64,000 nt of DNA from Pseudomonadota bacterium (GCA_014382245.1 JACNKC010000047.1:1-64000); one strand, 5' to 3'. Counted from the stretch's first letter, positions 1 to 64,000 are shown. Notes: generated by a model from the letters alone, not told the origin. Program-made: numbers and translations.

Positions 1-190
1 GGACAACCTTGACGCCTGTCGCAACAACTGCTCGCTGCCCAGCTGCGGCGACGGCCTGCTTGACCCCGGCGAGGCCTGCGACGACGGCAACCTGGACAAC
101 AGCGACGCCTGTCGCAACGACTGCTCGCTGCCCAGCTGCGGCGACGGCTTGCTTGACCCCGGCGAGGCCTGCGACGACGGCAACACGGAC
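1..190 (+). repeat. 93-bp in-frame tandem repeat (31-aa unit CGDGLLDPGEACDDGNLDNSDACRNDCSLPS)
   Basis: cccagctgcggcgacgg starts at 38 and again at 131, a period of 93 bp; near-identical copies. Confidence 0.85.
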
Positions 191-784
191 GACAGTGATG
201 GCTGTTCGAACGCGTGCCTGACCCAGCGTATCTGCGGTGATAGCAGCAATGACAGGCGACTGACGGCTTCGGATGCGCTTATGTTATTGCGCCGGGCCGT
301 CGGGCAGAACCTGGTTTGCCCCGACTACGTTTGCGATGTAGACGGTAGTGGTGCGATCACGGCTACCGACGCGTTGAAGATTCTTCGAAGGGCCGTCGGC
401 ATTGAGGTTTCACTTAACTGCGGACCGGTGACCTCGGTTATGTTCCGCGTTGAAACGGGGGTGTCCATGGTCGAGCTGACCCTGCTGGTCGAGTTCGACG
501 CTAACGTCGGGGATTTTGTAGAAGGGGCCGGGATCCCGCTGTGCCGGGCTATCGACAGCGCGGTGTCAGTTTCTGCGACCAGGCTGTCTAGGCAGGCGCT
601 GAGCATCGAGCTCTTCTCTCCCGGCGCCGTGATGGTGAGTCCCTCTAACACTGTAAGATGTGACTTTACGGCCGCTATTTCCGACCTACGTGAATCTGAC
701 TTCGACCTGACAGTTACCAGTGCGAGTGACGCCAGCAGTATCGGTGTCGTTCCCTTGCCCGCGGTCAGGGCCATCCCCTGGTAA
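2..784 (+). CDS. Secreted Cys-rich DUF4215-type repeat protein with dockerin-like repeats and C-terminal cohesin-like beta domain (5' end outside window)
   Basis: Frame open from base 2. CGDGLLDPGEACDDGN repeats, then two dockerin-type segments (DSSNDRRLTASDALMLLRRAVG; DVDGSGAITATDALKILRRAVG), then a beta-rich C-terminus. Confidence 0.8.
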   Translation, partial: DNLDACRNNCSLPSCGDGLLDPGEACDDGNLDNSDACRNDCSLPSCGDGLLDPGEACDDGNTDDSDGCSNACLTQRICGDSSNDRRLTASDALMLLRRAVGQNLVCPDYVCDVDGSGAITATDALKILRRAVGIEVSLNCGPVTSVMFRVETGVSMVELTLLVEFDANVGDFVEGAGIPLCRAIDSAVSVSATRLSRQALSIELFSPGAVMVSPSNTVRCDFTAAISDLRESDFDLTVTSASDASSIGVVPLPAVRAIPW

Positions 785-1089
785 GTCGGCAGAAGATTCA
801 GATTCCATTTTCTTCTATGCCCCGACGATAACAGTAGGCGCTTTTACTGGCCCCGCGGGCTTGGGTCTGATGGGCGCAGAGAACCAGCCCGTAACTGCTT
901 GCGGCCTCCAGGTCGTGTTGCCCCGCTTGAAATCTTTCGGAAATTCCAGCGTTGCCACGGTGGGTACGCTGACATTTCGTCCCCGCCCGGTCCACGCCGC
1001 AATACTGGCGGCACGATCGAACTTGGGCATTGTGTAACTCGTGGCTTCAACGTAGGTTCCGCGGGCGAGGGGATCGCAAGGGAGTCGCA

Positions 1090-1512
1090 ATGGGACGATT
1101 GACCGAAGAAGAAGCCGAAGACTTGCTGGCCGAACCGGAGATCGCGGTGCTGTCGGTTGTAAATGACCATGGAGCGCCGGAGGGCACGCCGGTCTGGTTT
1201 GAATACCGCGACAAGCGCATCCAGATAATGGTGGGCGCCAATTCGCACAAAGCGCGCTGCGCGAGAGTAAACCCCTTGGTTTCGGTCACCCTCGATACGC
1301 GGCAGGCGCCTTACCGGGGGATCTGCCTGCGCGGAACGGTGACCTTCGCCGAACCCGACGGCGAGCAAGCCCGGCGCATTGCGCGGCACTACCTGGGCGA
1401 AGAAATGGGAGACGCTTACATCGAGGCGACGGCCGCGACCCTCGCAGACCAGGTGCTCCTCGACATCAACATAGACAGCAGCTTCAGCTGGGATTACTCG
1501 AAGGGGTTCTGA
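1090..1512 (+). CDS. Pyridoxamine 5'-phosphate oxidase-family (split-barrel FMN/F420) protein
   Basis: LTEEEAEDLLAEPEIAVLSVVNDHGAPEGTPVWFEY...LRGTVTF is typical of this family; ATG at 1090. Confidence 0.75.
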   Translation: MGRLTEEEAEDLLAEPEIAVLSVVNDHGAPEGTPVWFEYRDKRIQIMVGANSHKARCARVNPLVSVTLDTRQAPYRGICLRGTVTFAEPDGEQARRIARHYLGEEMGDAYIEATAATLADQVLLDINIDSSFSWDYSKGF

Positions 1513-2346
1513 ATGAAACTCGATGGACAGAGGGCTTTTATAACCGGTGCGGCTTCGGGACTGGGTGCCGAAATAGCGATTCTTTATGCGGCCAACGGTG
1601 CCAGGGTTTACGTCAGCGATATAAACGAAGACGCCGCGGCTTCCGTTGCCGCCCGTTGTTGTGAGCTGACCCAGGGTTCGGTATCGGGGCCTTGCGACGT
1701 GAGCGACTCGTCGTCGGTGAAAGAGGCCTTCGCGTCGTTGCTCACGGAACTCGGCGGCATCGATATCCTCGTTAATAACGCTGGCATTATTCACACCGAC
1801 CCTGACTACCTCGAGGCTAATGCGTCGGCGGTGCAGGCCCAGATCGAAGAGTCGATGCAGGGGCAGGGCATAAAAACCCACCTGCGCAGCATCGAATTGC
1901 TCAGCGACGAGATGTTCGATCGCATGATGCGCGTACACATGTACGGTACGTTTTACTGTTGCAGGGAGGCACTGCCGCTCATGCGCGAACAGGGCGGCGG
2001 TAGAATCATCAACATGGGATCCCTGATGGGAGCGGCGTCGCTCACCGGAGCCCCGGACTACTGTGCCGCAAAGGGGGCCATCATGGCTTTTACCCGTGCG
2101 ACGGCCAGGGAAGGGGCCAGCTACGGTGTTCGTGCCAACGCCATAGCCCCGGGCTTCATAGAAACACCGCTGTTGGACCCGGTCGATAGAACGACCCTGG
2201 ACATGATTGCCATGCAGACGCCGATGCAGCGACTCGGCACGGCTTCCGAGGTGGCGACCACAGCGTTGTTCCTGGCGAGCGATGACTCTTCGTTTTTTAC
2301 CGGGCAGGTGCTGGCACCCAATGGCGGCATCTACATGTCGCAGTAA
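1513..2346 (+). CDS. SDR-family oxidoreductase
   Basis: TGAASGLG cofactor motif, NNAG, YCAAK active site; immediately follows the previous stop. Confidence 0.92.
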   Translation: MKLDGQRAFITGAASGLGAEIAILYAANGARVYVSDINEDAAASVAARCCELTQGSVSGPCDVSDSSSVKEAFASLLTELGGIDILVNNAGIIHTDPDYLEANASAVQAQIEESMQGQGIKTHLRSIELLSDEMFDRMMRVHMYGTFYCCREALPLMREQGGGRIINMGSLMGAASLTGAPDYCAAKGAIMAFTRATAREGASYGVRANAIAPGFIETPLLDPVDRTTLDMIAMQTPMQRLGTASEVATTALFLASDDSSFFTGQVLAPNGGIYMSQ

Positions 2347-2478
2347 ACTGCGCGGCGGTGAGAATCTCCCCCGCTGTTGCTGCGTGGGCCACGGCGTGCG
2401 TGATCTGCTGGTCGCTGAGGGCGCAACACTCACGCGGCTGGAAAGAGCCGAGTAACGCCGAGCCCGCTCCTTCGTTGC

Positions 2479-4476
2479 TCAGCCGCGCTTGTCGCTCACC
2501 AGTTCTACGATGTCGCTCATGATGCTGGTCAATTCGAAGTCCCGCGGGGTGTATACCCCTGCGACGCCCAGGGCCTTGAGTTGGTCGGCGTCCGCGTCGG
2601 GAATGATTCCGCCCACGACCAGGGTCACGTCTCCAAGCTCGAGCTTCTTCATCTTGTCTACGAGGTCGGGGACCAGCGTCATGTGTGATCCCGAAAGTAT
2701 ACTCAGGCCGATCGCGTCCACGTCTTCTTCCTGGGCAGTGGCCACTATTTCGTCACTGGTCAGGCGGATGCCGTGATATATGACCTCCATGCCGCAGTCG
2801 CGCGCGCGTACCGCGATCTGTTCTGCGCCGTTGCTGTGGCCGTCGAGGCCCGGTTTACCAACCAGCAGCCTCAGCGTGTGGCCGAGGCGCTCGCCGAGCG
2901 CTTTTACCTTTTCGCGTACCGCAACCACAGCCTCGTTGTCGGCCGCCGACTGGCCGCCCACGCCGGTGGGAGCGCGGTATTCACCGAAGACGTCGCGCAG
3001 TACCTGTGACCACTCCCCGGTAGTCAGCCCGGCCGAAGCGGCAGCGATCGAGCTCTCCATGATGTTGCTGCCGCTTGTTGCCGAATCGCGCAGGGCCTGC
3101 AGGGCCACCTCGACATCGTCTTTATTGCGTTTTGCCCTGAAGGCTTCAAGGCGTTCGATCTGCTCGCGCTCGGCCGATACATCGACCTTGAGTATGGCGT
3201 TGTCCATGTCCGAGGTGAGCGGCGAAGGCTCACTCTCGGCCCAGCGATTGACTCCCACGACGCACTGCTCGCCTGCCTCGATGCGGCGCAATCGCCGCGC
3301 GTTGGAATCCACCAGGCGCTGCTTCATGTATCCGGCTTCGACGGCCTCGACCGCGCCGTCCATCTCGTCAATACGCTCAAGCTCCTCGTAGGCTTCTGCG
3401 ATCAGGCTGTCCACCTTGGCCTGAACCACCGGCGATTCGTCGAGGATGTCGGCGTACTCCAGCAGGTCGGTTTCGTAAGCCATTATCTGTTGCGTTCTCA
3501 GCGCCCACTGCTGGTCCCAGGGCCGGGGCAGGCCGAGGGCCTCGTTCCAGGCCGGGAGCTGAACGGCCCTCGCGCGGGCTTTTCTGGACAGCACAACCCC
3601 GAGCATCTCCAGCGCTATTCGGATGGCGTTGTTCTCGGGTTGCTGCTCGGTGAGGCCCAGCGAATTGACCTGCACGCCGTAACGGAACCGCCTGAGCTTG
3701 GGGTCTTCCACCCCGTAGCGTTCGCGCCCGAGCTTGTCCCAGGTCTCGACAAACGCGCGCATCTTGCAAGTCTCTTCTATGAAACGGATGCTGGCGTTCA
3801 CGAAGAATGAGATACGGCCGAAGACCCGTACCATGGTCTCGCTGTCCATTCCGGGTCGTTTTTTGACCTCGTCGAGTACGGCTATGGCGTTTGCCAGCGT
3901 GAACGCGAGTTCCTCGGACGGCGTGGCCCCGGCCTCCTGCAGGTGGTAGCTGCAGATGTTGATCGGGTTCCACTTTGGAATATTGCTGATCGTGTACTCG
4001 ATGATGTCGCCGGTGAGACGCATCGACTGGGTGGGAGGAAACACGTAGGTGCCCCGCGAAAGGTATTCCTTGATGATGTCGTTCTGAATGGTCCCCTGCA
4101 GGCCACCGGGGTCAACCCCCTGGCGCTCGGCCACCGCGACGTACAGCGCCAGCAGCCAGGCGGCGGTGGCGTTGATGGTCATCGACGTGTTCATGCGGTC
4201 CAACGGTATGTCGTTGAACAAGGTTTCCATGTCGGCGATGCTGTCAACCGGCACGCCGACTTTACCTACTTCGCCGCGCGCGAGGGGATGGTCCGAGTCG
4301 TAACCGGTCTGCGTAGGCAGATCGAAAGCTACGCTCAGGCCGGTCTGGCCCTTTTCAAGGTTGCCCCTGTAGAGCGCGTTCGAGGCCTCGGCCGAGCTGT
4401 GGCCAGAGTAGGTACGAAAAATCCACGCGCGGTCCTTTTCGACCTGCTTCGTGGCGGAATTATCGGTAGATGCCAT
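2479..4476 (-). CDS. meaA: Ethylmalonyl-CoA/methylmalonyl-CoA mutase-type protein (MeaA/Ecm-like), mutase plus B12-binding domain
   Basis: WIFRTYSGHSSAEASNALYRGNLEKGQTGLSVAFDLPTQTGYDSDH, SYHLQEAGATP, and C-terminal B12 domain GLDGHSNGAEQIAVRARDCGMEVIYHGIRLT. Closest by memory to MeaA/Ecm. Confidence 0.85.
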   Translation of the reverse strand: MASTDNSATKQVEKDRAWIFRTYSGHSSAEASNALYRGNLEKGQTGLSVAFDLPTQTGYDSDHPLARGEVGKVGVPVDSIADMETLFNDIPLDRMNTSMTINATAAWLLALYVAVAERQGVDPGGLQGTIQNDIIKEYLSRGTYVFPPTQSMRLTGDIIEYTISNIPKWNPINICSYHLQEAGATPSEELAFTLANAIAVLDEVKKRPGMDSETMVRVFGRISFFVNASIRFIEETCKMRAFVETWDKLGRERYGVEDPKLRRFRYGVQVNSLGLTEQQPENNAIRIALEMLGVVLSRKARARAVQLPAWNEALGLPRPWDQQWALRTQQIMAYETDLLEYADILDESPVVQAKVDSLIAEAYEELERIDEMDGAVEAVEAGYMKQRLVDSNARRLRRIEAGEQCVVGVNRWAESEPSPLTSDMDNAILKVDVSAEREQIERLEAFRAKRNKDDVEVALQALRDSATSGSNIMESSIAAASAGLTTGEWSQVLRDVFGEYRAPTGVGGQSAADNEAVVAVREKVKALGERLGHTLRLLVGKPGLDGHSNGAEQIAVRARDCGMEVIYHGIRLTSDEIVATAQEEDVDAIGLSILSGSHMTLVPDLVDKMKKLELGDVTLVVGGIIPDADADQLKALGVAGVYTPRDFELTSIMSDIVELVSDKRG

Positions 4477-4598
4477 CGGTCAGGCCTAGCAGGCTGCCGG
4501 TGTTTGCTCAAGGAGACGACAGGCTGCTGTCCCCCCGGGTGAGCTTGGGCGGGAGGGCGGCTGGGGTTACACTTGCGGGGGTGGGCAGAGTAATTGAC

Positions 4599-5486
4599 AT
4601 GGTCGCATATGGCATGTTGCGAGCGGCCTGGGCACTGGGTGCCGCGCTGCCACTGGCGGTGACAAGGGGCGCCCTCGAGGGCCTCGGCAGCCTGGCCTCC
4701 AGGGTCGACGCCCGTCACAGGCGGGTCATCGACAGCAACCTGCGCCAGGCGTTTCCTTCCTGGGACGCCGGCCAGCGAAATCGTTGCTCCAGGGTCGTTT
4801 TTCGCAGCTGGGGACGCATGATGGCCGAACTCATGCATTCGCGTGCCTTGCTGGCCAACGGGAGTATCCGCGGCGTCGAAAAGGTTGTCGCTGCGGTATC
4901 TGAACTGGCCGGTGCTGGCAACGGGGTGTTGTTACTGACCGCTCACAGCGCCAATTTCGAATTGATGGCCCGGGCTGTCGGTAACAGTGGCGTAGCCATG
5001 AGCGCCTTTTACCGGCCAATGCGGAACAGGCTGATAAACGATTTTCTGCTGGCCCAGCGATCAGAGGCCGGCGTGAGCTCGGTGGGCAGGGGCAGTGCCC
5101 TGCGCGAAATAGTGAGCGTTCTTGCTGCCGGCGGCGTGGTGGCAGCCCCCTTGGACCAGAACCAGGGCCACGGGAGGGGGGTTTTCGTGGATTTCTTTGG
5201 TCGTCCGGCCTGTACGTCGACCATGCTGGCGAGGTTGTCGTTGGCGAGCTCGGCCCCCGTTCTGCCGGTATTTGCCAGCTGGGACAGCGACGGCCTCGTG
5301 ATTGATGTGAGGCCGGCGGTGCATCCACCTTTGTCACCGGCCGACAGGCGACAGGCGGCTACAGATCTTACTGCCAACTATACCGAGCTCGTAGAGCAGC
5401 AGGTGCGATCCCGGCCCGAGCAGTGGAACTGGGCCCACCGGCGCTGGAAGACCCGTCCGGCAGCCGAAACGGCTTCCGCTGAATAA
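4599..5486 (+). CDS. LpxL/HtrB-like lipid A biosynthesis acyltransferase family protein
   Basis: RRVIDSNLRQAFPSW, TAHSANFELMARAVG, DQNQGHGRGVFVDFFGRPACTS; start codon uncertain (ORF open from 4470). Confidence 0.75.
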   Translation: MVAYGMLRAAWALGAALPLAVTRGALEGLGSLASRVDARHRRVIDSNLRQAFPSWDAGQRNRCSRVVFRSWGRMMAELMHSRALLANGSIRGVEKVVAAVSELAGAGNGVLLLTAHSANFELMARAVGNSGVAMSAFYRPMRNRLINDFLLAQRSEAGVSSVGRGSALREIVSVLAAGGVVAAPLDQNQGHGRGVFVDFFGRPACTSTMLARLSLASSAPVLPVFASWDSDGLVIDVRPAVHPPLSPADRRQAATDLTANYTELVEQQVRSRPEQWNWAHRRWKTRPAAETASAE

Positions 5487-5537
5487 CCCCAGCTTCAGTT
5501 CAGAGTAACCGGGCTGAGGCGGGTTCAGATAAATTAG

Positions 5538-5553
5538 AATTACTTGTGTAATT
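5538..5553. promoter_or_regulatory. Perfect inverted repeat AATTAC-TTGT-GTAATT in an AT-rich intergenic region upstream of korAB
   Basis: 6-bp perfect arms with 4-nt spacer within the 5487-5676 intergenic region; operator role is a guess. Confidence 0.35.
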
Positions 5554-5676
5554 AGGGCTTGAGTATTTGATATCGTAATCTTGCTTGTTTAGCTTGGAAG
5601 AACCGACCCTGCTGACCGTCCTGCGTGGGCAGCCAGCAGGTGCTACGGGCAAATCTGATGATAGTGAGGCAATTAA

Positions 5677-8561
<2,885 letters not shown>

Positions 8562-8627
8562 GGCGCTTGTAAGTTCATCGGGCGTGCCTTGGGATGCCCC
8601 TCGAACGGGCAACAGGAGAGAACAGAG

Positions 8628-9173
8628 ATGAAAGAGACCGAAGGAGTTGAAGAATTCATCGATGAGAGCATGGAAGAACTCAAGGGGGTAAGTGGCGATG
8701 GCGTGCTCGACGAAGACGCGCTGCGCGAGCCCGTGAGTACGCTCGAACCGCGTAAACCGGTGGTGGTCGGTCCGCAAACACCGGCACTGGAGGCCGTGGC
8801 GGTGATGCGCGAGCAGGGAATGGGCTGCGTGCTGGTCGTCCGGTCTAATCGCTTGAAGGGTATTTTCACAGAGAGGGATGTCTTGAACAACCTGGTCGGG
8901 CTGGGCCCGGAGGTGACCAAGACGCCGGTGCGTAAGTTGATGACGGGCAACCCCGAAACTCTCAGGCCCAGCGATTCAATAGCCTACGCCTTGAACAAGA
9001 TGAGCCTGGGCGGCTATCGCCACATTCCGCTGGTCGACAACTCGGATGCGCTGGTGGGAGTCATTTCGGTCAAGGACATCGTCAACTACCTGGTCAAGCT
9101 GTTTCCCAAGAGCGTGATGAATCTTCCCACCCTTCCGCGAGGTAATTACGCCCGCGAAAGAGAAGGGGCCTGA
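8628..9173 (+). CDS. Tandem CBS-domain protein
   Basis: MREQGMGCVLVVRSNRLKGIFTERDVL and YRHIPLVDNSDALVGVISVKDIVNYL. Confidence 0.85.
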   Translation: MKETEGVEEFIDESMEELKGVSGDGVLDEDALREPVSTLEPRKPVVVGPQTPALEAVAVMREQGMGCVLVVRSNRLKGIFTERDVLNNLVGLGPEVTKTPVRKLMTGNPETLRPSDSIAYALNKMSLGGYRHIPLVDNSDALVGVISVKDIVNYLVKLFPKSVMNLPTLPRGNYAREREGA

Positions 9174-9298
9174 TCCGGGGAGGCGTGTTTCTGCCGGGTT
9201 GGTCTGGGCCATGAGCTTCGGCGCACAGGATATGGGCCCGGGGTCTTTCATACCGGGCATACTTACGATAAACAGGATGTAGCGGGAGGTGTGGCGGA

Positions 9299-10636
9299 AT
9301 GGCAGTGGATCGGGAAGGTAGTGTCAACTCGGAAGCCCTGGGCGGTGGCCTGGGTAAAGCCCTGGGTGAACTCAGCGTCGGCGACGCGCTTGAGTCGCTG
9401 AGGTTACAGGTCGACGGTCTGATCGACCAGCTCGCCAGCGCTGAAACCGAAGCGCGGGTCTCAACACGCGAACGCGAGCGCCCGGAATCACCGAGGACAG
9501 CCCGCGAAACTGAGCGTTCGCAAGAAACACCGGGTACGCGCAGGCTGCAGGGCGACCTTGGTGGTCTCGACCACGCCCACGGCCTCGAGAACGAAATCGA
9601 ATCTCTCGGTGGCAAGGTTGAATCGGCGACCGACATGCTTGCTTCGATGACCGACTTGCTGGAAGCCCAGGCGGAGCGCTTGGAAACGCTGGAACTGCAG
9701 GTCGGTGATCCGGATTTCGAACGCCCCTTGTCGCGCGAAGCCCCGGCAGCGGTTTTTCCTTCCGTTGATGCATTCGCAGCTGAAGAGCCGTTGCCCGCCG
9801 AAACCCCGTTGCGGGAAGAAGAAACCCCGTTGCGGGAAGAAGAGCCACCTGTAGAAGCTATTCAGTCACCGCCGTCAGCTGTCGCTGTTTCCGGTGCCGC
9901 GGCCTCGGCTGAGCGACTGGAGAGCATCGAACAGAAGATCGTGCGTCTGGGCAACAACGTGGCCTCGGTGCGCGCCCGAGTAGACGGCTTTGCTAAACTG
10001 TTGGGCAGCGGTAGCGCTGCTGGCCTTAGCGCTGGGGTGGACCACCGCGAGACAGCCACCGGCCGGCCCGTCGCTTCCGAAACCGAGACAGCCGAGCCAG
10101 CCCCGGCTGTCCGCCCGGATGAGCCTGCCGTACAGGCGGAGAATTTTCCTGACCTGGACCAGCGGCTCATAGCTCAGCTGGCTGACCGCGAGCTCGCGGT
10201 CATGGGAGGACGGGTACGCCAGCGCTCACGATCCCGGCGCAATGTGTTGGTGGTCGATTCGTCGCCCGACGCGCGCACCGTTCTCTCTATCTACCTTTCG
10301 CGGACCGGTTACCAGGTGGTTACGGCCTCGAGCGCAGAAGATTGCCTGTCGAAGCTCTGTTACCACGACGTCGATGCGGTGGTGCTCGAGCCTGATATGC
10401 CAGGCGCAGACGGTGGCCACGTTTGTCGCATCATCAGGAACGACCCGGCCTTCAAGGCCCACAGTCGCGTGCCGATCATTCTTTATACCTCTAACCCCCA
10501 GAAGTTTGATCGCAACACCGCCGAACGGTGGCAGGCGAGTGACTACGTGGTCAAGGGTGGAGACATGCTGCCACTGGTTTCGGCCCTGTTGCAGAGCTGC
10601 GAGGCAGTCGAGGCGGATGACGCCAATGATGCTTGA
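9299..10636 (+). CDS. Hydrophilic/coiled-coil protein with C-terminal degenerate receiver (REC) domain
   Basis: NVLVVDSSPDARTVLSIYLSRTGYQVVTASSAEDCL...VDAVVLEPDMPGADGGHVCRIIR. Confidence 0.75.
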   Translation: MAVDREGSVNSEALGGGLGKALGELSVGDALESLRLQVDGLIDQLASAETEARVSTRERERPESPRTARETERSQETPGTRRLQGDLGGLDHAHGLENEIESLGGKVESATDMLASMTDLLEAQAERLETLELQVGDPDFERPLSREAPAAVFPSVDAFAAEEPLPAETPLREEETPLREEEPPVEAIQSPPSAVAVSGAAASAERLESIEQKIVRLGNNVASVRARVDGFAKLLGSGSAAGLSAGVDHRETATGRPVASETETAEPAPAVRPDEPAVQAENFPDLDQRLIAQLADRELAVMGGRVRQRSRSRRNVLVVDSSPDARTVLSIYLSRTGYQVVTASSAEDCLSKLCYHDVDAVVLEPDMPGADGGHVCRIIRNDPAFKAHSRVPIILYTSNPQKFDRNTAERWQASDYVVKGGDMLPLVSALLQSCEAVEADDANDA

Positions 10637-11381
10637 GTCGGCCGATGCCGATTCCCGGCTTAGCCCGGGCTCCCGTAGCCCGAGGGTAGGCGCGGGGGAG
10701 TGGCTGTGGGCCCTGGTACTTGTCCTGGTTTTTCCGCTCGCGGTCAGGGCCCAGGGAATGCTCGTTCTCAACCCCATGCCGCCCAGCTACGACCTGGGAG
10801 GCTTTTCGCTGAGCTCTCCCCCGGTCGACAACTGGCGAGAGACCCAGTCTTCGGCGACTTCCTTCCAGGCCGTTTATGCCGAGCGCGTTTCGGATGTGGA
10901 CATAAATCAGCGTTGCCACTTTATCGCGGAGTCTCACAAGGTGGATGACCCCGATTACCAGGGCGACTCCGCTTCGGCAGCCACCGCGGCCTGGAACCAG
11001 CACACTCAACTCAGGGGCGAGGCGCTCGTGGCATTTACCCGGGTGCAGGTCCTCGAGAAGGCGTCGGGTATTTTTACTTTTTCGCTGGTCGTGAAGGTGG
11101 GTGAAGAAAACGTACAGGAAACCTTCTTCATAATGCTGGCGCCCGATAAGTCTGAGTACTTCGTGGCCAAGCTCACCACCAAGGAGCCCCAGTTCCGCGA
11201 GGCCCCGTTTTATGCACCACTTATGCTCTCCTTATCGACCCTGCGCTGGCGCGCTGAACAGGCCGACGGCGATTCTCCGGCTGCGGAAACAACGGGAGAC
11301 GCGGTGGAGGGCGAATCGGGCGGTGACGATGCTTTGCCGGGGGACGAGTCGGGCGCTGAGGCGCCCCCTGTCCAACCTTGA
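10626..11381 (+). CDS. Hypothetical secreted/anchored protein with acidic C-terminal tail
   Basis: ATG at 10626 overlaps the previous stop; hydrophobic segment WLWALVLVLVFPLAVRAQG; acidic tail. No family recognised. Confidence 0.6.
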   Translation: MMLESADADSRLSPGSRSPRVGAGEWLWALVLVLVFPLAVRAQGMLVLNPMPPSYDLGGFSLSSPPVDNWRETQSSATSFQAVYAERVSDVDINQRCHFIAESHKVDDPDYQGDSASAATAAWNQHTQLRGEALVAFTRVQVLEKASGIFTFSLVVKVGEENVQETFFIMLAPDKSEYFVAKLTTKEPQFREAPFYAPLMLSLSTLRWRAEQADGDSPAAETTGDAVEGESGGDDALPGDESGAEAPPVQP

Positions 11382-11413
11382 CCAGCCGTTCACTTCAGGC
11401 AGCCGGGCTTTGT

Positions 11414-12508
11414 TCAGGTGGCCATGGCCGGGTGGATTTCTTCATCGTCGATCCAACTCAGCGCCGCTTCGCGTCCGTCGCGCATGAGCCGCTCGGGGCT
11501 GCCTGAACCAGGCAGCAGGTAGTCGAGTAGTCCCGGCCTCTCGCCGCTGTCGAAGCCGATTACACTGACCTTGATGTTTCTTTCAGAAGCAGTGTGCATT
11601 GCCTGCTCCAATTCCAGTGACCGCGAAACCGCGTCATCGACCCCGAGTAACAGCACCCTTTCTACCCGGCTTGCCAGCAGGTGCCGGATCGCACGCTCCC
11701 ATGGCCAGGCTCCGCTGTTCTGCTCGGTGAGGCTCGCCGTGGCGACTCCCATGCTGCCCGGCTGGGCGCTACCACCGGGCAGGGCCGAGTAGTGCTCGCC
11801 GCAGAACATCTGTAATTCGACCAGCGGTTGGTCGGTGTCCCCGTAGCCGAGGGCGTTCTCAACGAAGCCGACCAGCCTGCTGGTTTCCCGTCCTCGTGGC
11901 GCCAGGAGGGGGGCGTGTTCGAGCGCGGTATCAAAGAGGATGTGCTGGGCACGAAGTTTCTCCCAGCCCCTTGCAAGTTCTTCGCTGCTGCCGTTTGCGA
12001 GCATCAGCGCGTTGAGGGTGGAAGTGCCACCCGAGTAAACAACGGCAGGTGGGCCGATTTTTTCAAGTAGGACTTCGGCAAGTCCAGCCTGGTACAGGGC
12101 CCTGCTGATGTCGCCGTGCATGATCCAGGCGAGGCAGGGCTGCTTTACCGTGCTGGCAGGCGGTTCCTCGATCTCCATGGCGTCGGCGTGGTCTCCGCTG
12201 TCACTGGCTTCCATGGCTCTTGTTCGACCGGGAACGAGTTCCAGGGTCCGTGTCGTGGCCTTGCTGTCGTCCGAAGTTGGTACGGCCTCGCCGGCGAGCG
12301 ACGGCTCGGGAGGATCCGGTTCTTGCTCGCCGGCGGCGGCTTCATCCGTGGCCGAGGTCGTGGGCTCGGCGCTGCTTTCGCTGGCTCCCTGGGCAGACCG
12401 AAGCTGCTCGCTGCCAGCAGGCGTACGCGTATAATCCTCGCCCGCCTCCTGGCCCGCGGTGCGAGGCAATGCTTGCAGGGGACCAGCCTGCATCAACATC
12501 CATGGCAT
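11414..12508 (-). CDS. Patatin-like protein with degenerate catalytic motifs
   Basis: ALYQAGLAEVLLEKIGPPAVVYSGGTSTLNALMLANGSSEELARGWEKL follows the patatin layout; N-terminal extension is low complexity and ORF is open to 12673. Confidence 0.5.
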   Translation of the reverse strand: MPWMLMQAGPLQALPRTAGQEAGEDYTRTPAGSEQLRSAQGASESSAEPTTSATDEAAAGEQEPDPPEPSLAGEAVPTSDDSKATTRTLELVPGRTRAMEASDSGDHADAMEIEEPPASTVKQPCLAWIMHGDISRALYQAGLAEVLLEKIGPPAVVYSGGTSTLNALMLANGSSEELARGWEKLRAQHILFDTALEHAPLLAPRGRETSRLVGFVENALGYGDTDQPLVELQMFCGEHYSALPGGSAQPGSMGVATASLTEQNSGAWPWERAIRHLLASRVERVLLLGVDDAVSRSLELEQAMHTASERNIKVSVIGFDSGERPGLLDYLLPGSGSPERLMRDGREAALSWIDDEEIHPAMAT

Positions 12509-12696
12509 CAATTCGAGGGTAAGCCTGCCCGCGTGGAGCTGCAAGAATTGGCTCGAGGCCTCCACCCCGAACGGGGGGGAGCACCGATTGCAGCACAGCG
12601 CAAGGCACACGCCATAAAAGAGCTTGGCGCTGGGCCCGCAATCGAGATTTCGGTAGCAGCTCAAGGCCGTCAAAGGTTAAGCTGTTTGGAGGTCGT

Positions 12697-13191
12697 GTGG
12701 TCAACGCACGGCAGGGAGAGTCGCCCTTGAACACAGGATCGCGCAACCACGAAGCCTCTTGCCCCCTGACGGATAGCGTTGTCCTCGTCGACGACGAGCC
12801 CAATATCCGCGAGACGGTAGCCTTTATATTGGAAGCCGAGGGCTTGCAGGTCGGCACGGCCTGTGACGGCCTCGAAGGGCTCGCCCTGGTTCGCGAACAG
12901 AGACCCAAGGTCGTGCTTCTCGATGTCATGATGCCCGGCATGGACGGTTACGAGCTGTGCCGCAGTATACGATCAGACGTTGATCTTCGGGACGCCTACG
13001 TGTTGATACTGACCGCTCGCGGGCAGAAGGCTGACGAGTTGCGGGCACTGGAAGCGGGCGCTGATCTGTACCTTTCCAAGCCCTTCGACGACGAGGTGGT
13101 TCTCGCTGTCATTCGTGACGTTTTCGCGGGCAGGACCAGGTCGCGTTGCCACAGCGCCCGTCTGGTCGCACCGCTGCACCACGTGGCCTGA
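12697..13191 (+). CDS. Single-domain response regulator (canonical REC)
   Basis: VVLVDDEPNIRETVAFILEAEG...VVLLDVMMPGMDGYELCR...LTARG...YLSKPFDDEVV. Confidence 0.88.
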   Translation: MVNARQGESPLNTGSRNHEASCPLTDSVVLVDDEPNIRETVAFILEAEGLQVGTACDGLEGLALVREQRPKVVLLDVMMPGMDGYELCRSIRSDVDLRDAYVLILTARGQKADELRALEAGADLYLSKPFDDEVVLAVIRDVFAGRTRSRCHSARLVAPLHHVA

Positions 13192-13239
13192 ACGGGCGCC
13201 ACGCAGGCAGCTCGCCTCTTGCCTGTCCTGACCGGGTGT

Positions 13240-13620
13240 TCAGTCGGAACTCGAATCTGAGAACAGGGTGCCCATGGCGAGAGCCAGGTCCTGGTCGCCC
13301 TCGACGACGATTTTTTCGCTGGCTACCAGGAGCCTTCCGTCGTACTTGCCGTCGGCGACCGCGACCAGGTCTTCTGCCGAGAGGGTAACGCTCACCGCCG
13401 CGCTGTCCGCGCTGCCGGCTTCGACTTTTACGCGACCGCCACTGAGCTGCAACTTGTAGTCACCGCCGCTGTCGCCGGTCAGTTTGAGTTGCACGCAGCA
13501 TTCGGGGACCCCGCTGGCAAGTTCGGTTTTGTTGAAGGACTCGAAGAGGTCGGCGAGTCTTTCGCCCGTCGAGGGCTGCTCAACGGTTTCTTCAGCATTC
13601 TTTTCAGTGGTTTCCGTCAT
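13240..13620 (-). CDS. SCP2 sterol-binding domain protein
   Basis: VQLKLTGDSGGDYKLQLSGGRVKVEAGSADSAAVSVTLSAEDLVAVADGKYDGRLLVASEKIVVEGDQDLALAMGTLF has the SCP2 pattern. Confidence 0.8.
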   Translation of the reverse strand: MTETTEKNAEETVEQPSTGERLADLFESFNKTELASGVPECCVQLKLTGDSGGDYKLQLSGGRVKVEAGSADSAAVSVTLSAEDLVAVADGKYDGRLLVASEKIVVEGDQDLALAMGTLFSDSSSD

Positions 13621-13697
13621 GCGTCCTTTTAGACCGCAACGCGCGGACGGGCAAACGGGTCTTGCCCGGCAACAGGGTGGGCGCTAGTATCGTTCCG

Positions 13698-15380
13698 ATG
13701 GCTGGGCGGACAGCGGGAATGTTGCTGGCCGCAGCCGGGGCTTGCGCGCTGTTGTTTGCAGGGCTCGGTGATTATGCGCTGTGGGATCCCGATGAGGCCA
13801 AGCACGCGCTCATCGCCAGAGAAATTTTCGAGTCGGGACAGTGGTGGGCACCGACCGTCAACGGAGCCCCGTACCATCACAAGCCCTCATTTTTCTACCT
13901 TCTCGTCGGTCTCGCGTACGGAGCGCTTGGTGTCAACGAGTTTGCGGCCAGGTTCGTACCGGCCCTGGCCTGCCTCGGCACGGTCTTGTTTGTCTACCTG
14001 GAGGCTTCGCGGCCCGCCAGTAGCCAGGAAGACAGCCAAACCGCTAGTGGCCTGCTGGCGACGGGCCTGCTGCTCTGCGTTCCTTGCTTCCCCTTGGTGG
14101 GCCGCTTCGCCAATTTTGATTCCCTGCTGATGCTGTTTATTACCGCCACGGTTTTCAGGGTGGCTGCCTGGCTCGACGCCGAAGAGGGTAGCCCTCTTCC
14201 TTGGGACACCTGGGTTTTTGCCGCCCTGGCGACTTTGACCAAGGGACCGGTGGCTGTTTTGCTGCTATTGTTGCCGCTGTTGTTGTTCCTTATCAGCGGG
14301 CGCATCAAGTTCTCTCGGCTGAGGCCGGGCAGGGGAGTGCTGATCTTCAGCCTGGTGGTCTGCGCCTGGCTGCTTCCCACGTTCCTGCGCAACCCCGATT
14401 ACGTTCGCGAGTTTGTCCTCGTTCACAACATCGGGCGCTACACCGGCGCGGGGGGAGTTTCGTTTCACGCTCAACCACTGTGGTTCTTTATTCCTGTTGG
14501 CATTGCCTGTCTCCTGCCCTGGTCGGCGTTACTGCCGGCCGCTGTCTCAAGGGCCCTGGCCGGTCGCGACTCCAGTCGCTGGCTCGCCGTGTTCTGCTGC
14601 TGGGTACTGGTCTTCTTCTCGCTGTCTCATGGCAAGCTGGCAACTTACATCATGCCGGCCTTTCCGGCGGCGGCGGTACTGGTAGCGCGCTGGTTGGATG
14701 ATAACAGTGGACGGCGAGCCACTGGCTTCAACGGTTTGGCGCTGGCCGCTTCGGCAGCAATCATGGTCGCGCTTGGACCCGCCTCAGTCTGGTTTTACCT
14801 CGAGGAAACCGGCGCCGTATACCAGGGACCGGCGACCCTGTTGTTCTGGTTCGCCACTGCCGGGGGCTTGCTGGCCCTGTCGAGCTGGCGTCGGCTTTTC
14901 AGTGTCGGGCGCATAAGCGCGTTGCTGTGCAGCTCGATGTTTCTCGTAAGCCTGTTGTTTTCGTTGGCGCTGGGCCCTCGCGTGAGCCCGTTCACCAGCG
15001 ACGCCGATCTCGCGGCCCTGGTCTCCGCCGAGGTTCCCGCGGAGGTCCGGCTGGCTTCCTGGGGCATAAGGCCCTGGTCTTTTCGCTTTTACGCAGATCG
15101 TCCTCTTTTCAGGAAGCCGAGTGCTGTCGATTACCAAGCGTTGATCGGGGGGCCCAAGCCACTCCTGCTTCTCAGCAAGGCTTCGGGTATGCGGTCAATA
15201 GGAGGGGGTTCAGCGGGTAAGCTGCGAGCCTGGCGAAGTAATTTTCGTCACACCCTCTACGCGAATCGAGCTGCCTGGCTTCTTCTGGAGGCTGAAAAAA
15301 CCTCGCCTGTGGCGATTTCTCCCAGGCCGGGGCGTCGGAGTGTTGCCTTCGTTCGGCCGGTTGTTACCATGAAGCCATGA
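13698..15380 (+). CDS. GT39/ArnT-like integral membrane glycosyltransferase
   Basis: GLGDYALWDPDEAKHALIAREIFESGQWWAPTVNGAPYHHKPSFFYLLVGL plus many TM segments. Confidence 0.85.
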   Translation: MAGRTAGMLLAAAGACALLFAGLGDYALWDPDEAKHALIAREIFESGQWWAPTVNGAPYHHKPSFFYLLVGLAYGALGVNEFAARFVPALACLGTVLFVYLEASRPASSQEDSQTASGLLATGLLLCVPCFPLVGRFANFDSLLMLFITATVFRVAAWLDAEEGSPLPWDTWVFAALATLTKGPVAVLLLLLPLLLFLISGRIKFSRLRPGRGVLIFSLVVCAWLLPTFLRNPDYVREFVLVHNIGRYTGAGGVSFHAQPLWFFIPVGIACLLPWSALLPAAVSRALAGRDSSRWLAVFCCWVLVFFSLSHGKLATYIMPAFPAAAVLVARWLDDNSGRRATGFNGLALAASAAIMVALGPASVWFYLEETGAVYQGPATLLFWFATAGGLLALSSWRRLFSVGRISALLCSSMFLVSLLFSLALGPRVSPFTSDADLAALVSAEVPAEVRLASWGIRPWSFRFYADRPLFRKPSAVDYQALIGGPKPLLLLSKASGMRSIGGGSAGKLRAWRSNFRHTLYANRAAWLLLEAEKTSPVAISPRPGRRSVAFVRPVVTMKP

Positions 15381-15889
15381 AAGTTTTCGTGCGCGCGTCC
15401 GGCTTTTTCGTGTTCCTGGCTCTCGGTCTACTCTGTGCCCTGGCTTTGCCACCCCTCGCAACGGCCGACAGCAAAAGACCAGCGGGTGCGGCTGAAGAAC
15501 AGGATTCTGCAAAGCCCGGCACGTTGGCTGCCGATGAAGCCGTCAAAGCCTACCTGCTCGCTATGCAGGAGCATCGTTTCGGTGACGCCTACGACTATGT
15601 CTCCTCCACCTTGAGGGCTGGCAAGGATCGTGACACCTGGGCAAAAGAACAGAAGTACATAGTCGAGTTAGCCGAGGTCAAAATATTTGGTTTCGAGGTC
15701 TACCCGGCTCGTGTCACCGACGACAAGGCCCGTGTGCCTAACTTACTGAAGTCCCAAGACAAATTCCTGAACCAATTGGGATTGGACGAGCACGAACTCT
15801 ACGATCTCATCAAAGAAGAGGGGGCCTGGCGGATAGATCAGCAGCTGCTTGTGCAGGGTGCTGACCGCCGCGAGTATTTCCCCGACTGA
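15377..15889 (+). CDS. Hypothetical secreted protein, NTF2/DUF4878-like layout
   Basis: Signal peptide; DEAVKAYLLAMQEHRFGDAYDYVSSTLRAGKDRDTWAKEQ; 4-bp overlap with upstream gene. Confidence 0.5.
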   Translation: MKVFVRASGFFVFLALGLLCALALPPLATADSKRPAGAAEEQDSAKPGTLAADEAVKAYLLAMQEHRFGDAYDYVSSTLRAGKDRDTWAKEQKYIVELAEVKIFGFEVYPARVTDDKARVPNLLKSQDKFLNQLGLDEHELYDLIKEEGAWRIDQQLLVQGADRREYFPD

Positions 15890-16093
15890 GGGCCAGGCCT
15901 GACCGCGTCCCCGGCTTTCCTTTCCGGACATGCGTCGCCTATGGCCACTGGCGGCTACGGCTGGCAGAAAAGCCTGCTTAATCCTTGACACTGCGGCCTC
16001 AGGCCGATAAACGGGGACGTTCTCGACTATTGGTAGTCGACTCCTGAACGATACAGCTTCGAGCACCCACGCGTCTTTTGATAGGAGATTTTC

Positions 16094-17407
16094 ATGCTGA
16101 TTGATCACCCGTTTTTCCGGGCCGTCTCTGCGCAGACGGCTTCGTTCCGGGCAGCCTCTAGGGGGGCTGTTGTGTTACCGGCTCTGCGCCTGGGCCTTTT
16201 TATGGTCGCCGCGATGGTCGCGGCCGGCTGCCACGGCTCGGGGGATTTCGAGCCGCTGGGAAGCCAGAAGATCTACGTTTCTGACAAGTTCTTCGATGTG
16301 GCCGTTCTCGACGAACAAAACGTTTTTGTCGTGGGCTATGGCGGCAAGATCCTTTCGAGTTCCAACGGGGGCATGAGCTGGGACCTTGTCGACTCGGGCA
16401 CCGACAGCGGCCTGTTCAGCATAAGTTTTTCCGATGACAAGAACGGTTGGATAGTTGGCCAGGAGGGCATGATCCTTCGAACCGTGGACGGCGGTAATAG
16501 CTGGACACGGCAGACCCCGGAGGTTTTTACTACTGCTGACTGCCGCGACACGGAGTACCGCGATAGTGTCTACGACGATTGCCGGTTGGAGAAAGACGCG
16601 GCGGCCGAAATCCTGCGTAGCCTCGGTAGCAAGAATCTTGATACTATAGAGGTCGAAGAGGCACGCCTCGAGCGCGAATGCCGACAGTTCGCTTCGGAGG
16701 AGTGCCCCCAGGCCTACCTCTTTTCAGTACAGGCGCTGGACGCGGATAGTGCGGTCGCCATCGGTGACCGGTCGGTCTTCATGCGCACTGACGACGGGGG
16801 CGCGAGCTGGAGCGTTCAGACGCTCACTGCTGAGAACACCGACATCGACCCTAACTGGGCCATCGTGTTCGAGGATCCGGTTCTCTACGATGTCGAATTT
16901 GTCGACGATCAGAACGGTTTTGTCGTGGGCGAGTTTGGTAAGATCTACCACACCGCCGATGGTGGTGAGACCTGGATGGAACGGCAGAAGAGCCTGATGG
17001 ACGAAACTATTTTTGACATCATGGACTTGCCCACCTTGTTCGATGTCGAGATCGCTGCCGACGGCAAGAGCGGGGTCGTGGTCGGGCTCGACGGCCGCGT
17101 GGGAAGATCCTCGGACGGTGGTAAGACCTGGGGCTTCGAGCCCCACGGAGTCAAGGAATACGTGGATCCTTTCTATTCCGGCACCGTGCTGGGAGACGGG
17201 ACCGTCTGGGCGGTCGGTTCCTCGGGCCAGGTCGTGAAGACCGGCGACGATGGAAGGCTCTCAAGGGGAAGCTTTGGCACAGCGATCAACAGCTGGGTGC
17301 GACGGATACGCTTTATCGATAACGAAAATGGCTGGGTGGTCGGTGGATTCGGCCTCATAATGAACACGACCGATGGCGGCAAGACCTGGTACCGCCGCAT
17401 GGGCTAG
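16094..17407 (+). CDS. Ycf48/BNR-repeat beta-propeller lipoprotein
   Basis: Repeated S(D/N)DGG.(S/T)W and NGW(I/V)VG motifs; lipobox-like MVAAGCHG. Confidence 0.82.
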   Translation: MLIDHPFFRAVSAQTASFRAASRGAVVLPALRLGLFMVAAMVAAGCHGSGDFEPLGSQKIYVSDKFFDVAVLDEQNVFVVGYGGKILSSSNGGMSWDLVDSGTDSGLFSISFSDDKNGWIVGQEGMILRTVDGGNSWTRQTPEVFTTADCRDTEYRDSVYDDCRLEKDAAAEILRSLGSKNLDTIEVEEARLERECRQFASEECPQAYLFSVQALDADSAVAIGDRSVFMRTDDGGASWSVQTLTAENTDIDPNWAIVFEDPVLYDVEFVDDQNGFVVGEFGKIYHTADGGETWMERQKSLMDETIFDIMDLPTLFDVEIAADGKSGVVVGLDGRVGRSSDGGKTWGFEPHGVKEYVDPFYSGTVLGDGTVWAVGSSGQVVKTGDDGRLSRGSFGTAINSWVRRIRFIDNENGWVVGGFGLIMNTTDGGKTWYRRMG

Positions 17408-17420
17408 GGGACTGACCTGA

Positions 17421-20087
17421 ATGAGTCGCGAAAACAAGAAATCACTTTACCTGCTCGGCGAAATTCTCATACGCTCTCGTGTTCCCGTGACCATCGCGGT
17501 CGTGGTGGTGACCGCCTTCTTCGGCTGGCGTGCTACCAACCTCACGATGATCACGAGTTTCGGTGACCTGCTGCCGCAGTCGCACGAGTTCATCAAGATT
17601 CACAACCGCTACTCGAAGAACTTCGGTGGCGCCAATAACATCATGATGATGTTCGAGAAAGAAGACTCGGACATCTTCAACGTTGAGAACCTCGGCCAGA
17701 TCTACTTGATGACCGAGGAAGTGGACAAGATCTACGGGGTTAACCACAACCAGATCGACTCTATCGGCCATCGCACCACCCGTCACCTGGCGGTGGCAGC
17801 CGGCGGAACGATGCGATCGGAGCCGGTCATGATCGGCATGCCGCGCACCGCGGAAGAAGCGGCCGACATCAAGCGGATCGTCCACAACTCGGAAAACATA
17901 TACGGCATACTTGTCTCGCTGGACGACCGTGCGGCGATTGTAAGGGCTAACTTCATCGAGGGAAGGCTCGATTATCGTCGCATATTCGACGAGATGAACG
18001 AGCGCGTCATACGGCCACACAAGGAAGGCTGGGTAGGCGCGCAGCTCGTAGACGTAGACCCCGACAGGGCCGCGGCTTACCACGTGGAGCCCGGTACCGG
18101 TGTTCTCGTCAAAAAGTTTTTTCCCGGGTCAGTGGCCGAAAGCTCGGGCCTGCAACTGGGTGACGTAATTGTCTCGGTCAACGGGGACACGGCTCATCAT
18201 CGCTGGCAGATCGGAAACGCGGTTGCCGACGTTGAAGGCAAAGGCGTAGAGCTCGGTGTCCTGCGCGGAGAGGAAAAAATCTCGGTCAACCTGGTCGGAG
18301 GGGGCTCTGACGTCCAGGTGTGGGTCGCGGGTGAGCCGCGGCTGTACGGCTGGGTCTACCACTACTCAAACGAAATATTCTGGATCTTCATCGCGGCGAC
18401 ACTGCTCGTCTGGATCCTGCTCTACCTGTACTTCCATGATTGGAGGGGGGCGCTCCGGCCCACCATCACCGGTGTACTGGCTGCTATCTGGGGGCTCGGT
18501 TTCATCGACATAATCGGCTTTGCCCTCGATCCATTAGCCCTGGTGATTCCATTCTTTATTACCGCTCGAGCTGTGAGTCACAGCGTGCAGATGCACGACC
18601 GCTACTACGAAGAATACCGGACTCACAACTTCAACAAGCACGAGGCCATTGTAGCCTCGTTTGCCGAGCTTTTCGTGCCGACACTGTCGGGCATTATCAC
18701 CGACGCACTGGGCGTATTGGTCATCATCCTGGTGCCGATACTCATGCTCCAGAAACTGGCCATCACGGCATCCTTCTGGATACTGGCGATAACCATCTCC
18801 GAACTGCTGCTCAACCCGATCATCTACGACATGCTCGCCGCACCCGAAGAAAGCGTGGTCGAGAAGCGCAGCAAGGGCTCTTTCAAACGCATGATCGAGA
18901 GCTTCGCCTCGGCCGTGCTGAGCAAGCGCGGACAGGTGGTTACCCTGGTTTTCTGGGTGGCGTTGTCGATTGTCTGCGCGACGCAGTGGACCAAGCTGGT
19001 CATTGGTGATCCGAGTTCTGCTTCGCCACTGCTGCACCTGGACTCTCCCTATAACGCTTCTCACGGCAAGATACAGGGCAAGTTCGGTGGCGTGGAGCCG
19101 CTGATCGTAGTCGCGGAAGGTCGCGATAAGAACGCCATGAAGGATCCGCAGGCGTTGCATACCATGGAGAAGTTCCAGCGCTACCTCGAGCGCGACTCGG
19201 GCGTGGGCTACAGCTTTTCGCTCGCAGACATCATCCGGGCCGTTAACAGCGTTTTTCACGAACTAGAGCCCAAGTGGGGTGTGATACCCAACAGCTGGGT
19301 CGATATCGGCGGGTTGTTCTTCATCTTCTTTTCGGGTTCACCCCCGACGGAGACCGCCAAGTACGTGGAAACGGATTATTCGACCGCGCACGTGACCTTC
19401 TTCTGCAGGGATCACAAGGGCGAGAACATCACGCGTATTATCCACCGCTGCAACGAGTTCATCGAGGCCAACCCCATGAACAAGGCTGCATTCAAGCTGG
19501 CCGGTGGCTTGATCGGTGTTCTTGCGGCAGCCAACCAGGAGTTGTTGACCAACGACGTGTTGATGAACGCGCTGGGCTTCGGCACGATTTTCATCGTACT
19601 GCTGTTTACTTACCGTTCGTTCGTGTCGGGCATCATCATGTTGCTACCGCTCATAGCGTCCAACTTCGTCATAAATGCGTACATGGGCGCGATGGGTATG
19701 GGTATCAACATCAACACCCTTCCCGTCGTTACTGTGGGTGTCGGCTTCGGCATCGACTATGGCTTGTATATTGTCAGCCGTACGATCGAGTCGTATTTCG
19801 AACTGGAAGGCTCCTATTCGGAAGCGGAAAACGACCAGCGAGTGTGGGAGGCCGTGTACCTGGCCGTGACCACGGCTGGCAAGAACGTTACCTTCGTGTC
19901 GGCCACCATGGTCCTGTCTACGCTGTTCTGGACGGTTTCGAAGATCCGATTCGACGCCGAGATGGGGCTTCTACTCGCGATATGGATGACCATCAGCTGG
20001 GCGGCGTCGCTGACCCTGCTTCCGGTTGTCATGGCGGTGGTAAAGCCCAAGTTCATCCAGCGGCGCCCGGTTATCGACGCGGGCTGA
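17421..20087 (+). CDS. RND/MMPL-superfamily transporter with an inserted PDZ domain
   Basis: RND TM blocks and loop IRFDAEMGLLLAIWMTISWAASLTLLPVVMAVVKP; PDZ-like VLVKKFFPGSVAESSGLQLGDVIVSVNGDTAHHRWQIGNAVADVEGKGVELGVLRG in the first periplasmic loop. Confidence 0.88.
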   Translation: MSRENKKSLYLLGEILIRSRVPVTIAVVVVTAFFGWRATNLTMITSFGDLLPQSHEFIKIHNRYSKNFGGANNIMMMFEKEDSDIFNVENLGQIYLMTEEVDKIYGVNHNQIDSIGHRTTRHLAVAAGGTMRSEPVMIGMPRTAEEAADIKRIVHNSENIYGILVSLDDRAAIVRANFIEGRLDYRRIFDEMNERVIRPHKEGWVGAQLVDVDPDRAAAYHVEPGTGVLVKKFFPGSVAESSGLQLGDVIVSVNGDTAHHRWQIGNAVADVEGKGVELGVLRGEEKISVNLVGGGSDVQVWVAGEPRLYGWVYHYSNEIFWIFIAATLLVWILLYLYFHDWRGALRPTITGVLAAIWGLGFIDIIGFALDPLALVIPFFITARAVSHSVQMHDRYYEEYRTHNFNKHEAIVASFAELFVPTLSGIITDALGVLVIILVPILMLQKLAITASFWILAITISELLLNPIIYDMLAAPEESVVEKRSKGSFKRMIESFASAVLSKRGQVVTLVFWVALSIVCATQWTKLVIGDPSSASPLLHLDSPYNASHGKIQGKFGGVEPLIVVAEGRDKNAMKDPQALHTMEKFQRYLERDSGVGYSFSLADIIRAVNSVFHELEPKWGVIPNSWVDIGGLFFIFFSGSPPTETAKYVETDYSTAHVTFFCRDHKGENITRIIHRCNEFIEANPMNKAAFKLAGGLIGVLAAANQELLTNDVLMNALGFGTIFIVLLFTYRSFVSGIIMLLPLIASNFVINAYMGAMGMGININTLPVVTVGVGFGIDYGLYIVSRTIESYFELEGSYSEAENDQRVWEAVYLAVTTAGKNVTFVSATMVLSTLFWTVSKIRFDAEMGLLLAIWMTISWAASLTLLPVVMAVVKPKFIQRRPVIDAG

Positions 20088-20114
20088 CCGTGGCGCGTGT
20101 GGCAGGTTAACCCG

Positions 20115-20165
20115 GCTGGCGGGTCGTGCTCCAGTGCACGGCCGCCCGCCAGCTGCGTCTTTTCA
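20115..20165 (+). terminator. Rho-independent-like terminator after the Ycf48/RND pair
   Basis: GCTGGCGGG (20115-20123) pairs perfectly with CCCGCCAGC (20145-20153), followed shortly by TCTTTTC. Confidence 0.55.
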
Positions 20166-20225
20166 TTGGCTCGGGGTCCGCTATACTGCTCTCCCGGGTA
20201 GCCGGGGAAGGTTACAACAGCTCGA

Positions 20226-21167
20226 GTGATAAACGCCGACCACCTCAGCAAGAATTACGGGCCCGTGCGGGCGGTTGATGATATTTCCTTTGATATAGTG
20301 GCGGGCGATATAGTTGGACTGCTCGGACCCAATGGTTCGGGCAAAACCACCATCATGCGCATGCTTACGGGTTTCTTTGCCCCCACCGCTGGCACTTGCA
20401 GCGTGGCGGGCGTCGACCTGGTAGAAGACTCTCTTGGGGCGCGGCGCCACATCGGCTACCTGCCTGAGAATATCGCGCTTTATCCCGATATGAACGTGCG
20501 CGGTTATCTCACTTTCGCTGCGCGTACCCGCGACTACGGTGGTAACGTCAAGCAACGCGTAGACGATGTCATGGAGGAGTGCGGCCTGGCCCACATGGCC
20601 CGGCGCACCATTGGCAAGATGTCCAAGGGCTATCGCCAGCGGGTGGGCATTGCCCAGGCTATCGTACACGAACCCAAGGTGCTCATTCTCGATGAACCCA
20701 CGGTTGGTCTCGATCCCCGCCAGATTGTCGAGATACGATCCTTGATCGGGGAGCTCGCCGGGCGATCGACCGTGCTGCTGTCCACCCACATCCTGCCCGA
20801 GGTCAGCGCGACCTGCAGGCGGGTGCTCATTCTCGACGAGGGCCGGCTGGTAGCCGAGGACACGGCAGAAGGCCTGACAAAAAAGACAGTTGGCAAACGG
20901 GAGGCGGTTCTCCGGTTGAGAGCCGACGCCGCCGAGGCTGCTCGGGTGCTGGAGGCCGTCGACGGGGTGGAGTCGGTTGAGCTCACAGGCACGGCTTCCG
21001 ATGGCACGGTTTCCTTGCTGGTGACAGCTGCGCAGGCTACCGACCTCGTGCCCGCCCTGGTACGCGAAATAAGCGAGCGGGGCTGGCCCCTGTACGAAGC
21101 CACACCACGCGTGATGAGCCTTGAGGAACTGTTCGTCAAGATACTTGAAGACGGGGAAGGCCGTTGA
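20226..21167 (+). CDS. ABC transporter ATPase (GldA-like)
   Basis: Walker A GPNGSGKTT, signature SKGYRQRVGIAQA, Walker B LILDEPTVGLDP; GTG start. Confidence 0.9.
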   Translation: MINADHLSKNYGPVRAVDDISFDIVAGDIVGLLGPNGSGKTTIMRMLTGFFAPTAGTCSVAGVDLVEDSLGARRHIGYLPENIALYPDMNVRGYLTFAARTRDYGGNVKQRVDDVMEECGLAHMARRTIGKMSKGYRQRVGIAQAIVHEPKVLILDEPTVGLDPRQIVEIRSLIGELAGRSTVLLSTHILPEVSATCRRVLILDEGRLVAEDTAEGLTKKTVGKREAVLRLRADAAEAARVLEAVDGVESVELTGTASDGTVSLLVTAAQATDLVPALVREISERGWPLYEATPRVMSLEELFVKILEDGEGR

Positions 21168-21910
21168 AAAGGTTCGCGGCACTGCTTCGCCGAGAGCTGC
21201 GCGGATTCTTCGGTTCACCGCTGGTATACTTCGTAGCGGCCGTGTTTCTCGCGCTGTCCGGCTACTACTTCTACACCGACCTCAACGCCTTTATCACCTT
21301 CGGCTTCGGTGACAGCATCGTCGAGCACCTGTGGCAGCGGCTGTTCAACGACATCGTGAGGGTGGTATTGACGGTCATACCCCTGGTGACCATGCGGGTT
21401 TATGCCGAGGAGAAACACCTGGGCACGATCGAGCTGCTTTACACTTCGCCGCTGCGAGACGGAGAGATACTGGCCGCCAAGTACCTGGCGTGCATGTGCG
21501 TGTTCCTGGTTTTACTGGGCTCAACGGTGCTGTACCCGGCCATGATCTACTACATACAGCCCTTCGACCTGTCGCAGCTCAAGGCGATTTATCTCGGCTT
21601 GTTTATGCTGGTTTCTACGATGGTGCTGATAGGCATTTTCGTTTCTTCGTTGACCCGGACCCAGCTCATTGCCGCGATGTTTACTTATGGCGTGGTATTG
21701 CTGTTGTGGAATCTCAGCTGGAACGAAGCAGCGCTGCCCACCGACCTGCTCGGTGTGATTTCCCAGCTCTGCGCTTACGACCACTTTGAGCCCTTTGCCC
21801 GGGGTGTCGTAGAGCTTAAACACATGGCGTACTTTGCTGCGCTGTCGTTGCTGATGGTCTTCGGTACCCTGCGCTCGATGGAGTCGCGACAGTGGAGGGG
21901 GCGCCGCTGA
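21164..21910 (+). CDS. ABC-2 type permease (GldF-like)
   Basis: LLRRELRGFFGSPLVYFVAAVFLALSGYYFY; YAEEKHLGTIELLYTSPLRDGEILAAKYLA. Confidence 0.87.
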   Translation: MKRFAALLRRELRGFFGSPLVYFVAAVFLALSGYYFYTDLNAFITFGFGDSIVEHLWQRLFNDIVRVVLTVIPLVTMRVYAEEKHLGTIELLYTSPLRDGEILAAKYLACMCVFLVLLGSTVLYPAMIYYIQPFDLSQLKAIYLGLFMLVSTMVLIGIFVSSLTRTQLIAAMFTYGVVLLLWNLSWNEAALPTDLLGVISQLCAYDHFEPFARGVVELKHMAYFAALSLLMVFGTLRSMESRQWRGRR

Positions 21911-23271
21911 TGGGTGATCGGCTTCTTCGTTTGATCCAGCTGTTGCTGGCTACCGGCGGCCTGGTCGCATTGTTGGCCATGCTGGTGGTGCTCAGCTACG
22001 TGCACCCGGCGCGGCTCGACCTCAGCCCGGGTAATCGTTACACCCTGTCGGACCACGGGCTGGCCGTTCTGCATGACATCGATCAGCCGCTGCACGTTAC
22101 AGGCTTCATACGTACCGAAGATCCCAGGAACCCGTTGCTCAAGGACTTGCTGTGGCAAGCGTCGCACGAGAGTGCCTTCATCAGCTACGAGCTGGTGGAT
22201 GTAAACCGTAACCCGTCGCTCGCCCAGGAAAAGTCGGTATCTTCTTACGGTGCTGTGCTCGTTGAAAGCGCCGATCGCAGCCGCACCTTCAGCAATCCGA
22301 CAGAAGACCAACTGGTATCGGCCATAGTGCAGGTAACCCGCCCGGCCAGGCGAGTGACAGTGATCAGGGGGCACGGTGAGTGCGACATCATGGACACCGA
22401 CCGGGACCACGGTTGCTCGCGCTTGAGAGATGCCGTGTCGCTGGAGTTCTACGACGTCGAAGAGCAGAGCCTGGCCGACGGAGGCGAAGTCCATCCCGAC
22501 ACGGCGGTGCTCATTATTGCCGGTCCGACGAAGGATTATATTCAGCACGAGCTCAATTCAGTGGAGCGGTTTCTTGACGCTGGCGGTAGGGCTCTCGTCC
22601 TGCTTGATCCGTTCAAGGCTCCTTCGTTGGTTGCCCTCCTGCGAAACTACGGCGTTGCCTACGGCGACGACGTGGTGGTTGATCAGCGCAACAGGCTGGC
22701 CGGGGGCGAATCCTTGTCAGCCGTGGTTGATGACCTGAGCGATCAACACCTGGTGACGGCCACCCTCGACGCGCCGGTACTGCTTTCGCGTACGCGCAGC
22801 GTCAGTGGCCGTCGCGATGATGACCGGGGCCGTTATGTTGCAGTGCTACTGAAATCGAGCCAGGCGAGTTGGGCGAGCCACGACCCCGCGGTACTCGGCG
22901 AGAGCTCGCCTTTCTTTGTGGCCGGGCGGGACCTGAACGGGCCCATGTCGGTCTCGGTTGAAGTCAGCCAGCGCGCGCTGAGCGGTGACGGTACAACTCG
23001 TATCATCGCGGTTGGTGACTCGGATTTTGTTCAGAATCGATTCCTCGATTACCTGGCGAACAAGGACCTGTTGGTCAATTCGATAAACTGGCTGGCGAGA
23101 CAGCGTGATCTGATTTCGTCGCGGCCCAAGCAGAAAGCGATGGCCAAGGAGCAGTTCTTCATCAGCCAGGCCGAACTCTCCCGTATTTTTACCTGGGCTG
23201 CTGTCGGCCAACCAATGCTTTTCTTTTTAGTGGGCATAGGCCTGGTCGCGTGGAGGCGCCTGGGGCCATGA
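21910..23271 (+). CDS. GldG-like auxiliary ABC component
   Basis: LDLSPGNRYTLSDHGLAVLHDIDQPLHVTGFI, FLDAGGRALVLLDPF, C-terminal TM helix. Confidence 0.8.
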   Translation: MGDRLLRLIQLLLATGGLVALLAMLVVLSYVHPARLDLSPGNRYTLSDHGLAVLHDIDQPLHVTGFIRTEDPRNPLLKDLLWQASHESAFISYELVDVNRNPSLAQEKSVSSYGAVLVESADRSRTFSNPTEDQLVSAIVQVTRPARRVTVIRGHGECDIMDTDRDHGCSRLRDAVSLEFYDVEEQSLADGGEVHPDTAVLIIAGPTKDYIQHELNSVERFLDAGGRALVLLDPFKAPSLVALLRNYGVAYGDDVVVDQRNRLAGGESLSAVVDDLSDQHLVTATLDAPVLLSRTRSVSGRRDDDRGRYVAVLLKSSQASWASHDPAVLGESSPFFVAGRDLNGPMSVSVEVSQRALSGDGTTRIIAVGDSDFVQNRFLDYLANKDLLVNSINWLARQRDLISSRPKQKAMAKEQFFISQAELSRIFTWAAVGQPMLFFLVGIGLVAWRRLGP

Positions 23272-23834
23272 AGTGGGGACGTATAGCCCTGTACTGGGCC
23301 CTCGCGGTTGGTATCGCTATCTACCTGCAGTGGGGAGGCGCCACTTCCCGGTCAGAACTGGAACTGCCGGCCACGACGACCTCGGCGCCCCTGCTCGAAG
23401 GCCCGGCGAACCGAATTGACCGCGTAGAAATTACAGCCGACGGGCAGCAACTGGTCTGCGAGAGGATTGAAAATCGTTGGCGATTGGTCGAGCCGAGGGG
23501 CCTGGCGATGTCTAACGACCTGCTTGACGCCACGCTCGAAACACTGACTTCGACACCACCCATAGAATCTATTTCCGACGACGACGTTAAACTCTCGGAC
23601 TTTGGTCTCGATCCGCCGGCACTGGTTTTCCGGGCCTGGTCGGGCGAGCGCGAGCTTGGCGAGCTGCTTCTTGGCGATCGCAATCCCACCCGCACGGCCG
23701 CCTACGCCGGACGCAAAGGGGAGACCAAGGTCTACGTGATCGGTCTCAGCTCGCGTTACTACACCGAGTTGCTGCTCGACGAAGTAGCGCGGCAGCGCGG
23801 TTTGACAGGGCAGAACAAGGGCTCGGGTCCTTAG
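23250..23834 (+). CDS. DUF4340-like protein of the Gld-type ABC cluster
   Basis: RIDRVEITADGQQLVCERIENRWRLVEPRGLAMSNDLLDATLETL...LSDFGLDPPALVF. Confidence 0.7.
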   Translation: MEAPGAMKWGRIALYWALAVGIAIYLQWGGATSRSELELPATTTSAPLLEGPANRIDRVEITADGQQLVCERIENRWRLVEPRGLAMSNDLLDATLETLTSTPPIESISDDDVKLSDFGLDPPALVFRAWSGERELGELLLGDRNPTRTAAYAGRKGETKVYVIGLSSRYYTELLLDEVARQRGLTGQNKGSGP

Positions 23835-23844
23835 GACGTAAACC

Positions 23845-24966
23845 TTGGATTTCGCTTTCAGCGAAGAGCAGCAGCTGCTGCGCGCTACCACCGAGTCGTT
23901 TCTCGCCGCCGAAGCTCCCATCACCTACGCGCGCGATTTTTCCGAACAGGATGTCGCCCTACTGGACGAGGCGCTGTGGCAGCGCATGGTGGCCCTGGGT
24001 TGGACTGGTCTCACGGTCTCAGAAGAAAACGGTGGCGCTGGACTGGGCGTACTTGAGGCTGTAGTACTTGCCGAAGAGATGGGCAAGGTCCTGCTGCCCG
24101 CTCCGTGGCTGTCCACCGTGGCGCTTGCGGTTCCCGTGCTGACCGCAGTCGGTGGCGAGCGGGCCGACGAGCTACTGTCCGCCATTGCCGCAGGTGACGC
24201 TCGAGTGAGCCTGGCTATGCTCGAAGAATCGGGCAGTTGGAATCCTTCCGACGTTGAGTTGGTTGCCGTTACCAGCAAAGAGGGTTTCGTGCTGGAGGGG
24301 ACGAAATATTTCGTGCCCGACGCCTGCTTCGCCACTCACCTGCTGGTCGTGGCCGGAGTCGACGATGGGCTCGGCTTATTTGTAGTCGAAACGGGCCAGG
24401 CTGGCCTGGCCATGGAAACCATGGCGACGGTCGATGCCACCCGGCCCTTGTCGCTTGTTGAACTCAAGGACGTGCAACTGCCCGGTAGCGCGTTGCTGGG
24501 TAATAAAACGCTGTCGGCTTCCGAGCTGGACGGACCGATATCTTCGGCGGTCTGCGTGCTTGCGGCCGAGATGTGCGGAGTGGCCTCTAAGGCTCTCGAT
24601 TTGACCCTCGATTATCTTGGTGTGCGAGAGCAGTTTGGCAAGCGGCTGGGTAGTTTTCAGGCTCTTCAGCATCGTTGTACCGACATGAAAGTGTCGTTGG
24701 AGAACGCCCGTTCCCTGGTTTACTACGCCGCGTGGGCGGTGGATGAGGGGAGGGACGACTCGGCGCTGGCCGTCGCCATGGCTAAAGCCTGGTGTAGCGA
24801 TGGATGTTCGGAGATAGTGGCGGCTGCCATACAACTTCACGGCGGCATAGGTTTCACCTGGGAGCACGACCTCCAGTTGCTGTTTCGGCGCGTGAAGGGT
24901 TCCGAGGCCTGCTGGGGCGACGCGACCGTTCAAAGAGAGAAGGTCGCTTCCCTTCTGCAGCTCTGA
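23845..24966 (+). CDS. Acyl-CoA dehydrogenase family protein
   Basis: MDFAFSEEQQLLRATTESFLA; YLGVREQFGKRLGSFQALQHRCTDM; IQLHGGIGFTWEHDLQLLFRR. Confidence 0.92.
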   Translation: MDFAFSEEQQLLRATTESFLAAEAPITYARDFSEQDVALLDEALWQRMVALGWTGLTVSEENGGAGLGVLEAVVLAEEMGKVLLPAPWLSTVALAVPVLTAVGGERADELLSAIAAGDARVSLAMLEESGSWNPSDVELVAVTSKEGFVLEGTKYFVPDACFATHLLVVAGVDDGLGLFVVETGQAGLAMETMATVDATRPLSLVELKDVQLPGSALLGNKTLSASELDGPISSAVCVLAAEMCGVASKALDLTLDYLGVREQFGKRLGSFQALQHRCTDMKVSLENARSLVYYAAWAVDEGRDDSALAVAMAKAWCSDGCSEIVAAAIQLHGGIGFTWEHDLQLLFRRVKGSEACWGDATVQREKVASLLQL

Positions 24967-24988
24967 GGCGGCCTGCTCACGCCGCCGC

Positions 24989-25954
24989 TTAGAAAAGCGT
25001 ACCTATCGCCGTGCCGATTACCGATATCGGGGCCTGGTCCTCGATGGTCTCGGCCGTGCGGCCAAGCGCCCTGATGGCGTCCTCGGTCTCGTAGTACAGC
25101 GAGTCGTCGGTCAGCAGCTTGCCTATGGTCCCGTCGCCTGAATTGAGCATCGAGGCCATGCGATCGAGTTCGTCGGTGCTGCTTCTCAGTCGTGCCATTG
25201 TTTCGCGGGCCTCGTCGTAGAAGGCGGAGTCGTCGGTCAATAGCTCGCCCAGCGATCCTTCGCCGTCTACGAGGCGGCCGGTCAGGGTCGATATGTTGTT
25301 GGCGGCATTCTTGAGACTTGCCAGCGCGCCGGTCATCTCGGTGTAAAGCGAATCGTCGGCCGAGAGGCGACCGAGGGTTCCTTCGCCCGCAGCGATGCGC
25401 GAGGTTATAATATCCAGGCTGCCCGCAGTGGCGGTTATGGCCGCGGCGTTTTCGTCGACGATCTTGTTGAGGGTCCCCAGCAGGTCTGCCTGGTTGCTGT
25501 TGAACGATTCCACCAGCTCGCGGATACTGCTACCCACTCGTTCGAGCTCGCCAAGGGCACCGGTGATGCCGCCGCGCTCGACTCCCCTAATGCTGTCGCC
25601 GTCGCCGAGGCGTCCCGCAACCGGGTCGCCAGCAGAAATAGCGACGAAACGGTTTCCGCTCAAGGCCTGGTAGTCGAGCACTGCTTCGCTTCCGCCGTAT
25701 ACCGCCACGGCGCCGTCGAGCTCAATGCCTACGCGCACGCCCCCTTCTACCAGTCGCACGGAGCTCACACTGCCGGCCTCCACGCCCGCCACACGTACCG
25801 GTGCTCCCGCGGTCAGCCCGTGTACGTCCGAAAACTTGGCGTAGAGATGCCACGAGTTCGTGAACATCCTCGACTGCCCGGTGAGGGCGATGGCCACGAA
25901 AAACACCAGTAGTCCGCCGATGAAAAATAATCCAGCTCTCTGTTCCTTGTTCAT
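24989..25954 (-). CDS. mlaD: MlaD-like MCE-domain protein
   Basis: N-terminal TM then FSDVHGLTAGAPVRVAGVEAGSVSSVRLVEGGVRVGIEL; repetitive helical tail. Confidence 0.88.
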   Translation of the reverse strand: MNKEQRAGLFFIGGLLVFFVAIALTGQSRMFTNSWHLYAKFSDVHGLTAGAPVRVAGVEAGSVSSVRLVEGGVRVGIELDGAVAVYGGSEAVLDYQALSGNRFVAISAGDPVAGRLGDGDSIRGVERGGITGALGELERVGSSIRELVESFNSNQADLLGTLNKIVDENAAAITATAGSLDIITSRIAAGEGTLGRLSADDSLYTEMTGALASLKNAANNISTLTGRLVDGEGSLGELLTDDSAFYDEARETMARLRSSTDELDRMASMLNSGDGTIGKLLTDDSLYYETEDAIRALGRTAETIEDQAPISVIGTAIGTLF

Positions 25955-25960
25955 AACTTG

Positions 25961-26767
25961 TTATCCGTCCTTGCCTGTCTCGTCCTTGTTGTCAGCTTGA
26001 TCCCGTGACGCGAGTACGCGAGCCGCTTCGAGGAACGAGCGCGTACCCGGGTCGGTGCTCGTGAGAAACTCGCGGTAGCTTCCTTCTTCGGCGATCCGTC
26101 CGCCCTCGAGCATGGCGACCCGGTCGGCGACCAAGTCGGCTATGACCATGTCGTGGGTAACCACTACCTGTGTGATCGGTCGATCCCTGCGAACCCGCGC
26201 TATCAACAGTCCTATCTGCTCGGTGAGCACCGGGTCGAGCTCGGCGGTGGGTTCGTCGTAAAAAATGAGGTCGGGGTTGACGGCCAGTGCCCGCGCCAGG
26301 GCGACGCGCTTTTTCATTCCACCGCTCAGCTCACCGGGCAACTTGTTGTTCGAGCCGCCCATCTCCACTTCGTCGAGAACCTGCTCGCATATCGAGTGCA
26401 TGTCTTTCTCGCTGTGGGTTCCGTGCTCGCGCATACGCAGGGTGACGTTTTCTTCCACCGTCAACGATCCCAGCAGGGCCGAGTGTTGGAATACCATCGA
26501 AACGAGAAAGGGCTTCTCGTCGGGTGGAAGGGCCGCGTATTCCGGTACCATCATGCCGCCGATCTGTATTTTGCCTGATGTCGGGACTTCAAGCCCGGCC
26601 ATCAACCTCACGAGCACGCTCTTGCCGGTTCCGCTGCCGCCCAGCACGCACAGGGTCTCACCGGCGGCAATGTTCATGTTGACCCCGTCCAGTACCCGGA
26701 TGTCGCCGTACTCATGGATGACATTGTCGACCGTTACGCCGACACCCTTTCCCGGTGTGCGCTTCAC
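25961..26767 (-). CDS. mlaF: MlaF-like ABC ATPase
   Basis: GGSGTGKSVLVRLMAGLEVPTSGKI; ELSGGMKKRVALARALAVNPDLIFYDEPTAELDP. Confidence 0.92.
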   Translation of the reverse strand: MKRTPGKGVGVTVDNVIHEYGDIRVLDGVNMNIAAGETLCVLGGSGTGKSVLVRLMAGLEVPTSGKIQIGGMMVPEYAALPPDEKPFLVSMVFQHSALLGSLTVEENVTLRMREHGTHSEKDMHSICEQVLDEVEMGGSNNKLPGELSGGMKKRVALARALAVNPDLIFYDEPTAELDPVLTEQIGLLIARVRRDRPITQVVVTHDMVIADLVADRVAMLEGGRIAEEGSYREFLTSTDPGTRSFLEAARVLASRDQADNKDETGKDG

Positions 26768-27561
26768 GGAAGCAACACCGCCATTCTCACGATTATGAAA
26801 TCAAACACGATCACCAGCACGAAACTCCATACCACCGACTGGGTAGTCGATGATGCGACGCCGGCCGTACCACCACGGGTTCGCAGTCCGAAGGCACAGG
26901 AAACCGTGGCGATGGTCACACCGAACACCACGCCCTTGACCAGCCCCACCACGATGTCCTGCATGGCAATTTCGTTCACGAGATTATCCCAGAACAAGGC
27001 CAGCGAGATGTTGATGGCCGGGTCGAGTTGCACGGCCAGGCAACCGCCGAGTATGCCTACAGCGTCGGCGTAGAGAATCAGTACCGGAAGGGCCAGCGCC
27101 ATAGCCGTTATCCTGGGCGTTACCAGGTAGCGCTCGGGGTCGATGTCCATGGTGCGCAGCGCGCTCACCTCGTCGTAGACCGCCATCGAACCGATCTGGG
27201 CGGTGATCGAAGAGCCCACGCGGCCGGCAACAAGAAAAGCTATCAGTACTGGCCCGAGTTCCTTGGTCATCGACAGCCCGACTATGGATCCCAGCACTTC
27301 CTGGGAATAGTTGACCAGCTGGTCAGCGGTCTGCACCACCAGTACCATGCCGATGAAGAAGGCCACGAGTGATGCGATGGGGAGGGTCTCGCTGCCAACT
27401 ATTATCATCTGTTCGACGATGCGTGGGCGTTCGCGCCACAAAGAGCGCGGTCCCGGGATAGAACGCCCGAGCAACAGCAACACCTCGCCTGACATCGAGA
27501 GCGTGTCGAGCACGGTCCTGCCGCACCGTTGCACGATTCCTGCTGTACCAGGCTCCGTCAC
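26764..27561 (-). CDS. mlaE: MlaE-like permease
   Basis: PIASLVAFFIGMVLVVQTADQLVNYSQEVLGSIVGLSMTKELGPVLIAFLVAGRVGSSITAQIGSM; GTG start at 27561 overlaps the upstream stop. Confidence 0.9.
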   Translation of the reverse strand: MTEPGTAGIVQRCGRTVLDTLSMSGEVLLLLGRSIPGPRSLWRERPRIVEQMIIVGSETLPIASLVAFFIGMVLVVQTADQLVNYSQEVLGSIVGLSMTKELGPVLIAFLVAGRVGSSITAQIGSMAVYDEVSALRTMDIDPERYLVTPRITAMALALPVLILYADAVGILGGCLAVQLDPAINISLALFWDNLVNEIAMQDIVVGLVKGVVFGVTIATVSCAFGLRTRGGTAGVASSTTQSVVWSFVLVIVFDFIIVRMAVLLP

Positions 27562-28940
27562 GACCCTGAGTCTCCTGTCGAAAATTCGATGGGGCCGTGC
27601 CAACGGCCTTTCCGCCTGCCGCCAATTCCCCACAGCAGCTCGAAGTCCAACGGTTGCCTGGCCTCTTCGCGCTGCCAGGCCACCAGCGTCCACAGCGGAG
27701 CGTACAGAGCTTCGACGGTGGTGTTAAACGGAAACAGGGCTTCGAGCAGGGCGGGAGAATGGCCCGAGTGTTTGCCGTGAACCGAAATGTCCTTGACCAG
27801 GCCCAGCACTGTCGTGGCCACGTGGTCGCCCAACGGATCATCGGCGTGCTGCTGGGTGACGTGTCTGCCGCCCACGAACAAGGCGCTCCACGACCGCCGG
27901 CTGCCGTTCTCGTTTTGCTCGAGCCGGTAACGCAGGAGCGGCCAGGCGTAAAAAGAACGGTGCTGTCCCGGGCGCTTTGATGATTGCCAGAAAGGGAACA
28001 CCCTCGTGGTGAGCAGTTCTCCACTGTCGAGATCACGCTGTGTCATGACCAGGGGCCAGGGTGCCGACACGGTTCGCACGCGCTCGTCGTAGTCCTCGGT
28101 TACTGAGAACAGGGGAATGCCCAGCAGGGGCAGCCAGGCCCTGTGTTTGCGAGCAGGTGAATCGATTGATGCGTACAGGGGCCAGTGGAGCCTTGAGCCC
28201 TGCGTGGTGCCGTCGCGCTCGATGGTGGTGGACTTCACCCAGGTGGGCCACAGGAAGTAACTCGAGCTTTCCTTTCCATCGATCTTCCACTTGCCGGCCA
28301 GTGGCCACAGGCGTGTGCCGGACGCGCGCGGCCCGCTTATGGTCGAGAAGAACGGGAATCCGTACCAGCGCCTGACCTCGAGGTTTCGGGTGACAGAAAG
28401 GTAGAGCGGAAAGGCGGCCACGCGGATATTGTCAAATCCCAGCAGTCCTTGGAAGTCCCCGTAGATGGGCAGTACGGAGAGGCTTCGACCCCGGTCACTG
28501 CGGTTGCGATAGAAGAGCAGTGGCCGCAACTGCAACGAATGATCGCGCACCCGCGCACGAGGGGTCTCCGCGGCAGACTGCTTACTATTGAGCTCAGGGT
28601 CTGCCACGTGCCAATAGCTGCGCAAGTCATCGATGAAAATAGACGCGAGGTTGGTACGGCTGTGGCCGGGGCCAGCTCCCCAGGAGAACATGGGGTAGAG
28701 AACATCGGCCCGGGTAACGGTGGAATGCCGGCGCATACTGATCAGGGGGCGTAGCACCCAGGCGCTGCGGTCGCCTTCGCGTTGCCAGGAGAAAAGGGGC
28801 CCGAGCAGGTCAAGACGGCTGCTTTCGGCCGTGGATTCCCAGAAGAACAGTGGCCACAGCCGGTAGCGAGACGCGTCGGCCGTCCCGCTCGATGCCGCCA
28901 CTATCATGGCGGCGAAGAGCAATGTGATCATAGATTTCAA
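27558..28940 (-). CDS. Secreted repeat protein with recurrent WPLF/FPLY/YPMF motifs; candidate outer-membrane beta-structured protein
   Basis: Signal peptide; repeats LWPLFFW, LLGPLFSW, LYPMFSW, LRPLLFY, FPLYLS, FPFFS, LWPLAGKW, HWPLYAS, IPLFS, FPFWQSS, AWPLLRY. Confidence 0.7.
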   Translation of the reverse strand: MKSMITLLFAAMIVAASSGTADASRYRLWPLFFWESTAESSRLDLLGPLFSWQREGDRSAWVLRPLISMRRHSTVTRADVLYPMFSWGAGPGHSRTNLASIFIDDLRSYWHVADPELNSKQSAAETPRARVRDHSLQLRPLLFYRNRSDRGRSLSVLPIYGDFQGLLGFDNIRVAAFPLYLSVTRNLEVRRWYGFPFFSTISGPRASGTRLWPLAGKWKIDGKESSSYFLWPTWVKSTTIERDGTTQGSRLHWPLYASIDSPARKHRAWLPLLGIPLFSVTEDYDERVRTVSAPWPLVMTQRDLDSGELLTTRVFPFWQSSKRPGQHRSFYAWPLLRYRLEQNENGSRRSWSALFVGGRHVTQQHADDPLGDHVATTVLGLVKDISVHGKHSGHSPALLEALFPFNTTVEALYAPLWTLVAWQREEARQPLDFELLWGIGGRRKGRWHGPIEFSTGDSGS

Positions 28941-28949
28941 CGCTGTTGC

Positions 28950-29369
28950 TCACCGCTCAATAGTGACTCTCTTCAGGTCCCTGGCGCGCAACTGGAGAAG
29001 GCCGGCCGCGGTGGTTCCGTAAAAAGAAGTGGAGTCTCGTATCTCCAGGTCGACCTTGTCGCCTTCATTGGAAGCCAACGTCACCGTCAAGTAGGCGTCA
29101 TCGTCGTCGGCAAACTCGAGGACCGCCACCTGGGCGAAGTCCACGCGCAGGGTTCCGCGTCCAAGCTTCCCCGACAGCGCTGTTTCGCCCGCGAGGTTGA
29201 AGGCCGAAACCTTGTAGTTTCTGCCGTCAATGTCTTCGAGGGTCGCGTTGTAGTTGACCTTGGGATTGGTAAGCGACGACGGACCCGACTGGCCTCCCAT
29301 GGCGCATAGAAGCACCCACGTTGCCACGAGGCAGCAGGGCAGGGCGATTTGCTTGATGAGTTTAGGCAT
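28950..29369 (-). CDS. Small secreted protein of unknown function upstream of the mla genes
   Basis: Signal-peptide-like MPKLIKQIALPCCLVATWVLLCAMGG; LNLAGETALSGKLGRGTLRVDFAQVAVLEFADDDDAYLTVTLASNEGDKVDLEI-type beta pattern. Confidence 0.65.
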   Translation of the reverse strand: MPKLIKQIALPCCLVATWVLLCAMGGQSGPSSLTNPKVNYNATLEDIDGRNYKVSAFNLAGETALSGKLGRGTLRVDFAQVAVLEFADDDDAYLTVTLASNEGDKVDLEIRDSTSFYGTTAAGLLQLRARDLKRVTIER

Positions 29370-29631
29370 AGGGTTTTCCTTCAGCGGGCGAGGCACGTTC
29401 AGTGCTTCCGCGGCTCTACTCCAGCAACGAATATAGCCAGGCCTTGGCTTTTGAGGTCCATAGCCCCCCGCTTGCGCAGTCACAACCGGTTTGCGGATTG
29501 CCGTGCGCATTGCGTTTACATGGGTGTTTTCAGGCGCTAGTACTGGTCAGACGGGTCTTCGCTGGCCCGGGCCGTAAAAAAAATCAGCTATCCGCGGGGG
29601 CGCAAACGGCACCCCCTCAGATGGGGGAGAC

Positions 29632-31581
29632 ATGACGGAAAAGAACATAGAATCATTGCTGCACGAGGATCGCTCCTTTGAGCCACCTGTTGAATTTGCC
29701 TCGGCTGCACGGCTAGGCAACCGCGAAGATTACGACGCGATACGCAGCAAGGCCGCCGCTGACCCCGAGGCTTTCTGGGCTTCGATTGCCGAGGAATTGC
29801 ACTGGTTTCGTAAGTGGGACGAGGTTCTCGATTGGAGTAACCCACCGTTTGCCAAGTGGTTTGTGGGCGCAGAAACCAACATCAGCCACAACTGTCTCGA
29901 TCGCAACCTCGACCGCGGTCTCGGCGATAAGACGGCCATTTTCTGGGAAGGCGAGCCGGGCGATCGCCGCGAGATAAGCTACTCGGAACTGCATGCAAGC
30001 GTGTGTGAGTTTGCCGGGGCGTTGCTGGCCAAGGGAATCAAGGCCGGCGACCGTATCGCCCTGTATATGCCGATGGTGCCCGAATTGGTGATTTCCATGC
30101 TTGCCTGTGCGCGTATCGGCGCTACTCATTCGATCGTGTTCGGTGGTTTCTCGGCTGATTCTCTGCGCGACAGGATCAACGACGCCGAAGCAGCCATGGT
30201 CATAACCGCCGACGGCGGTTGGCGGCGCGGCAAGGTGCTCGCGCTCAAGGAGATAGTTGACGACGCCGTCGTGCAGTGCCCCAGCGTGAAGAACGTGATC
30301 GTTCTCAAGCGCTGCGAAAACGAAGTGGCCTGGGACGAAGAGCGCGACACCTGGTGGCACGACTCGCTGGCTGGAGTGGTGCCGCTGGAGGCTGCCGCCG
30401 AGCTCGACGCTGAGCACCCGCTTTTTATCCTCTACACCTCTGGTACCACCGGCAAGCCGAAAGGAGTTGTTCACAGTACCGGGGGCTACATGACCCAGGC
30501 CTACATAACCACCCGCTGGATCTTCGATCTCAAGGACGATGACATTTACTGGTGCACCGCTGACATCGGTTGGGTTACCGGCCACAGCTACATTGTCTAT
30601 GGCCCGCTCATCAACGGGGCCTCTGTTGTCATGTACGAAGGCGCTCCCGATACGCCGGGCAAGGACCGGTTCTGGGATATCGTGGAGCGCTACGGCGTGA
30701 CGGTGCTCTACACCGCCCCTACCGCCATCAGGACCTTCATGAAGTGGGGCGACGAACTGCCGGCTTCGCACGATTTGTCGAGCCTGAGGCTGCTGGGAAC
30801 GGTGGGTGAGCCGATCAATCCCGAGGCATGGATATGGTACCGCAGGGTGATAGGCGGCGACCGCTGCCCGATTGTTGACACCTGGTGGCAGACCGAGACC
30901 GGCGCGATCATGATCAGCCCGGTCCCCGGAGCCGTGACCACCAAGCCAGGTTCGGCGACGCTGCCTTTTCCGGGCATAGATGCCGAGGTCGTTGATGGCG
31001 ACGGGCAGCCGGTCGCTGCCAACCAGGGCGGACTGCTCGTCATACGAAAGCCCTGGCCGGGGATGCTGAGAACGATTTATGGCGACCCCGAGCGATTCAA
31101 GGAACAGTACTGGGCTCGCATGCCGGGAATGTATTTTGCCGGTGACGGCGCCCGTCGTGACGAAGACGGTTATTTCTGGATCATGGGTCGAATCGATGAC
31201 GTGATGAACGTATCGGGACACCGGCTGGGTACGATGGAAGTCGAAAGCGCGCTGGTCGGTCACGAAGCAGTGACCGAGGCGGCGGTAGTAGGCCGTCCCG
31301 ATGACGTAAAGGGCGAGGCCGTCGCGGCTTTCGTTACCCTGGGGCCCGGTTACGAGGGCGACGACGAACTGGTGGCGGCGCTGCGGACCCACGTGGGCAA
31401 GGAGATAGGTGCCTTCGCAAAACCCGATGATATTCGCTTTACAGATGCACTGCCGAAGACGCGAAGTGGTAAGATAATGCGACGATTGCTGAGGGACATT
31501 GCCGCCGGCCGGGACGAAGTGGGCGATACCACGACGCTCGAGGACTACTCGGTGCTCGCCAGCCTGCGCGAAGACGACTAA
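29632..31581 (+). CDS. acs: Acetyl-CoA synthetase
   Basis: [72 protein letters not shown]. Confidence 0.96.
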
Positions 31582-31602
31582 CGGGAGCTGAAGGGGAAAG
31601 CG

Positions 31603-33024
31603 GTGGGCTTACAGTTTTACGACACCAGGGCGCGTTGCAAGCGCGATTTCGAACCGCTGCAGGACGGCCGAATATCGTTGTACACCTGTGGGGTCACGGT
31701 TTACGACCGTTGCCACGTGGGCCACGCGCGCTCGCTGATATTTTTTGACACGGTCGCACGTTACCTGCGTTGGCGCGGTTGGGACGTGTGCTTCGTGCGC
31801 AACATCACCGACATAGACGACAAGATCATCGCTCGCGCTGCCGAGAACGGCGAGCCCTGGCAAGACCTTACGGCCCGCTTCATCGATTCCATGCACGCTG
31901 ATCTTGATCGCCTGGGTTGCGAGCGGCCCGACGTCGAACCCCGCGCGACCGAGCACATAGAAGAGATGCTCGAGCTTGTAGCCCGGCTCGAAGAGCAGGG
32001 GCTGGCCTACGCAGTAGGAGACGGTGACGTGTATTTTTCTGTTGGTGACTGGCCTGCCTACGGCGCGCTCTCGGGGCGCAGGCTCGACGAGTTGCAGGCC
32101 GGCGCACGGGTAGAGGTGGACGATAGAAAAAAAGGACCCATGGATTTTGCGCTGTGGAAGTCGAGCAAACCGGGAGAGCCCTGCTGGCCGAGCCAGTGGG
32201 GCGAGGGTCGACCCGGCTGGCACCTGGAGTGCTCGGCCATGAGCGCGCGCTATCTCGGCCGACCCTTTGATATTCACGGTGGTGGCGAGGACCTCATCTT
32301 TCCTCACCACGAAAACGAGCTCGCCCAGTCCTGCGGCGCCGCCGAGGGCGAGGAATTCGCCCGTTACTGGATGCACCACGCCTTTGTGCGCATAGACCAC
32401 GAGAAGATGTCCAAATCCCTGGGCAATGTTTTTGCGATCGAGGATGTTCTCAAGGAAGTCGAGGCCGAGGGCCTGCGCCTTCACCTGCTCTCTACTCACT
32501 ACCGCAGCCCTCTTGATTTCAGTCCCGACGGAATCGACGAATCGACACGCGCACTGCTGAGGGTCTACGAGACGATCGCCCGCGCTGACGAAGCGGGGGC
32601 TGTGGATCCGGGCTTTGACTTCGACAGTCCCGAGACCGCCCGCCTGGTCGAGTTGATGGACGATGATTTCAATACCGCGCGAGCCATCGCGCTGGCCTTT
32701 GATGCAATGAGGGACTGCAACCGGGAACTCGATGCCGGTAACCTGCGCGCGGCCTCCACGGCCCGCGGTATCCTCGCGGCTGTGGGTGCGGGGGTGGGTT
32801 TGTTCGAGCAGGATCCGGCGACTTACCTCTCCGATTATCGCGAGCGCGCCGCTCAAAGCGGGGGCGTGGACGCCGGCCTGGTCGAAGAGCTCGTCGCGGC
32901 CCGCGTGCAGGCCCGTACCGACAAGGACTTCCAGAAAGCTGACACCCTCAGGGACCAACTGGTCGAGATGGGGGTCGTGCTCGAAGACGGCCCCGGCGGA
33001 ACCAGCTGGAAGCTCGAGCGCTGA
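31603..33024 (+). CDS. cysS: Cysteinyl-tRNA synthetase
   Basis: YTCGVTVYDRCHVGHARS, NITDIDDKIIARA, GWHLECSAMSARYLG, KMSKSLGN. Confidence 0.96.
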   Translation: MGLQFYDTRARCKRDFEPLQDGRISLYTCGVTVYDRCHVGHARSLIFFDTVARYLRWRGWDVCFVRNITDIDDKIIARAAENGEPWQDLTARFIDSMHADLDRLGCERPDVEPRATEHIEEMLELVARLEEQGLAYAVGDGDVYFSVGDWPAYGALSGRRLDELQAGARVEVDDRKKGPMDFALWKSSKPGEPCWPSQWGEGRPGWHLECSAMSARYLGRPFDIHGGGEDLIFPHHENELAQSCGAAEGEEFARYWMHHAFVRIDHEKMSKSLGNVFAIEDVLKEVEAEGLRLHLLSTHYRSPLDFSPDGIDESTRALLRVYETIARADEAGAVDPGFDFDSPETARLVELMDDDFNTARAIALAFDAMRDCNRELDAGNLRAASTARGILAAVGAGVGLFEQDPATYLSDYRERAAQSGGVDAGLVEELVAARVQARTDKDFQKADTLRDQLVEMGVVLEDGPGGTSWKLER

Positions 33025-33034
33025 TCAACAGATC

Positions 33035-33433
33035 ATGCAACGCAGGCACGTACACAGCAGGGTGATTGACTACGAGGCCCGCCCCCTGGCTGGCGGAGAC
33101 CTGGCCCTCGAGGCCAAGCTCTGTGACATACGACGCGTGGCTTTCCAGGGCGTGCTGCACGACAAGGTGATTACGCCGGGCATTATCCACGACGTTGAAC
33201 TCGACCTGCGCGTCGACCAGGATCGTGTGCTCAGCGATTCGTCGTTCAAGATGTACACAGTTCCGTTTCCTGACGCAGAGCGTCACGGCGGTACTTGCTG
33301 CCAGGACATCCTGGGCGCTTTTGATGGCCTGGTAGGGGTCAGGGTCGATGAGCGCATGAATCGTAACGTGATGGCGCTCGTAGGGGGTCCTCGGGGCTGT
33401 TTTCATGGGCAGACCCTTGCCATAGGGGCATAG
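33035..33433 (+). CDS. DUF2889-like protein
   Basis: MQRRHVHSRVIDYEARPLAGGDLALEAKLCDIRR...VITPGIIHDVELDLRVDQDRVLSDSSFKM. Confidence 0.55.
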   Translation: MQRRHVHSRVIDYEARPLAGGDLALEAKLCDIRRVAFQGVLHDKVITPGIIHDVELDLRVDQDRVLSDSSFKMYTVPFPDAERHGGTCCQDILGAFDGLVGVRVDERMNRNVMALVGGPRGCFHGQTLAIGA

Positions 33434-33438
33434 GGGCC

Positions 33439-34008
33439 TTGCCGGTGATCAACGAGGCTCTTGACGGCGACCAGCCGAGAAGGGTGGCCAGGCACCTGCT
33501 CATCGACGGATATAACTACGGGGCCACCGGCGTGACGCTGGAGGCGAGCATGATAGACAGCGAGCTGCCCGACGACCTGTCTGCCGGCCCGATGGGCGAA
33601 GTGATAGTCGAGGCAGACTTGAGCATATCCTTCGAAGTCACTGATTTCATTTATAAAATGCCCGTAGCCACCTTGCGCTGTCCGGCTGCAGGGATTGACG
33701 GAGAAGTGCCATTGGCCGACCGGCTCGACGGCCTGCGCATGGCTCCGGGGGTTTTTGCTGACCTTAGAAGGCGCCTGCCGGGGGGACGCGAATCGGAGCT
33801 GTTGACCCAGCTTTTGAGCATGATGATCCCGGTGACGATCCAGGCTTCTATTGCCCAGCGGGCCCGTATGGGGCGGCCACCGGGTCCGGACGCAGACAAC
33901 AAGGGTAGTCTCGGGCAGGTGGACAGTTGCCACATGTGGGCCGCGGGCGGGGCCCTGGATCTCAAAGTCAGGGAAGCCCTGGCCGAGCGCGCCGCTAATG
34001 ATAAGTAA
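33439..34008 (+). CDS. Hypothetical protein, possibly distant DUF2889-like
   Basis: Follows the previous gene by 5 bp; ends QVDSCHMWAAGGALDLKVREALAE. Family uncertain. Confidence 0.5.
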   Translation: MPVINEALDGDQPRRVARHLLIDGYNYGATGVTLEASMIDSELPDDLSAGPMGEVIVEADLSISFEVTDFIYKMPVATLRCPAAGIDGEVPLADRLDGLRMAPGVFADLRRRLPGGRESELLTQLLSMMIPVTIQASIAQRARMGRPPGPDADNKGSLGQVDSCHMWAAGGALDLKVREALAERAANDK

Positions 34009-34091
34009 GTGGCAGGGCTTGGGCATGGCCGCGAGGGATGATAAAAGAACCTTACCGTCTGCAACGGCGGAAAGGGGAGGAGTTTAGAGAA

Positions 34092-34241
34092 ATGGGACGT
34101 AGCGCAATTCTGGCAATGGTGGCACTGGCGATGGTGTTGTCGGTATCGGCCTGTAAGAAGACTGGAGATGAGGCTGCGCCCGACGCCGGCATGGAGACTC
34201 CCAGCGAGCCGGCACCGGCACCCGACGCGCCGGAGACCTGA
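34092..34241 (+). CDS. Small putative lipoprotein (49 aa)
   Basis: MGRSAILAMVALAMVLSVSACKKTGDEAAPDAG has a lipobox-like LSVSAC and a Pro/Ala/Glu-rich tail; AAAGGGGAGG precedes the start. Confidence 0.55.
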   Translation: MGRSAILAMVALAMVLSVSACKKTGDEAAPDAGMETPSEPAPAPDAPET

Positions 34242-34244
34242 GCC

Positions 34245-35531
34245 ATGGCCGGGGACGGGCGTCAACTGGGTCGCCGTTCCTTTCTAGCGCGGGCGGGTGC
34301 CGCCGGTTCTGCGCTGGGCGTGTTGGGGGGCATCCGCTCACTGCTGCGTTACCAGACCCAGGCCTACCTGCTGCGCGAAGCTCCCGTGCAGGCCGATGAG
34401 CCACGCGCCCAGTGGCAGGGAGCTTCGGTAAAATCCTATCGACCGCTGGGTCGTACGGGCTGGCAGATGTCCGATATTTCTTTCGGCAGTGGCGGCCTCA
34501 GGGATCCCGACGTACTGCGCCTGGCGCTCGACCGGGGCATCAACTACGTAGACACGTCGCCCGACTACTCCGACTCCATGAGCGAACAGGCCGTGGGCGA
34601 GGCCGTGCAGGGGCGCCGCGACAAGGTCTTTATCGCGTCCAAGTTCTGCACTCCCGACGGGCATCTCGACGCCGACACCCCGGTGGCCGAAATCATCGAG
34701 GCGGTGGAGCAGAGCCTGGGCCGCTTGCGCACCGACTACGTGGACCTGCTGCACGTGCACGCCTGTAACTCCGTCGATCGTCTCATGGCGCCTACCTTCC
34801 ACGAGGCCTTCGATCGCCTCAAGGAGCAGGGTAAGGCTCGCTTCATGGGCGTTTCAAGTCACACGCCCAAGCTCGAAGAGGTGATGGCCCGTGCCGTGGA
34901 AAGTGATCGCTTCGACGTCATCATGCCGGCCTACAACTTTCGCCACTGGCCGACACTGCGCGCGACCATCGACCGTGCTCACGAAAAACAAGTGGGCGTG
35001 GTGGCGATGAAGACCCTCAAGGGTGCCTACCATACGGTGCTGGGCGAGTTCAAGGGCGATGAGCGGGCGAGTTTTACCCAGGCCGCGTTCAAGTGGATCA
35101 ACAATGACCCGGCCGTCTCGGGCCTGGTTGTTACCATCAAGAACGCTGCCCAGGTTGACGAGTATCTCTACGCTTCGGGCACGCGCATGGACCCCGCCGA
35201 TCTGCTGGTGCTCAAGAAGTACGAGGACGCGGTATCGGGTACGTACTGTCCGCCGGGCTGCGGCGACTGCCTTGAATCCTGCCCGTCTGACCTGCCGGTC
35301 AACGATGTATTGCGCTACTCGACCTACTACCGCAACTACGGCAACGAGCGCGAGGCGGTGGACCTGTACGCGCGACTGACCGAGGGCAGGGCCTTCGCCG
35401 AGCCGGGTGGTACGCGCTCGGTGGCCAGCGCAGCCGATTGCCTCGGCTGCTCGGCGCCCTGCGAGGCCGCTTGTCCCGAGGGCCTGCCGATTCGCAAGCT
35501 CATGGGACAAGCCCACCGAACCCTTTCCTGA
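34245..35531 (+). CDS. Tat-exported aldo/keto reductase with C-terminal Fe-S (ferredoxin-like) domain
   Basis: LGRRSFLARAGAAGSALGVLGG; AKR motifs; CPPGCGDCLESCP and CLGCSAPCEAACPEG. Confidence 0.85.
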   Translation: MAGDGRQLGRRSFLARAGAAGSALGVLGGIRSLLRYQTQAYLLREAPVQADEPRAQWQGASVKSYRPLGRTGWQMSDISFGSGGLRDPDVLRLALDRGINYVDTSPDYSDSMSEQAVGEAVQGRRDKVFIASKFCTPDGHLDADTPVAEIIEAVEQSLGRLRTDYVDLLHVHACNSVDRLMAPTFHEAFDRLKEQGKARFMGVSSHTPKLEEVMARAVESDRFDVIMPAYNFRHWPTLRATIDRAHEKQVGVVAMKTLKGAYHTVLGEFKGDERASFTQAAFKWINNDPAVSGLVVTIKNAAQVDEYLYASGTRMDPADLLVLKKYEDAVSGTYCPPGCGDCLESCPSDLPVNDVLRYSTYYRNYGNEREAVDLYARLTEGRAFAEPGGTRSVASAADCLGCSAPCEAACPEGLPIRKLMGQAHRTLS

Positions 35532-35540
35532 GAACGGCCG

Positions 35541-36728
35541 ATGGCCGCGGCGATACTCCTCGCAGACATGGACGCGTTTTTTGCGTCGGTAGAACAGCTC
35601 GATGACTCGACCCTCGCCGGCCGCCCGGTGTTGGTGGGTGGCAGTGGACGGCGGGCCGTGGTGGCGGCGGCTAACTACGAGGCACGACGCAGCGGGGCGA
35701 GATCGGCAATGTCCATGGCCGAGGCCCGGCGACGTTGCCCTCACGCGGTGGTAGTGCCGCCACGCATGAAACGCTACGCTGAATTATCGGCGCGGGTTCG
35801 CGAGATATTCTACCGTTTCACTCCACTGGTGGAGCCCTTGTCGCTGGACGAAGCCTACCTGGATGTCAGCGATTCGCGGCGGCTGCACGGGGGGCCGTTG
35901 GAGATTGCCGAGGCGCTTCGGTCGGCGGTGCGCGACGAGCTGTCGTTGGCCGTTTCGGTGGGCGGTGGCCCCGGAAAGACCGTGGCGAAGATAGCCTCGC
36001 GCCGGGCCAAACCCGACGGCGTGTTTCTCGTGGCGGCCGACGAAGTGTTGGAGTTTCTGCAGCCGCTGCGCTTGCGCGAAGTTCCGGGTGTTGGTCCTGT
36101 CACCGAGCGCAAGCTGCACGAGATGGGCGTGGCTACACTCGGCCAGTTGGCCGAGCTCGATCCCGGTCTGCTTGAGAAGAAGCTCGGCAAGTCGGGCCCC
36201 GGGCTGTACGACCTCGCCTGGGGCCGCGACCGGCGGCGCGTAAGCAACGATCGCGAGCGCAGCAGCTACGGTTCCGAAAACACGTTTAACGATGACGTCG
36301 AGCAACGCGAGGTCATCGAGGCTGCCGTAATTGCCCACTCGGAGACGGTGGCATGGCGCTTGCGCAGGGCTGGCCGTTGCGGGGTGACGGTTACGCTCAA
36401 GTATCGCCCGTCGGGGAGTGGCGAAGGTTGGCGCCTGGTGACGCGCTCCCGGAGCCTGGCGGTTGCGACCGACGACGGCGCCGTAATTTCACGCGAGGCT
36501 ATGCGCTTGTGGGACGACGAGCCGCGGCATCCGCCCCTTCGCCTGGTGGGCGTACAGCTGGCCGGCTTCGAAGCCGAGCGGGCACCGCAGCTCGACCTGT
36601 TCGGCGAGGCCGAAGTCGCTGCCCGTGATGATGTCGCGGGCTCTGCACCCAGCCGGACGGCGCTGAATTCTGCGCTTGACGATATCAGCGCACGCTTCGG
36701 TCGCGGTGTACTCAAGCGCGGCGCGTGA
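35541..36728 (+). CDS. dinB: DNA polymerase IV (Y family)
   Basis: AAILLADMDAFFASVEQLDDSTLAGRPVLVGG; EPLSLDEAYLDVS; SVGGGPGKTVAKIASRRAKPDGVF. Confidence 0.95.
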   Translation: MAAAILLADMDAFFASVEQLDDSTLAGRPVLVGGSGRRAVVAAANYEARRSGARSAMSMAEARRRCPHAVVVPPRMKRYAELSARVREIFYRFTPLVEPLSLDEAYLDVSDSRRLHGGPLEIAEALRSAVRDELSLAVSVGGGPGKTVAKIASRRAKPDGVFLVAADEVLEFLQPLRLREVPGVGPVTERKLHEMGVATLGQLAELDPGLLEKKLGKSGPGLYDLAWGRDRRRVSNDRERSSYGSENTFNDDVEQREVIEAAVIAHSETVAWRLRRAGRCGVTVTLKYRPSGSGEGWRLVTRSRSLAVATDDGAVISREAMRLWDDEPRHPPLRLVGVQLAGFEAERAPQLDLFGEAEVAARDDVAGSAPSRTALNSALDDISARFGRGVLKRGA

Positions 36729-36790
36729 TAAGCGACAAAGCTCCAGGCGCTTGAAGAAAGAGCTGGCAGCCGCAATAGTGTGCCTCTCGT

Positions 36791-36867
36791 GCGCTCGTAG
36801 CTCAGCTGGATAGAGTACCGGGCTTCGAACCCGTAGGTCGCAGGTTCGAATCCTGCCGGGCGCACCA
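36791..36867 (+). tRNA. tRNA-Arg (anticodon TCG), CCA encoded
   Basis: Full cloverleaf: acceptor GCGCTCG/CGGGCGC, anticodon loop CTTCGAA, T-loop GGTTCGAATCC, 3' ACCA. Confidence 0.95.
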
Positions 36868-36868
36868 T

Positions 36869-37297
36869 CTACCTCCCTTTAAGCCAGGGTAGCCGCGGGC
36901 GTCGCCGTACTGGGCGGGCTACTGCGTACGAGCGGCGAGGTGGAAGACCCAGGTGCTGGTTGGCAAACAGGGTATCTCCGCCACACTCGGGCACCTCGAG
37001 CGCGTAAAGGATGCTGCCGAGAGGCGGGGTAGGGGCAAAGTAAACGTCAGAGTGCCATATCTCGGTCAGCGTGTGTTTCTTGCCCAGGTTGGGGATGCAT
37101 ATTACGGGAGGGTAACCCTTGATACTGGGAACGATAGGGTGGACCTGCAGGGTGCCGAAACGTTCACCGTATGCGATCAGCTGTTTCGGGGCGGGATCGT
37201 GGCCACGGAAAACAAGGACGTGGTGTTCGAGGAAAGCCGAGTGTATCTGAGCGAAGGTCTCGTCGTCCACGCTTGAGAGATCGACGCCAGCGATCAC
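36869..37297 (-). pseudogene. Fragment of a TauD/TfdA-family dioxygenase gene, truncated at both ends
   Basis: GVDLSSVDDETFAQIHSAFLEHHVLVFRGHDPAPKQLIAYGERFGTLQVHP...EIWHSDVYFAPTPPLGSILYALEVPECGGDTLFANQHL, then homology is lost in an Arg-rich tail; the second Fe-ligand His half is absent. Confidence 0.75.
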
Positions 37298-39456
37298 CGT
37301 ACCACCGCCTTGAACATATTGGACTTGTTTTTCTTGGTGTCAGCGGGCGTGAACGCGGAATTCCAGCAGGTCTGGCCCGCGTTGGCGGTCGAGACATGGA
37401 GCTGCGCGGTGACGGTGACTGCTTGCTCGAAATAACTCGCCGCGTCGAAGGCACCGGGCAGCGGCAGTAGTGGGCCCTTGGCCTTGAACTTGCTTCCGGT
37501 TTTGCCGGCGGTTCCCGTTTTCAGCAGGATCATGTTGACGCTGTCGTAGTCTCCGTACTTGTCCTTGTATAGGAATCCCCTGGGGCTGCGATCCTGCCAT
37601 AGGTAGTTGGGCGGTACGACGATATCGGCCAACATCTCGTCGCCGGAAACAGAGGAGTCGTAAACGCAAAGGTGGTAGTAGGCGTCAATTTCGGGGTCGC
37701 CGAGTTGAGCCTGGCTGAGGGCTTCGCCTTTGAGCCAGCCCCACTTCAGGAGATTCTTTGAACTGTCGACGTTTTCTTTGACCAGTAATTTCGCTTTCGC
37801 CGACGACAGGCAACCAGCAACCGGCGAGGCGGGGCAGGTGAAAAGCGGCAGTGTTGTCGTGGTGGTCGACGTCGTTGTCGTGGTGTCCAGGGTGGTCGTG
37901 GTCGTAGAAACTACGAAGCCCGAACTGAACACTATGTCGTCTATCGCTACGTCACCATCGTAACCCGTGCCTCTCTCGGCGACGAAACGCAGCCGGACGC
38001 TGCTGCCCGCACTCAGGACCACCGTCGCCAGTCGCCACAGGTCCGCGCTCACACCGTCGGAAGCCCACAGCACGGCCGGCGTGCCCGTCGAACACGGGAT
38101 CTCCTCCAGGGTGAGGGGCCGGTGGCTGCTGCCGTAGGTGTGATACCAGAAGCTGATAGTGTCACCGCCAAGAAGCGTGAGTGGCGGCGATGTAAGGTAG
38201 GCAAGGTCTCCATCGAGACGAGGGCTGGAGGCCTCGACGTGGTAGTAGCTGCCCGACGCGGTGCCCAGGGTATGATCGACGCCGGGGCCCGTCGCGCTGG
38301 AGGGGGTGGGCCCTCGGCCTATCGTCCATTCGAAGTCATCCCCCGTATCGCGGTGGTCCCACGCGCAGGAACTGGTTTCAAAGTCGCAGCTCAGCATCGT
38401 CAGGCAGTGGCCGGTGTTCGCAGGCTTGCTGGCCGGGTCGCAGCTGGATTCGCCGGCGCAGTTGCCGGCGGAGTCCATGCAGTGCACGGCCCGTGAGCGC
38501 GCCGGAAGTGAGCAGGAGCTCTCGCAGCGATTCCAGTTGCCGGCGTTCCAATAAAAACTGCTTCCGCCGGAGTCGTCGAAACAGAAATCCCTGTAGTAGT
38601 CGCCGGCTGCTTCGTCGAACGGGCTCAGCCCGGCCCTGTTGCCGATTGACATACTGCCGTAGATGGCCTGCCAGTCGCTGTACTCGGGTTCGTTGGGTTC
38701 AATGGTGGGCAGGCCGTTCACCGTGAAGGCCGTGGCGCGGTAGTGCATTATCGACCCGTAGTCGTAGACCCCGTGATCGAACGCCGAGGATGCCGAGTAC
38801 TGGGCGAAGTTACCTTCCTTGCCGGGCTCGATGTTAGCGAAATTGATAGTCACGTAAGTGTCTCGGTCCAGCCGCGATTGTTCGTGGTAGAAGCCCAGCG
38901 CATGACCGATCTCGTGTACGGCAGCCCCGAAGCCACAGGTGCCCGTGGCGGTCAGCCCGATGCTCTGGGAGCCCCCGATGCGCCCTATATAAGAATAACA
39001 TCCACCGGCCGACACGAAATTTATGTAATCGCTCTGAGTAGTACGAGGCACGAGGAATATGCCGACCGAGTCTGCCCAGTGCCTGATCGCGCGCTGTATG
39101 TCCTGGTAAGTGTCAGGTGCCGCCGATTCGGAAAGTGAGGCATCAATCGTGTAGGGGATAGTGGCCGAGGACCAGGAAGCCGGCCTCAGGCCCGCCCGGG
39201 TGTGGCTGCCGATGATCGCGTGTCCCAGCGAACCGCGTGGTTCAAAGGCCCATCCGCCGCTGACCAGCGGCCGGCAGTAGCCAACGGCGATGTCCCCTTC
39301 GAACAAGGCCAGGTCGCCGTCCAGTTCCAGGGTCGTGCAAACCACGTCGGGATCGCTCGACACCAGCGGAGCCTGCAGGGCTTGCGATGTCGTAGCGTTT
39401 GCCAGCAGGAGCAAGGTAAACAAGTGACAGAAAACGGGCAGCTTTTTTTTCAACAT
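37294..39456 (-). CDS. Secreted astacin-family metalloprotease with TSP1-like and MAM-like domains, Thr-rich linker and C-terminal Cys-containing domain
   Basis: HEIGHALGFYHEQSRLDRD and GSIMHY; WNAGNWNRCESSCSLPARSRAVHCMDSAGN...CDPASKPANTGHC; CDFETSSCAWDHRDTGDDFEWTIGRGPTPSSATGPGVDHTLGTASGSYYHVEAS...ISFWYHTYG; TTTTLDTTTTTSTTTTTL. Confidence 0.85.
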   Translation of the reverse strand: MLKKKLPVFCHLFTLLLLANATTSQALQAPLVSSDPDVVCTTLELDGDLALFEGDIAVGYCRPLVSGGWAFEPRGSLGHAIIGSHTRAGLRPASWSSATIPYTIDASLSESAAPDTYQDIQRAIRHWADSVGIFLVPRTTQSDYINFVSAGGCYSYIGRIGGSQSIGLTATGTCGFGAAVHEIGHALGFYHEQSRLDRDTYVTINFANIEPGKEGNFAQYSASSAFDHGVYDYGSIMHYRATAFTVNGLPTIEPNEPEYSDWQAIYGSMSIGNRAGLSPFDEAAGDYYRDFCFDDSGGSSFYWNAGNWNRCESSCSLPARSRAVHCMDSAGNCAGESSCDPASKPANTGHCLTMLSCDFETSSCAWDHRDTGDDFEWTIGRGPTPSSATGPGVDHTLGTASGSYYHVEASSPRLDGDLAYLTSPPLTLLGGDTISFWYHTYGSSHRPLTLEEIPCSTGTPAVLWASDGVSADLWRLATVVLSAGSSVRLRFVAERGTGYDGDVAIDDIVFSSGFVVSTTTTTLDTTTTTSTTTTTLPLFTCPASPVAGCLSSAKAKLLVKENVDSSKNLLKWGWLKGEALSQAQLGDPEIDAYYHLCVYDSSVSGDEMLADIVVPPNYLWQDRSPRGFLYKDKYGDYDSVNMILLKTGTAGKTGSKFKAKGPLLPLPGAFDAASYFEQAVTVTAQLHVSTANAGQTCWNSAFTPADTKKNKSNMFKAVVR

Positions 39457-40505
39457 CAGCGGTCCTCCAGTAACAGCGCTGCTACTCCGCAGCCAGCCAG
39501 CAGTTGATCCAACCAGGCCGAGTCGTCAGGCCCGAGTTCCGAATAGCGTTGGCGCAGAACCGCCAGGCACCTGGCCTGGTAAACGAAGGGTGGTTGGCTC
39601 CAGGTCGAGCTGCCTATAGTGACTTCCGCTTTCTTTTTACCGCCTTCCACCGCCGCCGCGTTGGCCAGCAGGAAGGGGGCATAGCAGCGCCCGAACTCAG
39701 CGAGCAGCGGTGCCAGGTTGTCGGCCGTCGTCTGCCGGTCGGCCCAGTCGCCGGGCCCGGGCTCCACGCCGCTCTTGTCGTCCATTACGTCAATCCAGGC
39801 GCAGACCCGCGGTGCGATTTCCAGGCTGATGCCGCTCGGGGTCGGGTCAAAGCCGACGAGCTGGGTGAGTTGCCCGTAAACGGCAAAGTCACCCGCTCCG
39901 GGCCGGCCGCCCGCGAGGTAGGGAGCCCGCGAAAGCGCGTGGTCCAACGCCGCCAGTGTGCGCTTGTAGCTGTCTTCAATGAGGGCGCTGTTATCAGCGT
40001 TGATGCCCACCAGGGAACGGCGCTCGATCTGCCTTTGCCCGAAGACATCTCCCATTTTCAGCATCAACCCTTCTTCGGCTTCGGGCCTGCCCCAGCGAGG
40101 AAGCACGGCGCTGGCCTTTCTGACGTCGGCTTCGAAGGACCAGCGGTAGTGGAACATGGCCTTGGTCATCCACTCGTCGGCGAAGTCTTCGACCAGCGCG
40201 TCCACCAGGGCCAGGGCCGGGTCGGGTGGCAGTACCGAGCGCTCGGCCAGGGGTGAAGCCGCGTGCTCTTCTTCGAGTCGACGGACCAGGGGCGTGGAGT
40301 CTATGGCTGCCTCGAGTTCGCCGTTGCCCTTGTCAAACAACAGCAGCGGTAAGAGGTCGACCTTGGCCGCCGGCAAACCTCTGTCTTCCTTGGAACCCCT
40401 GGTGATCCAGCGGTAGGGGATTCTCCTGTAGCGCAACAGCGCAAGCATCTTGCGGCTGTACGGAGACCCCGGCGCCCCCACTATGATGACCGTGTTATTG
40501 CTCAC
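39456..40505 (-). CDS. Glutathione S-transferase-like protein
   Basis: N-terminal thioredoxin-fold VIIVGAPGSPYSRKMLALLRYRRIPYRWI; helical C-terminal half. TGATG coupling to the astacin gene. Confidence 0.7.
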   Translation of the reverse strand: MSNNTVIIVGAPGSPYSRKMLALLRYRRIPYRWITRGSKEDRGLPAAKVDLLPLLLFDKGNGELEAAIDSTPLVRRLEEEHAASPLAERSVLPPDPALALVDALVEDFADEWMTKAMFHYRWSFEADVRKASAVLPRWGRPEAEEGLMLKMGDVFGQRQIERRSLVGINADNSALIEDSYKRTLAALDHALSRAPYLAGGRPGAGDFAVYGQLTQLVGFDPTPSGISLEIAPRVCAWIDVMDDKSGVEPGPGDWADRQTTADNLAPLLAEFGRCYAPFLLANAAAVEGGKKKAEVTIGSSTWSQPPFVYQARCLAVLRQRYSELGPDDSAWLDQLLAGCGVAALLLEDR

Positions 40506-40597
40506 TTCTGCCCGTACCTGCTCGGGCGCTTTGACGAAACAGTTTTTTCACGTGAGCCGAGGTTTGCCAAGCCCGCGCGCCGGTGCGAGTAACAGCC

Positions 40598-41632
40598 ATG
40601 CCCGGGCGCCAGGATACCTCAGCGTTCGGCGCCCAACAGACCCGGTTTTTCTACGAGCTCACCCCTGAGCGCATGCTCGACGCGGTCGAGGCCCACGGCT
40701 TACGTCTGACGGGAAGAGCCATGGCGCTCAACTCGATGGAGAACAGGGTCTACCAACTCGAGATCGAGCTCGAAGATAATCGCCAGGGAAGCCCCACTTC
40801 GTTCTGCGTAGCCAAGTTCTACAGGCCGGGACGCTGGAGTCGCGAGCAGTTACTGGAGGAGCATACTTTCCTGGCCGACCTCGCCAACGAGGAAATACCT
40901 GTCGTGCCACCCCTTGCCGACGGTGATGGCGAGACCCTGCACCTTGACGAATCCACGGGCATCATGTTCGCGTTGTTTCCACGCGTCGGTGGCCGCTCTC
41001 CGGATGAGCTTGACGACAGCCAGCTGGCCCAGTTGGGGCGCCTTCTCGCTCGCCTGCACAACGTTGGAGCCACGCGCAGAGCCGAGCATCGGCTGCACAT
41101 TACGCCGCGCAGCTACGGATTGAACAACCTCGAATGGCTGGTCGACAACGACGAGCTGCCCACGGGTGTCTGTGATAATTATCGCTCCACGGTGGAAACC
41201 ATCTGCGAGTTGTCTGAGCCCTGGTTCGAAGAGGTGACGGTACAGCGTATCCACGGCGACTGTCACCTGGCCAACGTGCTCTGGGGAGGGCAGGGCCTGT
41301 TCCTGGTGGATTTTGACGACATGTTGGTGGGCCCTCCCGTGCAGGACCTGTGGCTGCTCGTGCCTGGGCGTGACGATTACGCGCGGGGGCAGCGCGAACG
41401 CCTGCTCGAGGCCTACGAGGAAATGCGTGATTTTGATCGTGGCAGCCTGCGACTGGTGGAGGTGCTGCGCGCGCTTCGTATAGTTCACTTCAGCGCCTGG
41501 ATCGCCCGGCGCTGGGAAGATCCGGCTTTTCAGAAGGTCTTCCCCGATTTCGGCAGCGACCGCTACTGGTTCGAAGAACTGGGTATTCTGCAGGAACAGC
41601 TTTCGCTGGTACGCGAACAAGCCTGGGGTTAA
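40598..41632 (+). CDS. srkA: Stress-response kinase A (YihE/RdoA)-like kinase
   Basis: ALNSMENRVYQLEIE, VAKFYRPGRWSREQLLEEH, HGDCHLANVLWGGQGLFLVDFDDMLVGPPVQDLWLLV. Confidence 0.9.
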   Translation: MPGRQDTSAFGAQQTRFFYELTPERMLDAVEAHGLRLTGRAMALNSMENRVYQLEIELEDNRQGSPTSFCVAKFYRPGRWSREQLLEEHTFLADLANEEIPVVPPLADGDGETLHLDESTGIMFALFPRVGGRSPDELDDSQLAQLGRLLARLHNVGATRRAEHRLHITPRSYGLNNLEWLVDNDELPTGVCDNYRSTVETICELSEPWFEEVTVQRIHGDCHLANVLWGGQGLFLVDFDDMLVGPPVQDLWLLVPGRDDYARGQRERLLEAYEEMRDFDRGSLRLVEVLRALRIVHFSAWIARRWEDPAFQKVFPDFGSDRYWFEELGILQEQLSLVREQAWG

Positions 41633-41678
41633 AACTGCCGGGGCTAGAAAGAACGCCCGATAACAGTATGATGGCCGG

Positions 41679-42257
41679 ATGCTTGCAAGCGTGTCGCGCC
41701 TTTTCTTGAAGTTAGCAGGGTGGAAACTCGAGGGTCCCGTAACCCCGGCCCCCCGCTGTGTTATGATCGCGGCGCCGCATACTTCGAACTGGGATTTCTA
41801 CTACATGCTGCTCATGAACTGGAGCATGGGCCTGAAAGTTTCATGGATGGGCAAGGCGCCGATGTTCAGGCCGCCGTTCGCCGGTTTGATGCGGCGAATG
41901 GGCGGTATCCCGGTTTACCGCGACGCCGGTTCGGGCATGGTCGAGCAGATGAAGGCCGCTTTCGACGAAGCCGATTTCCTCAGGTTGCTGATACCGGCCG
42001 AGGGGACGCGCTCTTACCGCTCAAGATGGCGATCGGGTTTTTACCACATCGCCAGGCACTCGGGGGTACCCATCGTGCCGACCTTTCTCGACTACGGGCG
42101 TAAGATCGGCCGTGTCGGCCCGGAGATCCAAGTTACCGGCAGCGTAGGCGAAGACATGGACCGCATACGCGAGTTTTACTCGGGGGTGACGGGCCGAGTA
42201 GCCGATAGTTTCAGTTATATTGTTCTGGCCGAAGAAGAACAGGCCGCCGTCGCCTGA
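41679..42257 (+). CDS. PlsC-like 1-acyl-glycerol-3-phosphate acyltransferase family protein
   Basis: APHTSNWDFYYML (HX4D), PAEGTRSYRSRWRSGFYHIARHSGVPIVP. Confidence 0.82.
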   Translation: MLASVSRLFLKLAGWKLEGPVTPAPRCVMIAAPHTSNWDFYYMLLMNWSMGLKVSWMGKAPMFRPPFAGLMRRMGGIPVYRDAGSGMVEQMKAAFDEADFLRLLIPAEGTRSYRSRWRSGFYHIARHSGVPIVPTFLDYGRKIGRVGPEIQVTGSVGEDMDRIREFYSGVTGRVADSFSYIVLAEEEQAAVA

Positions 42258-42280
42258 ATAGACCGAGCGAGGGAAATAAC

Positions 42281-42601
42281 ATGAGCGAAGAAGGCAAGCC
42301 GGCGGGGGGCAGGGCGTCCCGTCAACTGATAGTTCAGCCTGACAAGAACGGAAGCAGCGAGGTCTACTCCAACCTCATGATGGTGAACCACCGCAAGGGC
42401 GAGTTCGTGCTCGACTGGCTGTTCGTTCAGCCACAAGCAGGGCCGGAGGGTCAGCCGGTGGCGTCGCTGAAGTCACGGGTGGTTACCTCGCCCGAGCACC
42501 TGAAGCGTGTAGTGCGCGCGCTGACCGACAACCTGTCTCGCTACGAGGCCAAGTTCGGCGTCATAGAGGAAGGCTCAGACCCGCAACACTCGTTGCACTG
42601 A
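42281..42601 (+). CDS. DUF3467 protein
   Basis: SEVYSNLMMVNHRKGEFVLDWLFVQPQ...ASLKSRVVTSPEHLKRVVRALTDNLSRYEAKFG. Confidence 0.82.
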   Translation: MSEEGKPAGGRASRQLIVQPDKNGSSEVYSNLMMVNHRKGEFVLDWLFVQPQAGPEGQPVASLKSRVVTSPEHLKRVVRALTDNLSRYEAKFGVIEEGSDPQHSLH

Positions 42602-42619
42602 TGGCGCCGGTGGTCGCGC

Positions 42620-43204
42620 TTAGAACTTGACTTCCGGGACTGCTTTTTCTTCTTCCGGTGTCTCAAAGTAGTCACGCCCCTCGAAGTCGAACGCGTTGGC
42701 AATGAAATTGGTCGGAAAACGCCGCCGCGTGGTGTTGTAGGCCCGCACCGACTCGTTGTAGCGCATCCGCGCCACCGACAGGCGATTTTCAGTGCCCGCC
42801 AACTCGTCCTGCAGGCGAATGAAGTTCTGGTTGGCCTTGAGGTCGGGATAGCGCTCCATGACGACCAGCAGGCGCGACAACGCCGAGCTCAATTGGTTTG
42901 ACGCCTCCATGGATTCCGACGGAGAGCCGGCGCCGGCTACCCTGCTCCTGGCTTCTGTCACCTTGAGGAGCACCTCTTTCTCGTGGGCTGCGTATCCCTT
43001 GACCGTGTTGACCAGGTTAGGGACGAGGTCGTTTCGCCGCTTGAGCTGGTTGTCTACCTCACCCCAGGCCGCAGTAACCGCTTCGTCCTGGCCCACGAGC
43101 TTGTTGTAGCCGCAACCCGACAGGGGCGCCGCCATCAGCAGGGCCAGCAGTGCCGCGGTCATTGCGCGAGCTGGGCTTGCAGGGACATTGTCTTTTACGC
43201 TCAC
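42620..43204 (-). CDS. LemA family protein
   Basis: LSGCGYNKLVGQDEAVTAAWGEVDNQLKRRNDLVPNLVNTVKGYAAHEKEVL. Confidence 0.92.
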   Translation of the reverse strand: MSVKDNVPASPARAMTAALLALLMAAPLSGCGYNKLVGQDEAVTAAWGEVDNQLKRRNDLVPNLVNTVKGYAAHEKEVLLKVTEARSRVAGAGSPSESMEASNQLSSALSRLLVVMERYPDLKANQNFIRLQDELAGTENRLSVARMRYNESVRAYNTTRRRFPTNFIANAFDFEGRDYFETPEEEKAVPEVKF

Positions 43205-43229
43205 GTTGATTCCTCCATGCAGAAACATT

Positions 43230-44009
43230 CTACCATCCCCTGCCTGCACCGCCGCCTCCGAAGCCGCCGCCGCCACCCAGGCCGCCCAGTCCACCACCGA
43301 AGCCACCCATGCCGCTGCCTCCCCCGAAGAGGAAGGGCAGGTACATCAATCCCCTGCGCCGACGTCTCCCGAACATGCCCGGCAACATGAAGAAAATCCA
43401 CACCAGCGAAAACGGGTTGAATCCCCGCCTGCGCGAATGGCGAGCAGGCGTTGCTTCTGCCTGGCCGCTCAGGGCAACCCCCGCATCGGTGGCGATGACC
43501 TGGGCCGCGGCAAGCGCCGCGCTGTAGATACCGGCGTCCACCTTGCCGGCCCTGATGTTGGGCATGGCGTAGCGATCGAGGATTCCGCCGAGACGTCCGT
43601 CGGGCAACAGGCCCTCGAGTCCGTAACCGCTGAAAAATCTCAACTGGCGTTGCTCCACGGCCATCAGTAACAACAGGCCGTCATCCTTCTCGGCGCTACC
43701 GAGTTGCCAGGCCTCGCTTACCCGGAGGCCGTAGGCGAAAGCATCCAGCGGGGCACTCGTTGGAACAGTGAGCACCGCCAGCTCGGCGCCGGTTTTTTGC
43801 TTGAGCTCCAGCGACAGCGCGTTGAGCGCACGCTCGGCAGCCGGTGATAACTGCTCGCCGAGGTCGATGACGGCCGCAGCCCGTGAGGGAATGGGGGTTT
43901 CCAGCTGCGGCTGGGCAGATGACGCCGCGGGCAGCAGGCAGAATACGGCCAGCAACGCGGCCGCCGCCGCGCGCTTGAGCAGGGGGTCCCCTTGGCCCGG
44001 AGGCTTCAC
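43230..44009 (-). CDS. TPM-domain (YgcG-like) membrane protein with Gly-rich C-terminus
   Basis: VIDLGEQLSPAAERALNALSLELKQKTGAELAVLTV...FSGYGLEGLLPDGRLGGILDRYAMPNIRAGKVDAGI; GGFGGGLGGLGGGGGFGGGG. Confidence 0.9.
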   Translation of the reverse strand: MKPPGQGDPLLKRAAAAALLAVFCLLPAASSAQPQLETPIPSRAAAVIDLGEQLSPAAERALNALSLELKQKTGAELAVLTVPTSAPLDAFAYGLRVSEAWQLGSAEKDDGLLLLMAVEQRQLRFFSGYGLEGLLPDGRLGGILDRYAMPNIRAGKVDAGIYSAALAAAQVIATDAGVALSGQAEATPARHSRRRGFNPFSLVWIFFMLPGMFGRRRRRGLMYLPFLFGGGSGMGGFGGGLGGLGGGGGFGGGGAGRGW

Positions 44010-44728
44010 AGTGCGTCTATGGCCCTTACCACCGAGCGGACTTCGGCCATGGCGTTGTCGGCAAGTGCTTCGCGTTCGCTCCTTGTCAGGCGGCCGGTCG
44101 AGCGGGCCACTTCGAGAGCGCGCAGCGTGGGTAGCTGCAGTTCAAACTGTGCTTCGACGGCGGCCACGAGATCAACCGGGTTTTCGGGGCGGGGGAGGTC
44201 AAGCAGGTAGAGCATGCCGCGAAAAATTATCTCCATTTCGGCGGTCGCCGAGAAAAGCAGGTCGTTGAGGAGCCGTCCCGAACGGCCAGCCCCGAGGAAG
44301 CCCTCCCAGAGGTGCAGCATGCGGCCCCGTGATTGAGATTCGAGCTGCAACCTGAGGTGAGCGCGGTCAATGCTTATGTCGGCGAGGGGGTCGTTCTGCC
44401 CCCACACGAGCTGGTGCTCGTCGGCCAGCTCGAGAAACTCCACGGGAAACACGTCGAGCGAACTCTCGATGTAGGCCCGGTCCATGACCAGTGGCACGCT
44501 GACACGGCGCCTGCGCCATCGCGAAACCAGGGGCCTCAGCGTTTTCAGCACAGCGGGTGTAACTTCGGTGAGCAGGATGAGCAGGGCCAGCGGTGTACGG
44601 CGACGGTTGTAGTTGGGCCGACATATATCGCCGTAGAGGCAGACCGACTCGACTTGCTCGGGAAGCGCTATATGAAGCTGCTCGAGCAATTTTTCCAGGG
44701 TGCGACGGTCTCGGGCTTGAAGATCCAT
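44006..44728 (-). CDS. Nucleotidyltransferase-like protein of unknown function
   Basis: Follows the layout of the MNT fold (ESVCLYGDICRPNYNRR...) but without a clear catalytic GSxxxGxxxxxSDxD; 4-bp overlap with TPM gene. Confidence 0.5.
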   Translation of the reverse strand: MDLQARDRRTLEKLLEQLHIALPEQVESVCLYGDICRPNYNRRRTPLALLILLTEVTPAVLKTLRPLVSRWRRRRVSVPLVMDRAYIESSLDVFPVEFLELADEHQLVWGQNDPLADISIDRAHLRLQLESQSRGRMLHLWEGFLGAGRSGRLLNDLLFSATAEMEIIFRGMLYLLDLPRPENPVDLVAAVEAQFELQLPTLRALEVARSTGRLTRSEREALADNAMAEVRSVVRAIDAL

Positions 44729-44797
44729 GCGTTGATGATAACCCGCGGAGCGCGGGATTCCGATTGCAGCTGTTCGCGGGAGAGCTACGCCCCGCGG

Positions 44798-45565
44798 TCA
44801 GCCGAAGCGTCCTTCAATGTAGTCGGCAGTGCGCTGGTCTCGAGGGGAAACAAAAAGGTCCTCGGTTCGGCGCATTTCAACCAGTTCGCCCAGCAACATG
44901 AAGGCACATTCATCACTCACGCGACGGGCCTGGGCCATGTTGTGGGTAACTATGACCAGGGAATAGTCGCCTGCGAGGTCGCGCAGGAGTTCCTCTACCT
45001 TGGCGGTAGCGTCGGGGTCCAGGGCCGAGCAGGGCTCGTCCATGAGTATTACCTCGGGTTTGAGCGGTAGCAGGCGCGCGATGCAGAGCTTCTGCTGTTT
45101 TTCCAGCGACAGGGTGGTCGCCTGGTTGGACAGCGAATCCTTCAAGTCGTCCCAGAGGTGAACCGCACGCAGCGAGGTCTCCAGCGCTTCGTCGAGGATA
45201 GAAGCGTTTCGATGTTTTCGACTGAAGTGGAGGCGAAGCCCGTAGAGTATGTTATCGCGTATCGACAGCGGCAGCGGATTGGGTCGTTGGAAAACCATGC
45301 CGACCTTCTTTCTCAGTTCTACCAGGTCGGTGTCGGCGGAGTATATGTTACTCTCTTGTACGACCACTTCTCCCTCGGTGCGCACACCCTCGTAGCGCTC
45401 GTTGATTCGGTTGAAGCAGCGTAGCAAGGTTGTCTTCCCACAACCCGACGGGCCGATGAGCGCGCTGATTCTGCCCGAGAGAAAGCGCATGTCGAGTCCC
45501 TTGAGCGCTTCGAACTCCCCGTAGAAGAGTTTCAATCCGCGGGTCTTGATGCAGTACTCGCCCAC
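44798..45565 (-). CDS. pstB: Phosphate ABC transporter ATPase, PstB-like (degenerate signature motif)
   Basis: GPSGCGKTTLLRCFNRINERYEGVRTEGEV; MVFQRPNPLPLSIRDNILYGLR; signature region LSLEKQQKLCIARLL; MDEPCSALDP. Confidence 0.88.
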   Translation of the reverse strand: MGEYCIKTRGLKLFYGEFEALKGLDMRFLSGRISALIGPSGCGKTTLLRCFNRINERYEGVRTEGEVVVQESNIYSADTDLVELRKKVGMVFQRPNPLPLSIRDNILYGLRLHFSRKHRNASILDEALETSLRAVHLWDDLKDSLSNQATTLSLEKQQKLCIARLLPLKPEVILMDEPCSALDPDATAKVEELLRDLAGDYSLVIVTHNMAQARRVSDECAFMLLGELVEMRRTEDLFVSPRDQRTADYIEGRFG

Positions 45566-45566
45566 G

Positions 45567-46313
45567 TCAGCCGAACAATCCCTGCACGTACTGAAAGGTG
45601 CGCGCGTCAGCGGCCTGCCTGGAGAATATGACCTCGTTGTCGCCCACTTCCACCAGCTTGCCGTTGAGTAGCAGGGCCGTCCGGTCTGCCATGCGCTTGG
45701 CCTGAAGCACGAGGTTGGTGACCATCACGATGGTCATGTCCTTGTTGAGTTCCTTGAGGACTTCTTCGATCTTCATCGTCGTCACCGGATCAACAGCGAT
45801 AGAAAATTCGTCGAGGCAAAGAATCTCGGGGTTCAACGAAAGCGCGCGCGCTATGGTGAGGCGCTGCTGTTGACCGCCAGACAGGCGCGTGCCGAGGTCA
45901 TCGAGCCTGTCCTTGACTTCGTCCCACAGCGCCGACTGCTTGAGACAGCGCTCTACGCTTTCATCCAGCACCGTGCGGTCTCTCTCGCCCGCCATGCGGG
46001 GCGCAAACGCCACGTTTTCGTACACGGTCATGGGCAGGCCCACGGGGAGAGGAAACACCATGCCTATCCTGCGGCGCAGCATGGAGGGGTCGCGGTACTC
46101 GGCCACGTCGTGTCCGTCCACCTTCACGGTTCCGCTGACCGATGCAGCAGGAATGGTTTCGATCATGCGGTTGATGCAGTTGAGCAACGTGGTCTTACCC
46201 GAGTTGGCAGGCCCGATGACAGCCAGGATTTCATTGCGACGCACGTCGAGGGTGACCTGGTCGAGCGCCGGCTTGCCCGCGTAGCTTACGCTGAGCTCTT
46301 CTACCTCTATCAT
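45567..46313 (-). CDS. Phosphate ABC transporter ATPase, PstB-like (canonical signature, divergent D-loop region)
   Basis: GPANSGKTTLLNCINRMIETIPAASVSGTVKVDG; TRLSGGQQQRLTIARAL; CLDEFSIAVDP. Confidence 0.85.
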   Translation of the reverse strand: MIEVEELSVSYAGKPALDQVTLDVRRNEILAVIGPANSGKTTLLNCINRMIETIPAASVSGTVKVDGHDVAEYRDPSMLRRRIGMVFPLPVGLPMTVYENVAFAPRMAGERDRTVLDESVERCLKQSALWDEVKDRLDDLGTRLSGGQQQRLTIARALSLNPEILCLDEFSIAVDPVTTMKIEEVLKELNKDMTIVMVTNLVLQAKRMADRTALLLNGKLVEVGDNEVIFSRQAADARTFQYVQGLFG

Positions 46314-46324
46314 CGGTGACGCGT

Positions 46325-47206
46325 TTACCACTTTCGGTTTCTCCTGAGGTAAGTCCGAAAGGCGATCGCTAACAGGTTTACCAGTAGCACCACGCTGAGC
46401 AGTACGAGAGCGGTCGCGTAGGGTATGGCCTCGGGCACGTTGGGCACCTGCGTGGAGACCGTGAAAAGATGCATCGAAAGCGCCATGCACTGGTCCTGGA
46501 CCGACTGGGGCAGAAAGGGGAGGTAGAAGGCCGCGCCGGTAAACATGATGGGGGCAGTTTCACCGGCAGCGCGCGAAACCTGGAGTATCACGCCGGTGAG
46601 TATGCCCGAGATCGAGTTGGGCAGTACCACGTGCCGTATGGTCTGCCAGCGGGTAGCGCCCAGTGTCCAGCAGGCCTCGCGAAAGGCCATGGGCACCGCC
46701 GCCAGCGCTTCCTTGGTGCTGGCGATTATGACCGGCAGGGTCATGATGGCCAGGGTCAGCGATGCCGAGAGTATGCTGGTGCCAAGGCCGAGAAAGAGCA
46801 CGAACACGCCCACACCAAACAGGGCGTGCACTATGCTCGGGACACCGGCCAGGTTTACAATGGCGAGGTTGACCATGCGCGTGATCCAGTTCGCCCTGGC
46901 GTACTCGTTCAAGTAAATGCCCGCCATTATTCCTACTGGCGCCGACACCGCGAGTGAGACGCCTACCAGCCAGAGCGTACCCACTATGGCCGGGAACACG
47001 CCACCGGCCGTCATGCCTGCCGCCGGCGCCTCCAGGAGGAACTCCAAGCTCAGTGCGGGGGCGCCGCGTATGACCAGCAGGCCGAGGATGGCAGTCAGAG
47101 GCAGGATAAGCAGCGCCGTGACTCCCGCCAGCACCGTCTTGCCTACGCTTTCAACGCGGCGGTTGGTCGCGGTGCGGGCGCTGGTGGCAAAGGATGAGGC
47201 GTTCAT
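46325..47206 (-). CDS. pstA: Phosphate ABC transporter permease PstA
   Basis: GGVFPAIVGTLWLVGVSLAVSAPVGIMAGIYLNEYA; REACWTLGATRWQTIRHVVLPNSISGILTGVILQVSRAAGETAPI. Confidence 0.93.
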   Translation of the reverse strand: MNASSFATSARTATNRRVESVGKTVLAGVTALLILPLTAILGLLVIRGAPALSLEFLLEAPAAGMTAGGVFPAIVGTLWLVGVSLAVSAPVGIMAGIYLNEYARANWITRMVNLAIVNLAGVPSIVHALFGVGVFVLFLGLGTSILSASLTLAIMTLPVIIASTKEALAAVPMAFREACWTLGATRWQTIRHVVLPNSISGILTGVILQVSRAAGETAPIMFTGAAFYLPFLPQSVQDQCMALSMHLFTVSTQVPNVPEAIPYATALVLLSVVLLVNLLAIAFRTYLRRNRKW

Positions 47207-48147
47207 CTGGACGACCGTCCCCTGACGATGAGGTCAGCCGCCAGGTTGACACCGAAGGTCAGCAGGAAGAGCAGGACTCCCACCGCGAACAGGGCCTGGT
47301 AGTGATCGCTGCCAGCCGCCGTCTCGCCCAGCTCAGCGGCGATGGTCGCGGTCAGTGTGCGAACAGAATCCAGTGGGCTGCCTGGAATCTGTACCGCGTG
47401 ACCGGTGGCCATGAGCACAGCCATGGTCTCGCCGATGGCGCGGCCGACACCGAGCAGCACGGCGGCCAGCAGGCCGCTGCGCGCGGCCGGAAAGAGCACC
47501 TGGCGCGCTGTCTGCCAGCGCGTGGCGCCCAGGGCCAGCGATGCCTCCCGGTAAGAGTCGGGCACGGCCTTGAGCGCGTCTTCGCCTATGCTCACGATTA
47601 TGGGCACGCTCATCAAGCCCAGTATAATTCCGCCGTTGAGCACGTTCAGGCCGATGGGAGCGTCAAATACTTCGATAATCAGTGGGTTCATCACGGCCAG
47701 GCCGATGAATCCCCAGACCACCGAGGGAATTGCGGCCAGCAGCTCGATGACAATTTTCAAGCCTTCTTTCATCGAGCCACTGGTAAACTCGGATATGAAG
47801 AGAGCCGAGCCCAGGCCAAGCGGAACAGCGATGAGCATGGCCAGTCCAGTGACGCTCACGGTACCCGCGAGCAGGGCAAGGGTGCCGTAGCGCTTGTTGG
47901 ACAGCGAAGTCGGATACCACTCGGGGCTGGTCAGGAACTCCACGAAGTCCAACTTTTCGAAGATGAACTCCGACGCGGTGGAGAAGACGAAGAAGAATAT
48001 GGCGAAGACAAAAAGGATCGCGCTGAAGCCGCTCGCCTTGATCGCGAGTTCAATGACGCGTTCGAGCGGGCTTCCAGCCCGCGCCTTGCGTTCGTCGTCA
48101 GGGGGTGACGTAGCCTGTTGTGGGTTCACGTCCTGTTTTGCTGTCAC
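47203..48147 (-). CDS. pstC: Phosphate ABC transporter permease PstC
   Basis: LLAGTVSVTGLAMLIAVPLGLGSALFISEF; YREASLALGATRWQTARQVLFPAARSGLLAAVLLGVGRAIGETMAVLM. Confidence 0.93.
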   Translation of the reverse strand: MTAKQDVNPQQATSPPDDERKARAGSPLERVIELAIKASGFSAILFVFAIFFFVFSTASEFIFEKLDFVEFLTSPEWYPTSLSNKRYGTLALLAGTVSVTGLAMLIAVPLGLGSALFISEFTSGSMKEGLKIVIELLAAIPSVVWGFIGLAVMNPLIIEVFDAPIGLNVLNGGIILGLMSVPIIVSIGEDALKAVPDSYREASLALGATRWQTARQVLFPAARSGLLAAVLLGVGRAIGETMAVLMATGHAVQIPGSPLDSVRTLTATIAAELGETAAGSDHYQALFAVGVLLFLLTFGVNLAADLIVRGRSSR

Positions 48148-48170
48148 GTCTGCGACGGTCTAAAGAGCCG

Positions 48171-49043
48171 TCAGTTGACCGGGACGAAGCCGCTTTGCGT
48201 GACAATAGCCTGGCCCGCTGGCGACAAGATCCAATCGAGATAATCCTTAGCTGCACCCTCGGCCTCTCCGATGGTGTACATGTACAGGCCCCGTGCGATG
48301 GGATAAGCGCCCGACGCCGCTGTCTCGGCGTTGGGAGATACGCAGGCCTCGCCGTCGTTGGCAGATACACAGACGGATTTTAGTTTCTCGTTCGCGTAAC
48401 CCATGCCGCTGTATCCGATGGCACAGGGTGTGTGGGTCACCAGGTCAACGACGTCCTTGCTGCCCTGCATGTCTCGCGAGCCGAGCTTGAAGTCGCCGGT
48501 TTCACCAAGCACGGTTTCCCTGAAGAAAACGTAGGTGCCGGAGTTGGACTGCCTGCTGATACGGATGATTTCCTGCTTTGCGCAACCGGGTACCTCGATG
48601 CCGAGGTCGGTCCAGGTGGAGCAACTGCCACCCTCACCGTAAACACAGGCCAGCTGTTGAACGGATAGCTGCGAGACCGGGTTGTCCTCGTGAACGAAGA
48701 CTACGATGGCGTCGCGGGCTACGGTGTGTTGCACAGCGGCCTTCAAGCCGTTTTGCCTCATCGATTCGTGCTCTTCGAATTTCATTTTGCGGCTGGCGTT
48801 GGCGATGTCGACCTTGCCGTTTATGAGGGCGGCGATGCCCGTTCCTGAACCTCCGCCGCTGACCACTACTGCCACGTCGGACTTGACGCGGCTGTAGTTC
48901 TCCGCCCAGGCCTGGGCCACGTTGACGAGGGTATCAGACCCCTTGTTCTGCAGCACCGTGCGGTCGCTGTTCGAGCTGCTGCAGGCGGCCAGGGCGATGA
49001 GCCCCGCACAGAGCAGGTAGGCGGTTCTGTCAGTTTGTACCAT
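48171..49043 (-). CDS. pstS: Phosphate ABC transporter substrate-binding lipoprotein PstS
   Basis: Lipobox AACSSS; NKGSDTLVNVAQAWAENY, GGGSGTGIAALINGKVDIANASRKM, RQSNSGTYVFFRE. Confidence 0.92.
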   Translation of the reverse strand: MVQTDRTAYLLCAGLIALAACSSSNSDRTVLQNKGSDTLVNVAQAWAENYSRVKSDVAVVVSGGGSGTGIAALINGKVDIANASRKMKFEEHESMRQNGLKAAVQHTVARDAIVVFVHEDNPVSQLSVQQLACVYGEGGSCSTWTDLGIEVPGCAKQEIIRISRQSNSGTYVFFRETVLGETGDFKLGSRDMQGSKDVVDLVTHTPCAIGYSGMGYANEKLKSVCVSANDGEACVSPNAETAASGAYPIARGLYMYTIGEAEGAAKDYLDWILSPAGQAIVTQSGFVPVN

Positions 49044-50148
49044 CAGCTGTTGTTGCTCCTTCCAGTGATGCACTGGTCGTACCGTGCAGGCTGTGAATAA
49101 GGTTGGTTACGCGTTCCACGAGGACATGAAAAACTTCTTCGTAGCTGGTTCCCAGGTCGGTGGCCGGGTTGGCCACGTCCCATTCGAGCGCGATCGTCCG
49201 GTATCCGAGGCGAGGCAGGGCGTCAGCCGCTTCTGCGCCAAGCGCGACAACGGCCTTGAACTTCTTGATGTTGTCCAGGGAGCCGAGGTCGGTGGGCTTG
49301 TGGCTCGAAACATCGATGCTCATCGCGGTCAGGAACTTGACTGCCTCGGGGTCGGGGGCTTCGGCGTCGACGCCGGCCGAGGAGAACTCCATGTGGTCAC
49401 CGCCTATGGTGCGGCCGATGGCCTCGGCCATGAGGCTCCTGCAGGAGTTCGAAGAGGAGACGAAAAGTATGCCGATGTCCTTACTCAAGCGGTGCCGCAC
49501 GTTTTTGCCGCTTACGATGTAGGCCACCTCGTCGCAGATGTTGCCGGCCTGATCGGCCACGCGCTCAAAGCGGTTGGCGACCGACAGCAGGGAGAACAAC
49601 AGCGACATGTCTGATTTTGTTTCTGGTTGCGAAGCTACAAGGTCAGCATAGATATCCTGGTGTATGCGGCTGGCTTTTGCGTCGAGCCGCTTGGTCTCTT
49701 CAGCGAGCTCGAGGTCCTCGTCGAGAAAAGATCGCAGCGCCTGCCTGAGCATTTCGATTGCGACGGCCGCGAGCTTTTCGAACTTTTTAAAATCCGGGCG
49801 ATCCGTGGCGTCGCTGATCTCGATGGCCTGTCGGCTGATGCTCTCGGAGTAATCACCGACCCGCTCCAGCTCACTGACGATCTTGGCCACCGAGTGGGCA
49901 AACCTTAGCTGGGCAGCCACGGGGATATGCCTGACCATGAAATCCACGGTCATGGAGTCAACCCGGCTTTCGAGGTCGTCTATGCGCGAGTCGCGCAGGA
50001 TGCACGAATAGGCCAGCGCGGTGTCCGCCGCTACGAGGGCCTTGACCGAGTCTTCGAGGGCCCGCAACGCCAGGTCGCCCATCTCGCGCACCTTGTCGCG
50101 GATGGCCGAAATGTCATGTTTGAGTAATTCTTCGAGGTGGGTAGTCAC
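49030..50148 (-). CDS. phoU: PhoU fused to a low-molecular-weight phosphatase/ArsC-like domain with Cys-to-Ser P-loop
   Basis: N-terminal PhoU (DISAIRDKVREMGDLALRALEDSVKALV...RVGDYSESISRQAIEI) then GILFVSSSNSCRSLMAEAIGRTIGGDHMEFSSAGVDAEAPDPEAVKFLTAMSIDVSSHKPTDL. Confidence 0.9.
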   Translation of the reverse strand: MTTHLEELLKHDISAIRDKVREMGDLALRALEDSVKALVAADTALAYSCILRDSRIDDLESRVDSMTVDFMVRHIPVAAQLRFAHSVAKIVSELERVGDYSESISRQAIEISDATDRPDFKKFEKLAAVAIEMLRQALRSFLDEDLELAEETKRLDAKASRIHQDIYADLVASQPETKSDMSLLFSLLSVANRFERVADQAGNICDEVAYIVSGKNVRHRLSKDIGILFVSSSNSCRSLMAEAIGRTIGGDHMEFSSAGVDAEAPDPEAVKFLTAMSIDVSSHKPTDLGSLDNIKKFKAVVALGAEAADALPRLGYRTIALEWDVANPATDLGTSYEEVFHVLVERVTNLIHSLHGTTSASLEGATTADGTN

Positions 50149-50334
50149 TGGATCCCCGCTGCAGCTGCCACGGTCATAGGCCGAAGCACGTTACATGGTA
50201 TGAGTGGGCTGATTCAGCAGCGTTTAGCAGCAGGTTAGGAGATTGCAAATACGACTGGGCGTAACTGGGGGCATACCCGGGCAAAGGTGGAGACAGGGGA
50301 TGCCAGCGGGGGGCTGATCTTGGTATAATCAGGG

Positions 50335-52533
50335 ATGATGTTGAGGGCCGTTGCTACCATTCTCCTGCTGCTGCTGTCGGGCTATGCGCCAGCCGACGTG
50401 GTTGAGGCGCCGAACCTGCGCCTCGAGCTGGCAGCGGGGGTGGACACCTTGCAGCCCGGTAGCTCGTTTGACGTGGCTCTCAAGTTGACCCCGGCCGAGG
50501 GCTGGCACGTTTACTGGAAGAACCCCGGCGAGGTGGGTTTGCCTACTACCCTGGACTGGCAATTACCAGAAGGCTTGCAGGGTGGAGAGCTTGAGTTTCC
50601 TGCCCCGACTCGTTTTGTGGACGGTTCATTCGTGAGCTACGGCTACGACGCGCCGGTATTGTTGCTCTCCACTCTTACCGCCTCGGGCGAATTGGAGCCG
50701 GGTGGTCAGTTGCGGGCCGACGCGCGGGCCGCCTGGACTATTTGCAGAGAAGATCGTTGCATCCCGGGCAAGGCCGATTTGTACCTGGAGCTGCCGGTGC
50801 TGGCGATGCAGGCGATTAGCAACGCGACGTGGTCAGGGCAGATAGACACTGCGCGCAGGTCTTTTCCGAGTGCGGGCGACAAGGACTGGTCGGCCACGGC
50901 AGAGGTCTACGATGACTTCGTGCAGGTATCCCTGCGCCCGCCTGAATCCCTGGGCACGAGCTTGTCCGAACTGCAGGTTTATCCGCTGGCCAGCGGCTTG
51001 GTAGACGACGATGTGTCCGCGCGGAGCCGACCCGGCGGAGCAGGCCTGCTCGTCTCCCTGGCGCGGCAAAGGGACAGCGAGGTTCCCGAATCCACACGAT
51101 TGCTCTTCAAGTGGCCGTCGGTCGACAAGCAGCCGCGTAACGGGCAGATCGGCTACGATGCCGTGGAGCTGGACGTCGAGCTGAAGACCGTCAGCGGTCG
51201 CTTGTCTTCGCTGTTGGCACCGCAGGCGGCTGCCGCGGCTGATTCGCAAGGGGGCCTGGATACAGCGCTCAGCGAGGCGCCGCCGGTTTCTGACATGACC
51301 TTTATGCTGGCCCTTTTACTGGCTCTCGCCGGTGGCCTGGTGCTCAATCTCATGCCCTGCGTATTCCCCGTGCTGTCGCTCAAGATACTGAGTTTCGTGG
51401 CGATGGCCGGCGATGAACCAGCGGCCGTACGCCGCCACGGCCTGGTTTTCGGTGCCGGTGTCGTGCTGTCTTTCCAGGCGCTGGCCGGCGTGATGATTAT
51501 GCTCAAGGCCGGTGGCCAGGAACTGGGCTGGGGTTTTCAACTGCAATCGCCCGCGTTCGTGGCAGCCATGGCCTTACTCTTGTTTGCCCTGGCGCTGCAA
51601 CTCGTGGGGACTTTTGACATTGGTTACTCGCTCACGGCGTCGGCCGGTCAGCTGGAGGGCGGGACGAGCGGTTACAAGGGGTCTTTTCTGAGCGGGGTGC
51701 TCGCGACCGTACTTGCCACTCCCTGCACGGCGCCCTTCATGGGAGCGGCGCTGGGTTTTGCTGTTCAGCGCCCACCGCTTGAAGCCATGTCTGTTTTTAC
51801 CGCCCTCGGGGTGGGCATGGCCTCGCCCTACGTTCTACTCTCGTTCAGCCCGGCGCTGCTTCGCTTTCTACCCAGGCCTGGCGCCTGGATGGAGACCTTC
51901 AAGGAAGCGATGGCTTTTCCGCTGTTCCTGGCCTCGGCCTGGCTGGTTTGGGTGTTCGCGGGGCAGGTGGGCAACGGCGGTCTTATTTACTTACTCGCGG
52001 CATTCGTTGTTGGTGGTGCTGCGGCCTGGCTGCGGGGGCACGGGCAGTCTCGTCCTCGCGCGCTGGCGGCGCTGGGCGTGGCCGTCCTGGCCCTGCTACT
52101 GGCCCTGCAGGGAGCCGCACAACCCTTTTCAGTGTCGGCCGGCGCGGGCTCGCTGGTGGGTGGCCAGCACGCCGAGGGGGCTATCCCATGGCGCGAATGG
52201 AGGCAGGACGAGGTCGACCGTTTGCGAGCCGAAGGCAGGCCGGTATTCATCGATTTTACGGCTGACTGGTGCTTGAGCTGCAAGGCCAACGAGGCAGTAG
52301 CTTTTTCTTCGCAGCGTGTCGCCGAGCGTTTTCGCGAGCTGGGGGTAGTTGCCATGAAAGCCGACTGGACGCGCGGAGACCCGCTCATCACCCGGGCCCT
52401 GGGCCGTTACGGTCGCGACGGTGTTCCCCTGTACGTGTTGTACGATGGCAGGGGCGACTCCGAACCGCAGTTGTTGCCGCAGTTGCTCACGCCCGACATC
52501 GTGCTCGAAGCGCTGGCGCGGTTAGCCGCCTGA
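50335..52533 (+). CDS. DsbD/ScsB-like thiol:disulfide interchange protein
   Basis: Periplasmic DsbD-type N-terminal domain, CcdA-like TM core (NLMPCVFPVLSLKIL...ATPCTAPFMG), C-terminal thioredoxin ADWCLSCKANE. Confidence 0.9.
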   Translation: MMLRAVATILLLLLSGYAPADVVEAPNLRLELAAGVDTLQPGSSFDVALKLTPAEGWHVYWKNPGEVGLPTTLDWQLPEGLQGGELEFPAPTRFVDGSFVSYGYDAPVLLLSTLTASGELEPGGQLRADARAAWTICREDRCIPGKADLYLELPVLAMQAISNATWSGQIDTARRSFPSAGDKDWSATAEVYDDFVQVSLRPPESLGTSLSELQVYPLASGLVDDDVSARSRPGGAGLLVSLARQRDSEVPESTRLLFKWPSVDKQPRNGQIGYDAVELDVELKTVSGRLSSLLAPQAAAAADSQGGLDTALSEAPPVSDMTFMLALLLALAGGLVLNLMPCVFPVLSLKILSFVAMAGDEPAAVRRHGLVFGAGVVLSFQALAGVMIMLKAGGQELGWGFQLQSPAFVAAMALLLFALALQLVGTFDIGYSLTASAGQLEGGTSGYKGSFLSGVLATVLATPCTAPFMGAALGFAVQRPPLEAMSVFTALGVGMASPYVLLSFSPALLRFLPRPGAWMETFKEAMAFPLFLASAWLVWVFAGQVGNGGLIYLLAAFVVGGAAAWLRGHGQSRPRALAALGVAVLALLLALQGAAQPFSVSAGAGSLVGGQHAEGAIPWREWRQDEVDRLRAEGRPVFIDFTADWCLSCKANEAVAFSSQRVAERFRELGVVAMKADWTRGDPLITRALGRYGRDGVPLYVLYDGRGDSEPQLLPQLLTPDIVLEALARLAA

Positions 52534-52595
52534 CCCCTGGCCAGTCCGATCCCGCGGCTTGCCTGTTGTAGGCGGCGGCGCTAGTTCTCGCCGGG

Positions 52596-53942
52596 ATGCC
52601 GCGGCCGACCTTTCACCTACTGACCTGCCTGCTGATCCTGGGCCTGTTGATTTCGGCGGCCGGTTGTCGCCTTGAACAAGCGGCGGTCTGCGAGGGCTGC
52701 AACGTTCTGCTGGTGTCTATGGACACGCTGCGCGCCGACCACACGGGTGCTTACGGTTACGGCTTACCGACCACCCCGAAGCTGGATCTGTTTGCGCAGG
52801 AGGCGGTGCTTTTCGAGGACGCCGTGTCGCAGTCCGCCTGGACCCGGCCTGCCCATACCTCGATGTTCACAGGCCTTTACCCCGCGGAACACGGTGTGAT
52901 TTCAATGGAGGGGAACGCAAAAGTGCCAGGCGACCTGCCCACCCTGGCTGAGCGTATGCGCGAGGGCGGCTACGCCACTGCCGCGTTTACCGGTGGCGCT
53001 AACATGTCGGCGCGTTTCGGCTTCGACCGTGGTTTCGACCTCTACAAGAGCCCGGGCAAGCGGATGGGCGAAGGCGTGAAGCCAGCCCTGGACTGGGTGG
53101 ACTCACTGACCGCGGGCAAGCCGTTCTTTCTCTTCGTGCACGGTTTTGAGCCCCACCGACCCTATCGCTCCGAACCCCAGGACCGGCTCGCCCTTGGCCT
53201 CGACTCTCCCCGGCGCAAGGGCTGGGCCTCGGTCTGTGAGAGCGGCAAGAAGCCCGCTGACCTTGACAGGTGGATACTCGAATACGACGCGGCCATTCAC
53301 CGCGGCGACCGGGCCTTCGGACGCCTGCTCAAGGGGCTCTCGGAGCGTGGCCTGGCCGATAATACCGTAGTCATGTTCACCTCGGATCACGGTGAAGAGT
53401 TCTTTGAGCACGGGCATTGCTTTCACCTCTATCGCCTGGATCGCGAGATTGTGCGCGTGCCATTGCTGGTCAGGGTGCCCGGCGTTGAGCCGTCCCGCGT
53501 CGCCGGGGTAGTGCCGGCGTCTGTGGCTGTCGCCTCTACGTTGCTTGACCTCGTCGGGTTGGGCGGGACGGGGTTCGCCGGGGAGTCGCTGGCGCGGCTG
53601 GTCACCGGCGTCGAGAAACCGGCGTTTGAATATGTCGTGAGCGAAACGGGTTCTTCTCGTGTTTCCGGATCATCCGGTAGAAAGGGAGGAGACGTTCGTG
53701 CCATCAGCGGCGACCGCGACAAGCTCGTACACTGGATGGACCAACGGCGACGCGAATACTATGACCTGTCATCAGACCCGGGTGAGCAGGACGATCTCGG
53801 CCGGTCGGCCGAAGCAGATCGCTTGTTTGAGCGATTGCAGCGCTGGACAGGCGAGCATCCACGGCGAGGAACGCAAGAAGCTATCGAGGAGCTTGACCCC
53901 CGGTTGAAACAGGAATTGAGGCAGCTGGGTTACCTGGAGTAG
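52596..53942 (+). CDS. Sulfatase/alkaline-phosphatase-superfamily lipoprotein
   Basis: Lipobox SAAGCRLEQ; NVLLVSMDTLRADHTGAYGYGLPTTPKLD; SAWTRPAHTSMFTGLYP; FTSDHGEEFFEHGH. Confidence 0.87.
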   Translation: MPRPTFHLLTCLLILGLLISAAGCRLEQAAVCEGCNVLLVSMDTLRADHTGAYGYGLPTTPKLDLFAQEAVLFEDAVSQSAWTRPAHTSMFTGLYPAEHGVISMEGNAKVPGDLPTLAERMREGGYATAAFTGGANMSARFGFDRGFDLYKSPGKRMGEGVKPALDWVDSLTAGKPFFLFVHGFEPHRPYRSEPQDRLALGLDSPRRKGWASVCESGKKPADLDRWILEYDAAIHRGDRAFGRLLKGLSERGLADNTVVMFTSDHGEEFFEHGHCFHLYRLDREIVRVPLLVRVPGVEPSRVAGVVPASVAVASTLLDLVGLGGTGFAGESLARLVTGVEKPAFEYVVSETGSSRVSGSSGRKGGDVRAISGDRDKLVHWMDQRRREYYDLSSDPGEQDDLGRSAEADRLFERLQRWTGEHPRRGTQEAIEELDPRLKQELRQLGYLE

Positions 53943-53960
53943 TGGTGTTGCTTGGCCGGT

Positions 53961-56507
53961 TTATCGCCCTTGTGCGACGCTGGGCTCCTTGAGCAGCGCT
54001 TCTATAGCGGCCCTGAGCCTGTGCTCGTCGACGCCTGGATCGAAGCCGGTGCTCTGGTAACGGATCATCCCGTCGCCATCGACCAGGAAGGTCGCGGGCA
54101 TCGAGTGCACCAGGTACTTGCCCTTGAGGACAGCCTGGGGGTCGGTTATCACCGGAAAATTGGTTTCGTAGCTTTCCGCGAACTCGATCGACCTGCTGGC
54201 CAGGCTGTCAACACCGACACCTATGACCTGGAAGCCGCGCGGGCCGAATTCCTTGGTGTAGTCGGCCAGGAAGGGGAATTCCTTTTTACATGGCCCACAC
54301 CAGGAAGCAAAAAAGTTGAGCAGCGTGAGTTTTCCCTTGTAGGCGCTCTCGCTCACCGCGTTGCCCTCGGCGTCGGTAGTCGAGAATATCGGCGCCCTGG
54401 TATCGAGCAGGTCGGTAACGTTAGCGCTCAGCATGGAAGCGTCGACGGGTTGCGTGGTTACGTTCTCGTCTGCGCAACAGCGGAAGCCGGTGGTCTTGTT
54501 GCGACTGCCGGGGCCTACCGTCGATGTGCGTCGATTGCAGGCGGCACCCGACTTACTCGAGGCGTAGCCGCCAAGCAGCGTGCGTCGCCCGCGCCCGCTA
54601 TCGGCCCATTCGCCTATGTTGCCAGCGAGGTCGAAAAGGCCCGAGGCGGTGCGGCAGCCCGACCGGCTACCGGTGTTCGAGGGCTCACCGGTCTTTTTAT
54701 CGGCCGAGTCGTTGCAGACACCTTCTTCGTAGTACGGGCCGTAGGGGTACATGCTGCCTTCTATGGCATCGTCGGCAAACAGGCCGTTGGAGTTGTTGTC
54801 TTCTGCTGTTTTGCCGGTGCACGCGCTAACCCATTCGAGTTCGCTGCAAAGGCGCTTACCGGCTGCCCCGCAGGCTTCTTCGGCGCCAAAAAAATCAATG
54901 CGGGCAGGCTCAAGTCCCGGTTGGCTCACCGCTCGACCGTCGCGGGTGATCGCAGCCTCGTAAGGGTCGATCCAGTACGAACCATCGCCGACCGACACCA
55001 TCGAACTGCCGTCGCCAGCGGGCGCTGTCGCGGCCTCGACCTCGGCAGAATCGGCGGCTTCGAGGGCCTTTTCTATGTAGTACTCCAGGATGGAGGCCGA
55101 AGCCGAACCGGTGACCAGCCTGTCGTTGATATAGGTGCGAGGCGTGCCGTATATGCCCGCCCTGAAGGCAGTCTCTACGTCACCGGCGATAGCCGCCTGG
55201 GTGGACTCCGCCTCGAGACAGGAGCGAAAACGATCCATGTCGGCGCCAGCCCCGGCGGCGTAGTCGTCTACCGTCTGCACGTTGAGCGAGGGTTGGTTAT
55301 CGTACATGAGGTCGTGCATTTTCCAGAAGAGTCCCTGTTCGCCCGCACAGTGAGCAGCCCAGGCGGTCTCGCAGGCGACCGGGTGCTTGTCGAAGCCTTT
55401 CATCGAGCGGTTGCACTTTACGTTCATCGGAAAGTGGCGCATGACCAGCCTTACGCGGTCGCCGTACTTGGCCATAACCGTTTTAAACGAATTGGAGAGC
55501 ATCCGGCAGTAAGCGCACTGGAAGTCGGCGTACTTTACGATGGTGACATCGGCATCGGGGTTGCCGAGCCAGAACTCGTTTTCCTTGATGGGGGTTTCGA
55601 ACATGCTCCAGCCTTCGGAAGTCTTTTTTCCGTGGCCCCTCCCAGCGACGATTGGCGGAGCAACTTTTGACGCTTTCGAGGCCGGGGCTGGCTGCTTGTC
55701 GGCCGAGCTCTCAACAGCTGACTCGGAAGTAGCTGACTCGGAAGTAGCTGACCCGGTAGAAGCTGAATCGACCGCGGCAAACTGGGCGTCTATGGCCCCG
55801 CGATAGGCAGCCTCCATCGAGCTGCCGGCGGTGTAGTAAGCCCCGAGCGCGACGCCCGCACTGACACCCACGACCAGCAATGCCTGCGGTATGGGCGCGG
55901 CAAAAGATGCCAGTGCTCGCAGGGGCGCCTTGGCGACCTCGGGCAGGGGAGAGCCCGATGCCTTCCAGGCGAGCAGGAAGGCGGCGAGGTTTACCGTGTA
56001 CAGGCCTATGCAGTACAGGCAGTAGGCGCGTAGCCAGACGGTGGAAACCCAGGCCAGGAAGAGCGAGTAGACCACCGCGATGAGTGCCAGCAGGGCCGTC
56101 GACTGAAGGACGAGACGGGCTTGCTGCAGCGAAACGCTGGTCGCCGTCTTGATGGCCGACAGCGCCTGCACTGCCAGGAAGGCCATCAGGGCGTAAATCG
56201 GAGCGGCGTAAAGGGCGATGGGCAGGCCGAGGAACTCGGAGTAACTCGAAGCGTTAACCTTGTCGCAGTTGAGGGCGCCGCCCAGGTTACAGGAAGAAAC
56301 ATAGCTCGGGTCCAGGCCGAGTTTGAGCTTGTGGCGCACCAGGAAGACAGCCACCGCGAAGCCGACCGCGCATACAGCGACCAGGGCAGTCACCAGTGCC
56401 GGCGCGTACTCGGAAACCCCAGCCTCGGCTTGCTCGTCCGCAGCCGTTTCCAGGGGCGTCGTGTTCCGGGAGGGGCGTTCTTGCTTGGACTTGTTTTTCT
56501 TTGACAT
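53961..56507 (-). CDS. Four-module protein: VKOR - DsbA-like thioredoxin - SUMF/FGE-like - TlpA-like thioredoxin
   Basis: VKOR core with SSCNLGGALNCDKVNASSYSEFLGLPIALYAAPIYA and YCLYCIG; DsbA-like YADFQCAYCRMLSNSF; SUMF-like YWIDPYEA..GKRLCSELEWVSAC...GLFDLAGNIGEWAD...GFRCCAD; TlpA FFASWCGPCKKEFPFL. Confidence 0.9.
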   Translation of the reverse strand: MSKKNKSKQERPSRNTTPLETAADEQAEAGVSEYAPALVTALVAVCAVGFAVAVFLVRHKLKLGLDPSYVSSCNLGGALNCDKVNASSYSEFLGLPIALYAAPIYALMAFLAVQALSAIKTATSVSLQQARLVLQSTALLALIAVVYSLFLAWVSTVWLRAYCLYCIGLYTVNLAAFLLAWKASGSPLPEVAKAPLRALASFAAPIPQALLVVGVSAGVALGAYYTAGSSMEAAYRGAIDAQFAAVDSASTGSATSESATSESAVESSADKQPAPASKASKVAPPIVAGRGHGKKTSEGWSMFETPIKENEFWLGNPDADVTIVKYADFQCAYCRMLSNSFKTVMAKYGDRVRLVMRHFPMNVKCNRSMKGFDKHPVACETAWAAHCAGEQGLFWKMHDLMYDNQPSLNVQTVDDYAAGAGADMDRFRSCLEAESTQAAIAGDVETAFRAGIYGTPRTYINDRLVTGSASASILEYYIEKALEAADSAEVEAATAPAGDGSSMVSVGDGSYWIDPYEAAITRDGRAVSQPGLEPARIDFFGAEEACGAAGKRLCSELEWVSACTGKTAEDNNSNGLFADDAIEGSMYPYGPYYEEGVCNDSADKKTGEPSNTGSRSGCRTASGLFDLAGNIGEWADSGRGRRTLLGGYASSKSGAACNRRTSTVGPGSRNKTTGFRCCADENVTTQPVDASMLSANVTDLLDTRAPIFSTTDAEGNAVSESAYKGKLTLLNFFASWCGPCKKEFPFLADYTKEFGPRGFQVIGVGVDSLASRSIEFAESYETNFPVITDPQAVLKGKYLVHSMPATFLVDGDGMIRYQSTGFDPGVDEHRLRAAIEALLKEPSVAQGR
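55716..55770 (-). repeat. 15-bp in-frame repeat in the VKOR-DsbA linker
   Basis: agctgactcggaagt at 55716 and 55731, degenerate copies after; encodes SATSESATSESAVESS. Confidence 0.75.
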
Positions 56508-56711
56508 ATTCTCGTGAAACTGCTCTCGTTATGATGCCACATTGGACGCGGTTCGCGCAGCTTTTTAGACTGCGTTTGAACACAGCACAGGCCTTGTTCT
56601 CTACTGCTTCCCCGTTGGAAAACTGCGCCGGAAAGTGGGACAAGGTCGTGGTTTTGCCGGTTGCGGCAGGACCGGGCAGGGCGGCACAGAGCTTCTGCCT
56701 CAGGAACAGCA

Positions 56712-57149
56712 ATGAAAACGGTCGGTAGACATCTTCTCATTGAGTTTTACGATTGCGACAGGCCCCTGCTCGATGATCTTGACAGCTTACGTAAAATCAT
56801 GACCGGGGCGGCCGAAACCGTCGGAGCCACCGTAGTAGGCGAAACCTTTCACCGATTCGCGCCCCAGGGGGTGAGCGGTACGGTGGTCATCGCCGAGTCT
56901 CACTTGTCGCTTCATACCTGGCCTGAGAACGGTTACGCGGCGATTGATATCTACACCTGCGGTGGTCTCGTACCGGGCGACGCGTTTGGTTATCTCGCAT
57001 CCAGTCTGCACGCCGGTAGCGCACGCCAACGCGAAATAATTCGCGGCTTGCCCGAGCAGGTCGAGGATGACCGTGTTTTTGAATCGGCTGACGTAGAGGT
57101 CCTGAGCCGGGAGTGCGAGCTGGTCGAGCTGCGCAGGGCCGAGGGCTGA
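56712..57149 (+). CDS. speH: S-adenosylmethionine decarboxylase proenzyme (SpeH/SpeD type)
   Basis: GRHLLIEFYDCDRPLLDD; AESHLSLHTWPENGYAAIDIYTCG contains the processing-site motif. Confidence 0.94.
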   Translation: MKTVGRHLLIEFYDCDRPLLDDLDSLRKIMTGAAETVGATVVGETFHRFAPQGVSGTVVIAESHLSLHTWPENGYAAIDIYTCGGLVPGDAFGYLASSLHAGSARQREIIRGLPEQVEDDRVFESADVEVLSRECELVELRRAEG

Positions 57150-57220
57150 CAAGCAGCGTGGGATTGCCGGACAAACCTGGGAGCATCGACCAGGCAGCGG
57201 CCCTGCTCGACGGGGGGCTC

Positions 57221-58141
57221 ATGCCGGCGACGCGCGGTGGCTTCGATGGTGAGTGGTTCACCGAGGAGGCAAACGGGTCTGCGCGCTTCGCGGTCAGAAT
57301 GGAGGCGCTGCTCCACGAAGAGCGGTCTCCCTGGCAGAAGATTTCGGTCTACGACAGCAGTTTCTTCGGCAGGGTGCTCACCCTCGACGATGTATTCATG
57401 CTCAGTGAGCGCGACGAGTTTGTCTACCACGAGATGCTCGTTCATGTTCCCCTGCTCGCCATGCCCGACCCCGCCAGCGTTCTTATAATCGGGGGGGGCG
57501 ACGGCGGTTGCCTGCGCGAGGTGTTGCGACATGACTGCGTGCAGAGAGTCGTACTCTGCGAGCTCGATGAGCGGGTAAGCCGGGTCTGCGAGCAGTATTT
57601 TACCTGGCCGGCATCGGCTTTTGCCGACGCCCGGACCGAGTGCGTGTTCGAGGACGGTATTGGCTTCGTCAAGGAGCATCCTGCCGCTTTCGACCTCGTC
57701 ATAGTAGACAGTACCGATCCGGTCGGTGCCGCGATAGGCTTGTTCAGGCGGGAGTTCTACGAGTCTGTGCGCGCTAGTTTGCGTAGTGGTGGAGTGATGA
57801 CCGCTCAGACGGAGTCGCCCCACTGGAACGCCGACATGCTTGGCGCCATAAACCGGGAAATCGGCTCGGCCTTCGCCCAGGTTGATTCCTATCTCGCGAT
57901 GATTCCCACCTACCCCGGTGGTTGCTGGTCCTTGGCCTGGGCCTCGTCTACTCGCCGCCCCGGGGATTTCTTCGACCAGCAACGCGCGAAGGAAATTGCC
58001 GCCTCCTGTTCTTACTACCAGCCCGGTCTCCAGTCGGCTGCCTTCGCGTTGCCGGTGTTTGCCGAGCGCGCTTGCAGTGGCCAGAACCTGTTCGAGCGTT
58101 TTGACAGCAGGGTCTACAAGAACCTTAATCCCGATGACTGA
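57221..58141 (+). CDS. speE: Spermidine synthase
   Basis: SPWQKISVYDSSFFGRVLTLDDVFMLSERDEFVYHEMLVHVPLL, VLIIGGGDGGCLREVL, VDSTDPVGAAIGLF. Confidence 0.94.
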   Translation: MPATRGGFDGEWFTEEANGSARFAVRMEALLHEERSPWQKISVYDSSFFGRVLTLDDVFMLSERDEFVYHEMLVHVPLLAMPDPASVLIIGGGDGGCLREVLRHDCVQRVVLCELDERVSRVCEQYFTWPASAFADARTECVFEDGIGFVKEHPAAFDLVIVDSTDPVGAAIGLFRREFYESVRASLRSGGVMTAQTESPHWNADMLGAINREIGSAFAQVDSYLAMIPTYPGGCWSLAWASSTRRPGDFFDQQRAKEIAASCSYYQPGLQSAAFALPVFAERACSGQNLFERFDSRVYKNLNPDD

Positions 58142-58979
58142 TAGCCGCCAGACAGTAGCGGTGATCATTCCGGTGCGCGACCGTATGCAGCTGCTCGGCC
58201 GGGCGCTCGACTCGGTGCTGGCCCAGCTGCGGCCACCCGACGAGATAGTGGTAGTGGATGACGGATCGGTCGACGGCAGTGCTGAGCTGGTGAAGCAACG
58301 CTACCCCGGCGTCAAGCTGCTGGTGCAGGCGCCAGCAGGCGTGAGCGCGGCTCGCAATCGAGGAATCGCCGGTAGCAACTCGGACTGGCTGGCCTTTCTC
58401 GATTCAGACGACGCCTGGCACCCCGATAAGTTGCAGCGACAGTTGACGGCCCTTTCTCAGCGGCCATCGATGAAAATATGCCACTGTGACGAGATCTGGT
58501 TGCGCAACGGCCGGCGCGTGAACCCGATGCGCAAGCACGCGCGTTACGGTGGCTGGGTATTCGAGCGTTGCCTGCCCCTGTGCTGCATATCGCCTTCGAC
58601 TGCCCTGGTCCACCGGGATGTTTTTGCCTCGGTCGGGGTATTCGACGAAACCCTGCCTGCCTGCGAAGACTACGATCTCTGGTTGAGAGTCAGCGCTCGT
58701 TTCCCGGTGCTCTATCTTGACGAAAAACTTGCTACGCGTTGGGGTGGGCACGCCGACCAATTATCTGCGCGCTACCCCGCCATGGACCGATTCAGGGTGA
58801 AAGCACTGGAGAAGGTGCTGCTCCCGGGAACCCTGCAACCCCGCTGGCGCCGCGCGGCGGCGGCCGAGGCGCGGCGCCGACTCGACATTCTCGCCGGTGG
58901 GTCTGAGCGCAGGGGGAGGATGCAGGAGGCGTGTGCGTTCCGTACACGTGCGGCCGAACTAGGCAGGTACCAGCGGTGA
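58134..58979 (+). CDS. Family 2 glycosyltransferase
   Basis: VAVIIPVRDRMQLLGRALDSVLAQLRPPDEIVVVDDGSVDGS; DSDDAWHPDKLQRQL; ACEDYDLWLRV. Confidence 0.9.
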   Translation: MTDSRQTVAVIIPVRDRMQLLGRALDSVLAQLRPPDEIVVVDDGSVDGSAELVKQRYPGVKLLVQAPAGVSAARNRGIAGSNSDWLAFLDSDDAWHPDKLQRQLTALSQRPSMKICHCDEIWLRNGRRVNPMRKHARYGGWVFERCLPLCCISPSTALVHRDVFASVGVFDETLPACEDYDLWLRVSARFPVLYLDEKLATRWGGHADQLSARYPAMDRFRVKALEKVLLPGTLQPRWRRAAAAEARRRLDILAGGSERRGRMQEACAFRTRAAELGRYQR

Positions 58980-59827
58980 GCGTGGCGACCGTTAACCTGG
59001 TCGTAGCCATGGGCTGTGAAGCCGCGCCCCTGCTGCGTGCCCTTGCTTTGAGGTCGCTGCCGGTCGAAGGCGGCTTCAGGGCCTGGTGTGATGACGCGCA
59101 CGAAACTTTCCTTCTGCAGGCCGGCATCGGCAGGGTCCATGCAGCCGCGGGGGTCGCAACGTTGCAGGAGTTGTCGGGACACCCGGCCTGTTCGGCCTGG
59201 CTCAACGTCGGTATTGCCGGGCACCCAGAGGAGGAGATCGGTCGCGTACTGGTGGCCGAATCTGTTCACGAAGAGGCGGGCGGCAGGGTGCACTACCCGG
59301 CGTTACCCGCGGGCCTGGCCCTGGGAACGGCCCCGCTTCTGACCGTTGACAGACCGAGCAAGGAGTATCGCCCCGGGTTTCTTCACGACATGGAAGGGTC
59401 GGCCTTCATGGCGACGGCCCTGCGCTACTCGAGCACTGAACTCGTGCACTGCCTGAAGGTCGTGTCCGACAACCGGGCCCAGCCCCTGTCAACGGCTGGC
59501 TTGAGCAAGAGCAGGGTCGAGTCCCTGCTCGAACTAGCGGTTGAGGATGTGGTTTCAATGGTGGCTGAGTTGAGGGTCCCAGCCGAGCAGAGGGCAAGCC
59601 GACTCGCGCCGCCGGCCCAGTGGCAGAAGCTGTCCGAAGACTATGCCTGCTCGGTGACCCAGGCCGCCTTGCTCCGACGCTTGCTGCAGCGATGGAATGC
59701 CTTGTTTCCGGGACGAGAGCTTCCGGAGGTGAAGCAGACCGATTCGGCCCGCGGCAGCGCGGCTGGCGAGCTGCTGCGGCAGCTCGAAGCGGGACTCGAT
59801 GAGATGTGGCAGCGGGACGGCCAGTGA
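58976..59827 (+). CDS. Nucleoside phosphorylase/nucleosidase-like protein
   Basis: VVAMGCEAAPLLRAL, QAGIGRVHAAAGVATL, LNVGIAGHPEEEIG, DMEGSAFMATALRYSSTELVHCLKVVSDN match the PNP/UDP/MTAN pattern. Confidence 0.78.
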   Translation: MSVATVNLVVAMGCEAAPLLRALALRSLPVEGGFRAWCDDAHETFLLQAGIGRVHAAAGVATLQELSGHPACSAWLNVGIAGHPEEEIGRVLVAESVHEEAGGRVHYPALPAGLALGTAPLLTVDRPSKEYRPGFLHDMEGSAFMATALRYSSTELVHCLKVVSDNRAQPLSTAGLSKSRVESLLELAVEDVVSMVAELRVPAEQRASRLAPPAQWQKLSEDYACSVTQAALLRRLLQRWNALFPGRELPEVKQTDSARGSAAGELLRQLEAGLDEMWQRDGQ

Positions 59828-60861
59828 TCGAGACCATTTATATTGAGAGCGAGCTGCTCGAGCATCCCCGGGCCCGGGCCGTCATGAAGCGTCTGCCCCG
59901 CGCCCGGGTCGTCAGCTGCGATCACTACGGCGAGGTTTTCAATCCCCACGCCCAGGATTTTCGCCTGCAGAAGGAGAACCCTGCCCTGCTGATAGCTCGC
60001 AAGCGCGGCCGCATGGTCCTGCCGGTGCCGCCGGGGTCGGGTATCGGGGCAGAACAGGACTTCTATTTTTCCCACTTGCTCAACTGCCCCTACGACTGCC
60101 GCTATTGTTTTCTGCAGGGCAGTTACAACTCGGCTGGCCTCGTACTCTTCGTTAACTACGAAGACTTCATGACGGCGGTGGACGAACGCATCGGCGAACT
60201 CGGCGATGGTGAACGGGCGTGCTTTTTTTCGGGATACGACGGTGATTCGCTGGCTCTCGATGCGGTCACCGGTTTCGCGGGAGAGTTTCTCAGTTTCTTT
60301 GAGCAGCGCCCGCGCGCGTGGCTCGAGCTGCGCACCCGCTCGGTTAATACGGCTGCACTGCTGGCGCGGGAGCCGATTGATAATTGCATAGTGGCTTTCA
60401 GCCTTTCGCCTCCCGCGGTTGCCGATCGCCTCGATATCGGCGCTCCTCCGGTTCGCTCACGCCTGAAAGCAATGGCGGGGCTCGCGCGGGCCGGTTGGAA
60501 ACTTGGCGCGCGGCTCGACCCGCTGTTGTTTCACGATGGCTGGGAGCAGGGCTACACGCAGCTGATCGCTGATCTTTTTGCCTGCGTGCCGACTTCGTCG
60601 CTGCACTCCCTGTCGTTGGGGCCGCTGCGCTTTCCGCCCAAAGTACTGGAGAAAATGAGGCGGCTTCATCCCACGGACCCCTTGCTCGCCGCTCCTACCG
60701 AGGAATGGCTGGGCGCTCGGGTTACTCCGCGAGATATTCACGAACAGATGCAACGGCTCTGCCTGGAGGCTCTGCCTGCCTCGCTGGATAAGTCCCGGGT
60801 GTTCTGCTGGCCGGCCAATGAGGGGGTCACGAGCGAGGAGCAGCCGCGACTCGCTGTGTGA
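59824..60861 (+). CDS. SPL (spore photoproduct lyase)-like radical SAM protein
   Basis: LLNCPYDCRYCFLQGSYNSAGLVLFVNYEDF (CX3CX2C); IDNCIVAFSLSPPAVADRLDIGAPPVRSRLKAM; 4-bp overlap with previous gene. Confidence 0.87.
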   Translation: MIETIYIESELLEHPRARAVMKRLPRARVVSCDHYGEVFNPHAQDFRLQKENPALLIARKRGRMVLPVPPGSGIGAEQDFYFSHLLNCPYDCRYCFLQGSYNSAGLVLFVNYEDFMTAVDERIGELGDGERACFFSGYDGDSLALDAVTGFAGEFLSFFEQRPRAWLELRTRSVNTAALLAREPIDNCIVAFSLSPPAVADRLDIGAPPVRSRLKAMAGLARAGWKLGARLDPLLFHDGWEQGYTQLIADLFACVPTSSLHSLSLGPLRFPPKVLEKMRRLHPTDPLLAAPTEEWLGARVTPRDIHEQMQRLCLEALPASLDKSRVFCWPANEGVTSEEQPRLAV

Positions 60862-60958
60862 ATTGCTCGACGAGACTTGCGGTAGCCGGTGTTCTGCGGG
60901 TAGAACACGTTTCACTCGTGCGGGCGACCGCTGCCGAGCCGCCCGACGGATAAACTCG

Positions 60959-61426
60959 ATGAGCAGAAAGGCTGAAACAGACGCGACCAAGGGCATTCTG
61001 ACCGCACCCTACGTCCTTGAGTACAGCTATACGCGCAGCACCGGTCCCGTGCTGGGTCGTTTTTTCAGCGGTTTACGCGACAAGAAGATCGAAGGAATAC
61101 GGGTCGCGGACGGACGCGTCCTGGTTCCGCCCGTTGAAACCGACCCTGTCACCGGCGATGAACTCGATGAGTTCGTGCAGGTGGGTGAGATTGGAACAGT
61201 CACGGCTTGCAGCTGGCTTGCCGAGCCGCGGGCCGAACATCCCCTCGACAAGCCCTTCGCGTGGGCACTGGTACAGCTGGACGGAGCCGACACCGGGCTC
61301 CTGCACGCCGTTGACTGCGGCAGCGCAGAAAATCTTGAGGTCGGAAGCCGGGTGGAGGTGTCCTGGCGTGACGAGAGGCACGGTTTCATCACCGACATTG
61401 AGTGTTTCAGGTTGCTGGGAGACTGA
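60959..61426 (+). CDS. DUF35 OB-fold protein
   Basis: LGRFFSGLRDKKIEGIRVADGRVLVPPVETDPVTGDELDEFVQVGEIGTVTACSWL. Confidence 0.82.
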   Translation: MSRKAETDATKGILTAPYVLEYSYTRSTGPVLGRFFSGLRDKKIEGIRVADGRVLVPPVETDPVTGDELDEFVQVGEIGTVTACSWLAEPRAEHPLDKPFAWALVQLDGADTGLLHAVDCGSAENLEVGSRVEVSWRDERHGFITDIECFRLLGD

Positions 61427-61917
61427 TGGCTGAAGATCCCATAACGGGCATCGTGTGCCCCATACGGCTCGACTACACGATCACGCCGGGTAGGGCGCAG
61501 ACCCGTTTTCTCAGGGGCCTCGAAAGCGGCAAGCTGCTGGGCCAGCGCTGTCCGGCCACCGGCAAGGTCTACATGCCGCCACGAGGTTCATCGCCCACGC
61601 ATGGTCTACCTACCACCGAGGAGGTCGAGGTAGCCGACAGGGGAACAGTCACTACATTCTGCGTAGTGAACCTCCAGTTTGCTTCGACCGTCCGCGAGAT
61701 TCCCTACGTGTGCGCGCAGATACTACTCGACGGCGCCGACATTCCGTTTTTCTTCGTCGTTCAGGAAGTCGACGTAAACGAAATACGCATGGGCATGCGC
61801 GTTGAGGCTGTCTGGAAAGATCCCTCCGAGTGGGGCCCGACGCTTGAGAACATCTTGTTTTTCAAGCCGACCGGCGAAGCCGATGCTTCCCGGGAATCTT
61901 ACAAGGAGCACGTCTGA
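61426..61917 (+). CDS. DUF35 OB-fold/Zn-ribbon-like protein
   Basis: TRFLRGLESGKLLGQRCPATGKVYMPPRGSSPTHGL...RGTVTTFCVVNL; overlaps previous stop. Confidence 0.82.
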   Translation: MAEDPITGIVCPIRLDYTITPGRAQTRFLRGLESGKLLGQRCPATGKVYMPPRGSSPTHGLPTTEEVEVADRGTVTTFCVVNLQFASTVREIPYVCAQILLDGADIPFFFVVQEVDVNEIRMGMRVEAVWKDPSEWGPTLENILFFKPTGEADASRESYKEHV

Positions 61918-62978
61918 TGCGCGACGTAGCCGTGGTTTCGTTCGCCCAGGCGCCCAACCTGCGGTCAGACCGTGAGCGCAACGAAGTCGAGATTGTCATG
62001 CCGGTGGTGCGCGAGGCTCTGGACAGCGTTGGCCTTGAACAGAGCGACATCGGTTTCACCGTTTCGGGCAGCTGCGATTACCTCACCGGGGTGCCGTTTT
62101 CTTTCGTCATGGCCCTCGACGCGGTCGGCGCCTGGCCGCCGATTGAAGAGAGCCACGTAGAGATGGACGGAGCCTGGGCCTTGTACGAGGCCTGGGTCAG
62201 GCTTCAGCATGGAGATATCGACGCTGCCTTGATTTACAGCTTTGGCAAGACCTCGCTCACGGATCTCGACAAGGTAATGAGCTGCCAGCTCGACCCATAC
62301 ACGCTCATGCCGCTTTGGCCTGGTGCTATCAGCCTGGCTGGCCTGCAGGCCAGCGCCATGCTCGCCGCGGGTACGGTCAGCGAAGCCGATATGGCCGCCG
62401 TGGCTTCGCACAGCCGCGAAGCGGCCCAGGGCACCCCGGAGATTCCCGAAGCGGAAGGTCCCGCCGACGTTGACGATCTGCTGTCGCGACCACGCGTGGC
62501 GCATCCTCTGCGTGAGCACGACATAGCGCCTGCCACCGATGGCGCAGCCGCGATCGTGCTCGTGGCTGGCGACCGCGCCGCAGAGGTCTGTGACAAGCCG
62601 GCGTGGATAAGCGGTATTGACCACAGGGTGGATACCCACGCGCCAGGCAACCGCGACCTGACCACCTGCCCGTCGGCGCGAATGGCCGGCGAGCGCGCGG
62701 ATGTCGGCAGGAGCCACATCGAAGTCGCAGAGGTCTACGCGCCGTTTTCTCACCAGGAGCTGCTCCTGGCGAGCGAGCTTGGTCTTGGCGACGGGGTGGA
62801 TGTTAACCCCTCGGGTGGCGCGCTGGCGGGCCACACTTTCATGGTGGCGGGGCTCGCGCGCATAGGCGAAGCTGCCCGTCGCATTCACGACGGCACCGCC
62901 ACGAGGGTGCTGGGGCACGCGACGGCTGGGCCCTGCCTGCAGCAGAACCTGGTCTGCGTTATGGAGGCGGCCCGATGA
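61917..62978 (+). CDS. Thiolase-fold lipid-transfer-type (SCP-x-like) protein
   Basis: RDVAVVSFAQAP..., ATDGAAAIVLVAGDRA, VNPSGGALAGHTFMVAGLARIGEAARRI. Confidence 0.82.
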   Translation: MRDVAVVSFAQAPNLRSDRERNEVEIVMPVVREALDSVGLEQSDIGFTVSGSCDYLTGVPFSFVMALDAVGAWPPIEESHVEMDGAWALYEAWVRLQHGDIDAALIYSFGKTSLTDLDKVMSCQLDPYTLMPLWPGAISLAGLQASAMLAAGTVSEADMAAVASHSREAAQGTPEIPEAEGPADVDDLLSRPRVAHPLREHDIAPATDGAAAIVLVAGDRAAEVCDKPAWISGIDHRVDTHAPGNRDLTTCPSARMAGERADVGRSHIEVAEVYAPFSHQELLLASELGLGDGVDVNPSGGALAGHTFMVAGLARIGEAARRIHDGTATRVLGHATAGPCLQQNLVCVMEAAR

Positions 62979-64000
62979 GCGAGCTCTGCGCTGTTACGGG
63001 CGTCGGCCAGACCCACCACGACGCTGAACGCAGCGACCTGTCCATGCACGGACTGGTGCGCGAAGCCGCGGTGCGAGCCCTGGCTGACGCCGGCCTCGAA
63101 TGGAAAGACATAGACGCGGTGGTGGTAGGCAAGGCGCCTGACCAGTTCGAAGGCGTAATGATGCCCGAGCTGATGATGGCCGACGCTCTGGGTGCGGTCG
63201 GTAAGCCACTGCTGAGGGTGCACACCGCCGGCAGCGTGGGCGGCTCGACCGGCCTGGTGGCGGCCAAACTGGTGCAGGGAGGCGTACACAAACGCGTGCT
63301 GGTGGTGGCCTGGGAGAAGCAATCCGAGGCCGACGCATCCTGGGTACTGATGATGAAAATTCCCTTTGCGGCTCCGCTGGTAGCGGGAGCGGGCGGTTAC
63401 TTTGCGCCCTATATCCGCGCTTACATGGAGCGTTCGGGGGCACCGAAAGATACGGGCATAAAGGTGGCCGTCAAGGATCGGCTTAACGCTCTCAAGAACC
63501 CTTACGCCCACCTCAAGATGCCCGATATCACCGAGGAGATGGTGGCTGACTCGCTGATGCTCTGGGACCCCATACGCTACCTTGAGACCTGCCCGTCTTC
63601 GGACGGGGCCTGCGCGCTGGTGTTGACCGCCGAGGACGCTCTTGGAAGCTGCGAAAAACCGGCCTGGGTGGTGTCGACCGCCATGCGCAGCGAACCCACG
63701 ATGTTCGCGGGCCGCGACGGCGTGAATCCCCAGGCCGGGATAGATTGCGCGGCTGAACTCTACCGAAAGGGGGGCATCACCGACCCGCGGCGGGATATAG
63801 ACGTGGCTGAAATATACGTTCCCTTCAGCTGGTTTGAGCCGATGTGGATGGAGAACCTGGGTTTTGCCGAGCAGGGCGAGGGCTGGAAGATGACAATGTC
63901 GGGTGCAACCGCGCTCGATGGCGATATGCCCATAAATGCGTCGGGCGGTGTGCTTTCCTCCAATCCCATAGGCGCGTCAGGTCTGCTGCGCTTTGCCGAG
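62975..64000 (+). CDS. Thiolase-fold lipid-transfer-type (SCP-x-like) protein, truncated by window end
   Basis: SELCAVTGVGQTHHDAERSDLSMHGLVREAAVRALADAGLEWKDIDAVV...CPSSDGACALVLTAEDA...INASGGVLSSNPIGASGLLRFAE; frame open to the last base. Confidence 0.85.
   Translation, partial: MSELCAVTGVGQTHHDAERSDLSMHGLVREAAVRALADAGLEWKDIDAVVVGKAPDQFEGVMMPELMMADALGAVGKPLLRVHTAGSVGGSTGLVAAKLVQGGVHKRVLVVAWEKQSEADASWVLMMKIPFAAPLVAGAGGYFAPYIRAYMERSGAPKDTGIKVAVKDRLNALKNPYAHLKMPDITEEMVADSLMLWDPIRYLETCPSSDGACALVLTAEDALGSCEKPAWVVSTAMRSEPTMFAGRDGVNPQAGIDCAAELYRKGGITDPRRDIDVAEIYVPFSWFEPMWMENLGFAEQGEGWKMTMSGATALDGDMPINASGGVLSSNPIGASGLLRFAE

Follow-up and report, generated by a model that had tools for sequence, protein, structure and literature searches.

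A Myxococcota family of VKOR-DsbA fusion proteins that carry a non-catalytic FGE-like domain and a TlpA-type thioredoxin

The 64-kb window, by which we mean the whole stretch of DNA that was analysed, contains a gene for an 848-residue protein in which a VKOR domain, a DsbA-like thioredoxin, an FGE/SUMF-like domain and a TlpA-like thioredoxin follow each other on one chain (53961..56507, minus strand). This four-module protein belongs to a conserved, mostly myxobacterial family with split-gene and DsbA-duplicated versions, and is classed with the VKOR-DsbA fusions, as a variant, not as an FGE. To the reading that it is an inner-membrane, periplasm-facing, two-arm thiol-disulfide machine, in which a VKOR-DsbA oxidase and a DsbD-fed TlpA reductase would be separated by a non-catalytic SUMF domain, we give an even chance.

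Results

Gene and domain organization

The protein is encoded by a single open frame of 848 codons, with an ATG start at 56507 and running down to 53961; all features of the gene given below are on the same, minus strand. Pfam matched all four modules above the curated cut-offs: VKOR (PF07884, residues 41–181, 1.3e-21), Thioredoxin_4/DSBA (PF13462, residues 309–479, 1.4e-23; PF01323 also matched), FGE-sulfatase (PF03781, residues 527–677, 1.6e-7) and AhpC-TSA/Redoxin (PF00578/PF08534, residues 703–834, 2.6e-25 for PF00578). Among the NCBIfam models listed, none reached its own cut-off on the 848-residue fusion; the ResA model scored 94 bits on the TlpA domain, under its cut-off of 170. The preliminary description, made from the sequence alone, had read the same modules in the same order, and Pfam bears this out, as do AlphaFold2 and Foldseek for the last three. 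The CXXC motifs that it named (YCLYC in VKOR, CAYC in DsbA and CGPC in TlpA) are likewise present, and their Cys pairs are conserved in the family.

A full-length AlphaFold2 model built from 56 family members had a mean pLDDT of 86.6 and a pTM of only 0.56, because of which the mutual placement of the domains in it is unreliable. The model shows five long helices (residues 35–65, 97–121, 124–158, 164–184 and 206–247), a disordered linker (247–286) and then three folded domains. The linker (55650..55769) is of low complexity, with pLDDT below 50, and is the sole part of the protein near or above neutrality (dN/dS 0.58–1.1, compared to ≈0.07 in the DsbA domain). Foldseek, with regions assigned via the families of the targets, matched the C-terminal part to DsbE/ResA and the 300–480 part to DsbA-like proteins. 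The predicted models and their structural matches support the folds of the DsbA, SUMF and TlpA domains; for the VKOR domain, the support comes from its sequence and the predicted five-helix layout.

The VKOR and DsbA modules

The VKOR domain (residues 41–181; 55965..56387) is predicted to have four transmembrane helices, corresponding to the first four of the model. It contains the two redox Cys pairs and the conserved Ser/Thr that define a VKOR: the periplasmic-loop pair C73/C81 (56265..56291; C73 in 49 and C81 in 52 of the 52 members with a letter there), the CXXC motif CLYC (C163/C166; 56010..56021; 54/54 members with a letter) and S87, which is conserved in at least 90%. The fifth helix (residues 206–247; 55767..55892), taken from the AlphaFold2 secondary structure, would bring the remaining chain to the periplasmic side, by analogy with the VKOR-Trx fusions. 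In those bacterial fusions, a VKOR with two Cys pairs is joined through a fifth helix to a periplasmic thioredoxin-fold domain; bacterial variants extended at the N-terminus have also been reported, and C-terminal thioredoxin fusions are well known (PMC4555120). The present family shares both Cys pairs, the fifth helix and the periplasmic thioredoxin-fold domain with Synechococcus VKOR (PDB 3KP9), but differs from it in the SUMF and TlpA domains that follow and in four extra invariant Cys in the DsbA domain.

The DsbA-like domain (residues 309–479; 55071..55583; Foldseek matches 3gyk and BdbD, 3eu3) combines the expected fold with a CXXC motif (CAYC, C331/C334; 55506..55517; 56/56 members) and the cis-Pro motif GTPR. 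Across the family, the active-site motifs are mainly CPYC and CGYC. The extra Cys are residues 365, 379, 387 and 430, and all six Cys of the domain were found in 56/56 members. The catalytic CXXC pairs are retained across the 56-member alignment.

Several loci carry variants of this arrangement. One protein of 998 residues (L148:2492-5488) has five modules, VKOR-DsbA-DsbA-SUMF-TlpA, with two consecutive DsbA domains. Myxococcota-type genomes also encode proteins of ≈660–790 residues in which DsbA-like domains stand in tandem, two or three to a chain (L062, L065, L078 and L079). Two members (L149 and L180) have lost the CXXC pairs of both VKOR and DsbA, which makes the oxidase arm dispensable in part of the family; they retain the 8-Cys SUMF domain and its acidic loop, and are possibly a non-redox derivative. 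The window genome itself encodes a second oxidase, a plain VKOR-DsbA fusion (C125), and the four-module protein is therefore not its sole oxidase.

The FGE/SUMF-like domain

The FGE/SUMF-like domain (residues 504–684; 54456..54998) was modelled separately with a pLDDT of 93 and a pTM of 0.91. The top PDB match was human pFGE/SUMF2 (1y4j), followed by OvsA/EgtB, FGE, CalU17, PvdO, ToxD and phage Mtd; 5nyy and 1y1h were FGE-fold structures matched besides 1y4j. By sequence profile, too, pFGE/SUMF2 was the best match (3e-11). These matches place the modelled domain among C-type-lectin folds, in their FGE branch. The domain shares with FGE/SUMF1 the fold, the motifs GKRL..E.EW, GN..EW and GFRC, and the Cys of the structural pairs 218–365 and 235–346. 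Two of these motifs had been noticed before, as AGNIGEW-type and GFRC signatures, and the FGE fold proposed for this segment is upheld by PF03781 above its cut-off and by the Foldseek match to 1y4j.

Eight Cys residues (546, 554, 563, 598, 618, 657, 677 and 678) are nearly invariant, each being present in 55–56 of 56 members. Human FGE has an active pair, Cys336–Cys341, and structural disulfides Cys346–Cys235 and Cys365–Cys218 (PMC4505483). In a profile alignment to human FGE, C657, in the counterpart of its active site (GGYASSKSGAACNRR; 54528..54572), aligned with the structural Cys346, while the Cys341 stretch fell in a gap (PMC4505483); C563, C546 and C677 aligned with Cys235, Cys218 and Cys365, respectively. 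From these positions, what the domain has in common with FGE is four structural Cys and no catalytic one; neither position of the catalytic, copper-binding pair (336/341 in human FGE) is present in the family members examined. The preliminary description was right that this is not a standard FGE, since both catalytic Cys are absent, but its view of the single Cys in this stretch as one of the catalytic two has to be given up, and with it the idea of half an FGE active site, which the equivalence of C657 to Cys346 rules out. By correspondence to the structural pairs of FGE, disulfides C546/C677 and C563/C657 would be expected.

Judged by its sequence, the domain is a catalytically dead relative of FGE. 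In kind, it is a pFGE/SUMF2-like FGE paralogue, having the FGE fold and no catalytic pair, a classification that makes no claim of orthology to SUMF2. SUMF2, like the present family, is without the FGE catalytic Cys pair. The SUMF domain of the family differs from SUMF2/pFGE by its eight Cys, an acidic inserted loop, its shorter length and its fusion to redox modules.

The acidic loop (D570-x-N/D-x-N/D..DD..E-G584; 54756..54800) is strongly conserved, with D570 and G584 in 55/55 members, N/D572 and D580 in 54/55 and E583 in 52/55. It was missing in the pFGE alignment and in the stand-alone SUMF proteins that we read; the 8-Cys GFRCC pattern is found in stand-alone SUMF proteins too. The loop, and not the Cys pattern, thus appears to be what distinguishes the redox-fused SUMF domains. 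It resembles a DxDxDG-type calcium loop and is possibly a Ca2+ site. A search of 192 genomes with the SUMF profile gave 46 matches at 150–303 bits, none of them in a frame shorter than 600 residues, the next matches scoring 111 bits or less. A DsbA domain was present in every high-scoring frame examined, and among these frames no redox-type SUMF domain was seen alone. Near the fusion gene at one locus (L160:1-2319, plus strand), an FGE-sulfatase domain of the ordinary kind is joined to a Ser/Thr kinase.

We considered the possibility that the SUMF Cys act as an electron relay between the two thioredoxins. This is disfavoured, since the same 8-Cys pattern is seen where SUMF proteins stand alone and where a family member has no oxidase CXXC pairs. 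There was no support for the earlier suggestion of a redox-controlled modification of a substrate by the domain, which more likely serves for binding or as a spacer.

The TlpA module

The C-terminal domain (residues 703–834; 54006..54401) has a TlpA/ResA-type thioredoxin fold with a CXXC motif, according to both Pfam (PF00578, 2.6e-25) and Foldseek (DsbE/ResA). The motif is CGPC (C737/C740; 54288..54299), with both Cys present in 46/46 TlpA domains and the sequence WCGPC[KR] in 38 of the 46. CGPC is the thioredoxin dipeptide and fits a reductant, and thioredoxins of the TlpA/ResA/CcmG (DsbE) type are usually reductants fed by DsbD or CcdA. The family TlpA domain is like these proteins in fold, family score and CXXC, and unlike them in being fused to, or encoded with, an oxidase and in its CGPC motif.

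In eight loci (L144–L147 and L156–L159), a VKOR-DsbA-SUMF gene is immediately preceded by a frame that contains TlpA; where measured, the stop of this frame overlapped the next start by 4 nt in five of seven cases, no ATG having been chosen for the other two. In three more loci (L056, L057 and L143), tlpA lies beside a VKOR-DsbA gene that has no SUMF domain. Whether as a fused domain or as the product of an adjoining gene, TlpA belongs to one system with the other modules.

Elsewhere in the window genome, two thioredoxin-fold genes have in-frame TGA codons. One encodes a DsbA-like protein (G000:C39:64229-64696; L169:3176-3934, minus strand) with TGA exactly at the first Cys of the CXXC motif (DFQ-U-PFC), and is probably a selenoprotein gene. 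The other encodes a ResA-like thioredoxin (G000:C95:7139-7498; L170:3140-3556, plus strand) with TGA in ASW-U-GC, a probable second selenoprotein of this genome.

Distribution, selection and origin

Two other species of the window genus carry the fusion at 92% identity. Whole-protein dN/dS against these two congeners was 0.19 and 0.14; by domain, it was 0.07 for DsbA, 0.08–0.09 for SUMF, 0.13–0.20 for TlpA and 0.11–0.24 for VKOR. Dozens of full-length homologues, at 43–48% and 31–40% identity, were found in independently assembled Myxococcota MAGs. In a search of assembled-genome contigs, ≈27 loci besides those of the congeners had a frame that aligned over most of the fusion, the records being nearly all Myxococcales or Deltaproteobacteria MAGs, many of them from lakes or groundwater. 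In Myxococcota, 53 of 290 genomes matched at E ≤ 1e-60, and several of these had two or three paralogues. One MAG titled Klebsiella pneumoniae (L050, CAMDBH010000007.1) has a fusion and neighbourhood of the Myxococcota-clade type, and is probably mislabelled.

An origin in a MAG and an unusual architecture might have pointed to an assembly or gene-calling chimera, as the preliminary description had allowed. The copies at 92% identity in the two congeners, the purifying selection and the dozens of homologues from independent Myxococcota assemblies refute this, leaving it a negligible probability; the four-module protein is confirmed as genuine, neither a chance product nor a chimera.

UBP10 corresponds to Binatota (PMC8262859). 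Among 248 genomes of the window's own phylum, the fusion was found only in the window genus; the SUMF profile matched three others at E ≤ 1e-20, where the frames that we read were SUMF proteins without redox modules. In a family tree, built quickly and with an arbitrary root, the Binatota trio sits on a long branch inside a clade of 29 (SH-aLRT 100), of which the rest are Myxococcota-type entries and which is nested in the larger family. The simplest reading is that the Binatota genus probably acquired the fusion from Myxococcota.

Gene neighbourhoods

In all three species of the window genus, a sulfatase-superfamily gene and a dsbD-like gene neighbour the fusion and are convergent with it, a synteny kept in these related genomes. 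In the window, the DsbD-like thiol:disulfide interchange protein (50335..52533, plus strand; PF02683, PF11412, PF13899) has its N-domain, transmembrane domain and C-terminal thioredoxin all present by Pfam, and is a candidate electron donor to the TlpA domain.

The sulfatase-superfamily hydrolase (52596..53942, plus strand, convergent with the fusion; PF00884, 1.6e-42) showed, when aligned, Thr where the nucleophile is expected (WTRPAH) and His in place of the usual Arg. Because Thr replaces the Cys of the formylglycine sulfatases, the hydrolase is no client of an FGE, and this excludes the SUMF domain as an FGE acting on the neighbouring sulfatase. No CxPxR....TG motif occurs within the 64-kb window, and no linked Cys-type sulfatase was found as a substrate, whether in the neighbour or in the window. 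The family thus differs from FGE/SUMF1 both in having no equivalents of Cys336 and Cys341 and in having a neighbour hydrolase that is not a Cys-type sulfatase.

NAGPA, PEGA, Kelch and DUF11-type genes come after the fusion in 16–20 loci of the main Myxococcota clade. The DUF11-type products have eight conserved Cys, the Kelch products four and the NAGPA products two, and the DUF11-type and Kelch products are of exported type; their conserved Cys make the NAGPA, Kelch and DUF11-type products plausible clients. In one other clade (L141, L155, L160 and L162), the fusion adjoins ccmA, ccmB, ccmC, ccmE and ccmF; in L160 and L162, another TlpA-like gene lies immediately downstream. A ccm link universal to the family was rejected, as it is found in one clade only and CcmB and CcmH of the window genome are encoded on other contigs.

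Discussion

In the two-arm machine that we favour, electrons from client thiols would pass through DsbA C331/C334 to the VKOR loop pair C73/C81, then to VKOR C163/C166 and finally to quinone. This oxidase arm is based on established VKOR-DsbA biology and the intact motifs. In the reductase or isomerase arm, a DsbD-type protein would feed the TlpA/ResA/CcmG-like CGPC domain, which would reduce client disulfides. We infer this direction from the protein family, the CGPC dipeptide and gene linkage, namely the adjacent dsbD in the window genus and the ccm genes in one clade. Between the arms, the dead FGE/pFGE-like module, stabilised by as many as four structural disulfides and perhaps by a loop of calcium type, would most likely position the two thioredoxins and/or bind extended client peptides, a role that we infer from its fold, its lost active site and its constant linkage. 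Likely clients would be apocytochromes c in the ccm clade and, in the main Myxococcota clade, envelope proteins that are exported and contain Cys. The main weakness of the two-arm model is that DsbA would be oxidised and TlpA reduced although both belong to a single chain, so that the arms might short-circuit. It also counts against the model that dsbD linkage is seen in the window genus only and ccm linkage in one clade only, and that L149 and L180 have lost the CXXC pairs of the oxidase arm.

A real but minor possibility is that the protein is a single-chain foldase, like protein disulfide isomerase plus an oxidase, in which SUMF binds clients, presents them to the in-cis DsbA-VKOR and TlpA modules and insulates the arms. 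As an analogy only, protein disulfide isomerase (a-b-b'-a') also has two redox-active thioredoxin domains around non-catalytic material, but the middle domain of the family has the FGE/C-type-lectin fold, not that of thioredoxin, and the oxidase is built in. The location of TlpA on the same chain as VKOR-DsbA would favour its intramolecular oxidation, making the protein a pure oxidase with TlpA as a second, client-specific oxidase or relay; the ResA fold can be tuned by its CXXC dipeptide, and a CPHC variant of ResA (3c71) was among the Foldseek matches. We consider this unlikely, given the dominance of the thioredoxin dipeptide (38/46), the adjoining dsbD in the window genus, the separate tlpA genes in eight loci and a ccm linkage that points to a reductive role.

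The same ccm linkage, with ccmABC-E-F adjoining the fusion in four loci and a second TlpA-like frame beside it, raises the question of dedicated cytochrome c maturation, in which DsbA would oxidise the apocytochrome CXXCH, TlpA would re-reduce it in the role of CcmG, and SUMF would bind apocytochrome or heme. In System I, electrons from DsbD to CcmG and CcmH reduce apocytochrome disulfides, and DsbA acts before CcmG in an established order (PMC8782879); a pairing of a CcmG-like protein with an oxidase of the DsbA type is reported for H. pylori (PMC4491210). This reading is improbable, since other clades have no ccm neighbours, the support comes from one subclade and CcmB and CcmH of the window genome are located elsewhere. 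It is very improbable indeed that SUMF is an active enzyme, either formylglycine-generating or sulfoxide-synthase-like, drawing electrons from the flanking thioredoxins. The FGE/EgtB fold and the adjoining sulfatase-superfamily gene would suit such an enzyme, but both copper/catalytic Cys of FGE are missing across the family, the neighbour hydrolase has a Thr nucleophile and the window has no CxPxR....TG motif. The iron ligands of EgtB-type enzymes lie in a DinB domain, and Pfam detected no DinB domain in the fusion.

The architecture had been called unusual, and we found no paper on it in the open-access literature, but it is not peculiar to one MAG, being that of a conserved Myxococcota family. 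No description of a VKOR fused to an FGE-like or sulfatase-modifying-factor domain was found in that literature, which is a partial body, and the novelty of the VKOR-DsbA-SUMF-TlpA combination is not proven.

Model bacteria form disulfides with one set of proteins (DsbA/DsbB) and reduce them with another (DsbD/DsbC/CcmG), and the two pathways are kept kinetically apart. By uniting an oxidase, a dead FGE-like domain and a putative TlpA-type reductase in a single polypeptide, the present family makes the avoidance of short-circuits between such pathways directly testable. A redox-linked role would follow for many unexplained non-catalytic FGE-like domains. The family may serve both to introduce disulfide bonds into exported proteins and to remove them, and is a starting point for learning how uncultured Myxococcota handle disulfides and mature cytochrome c.
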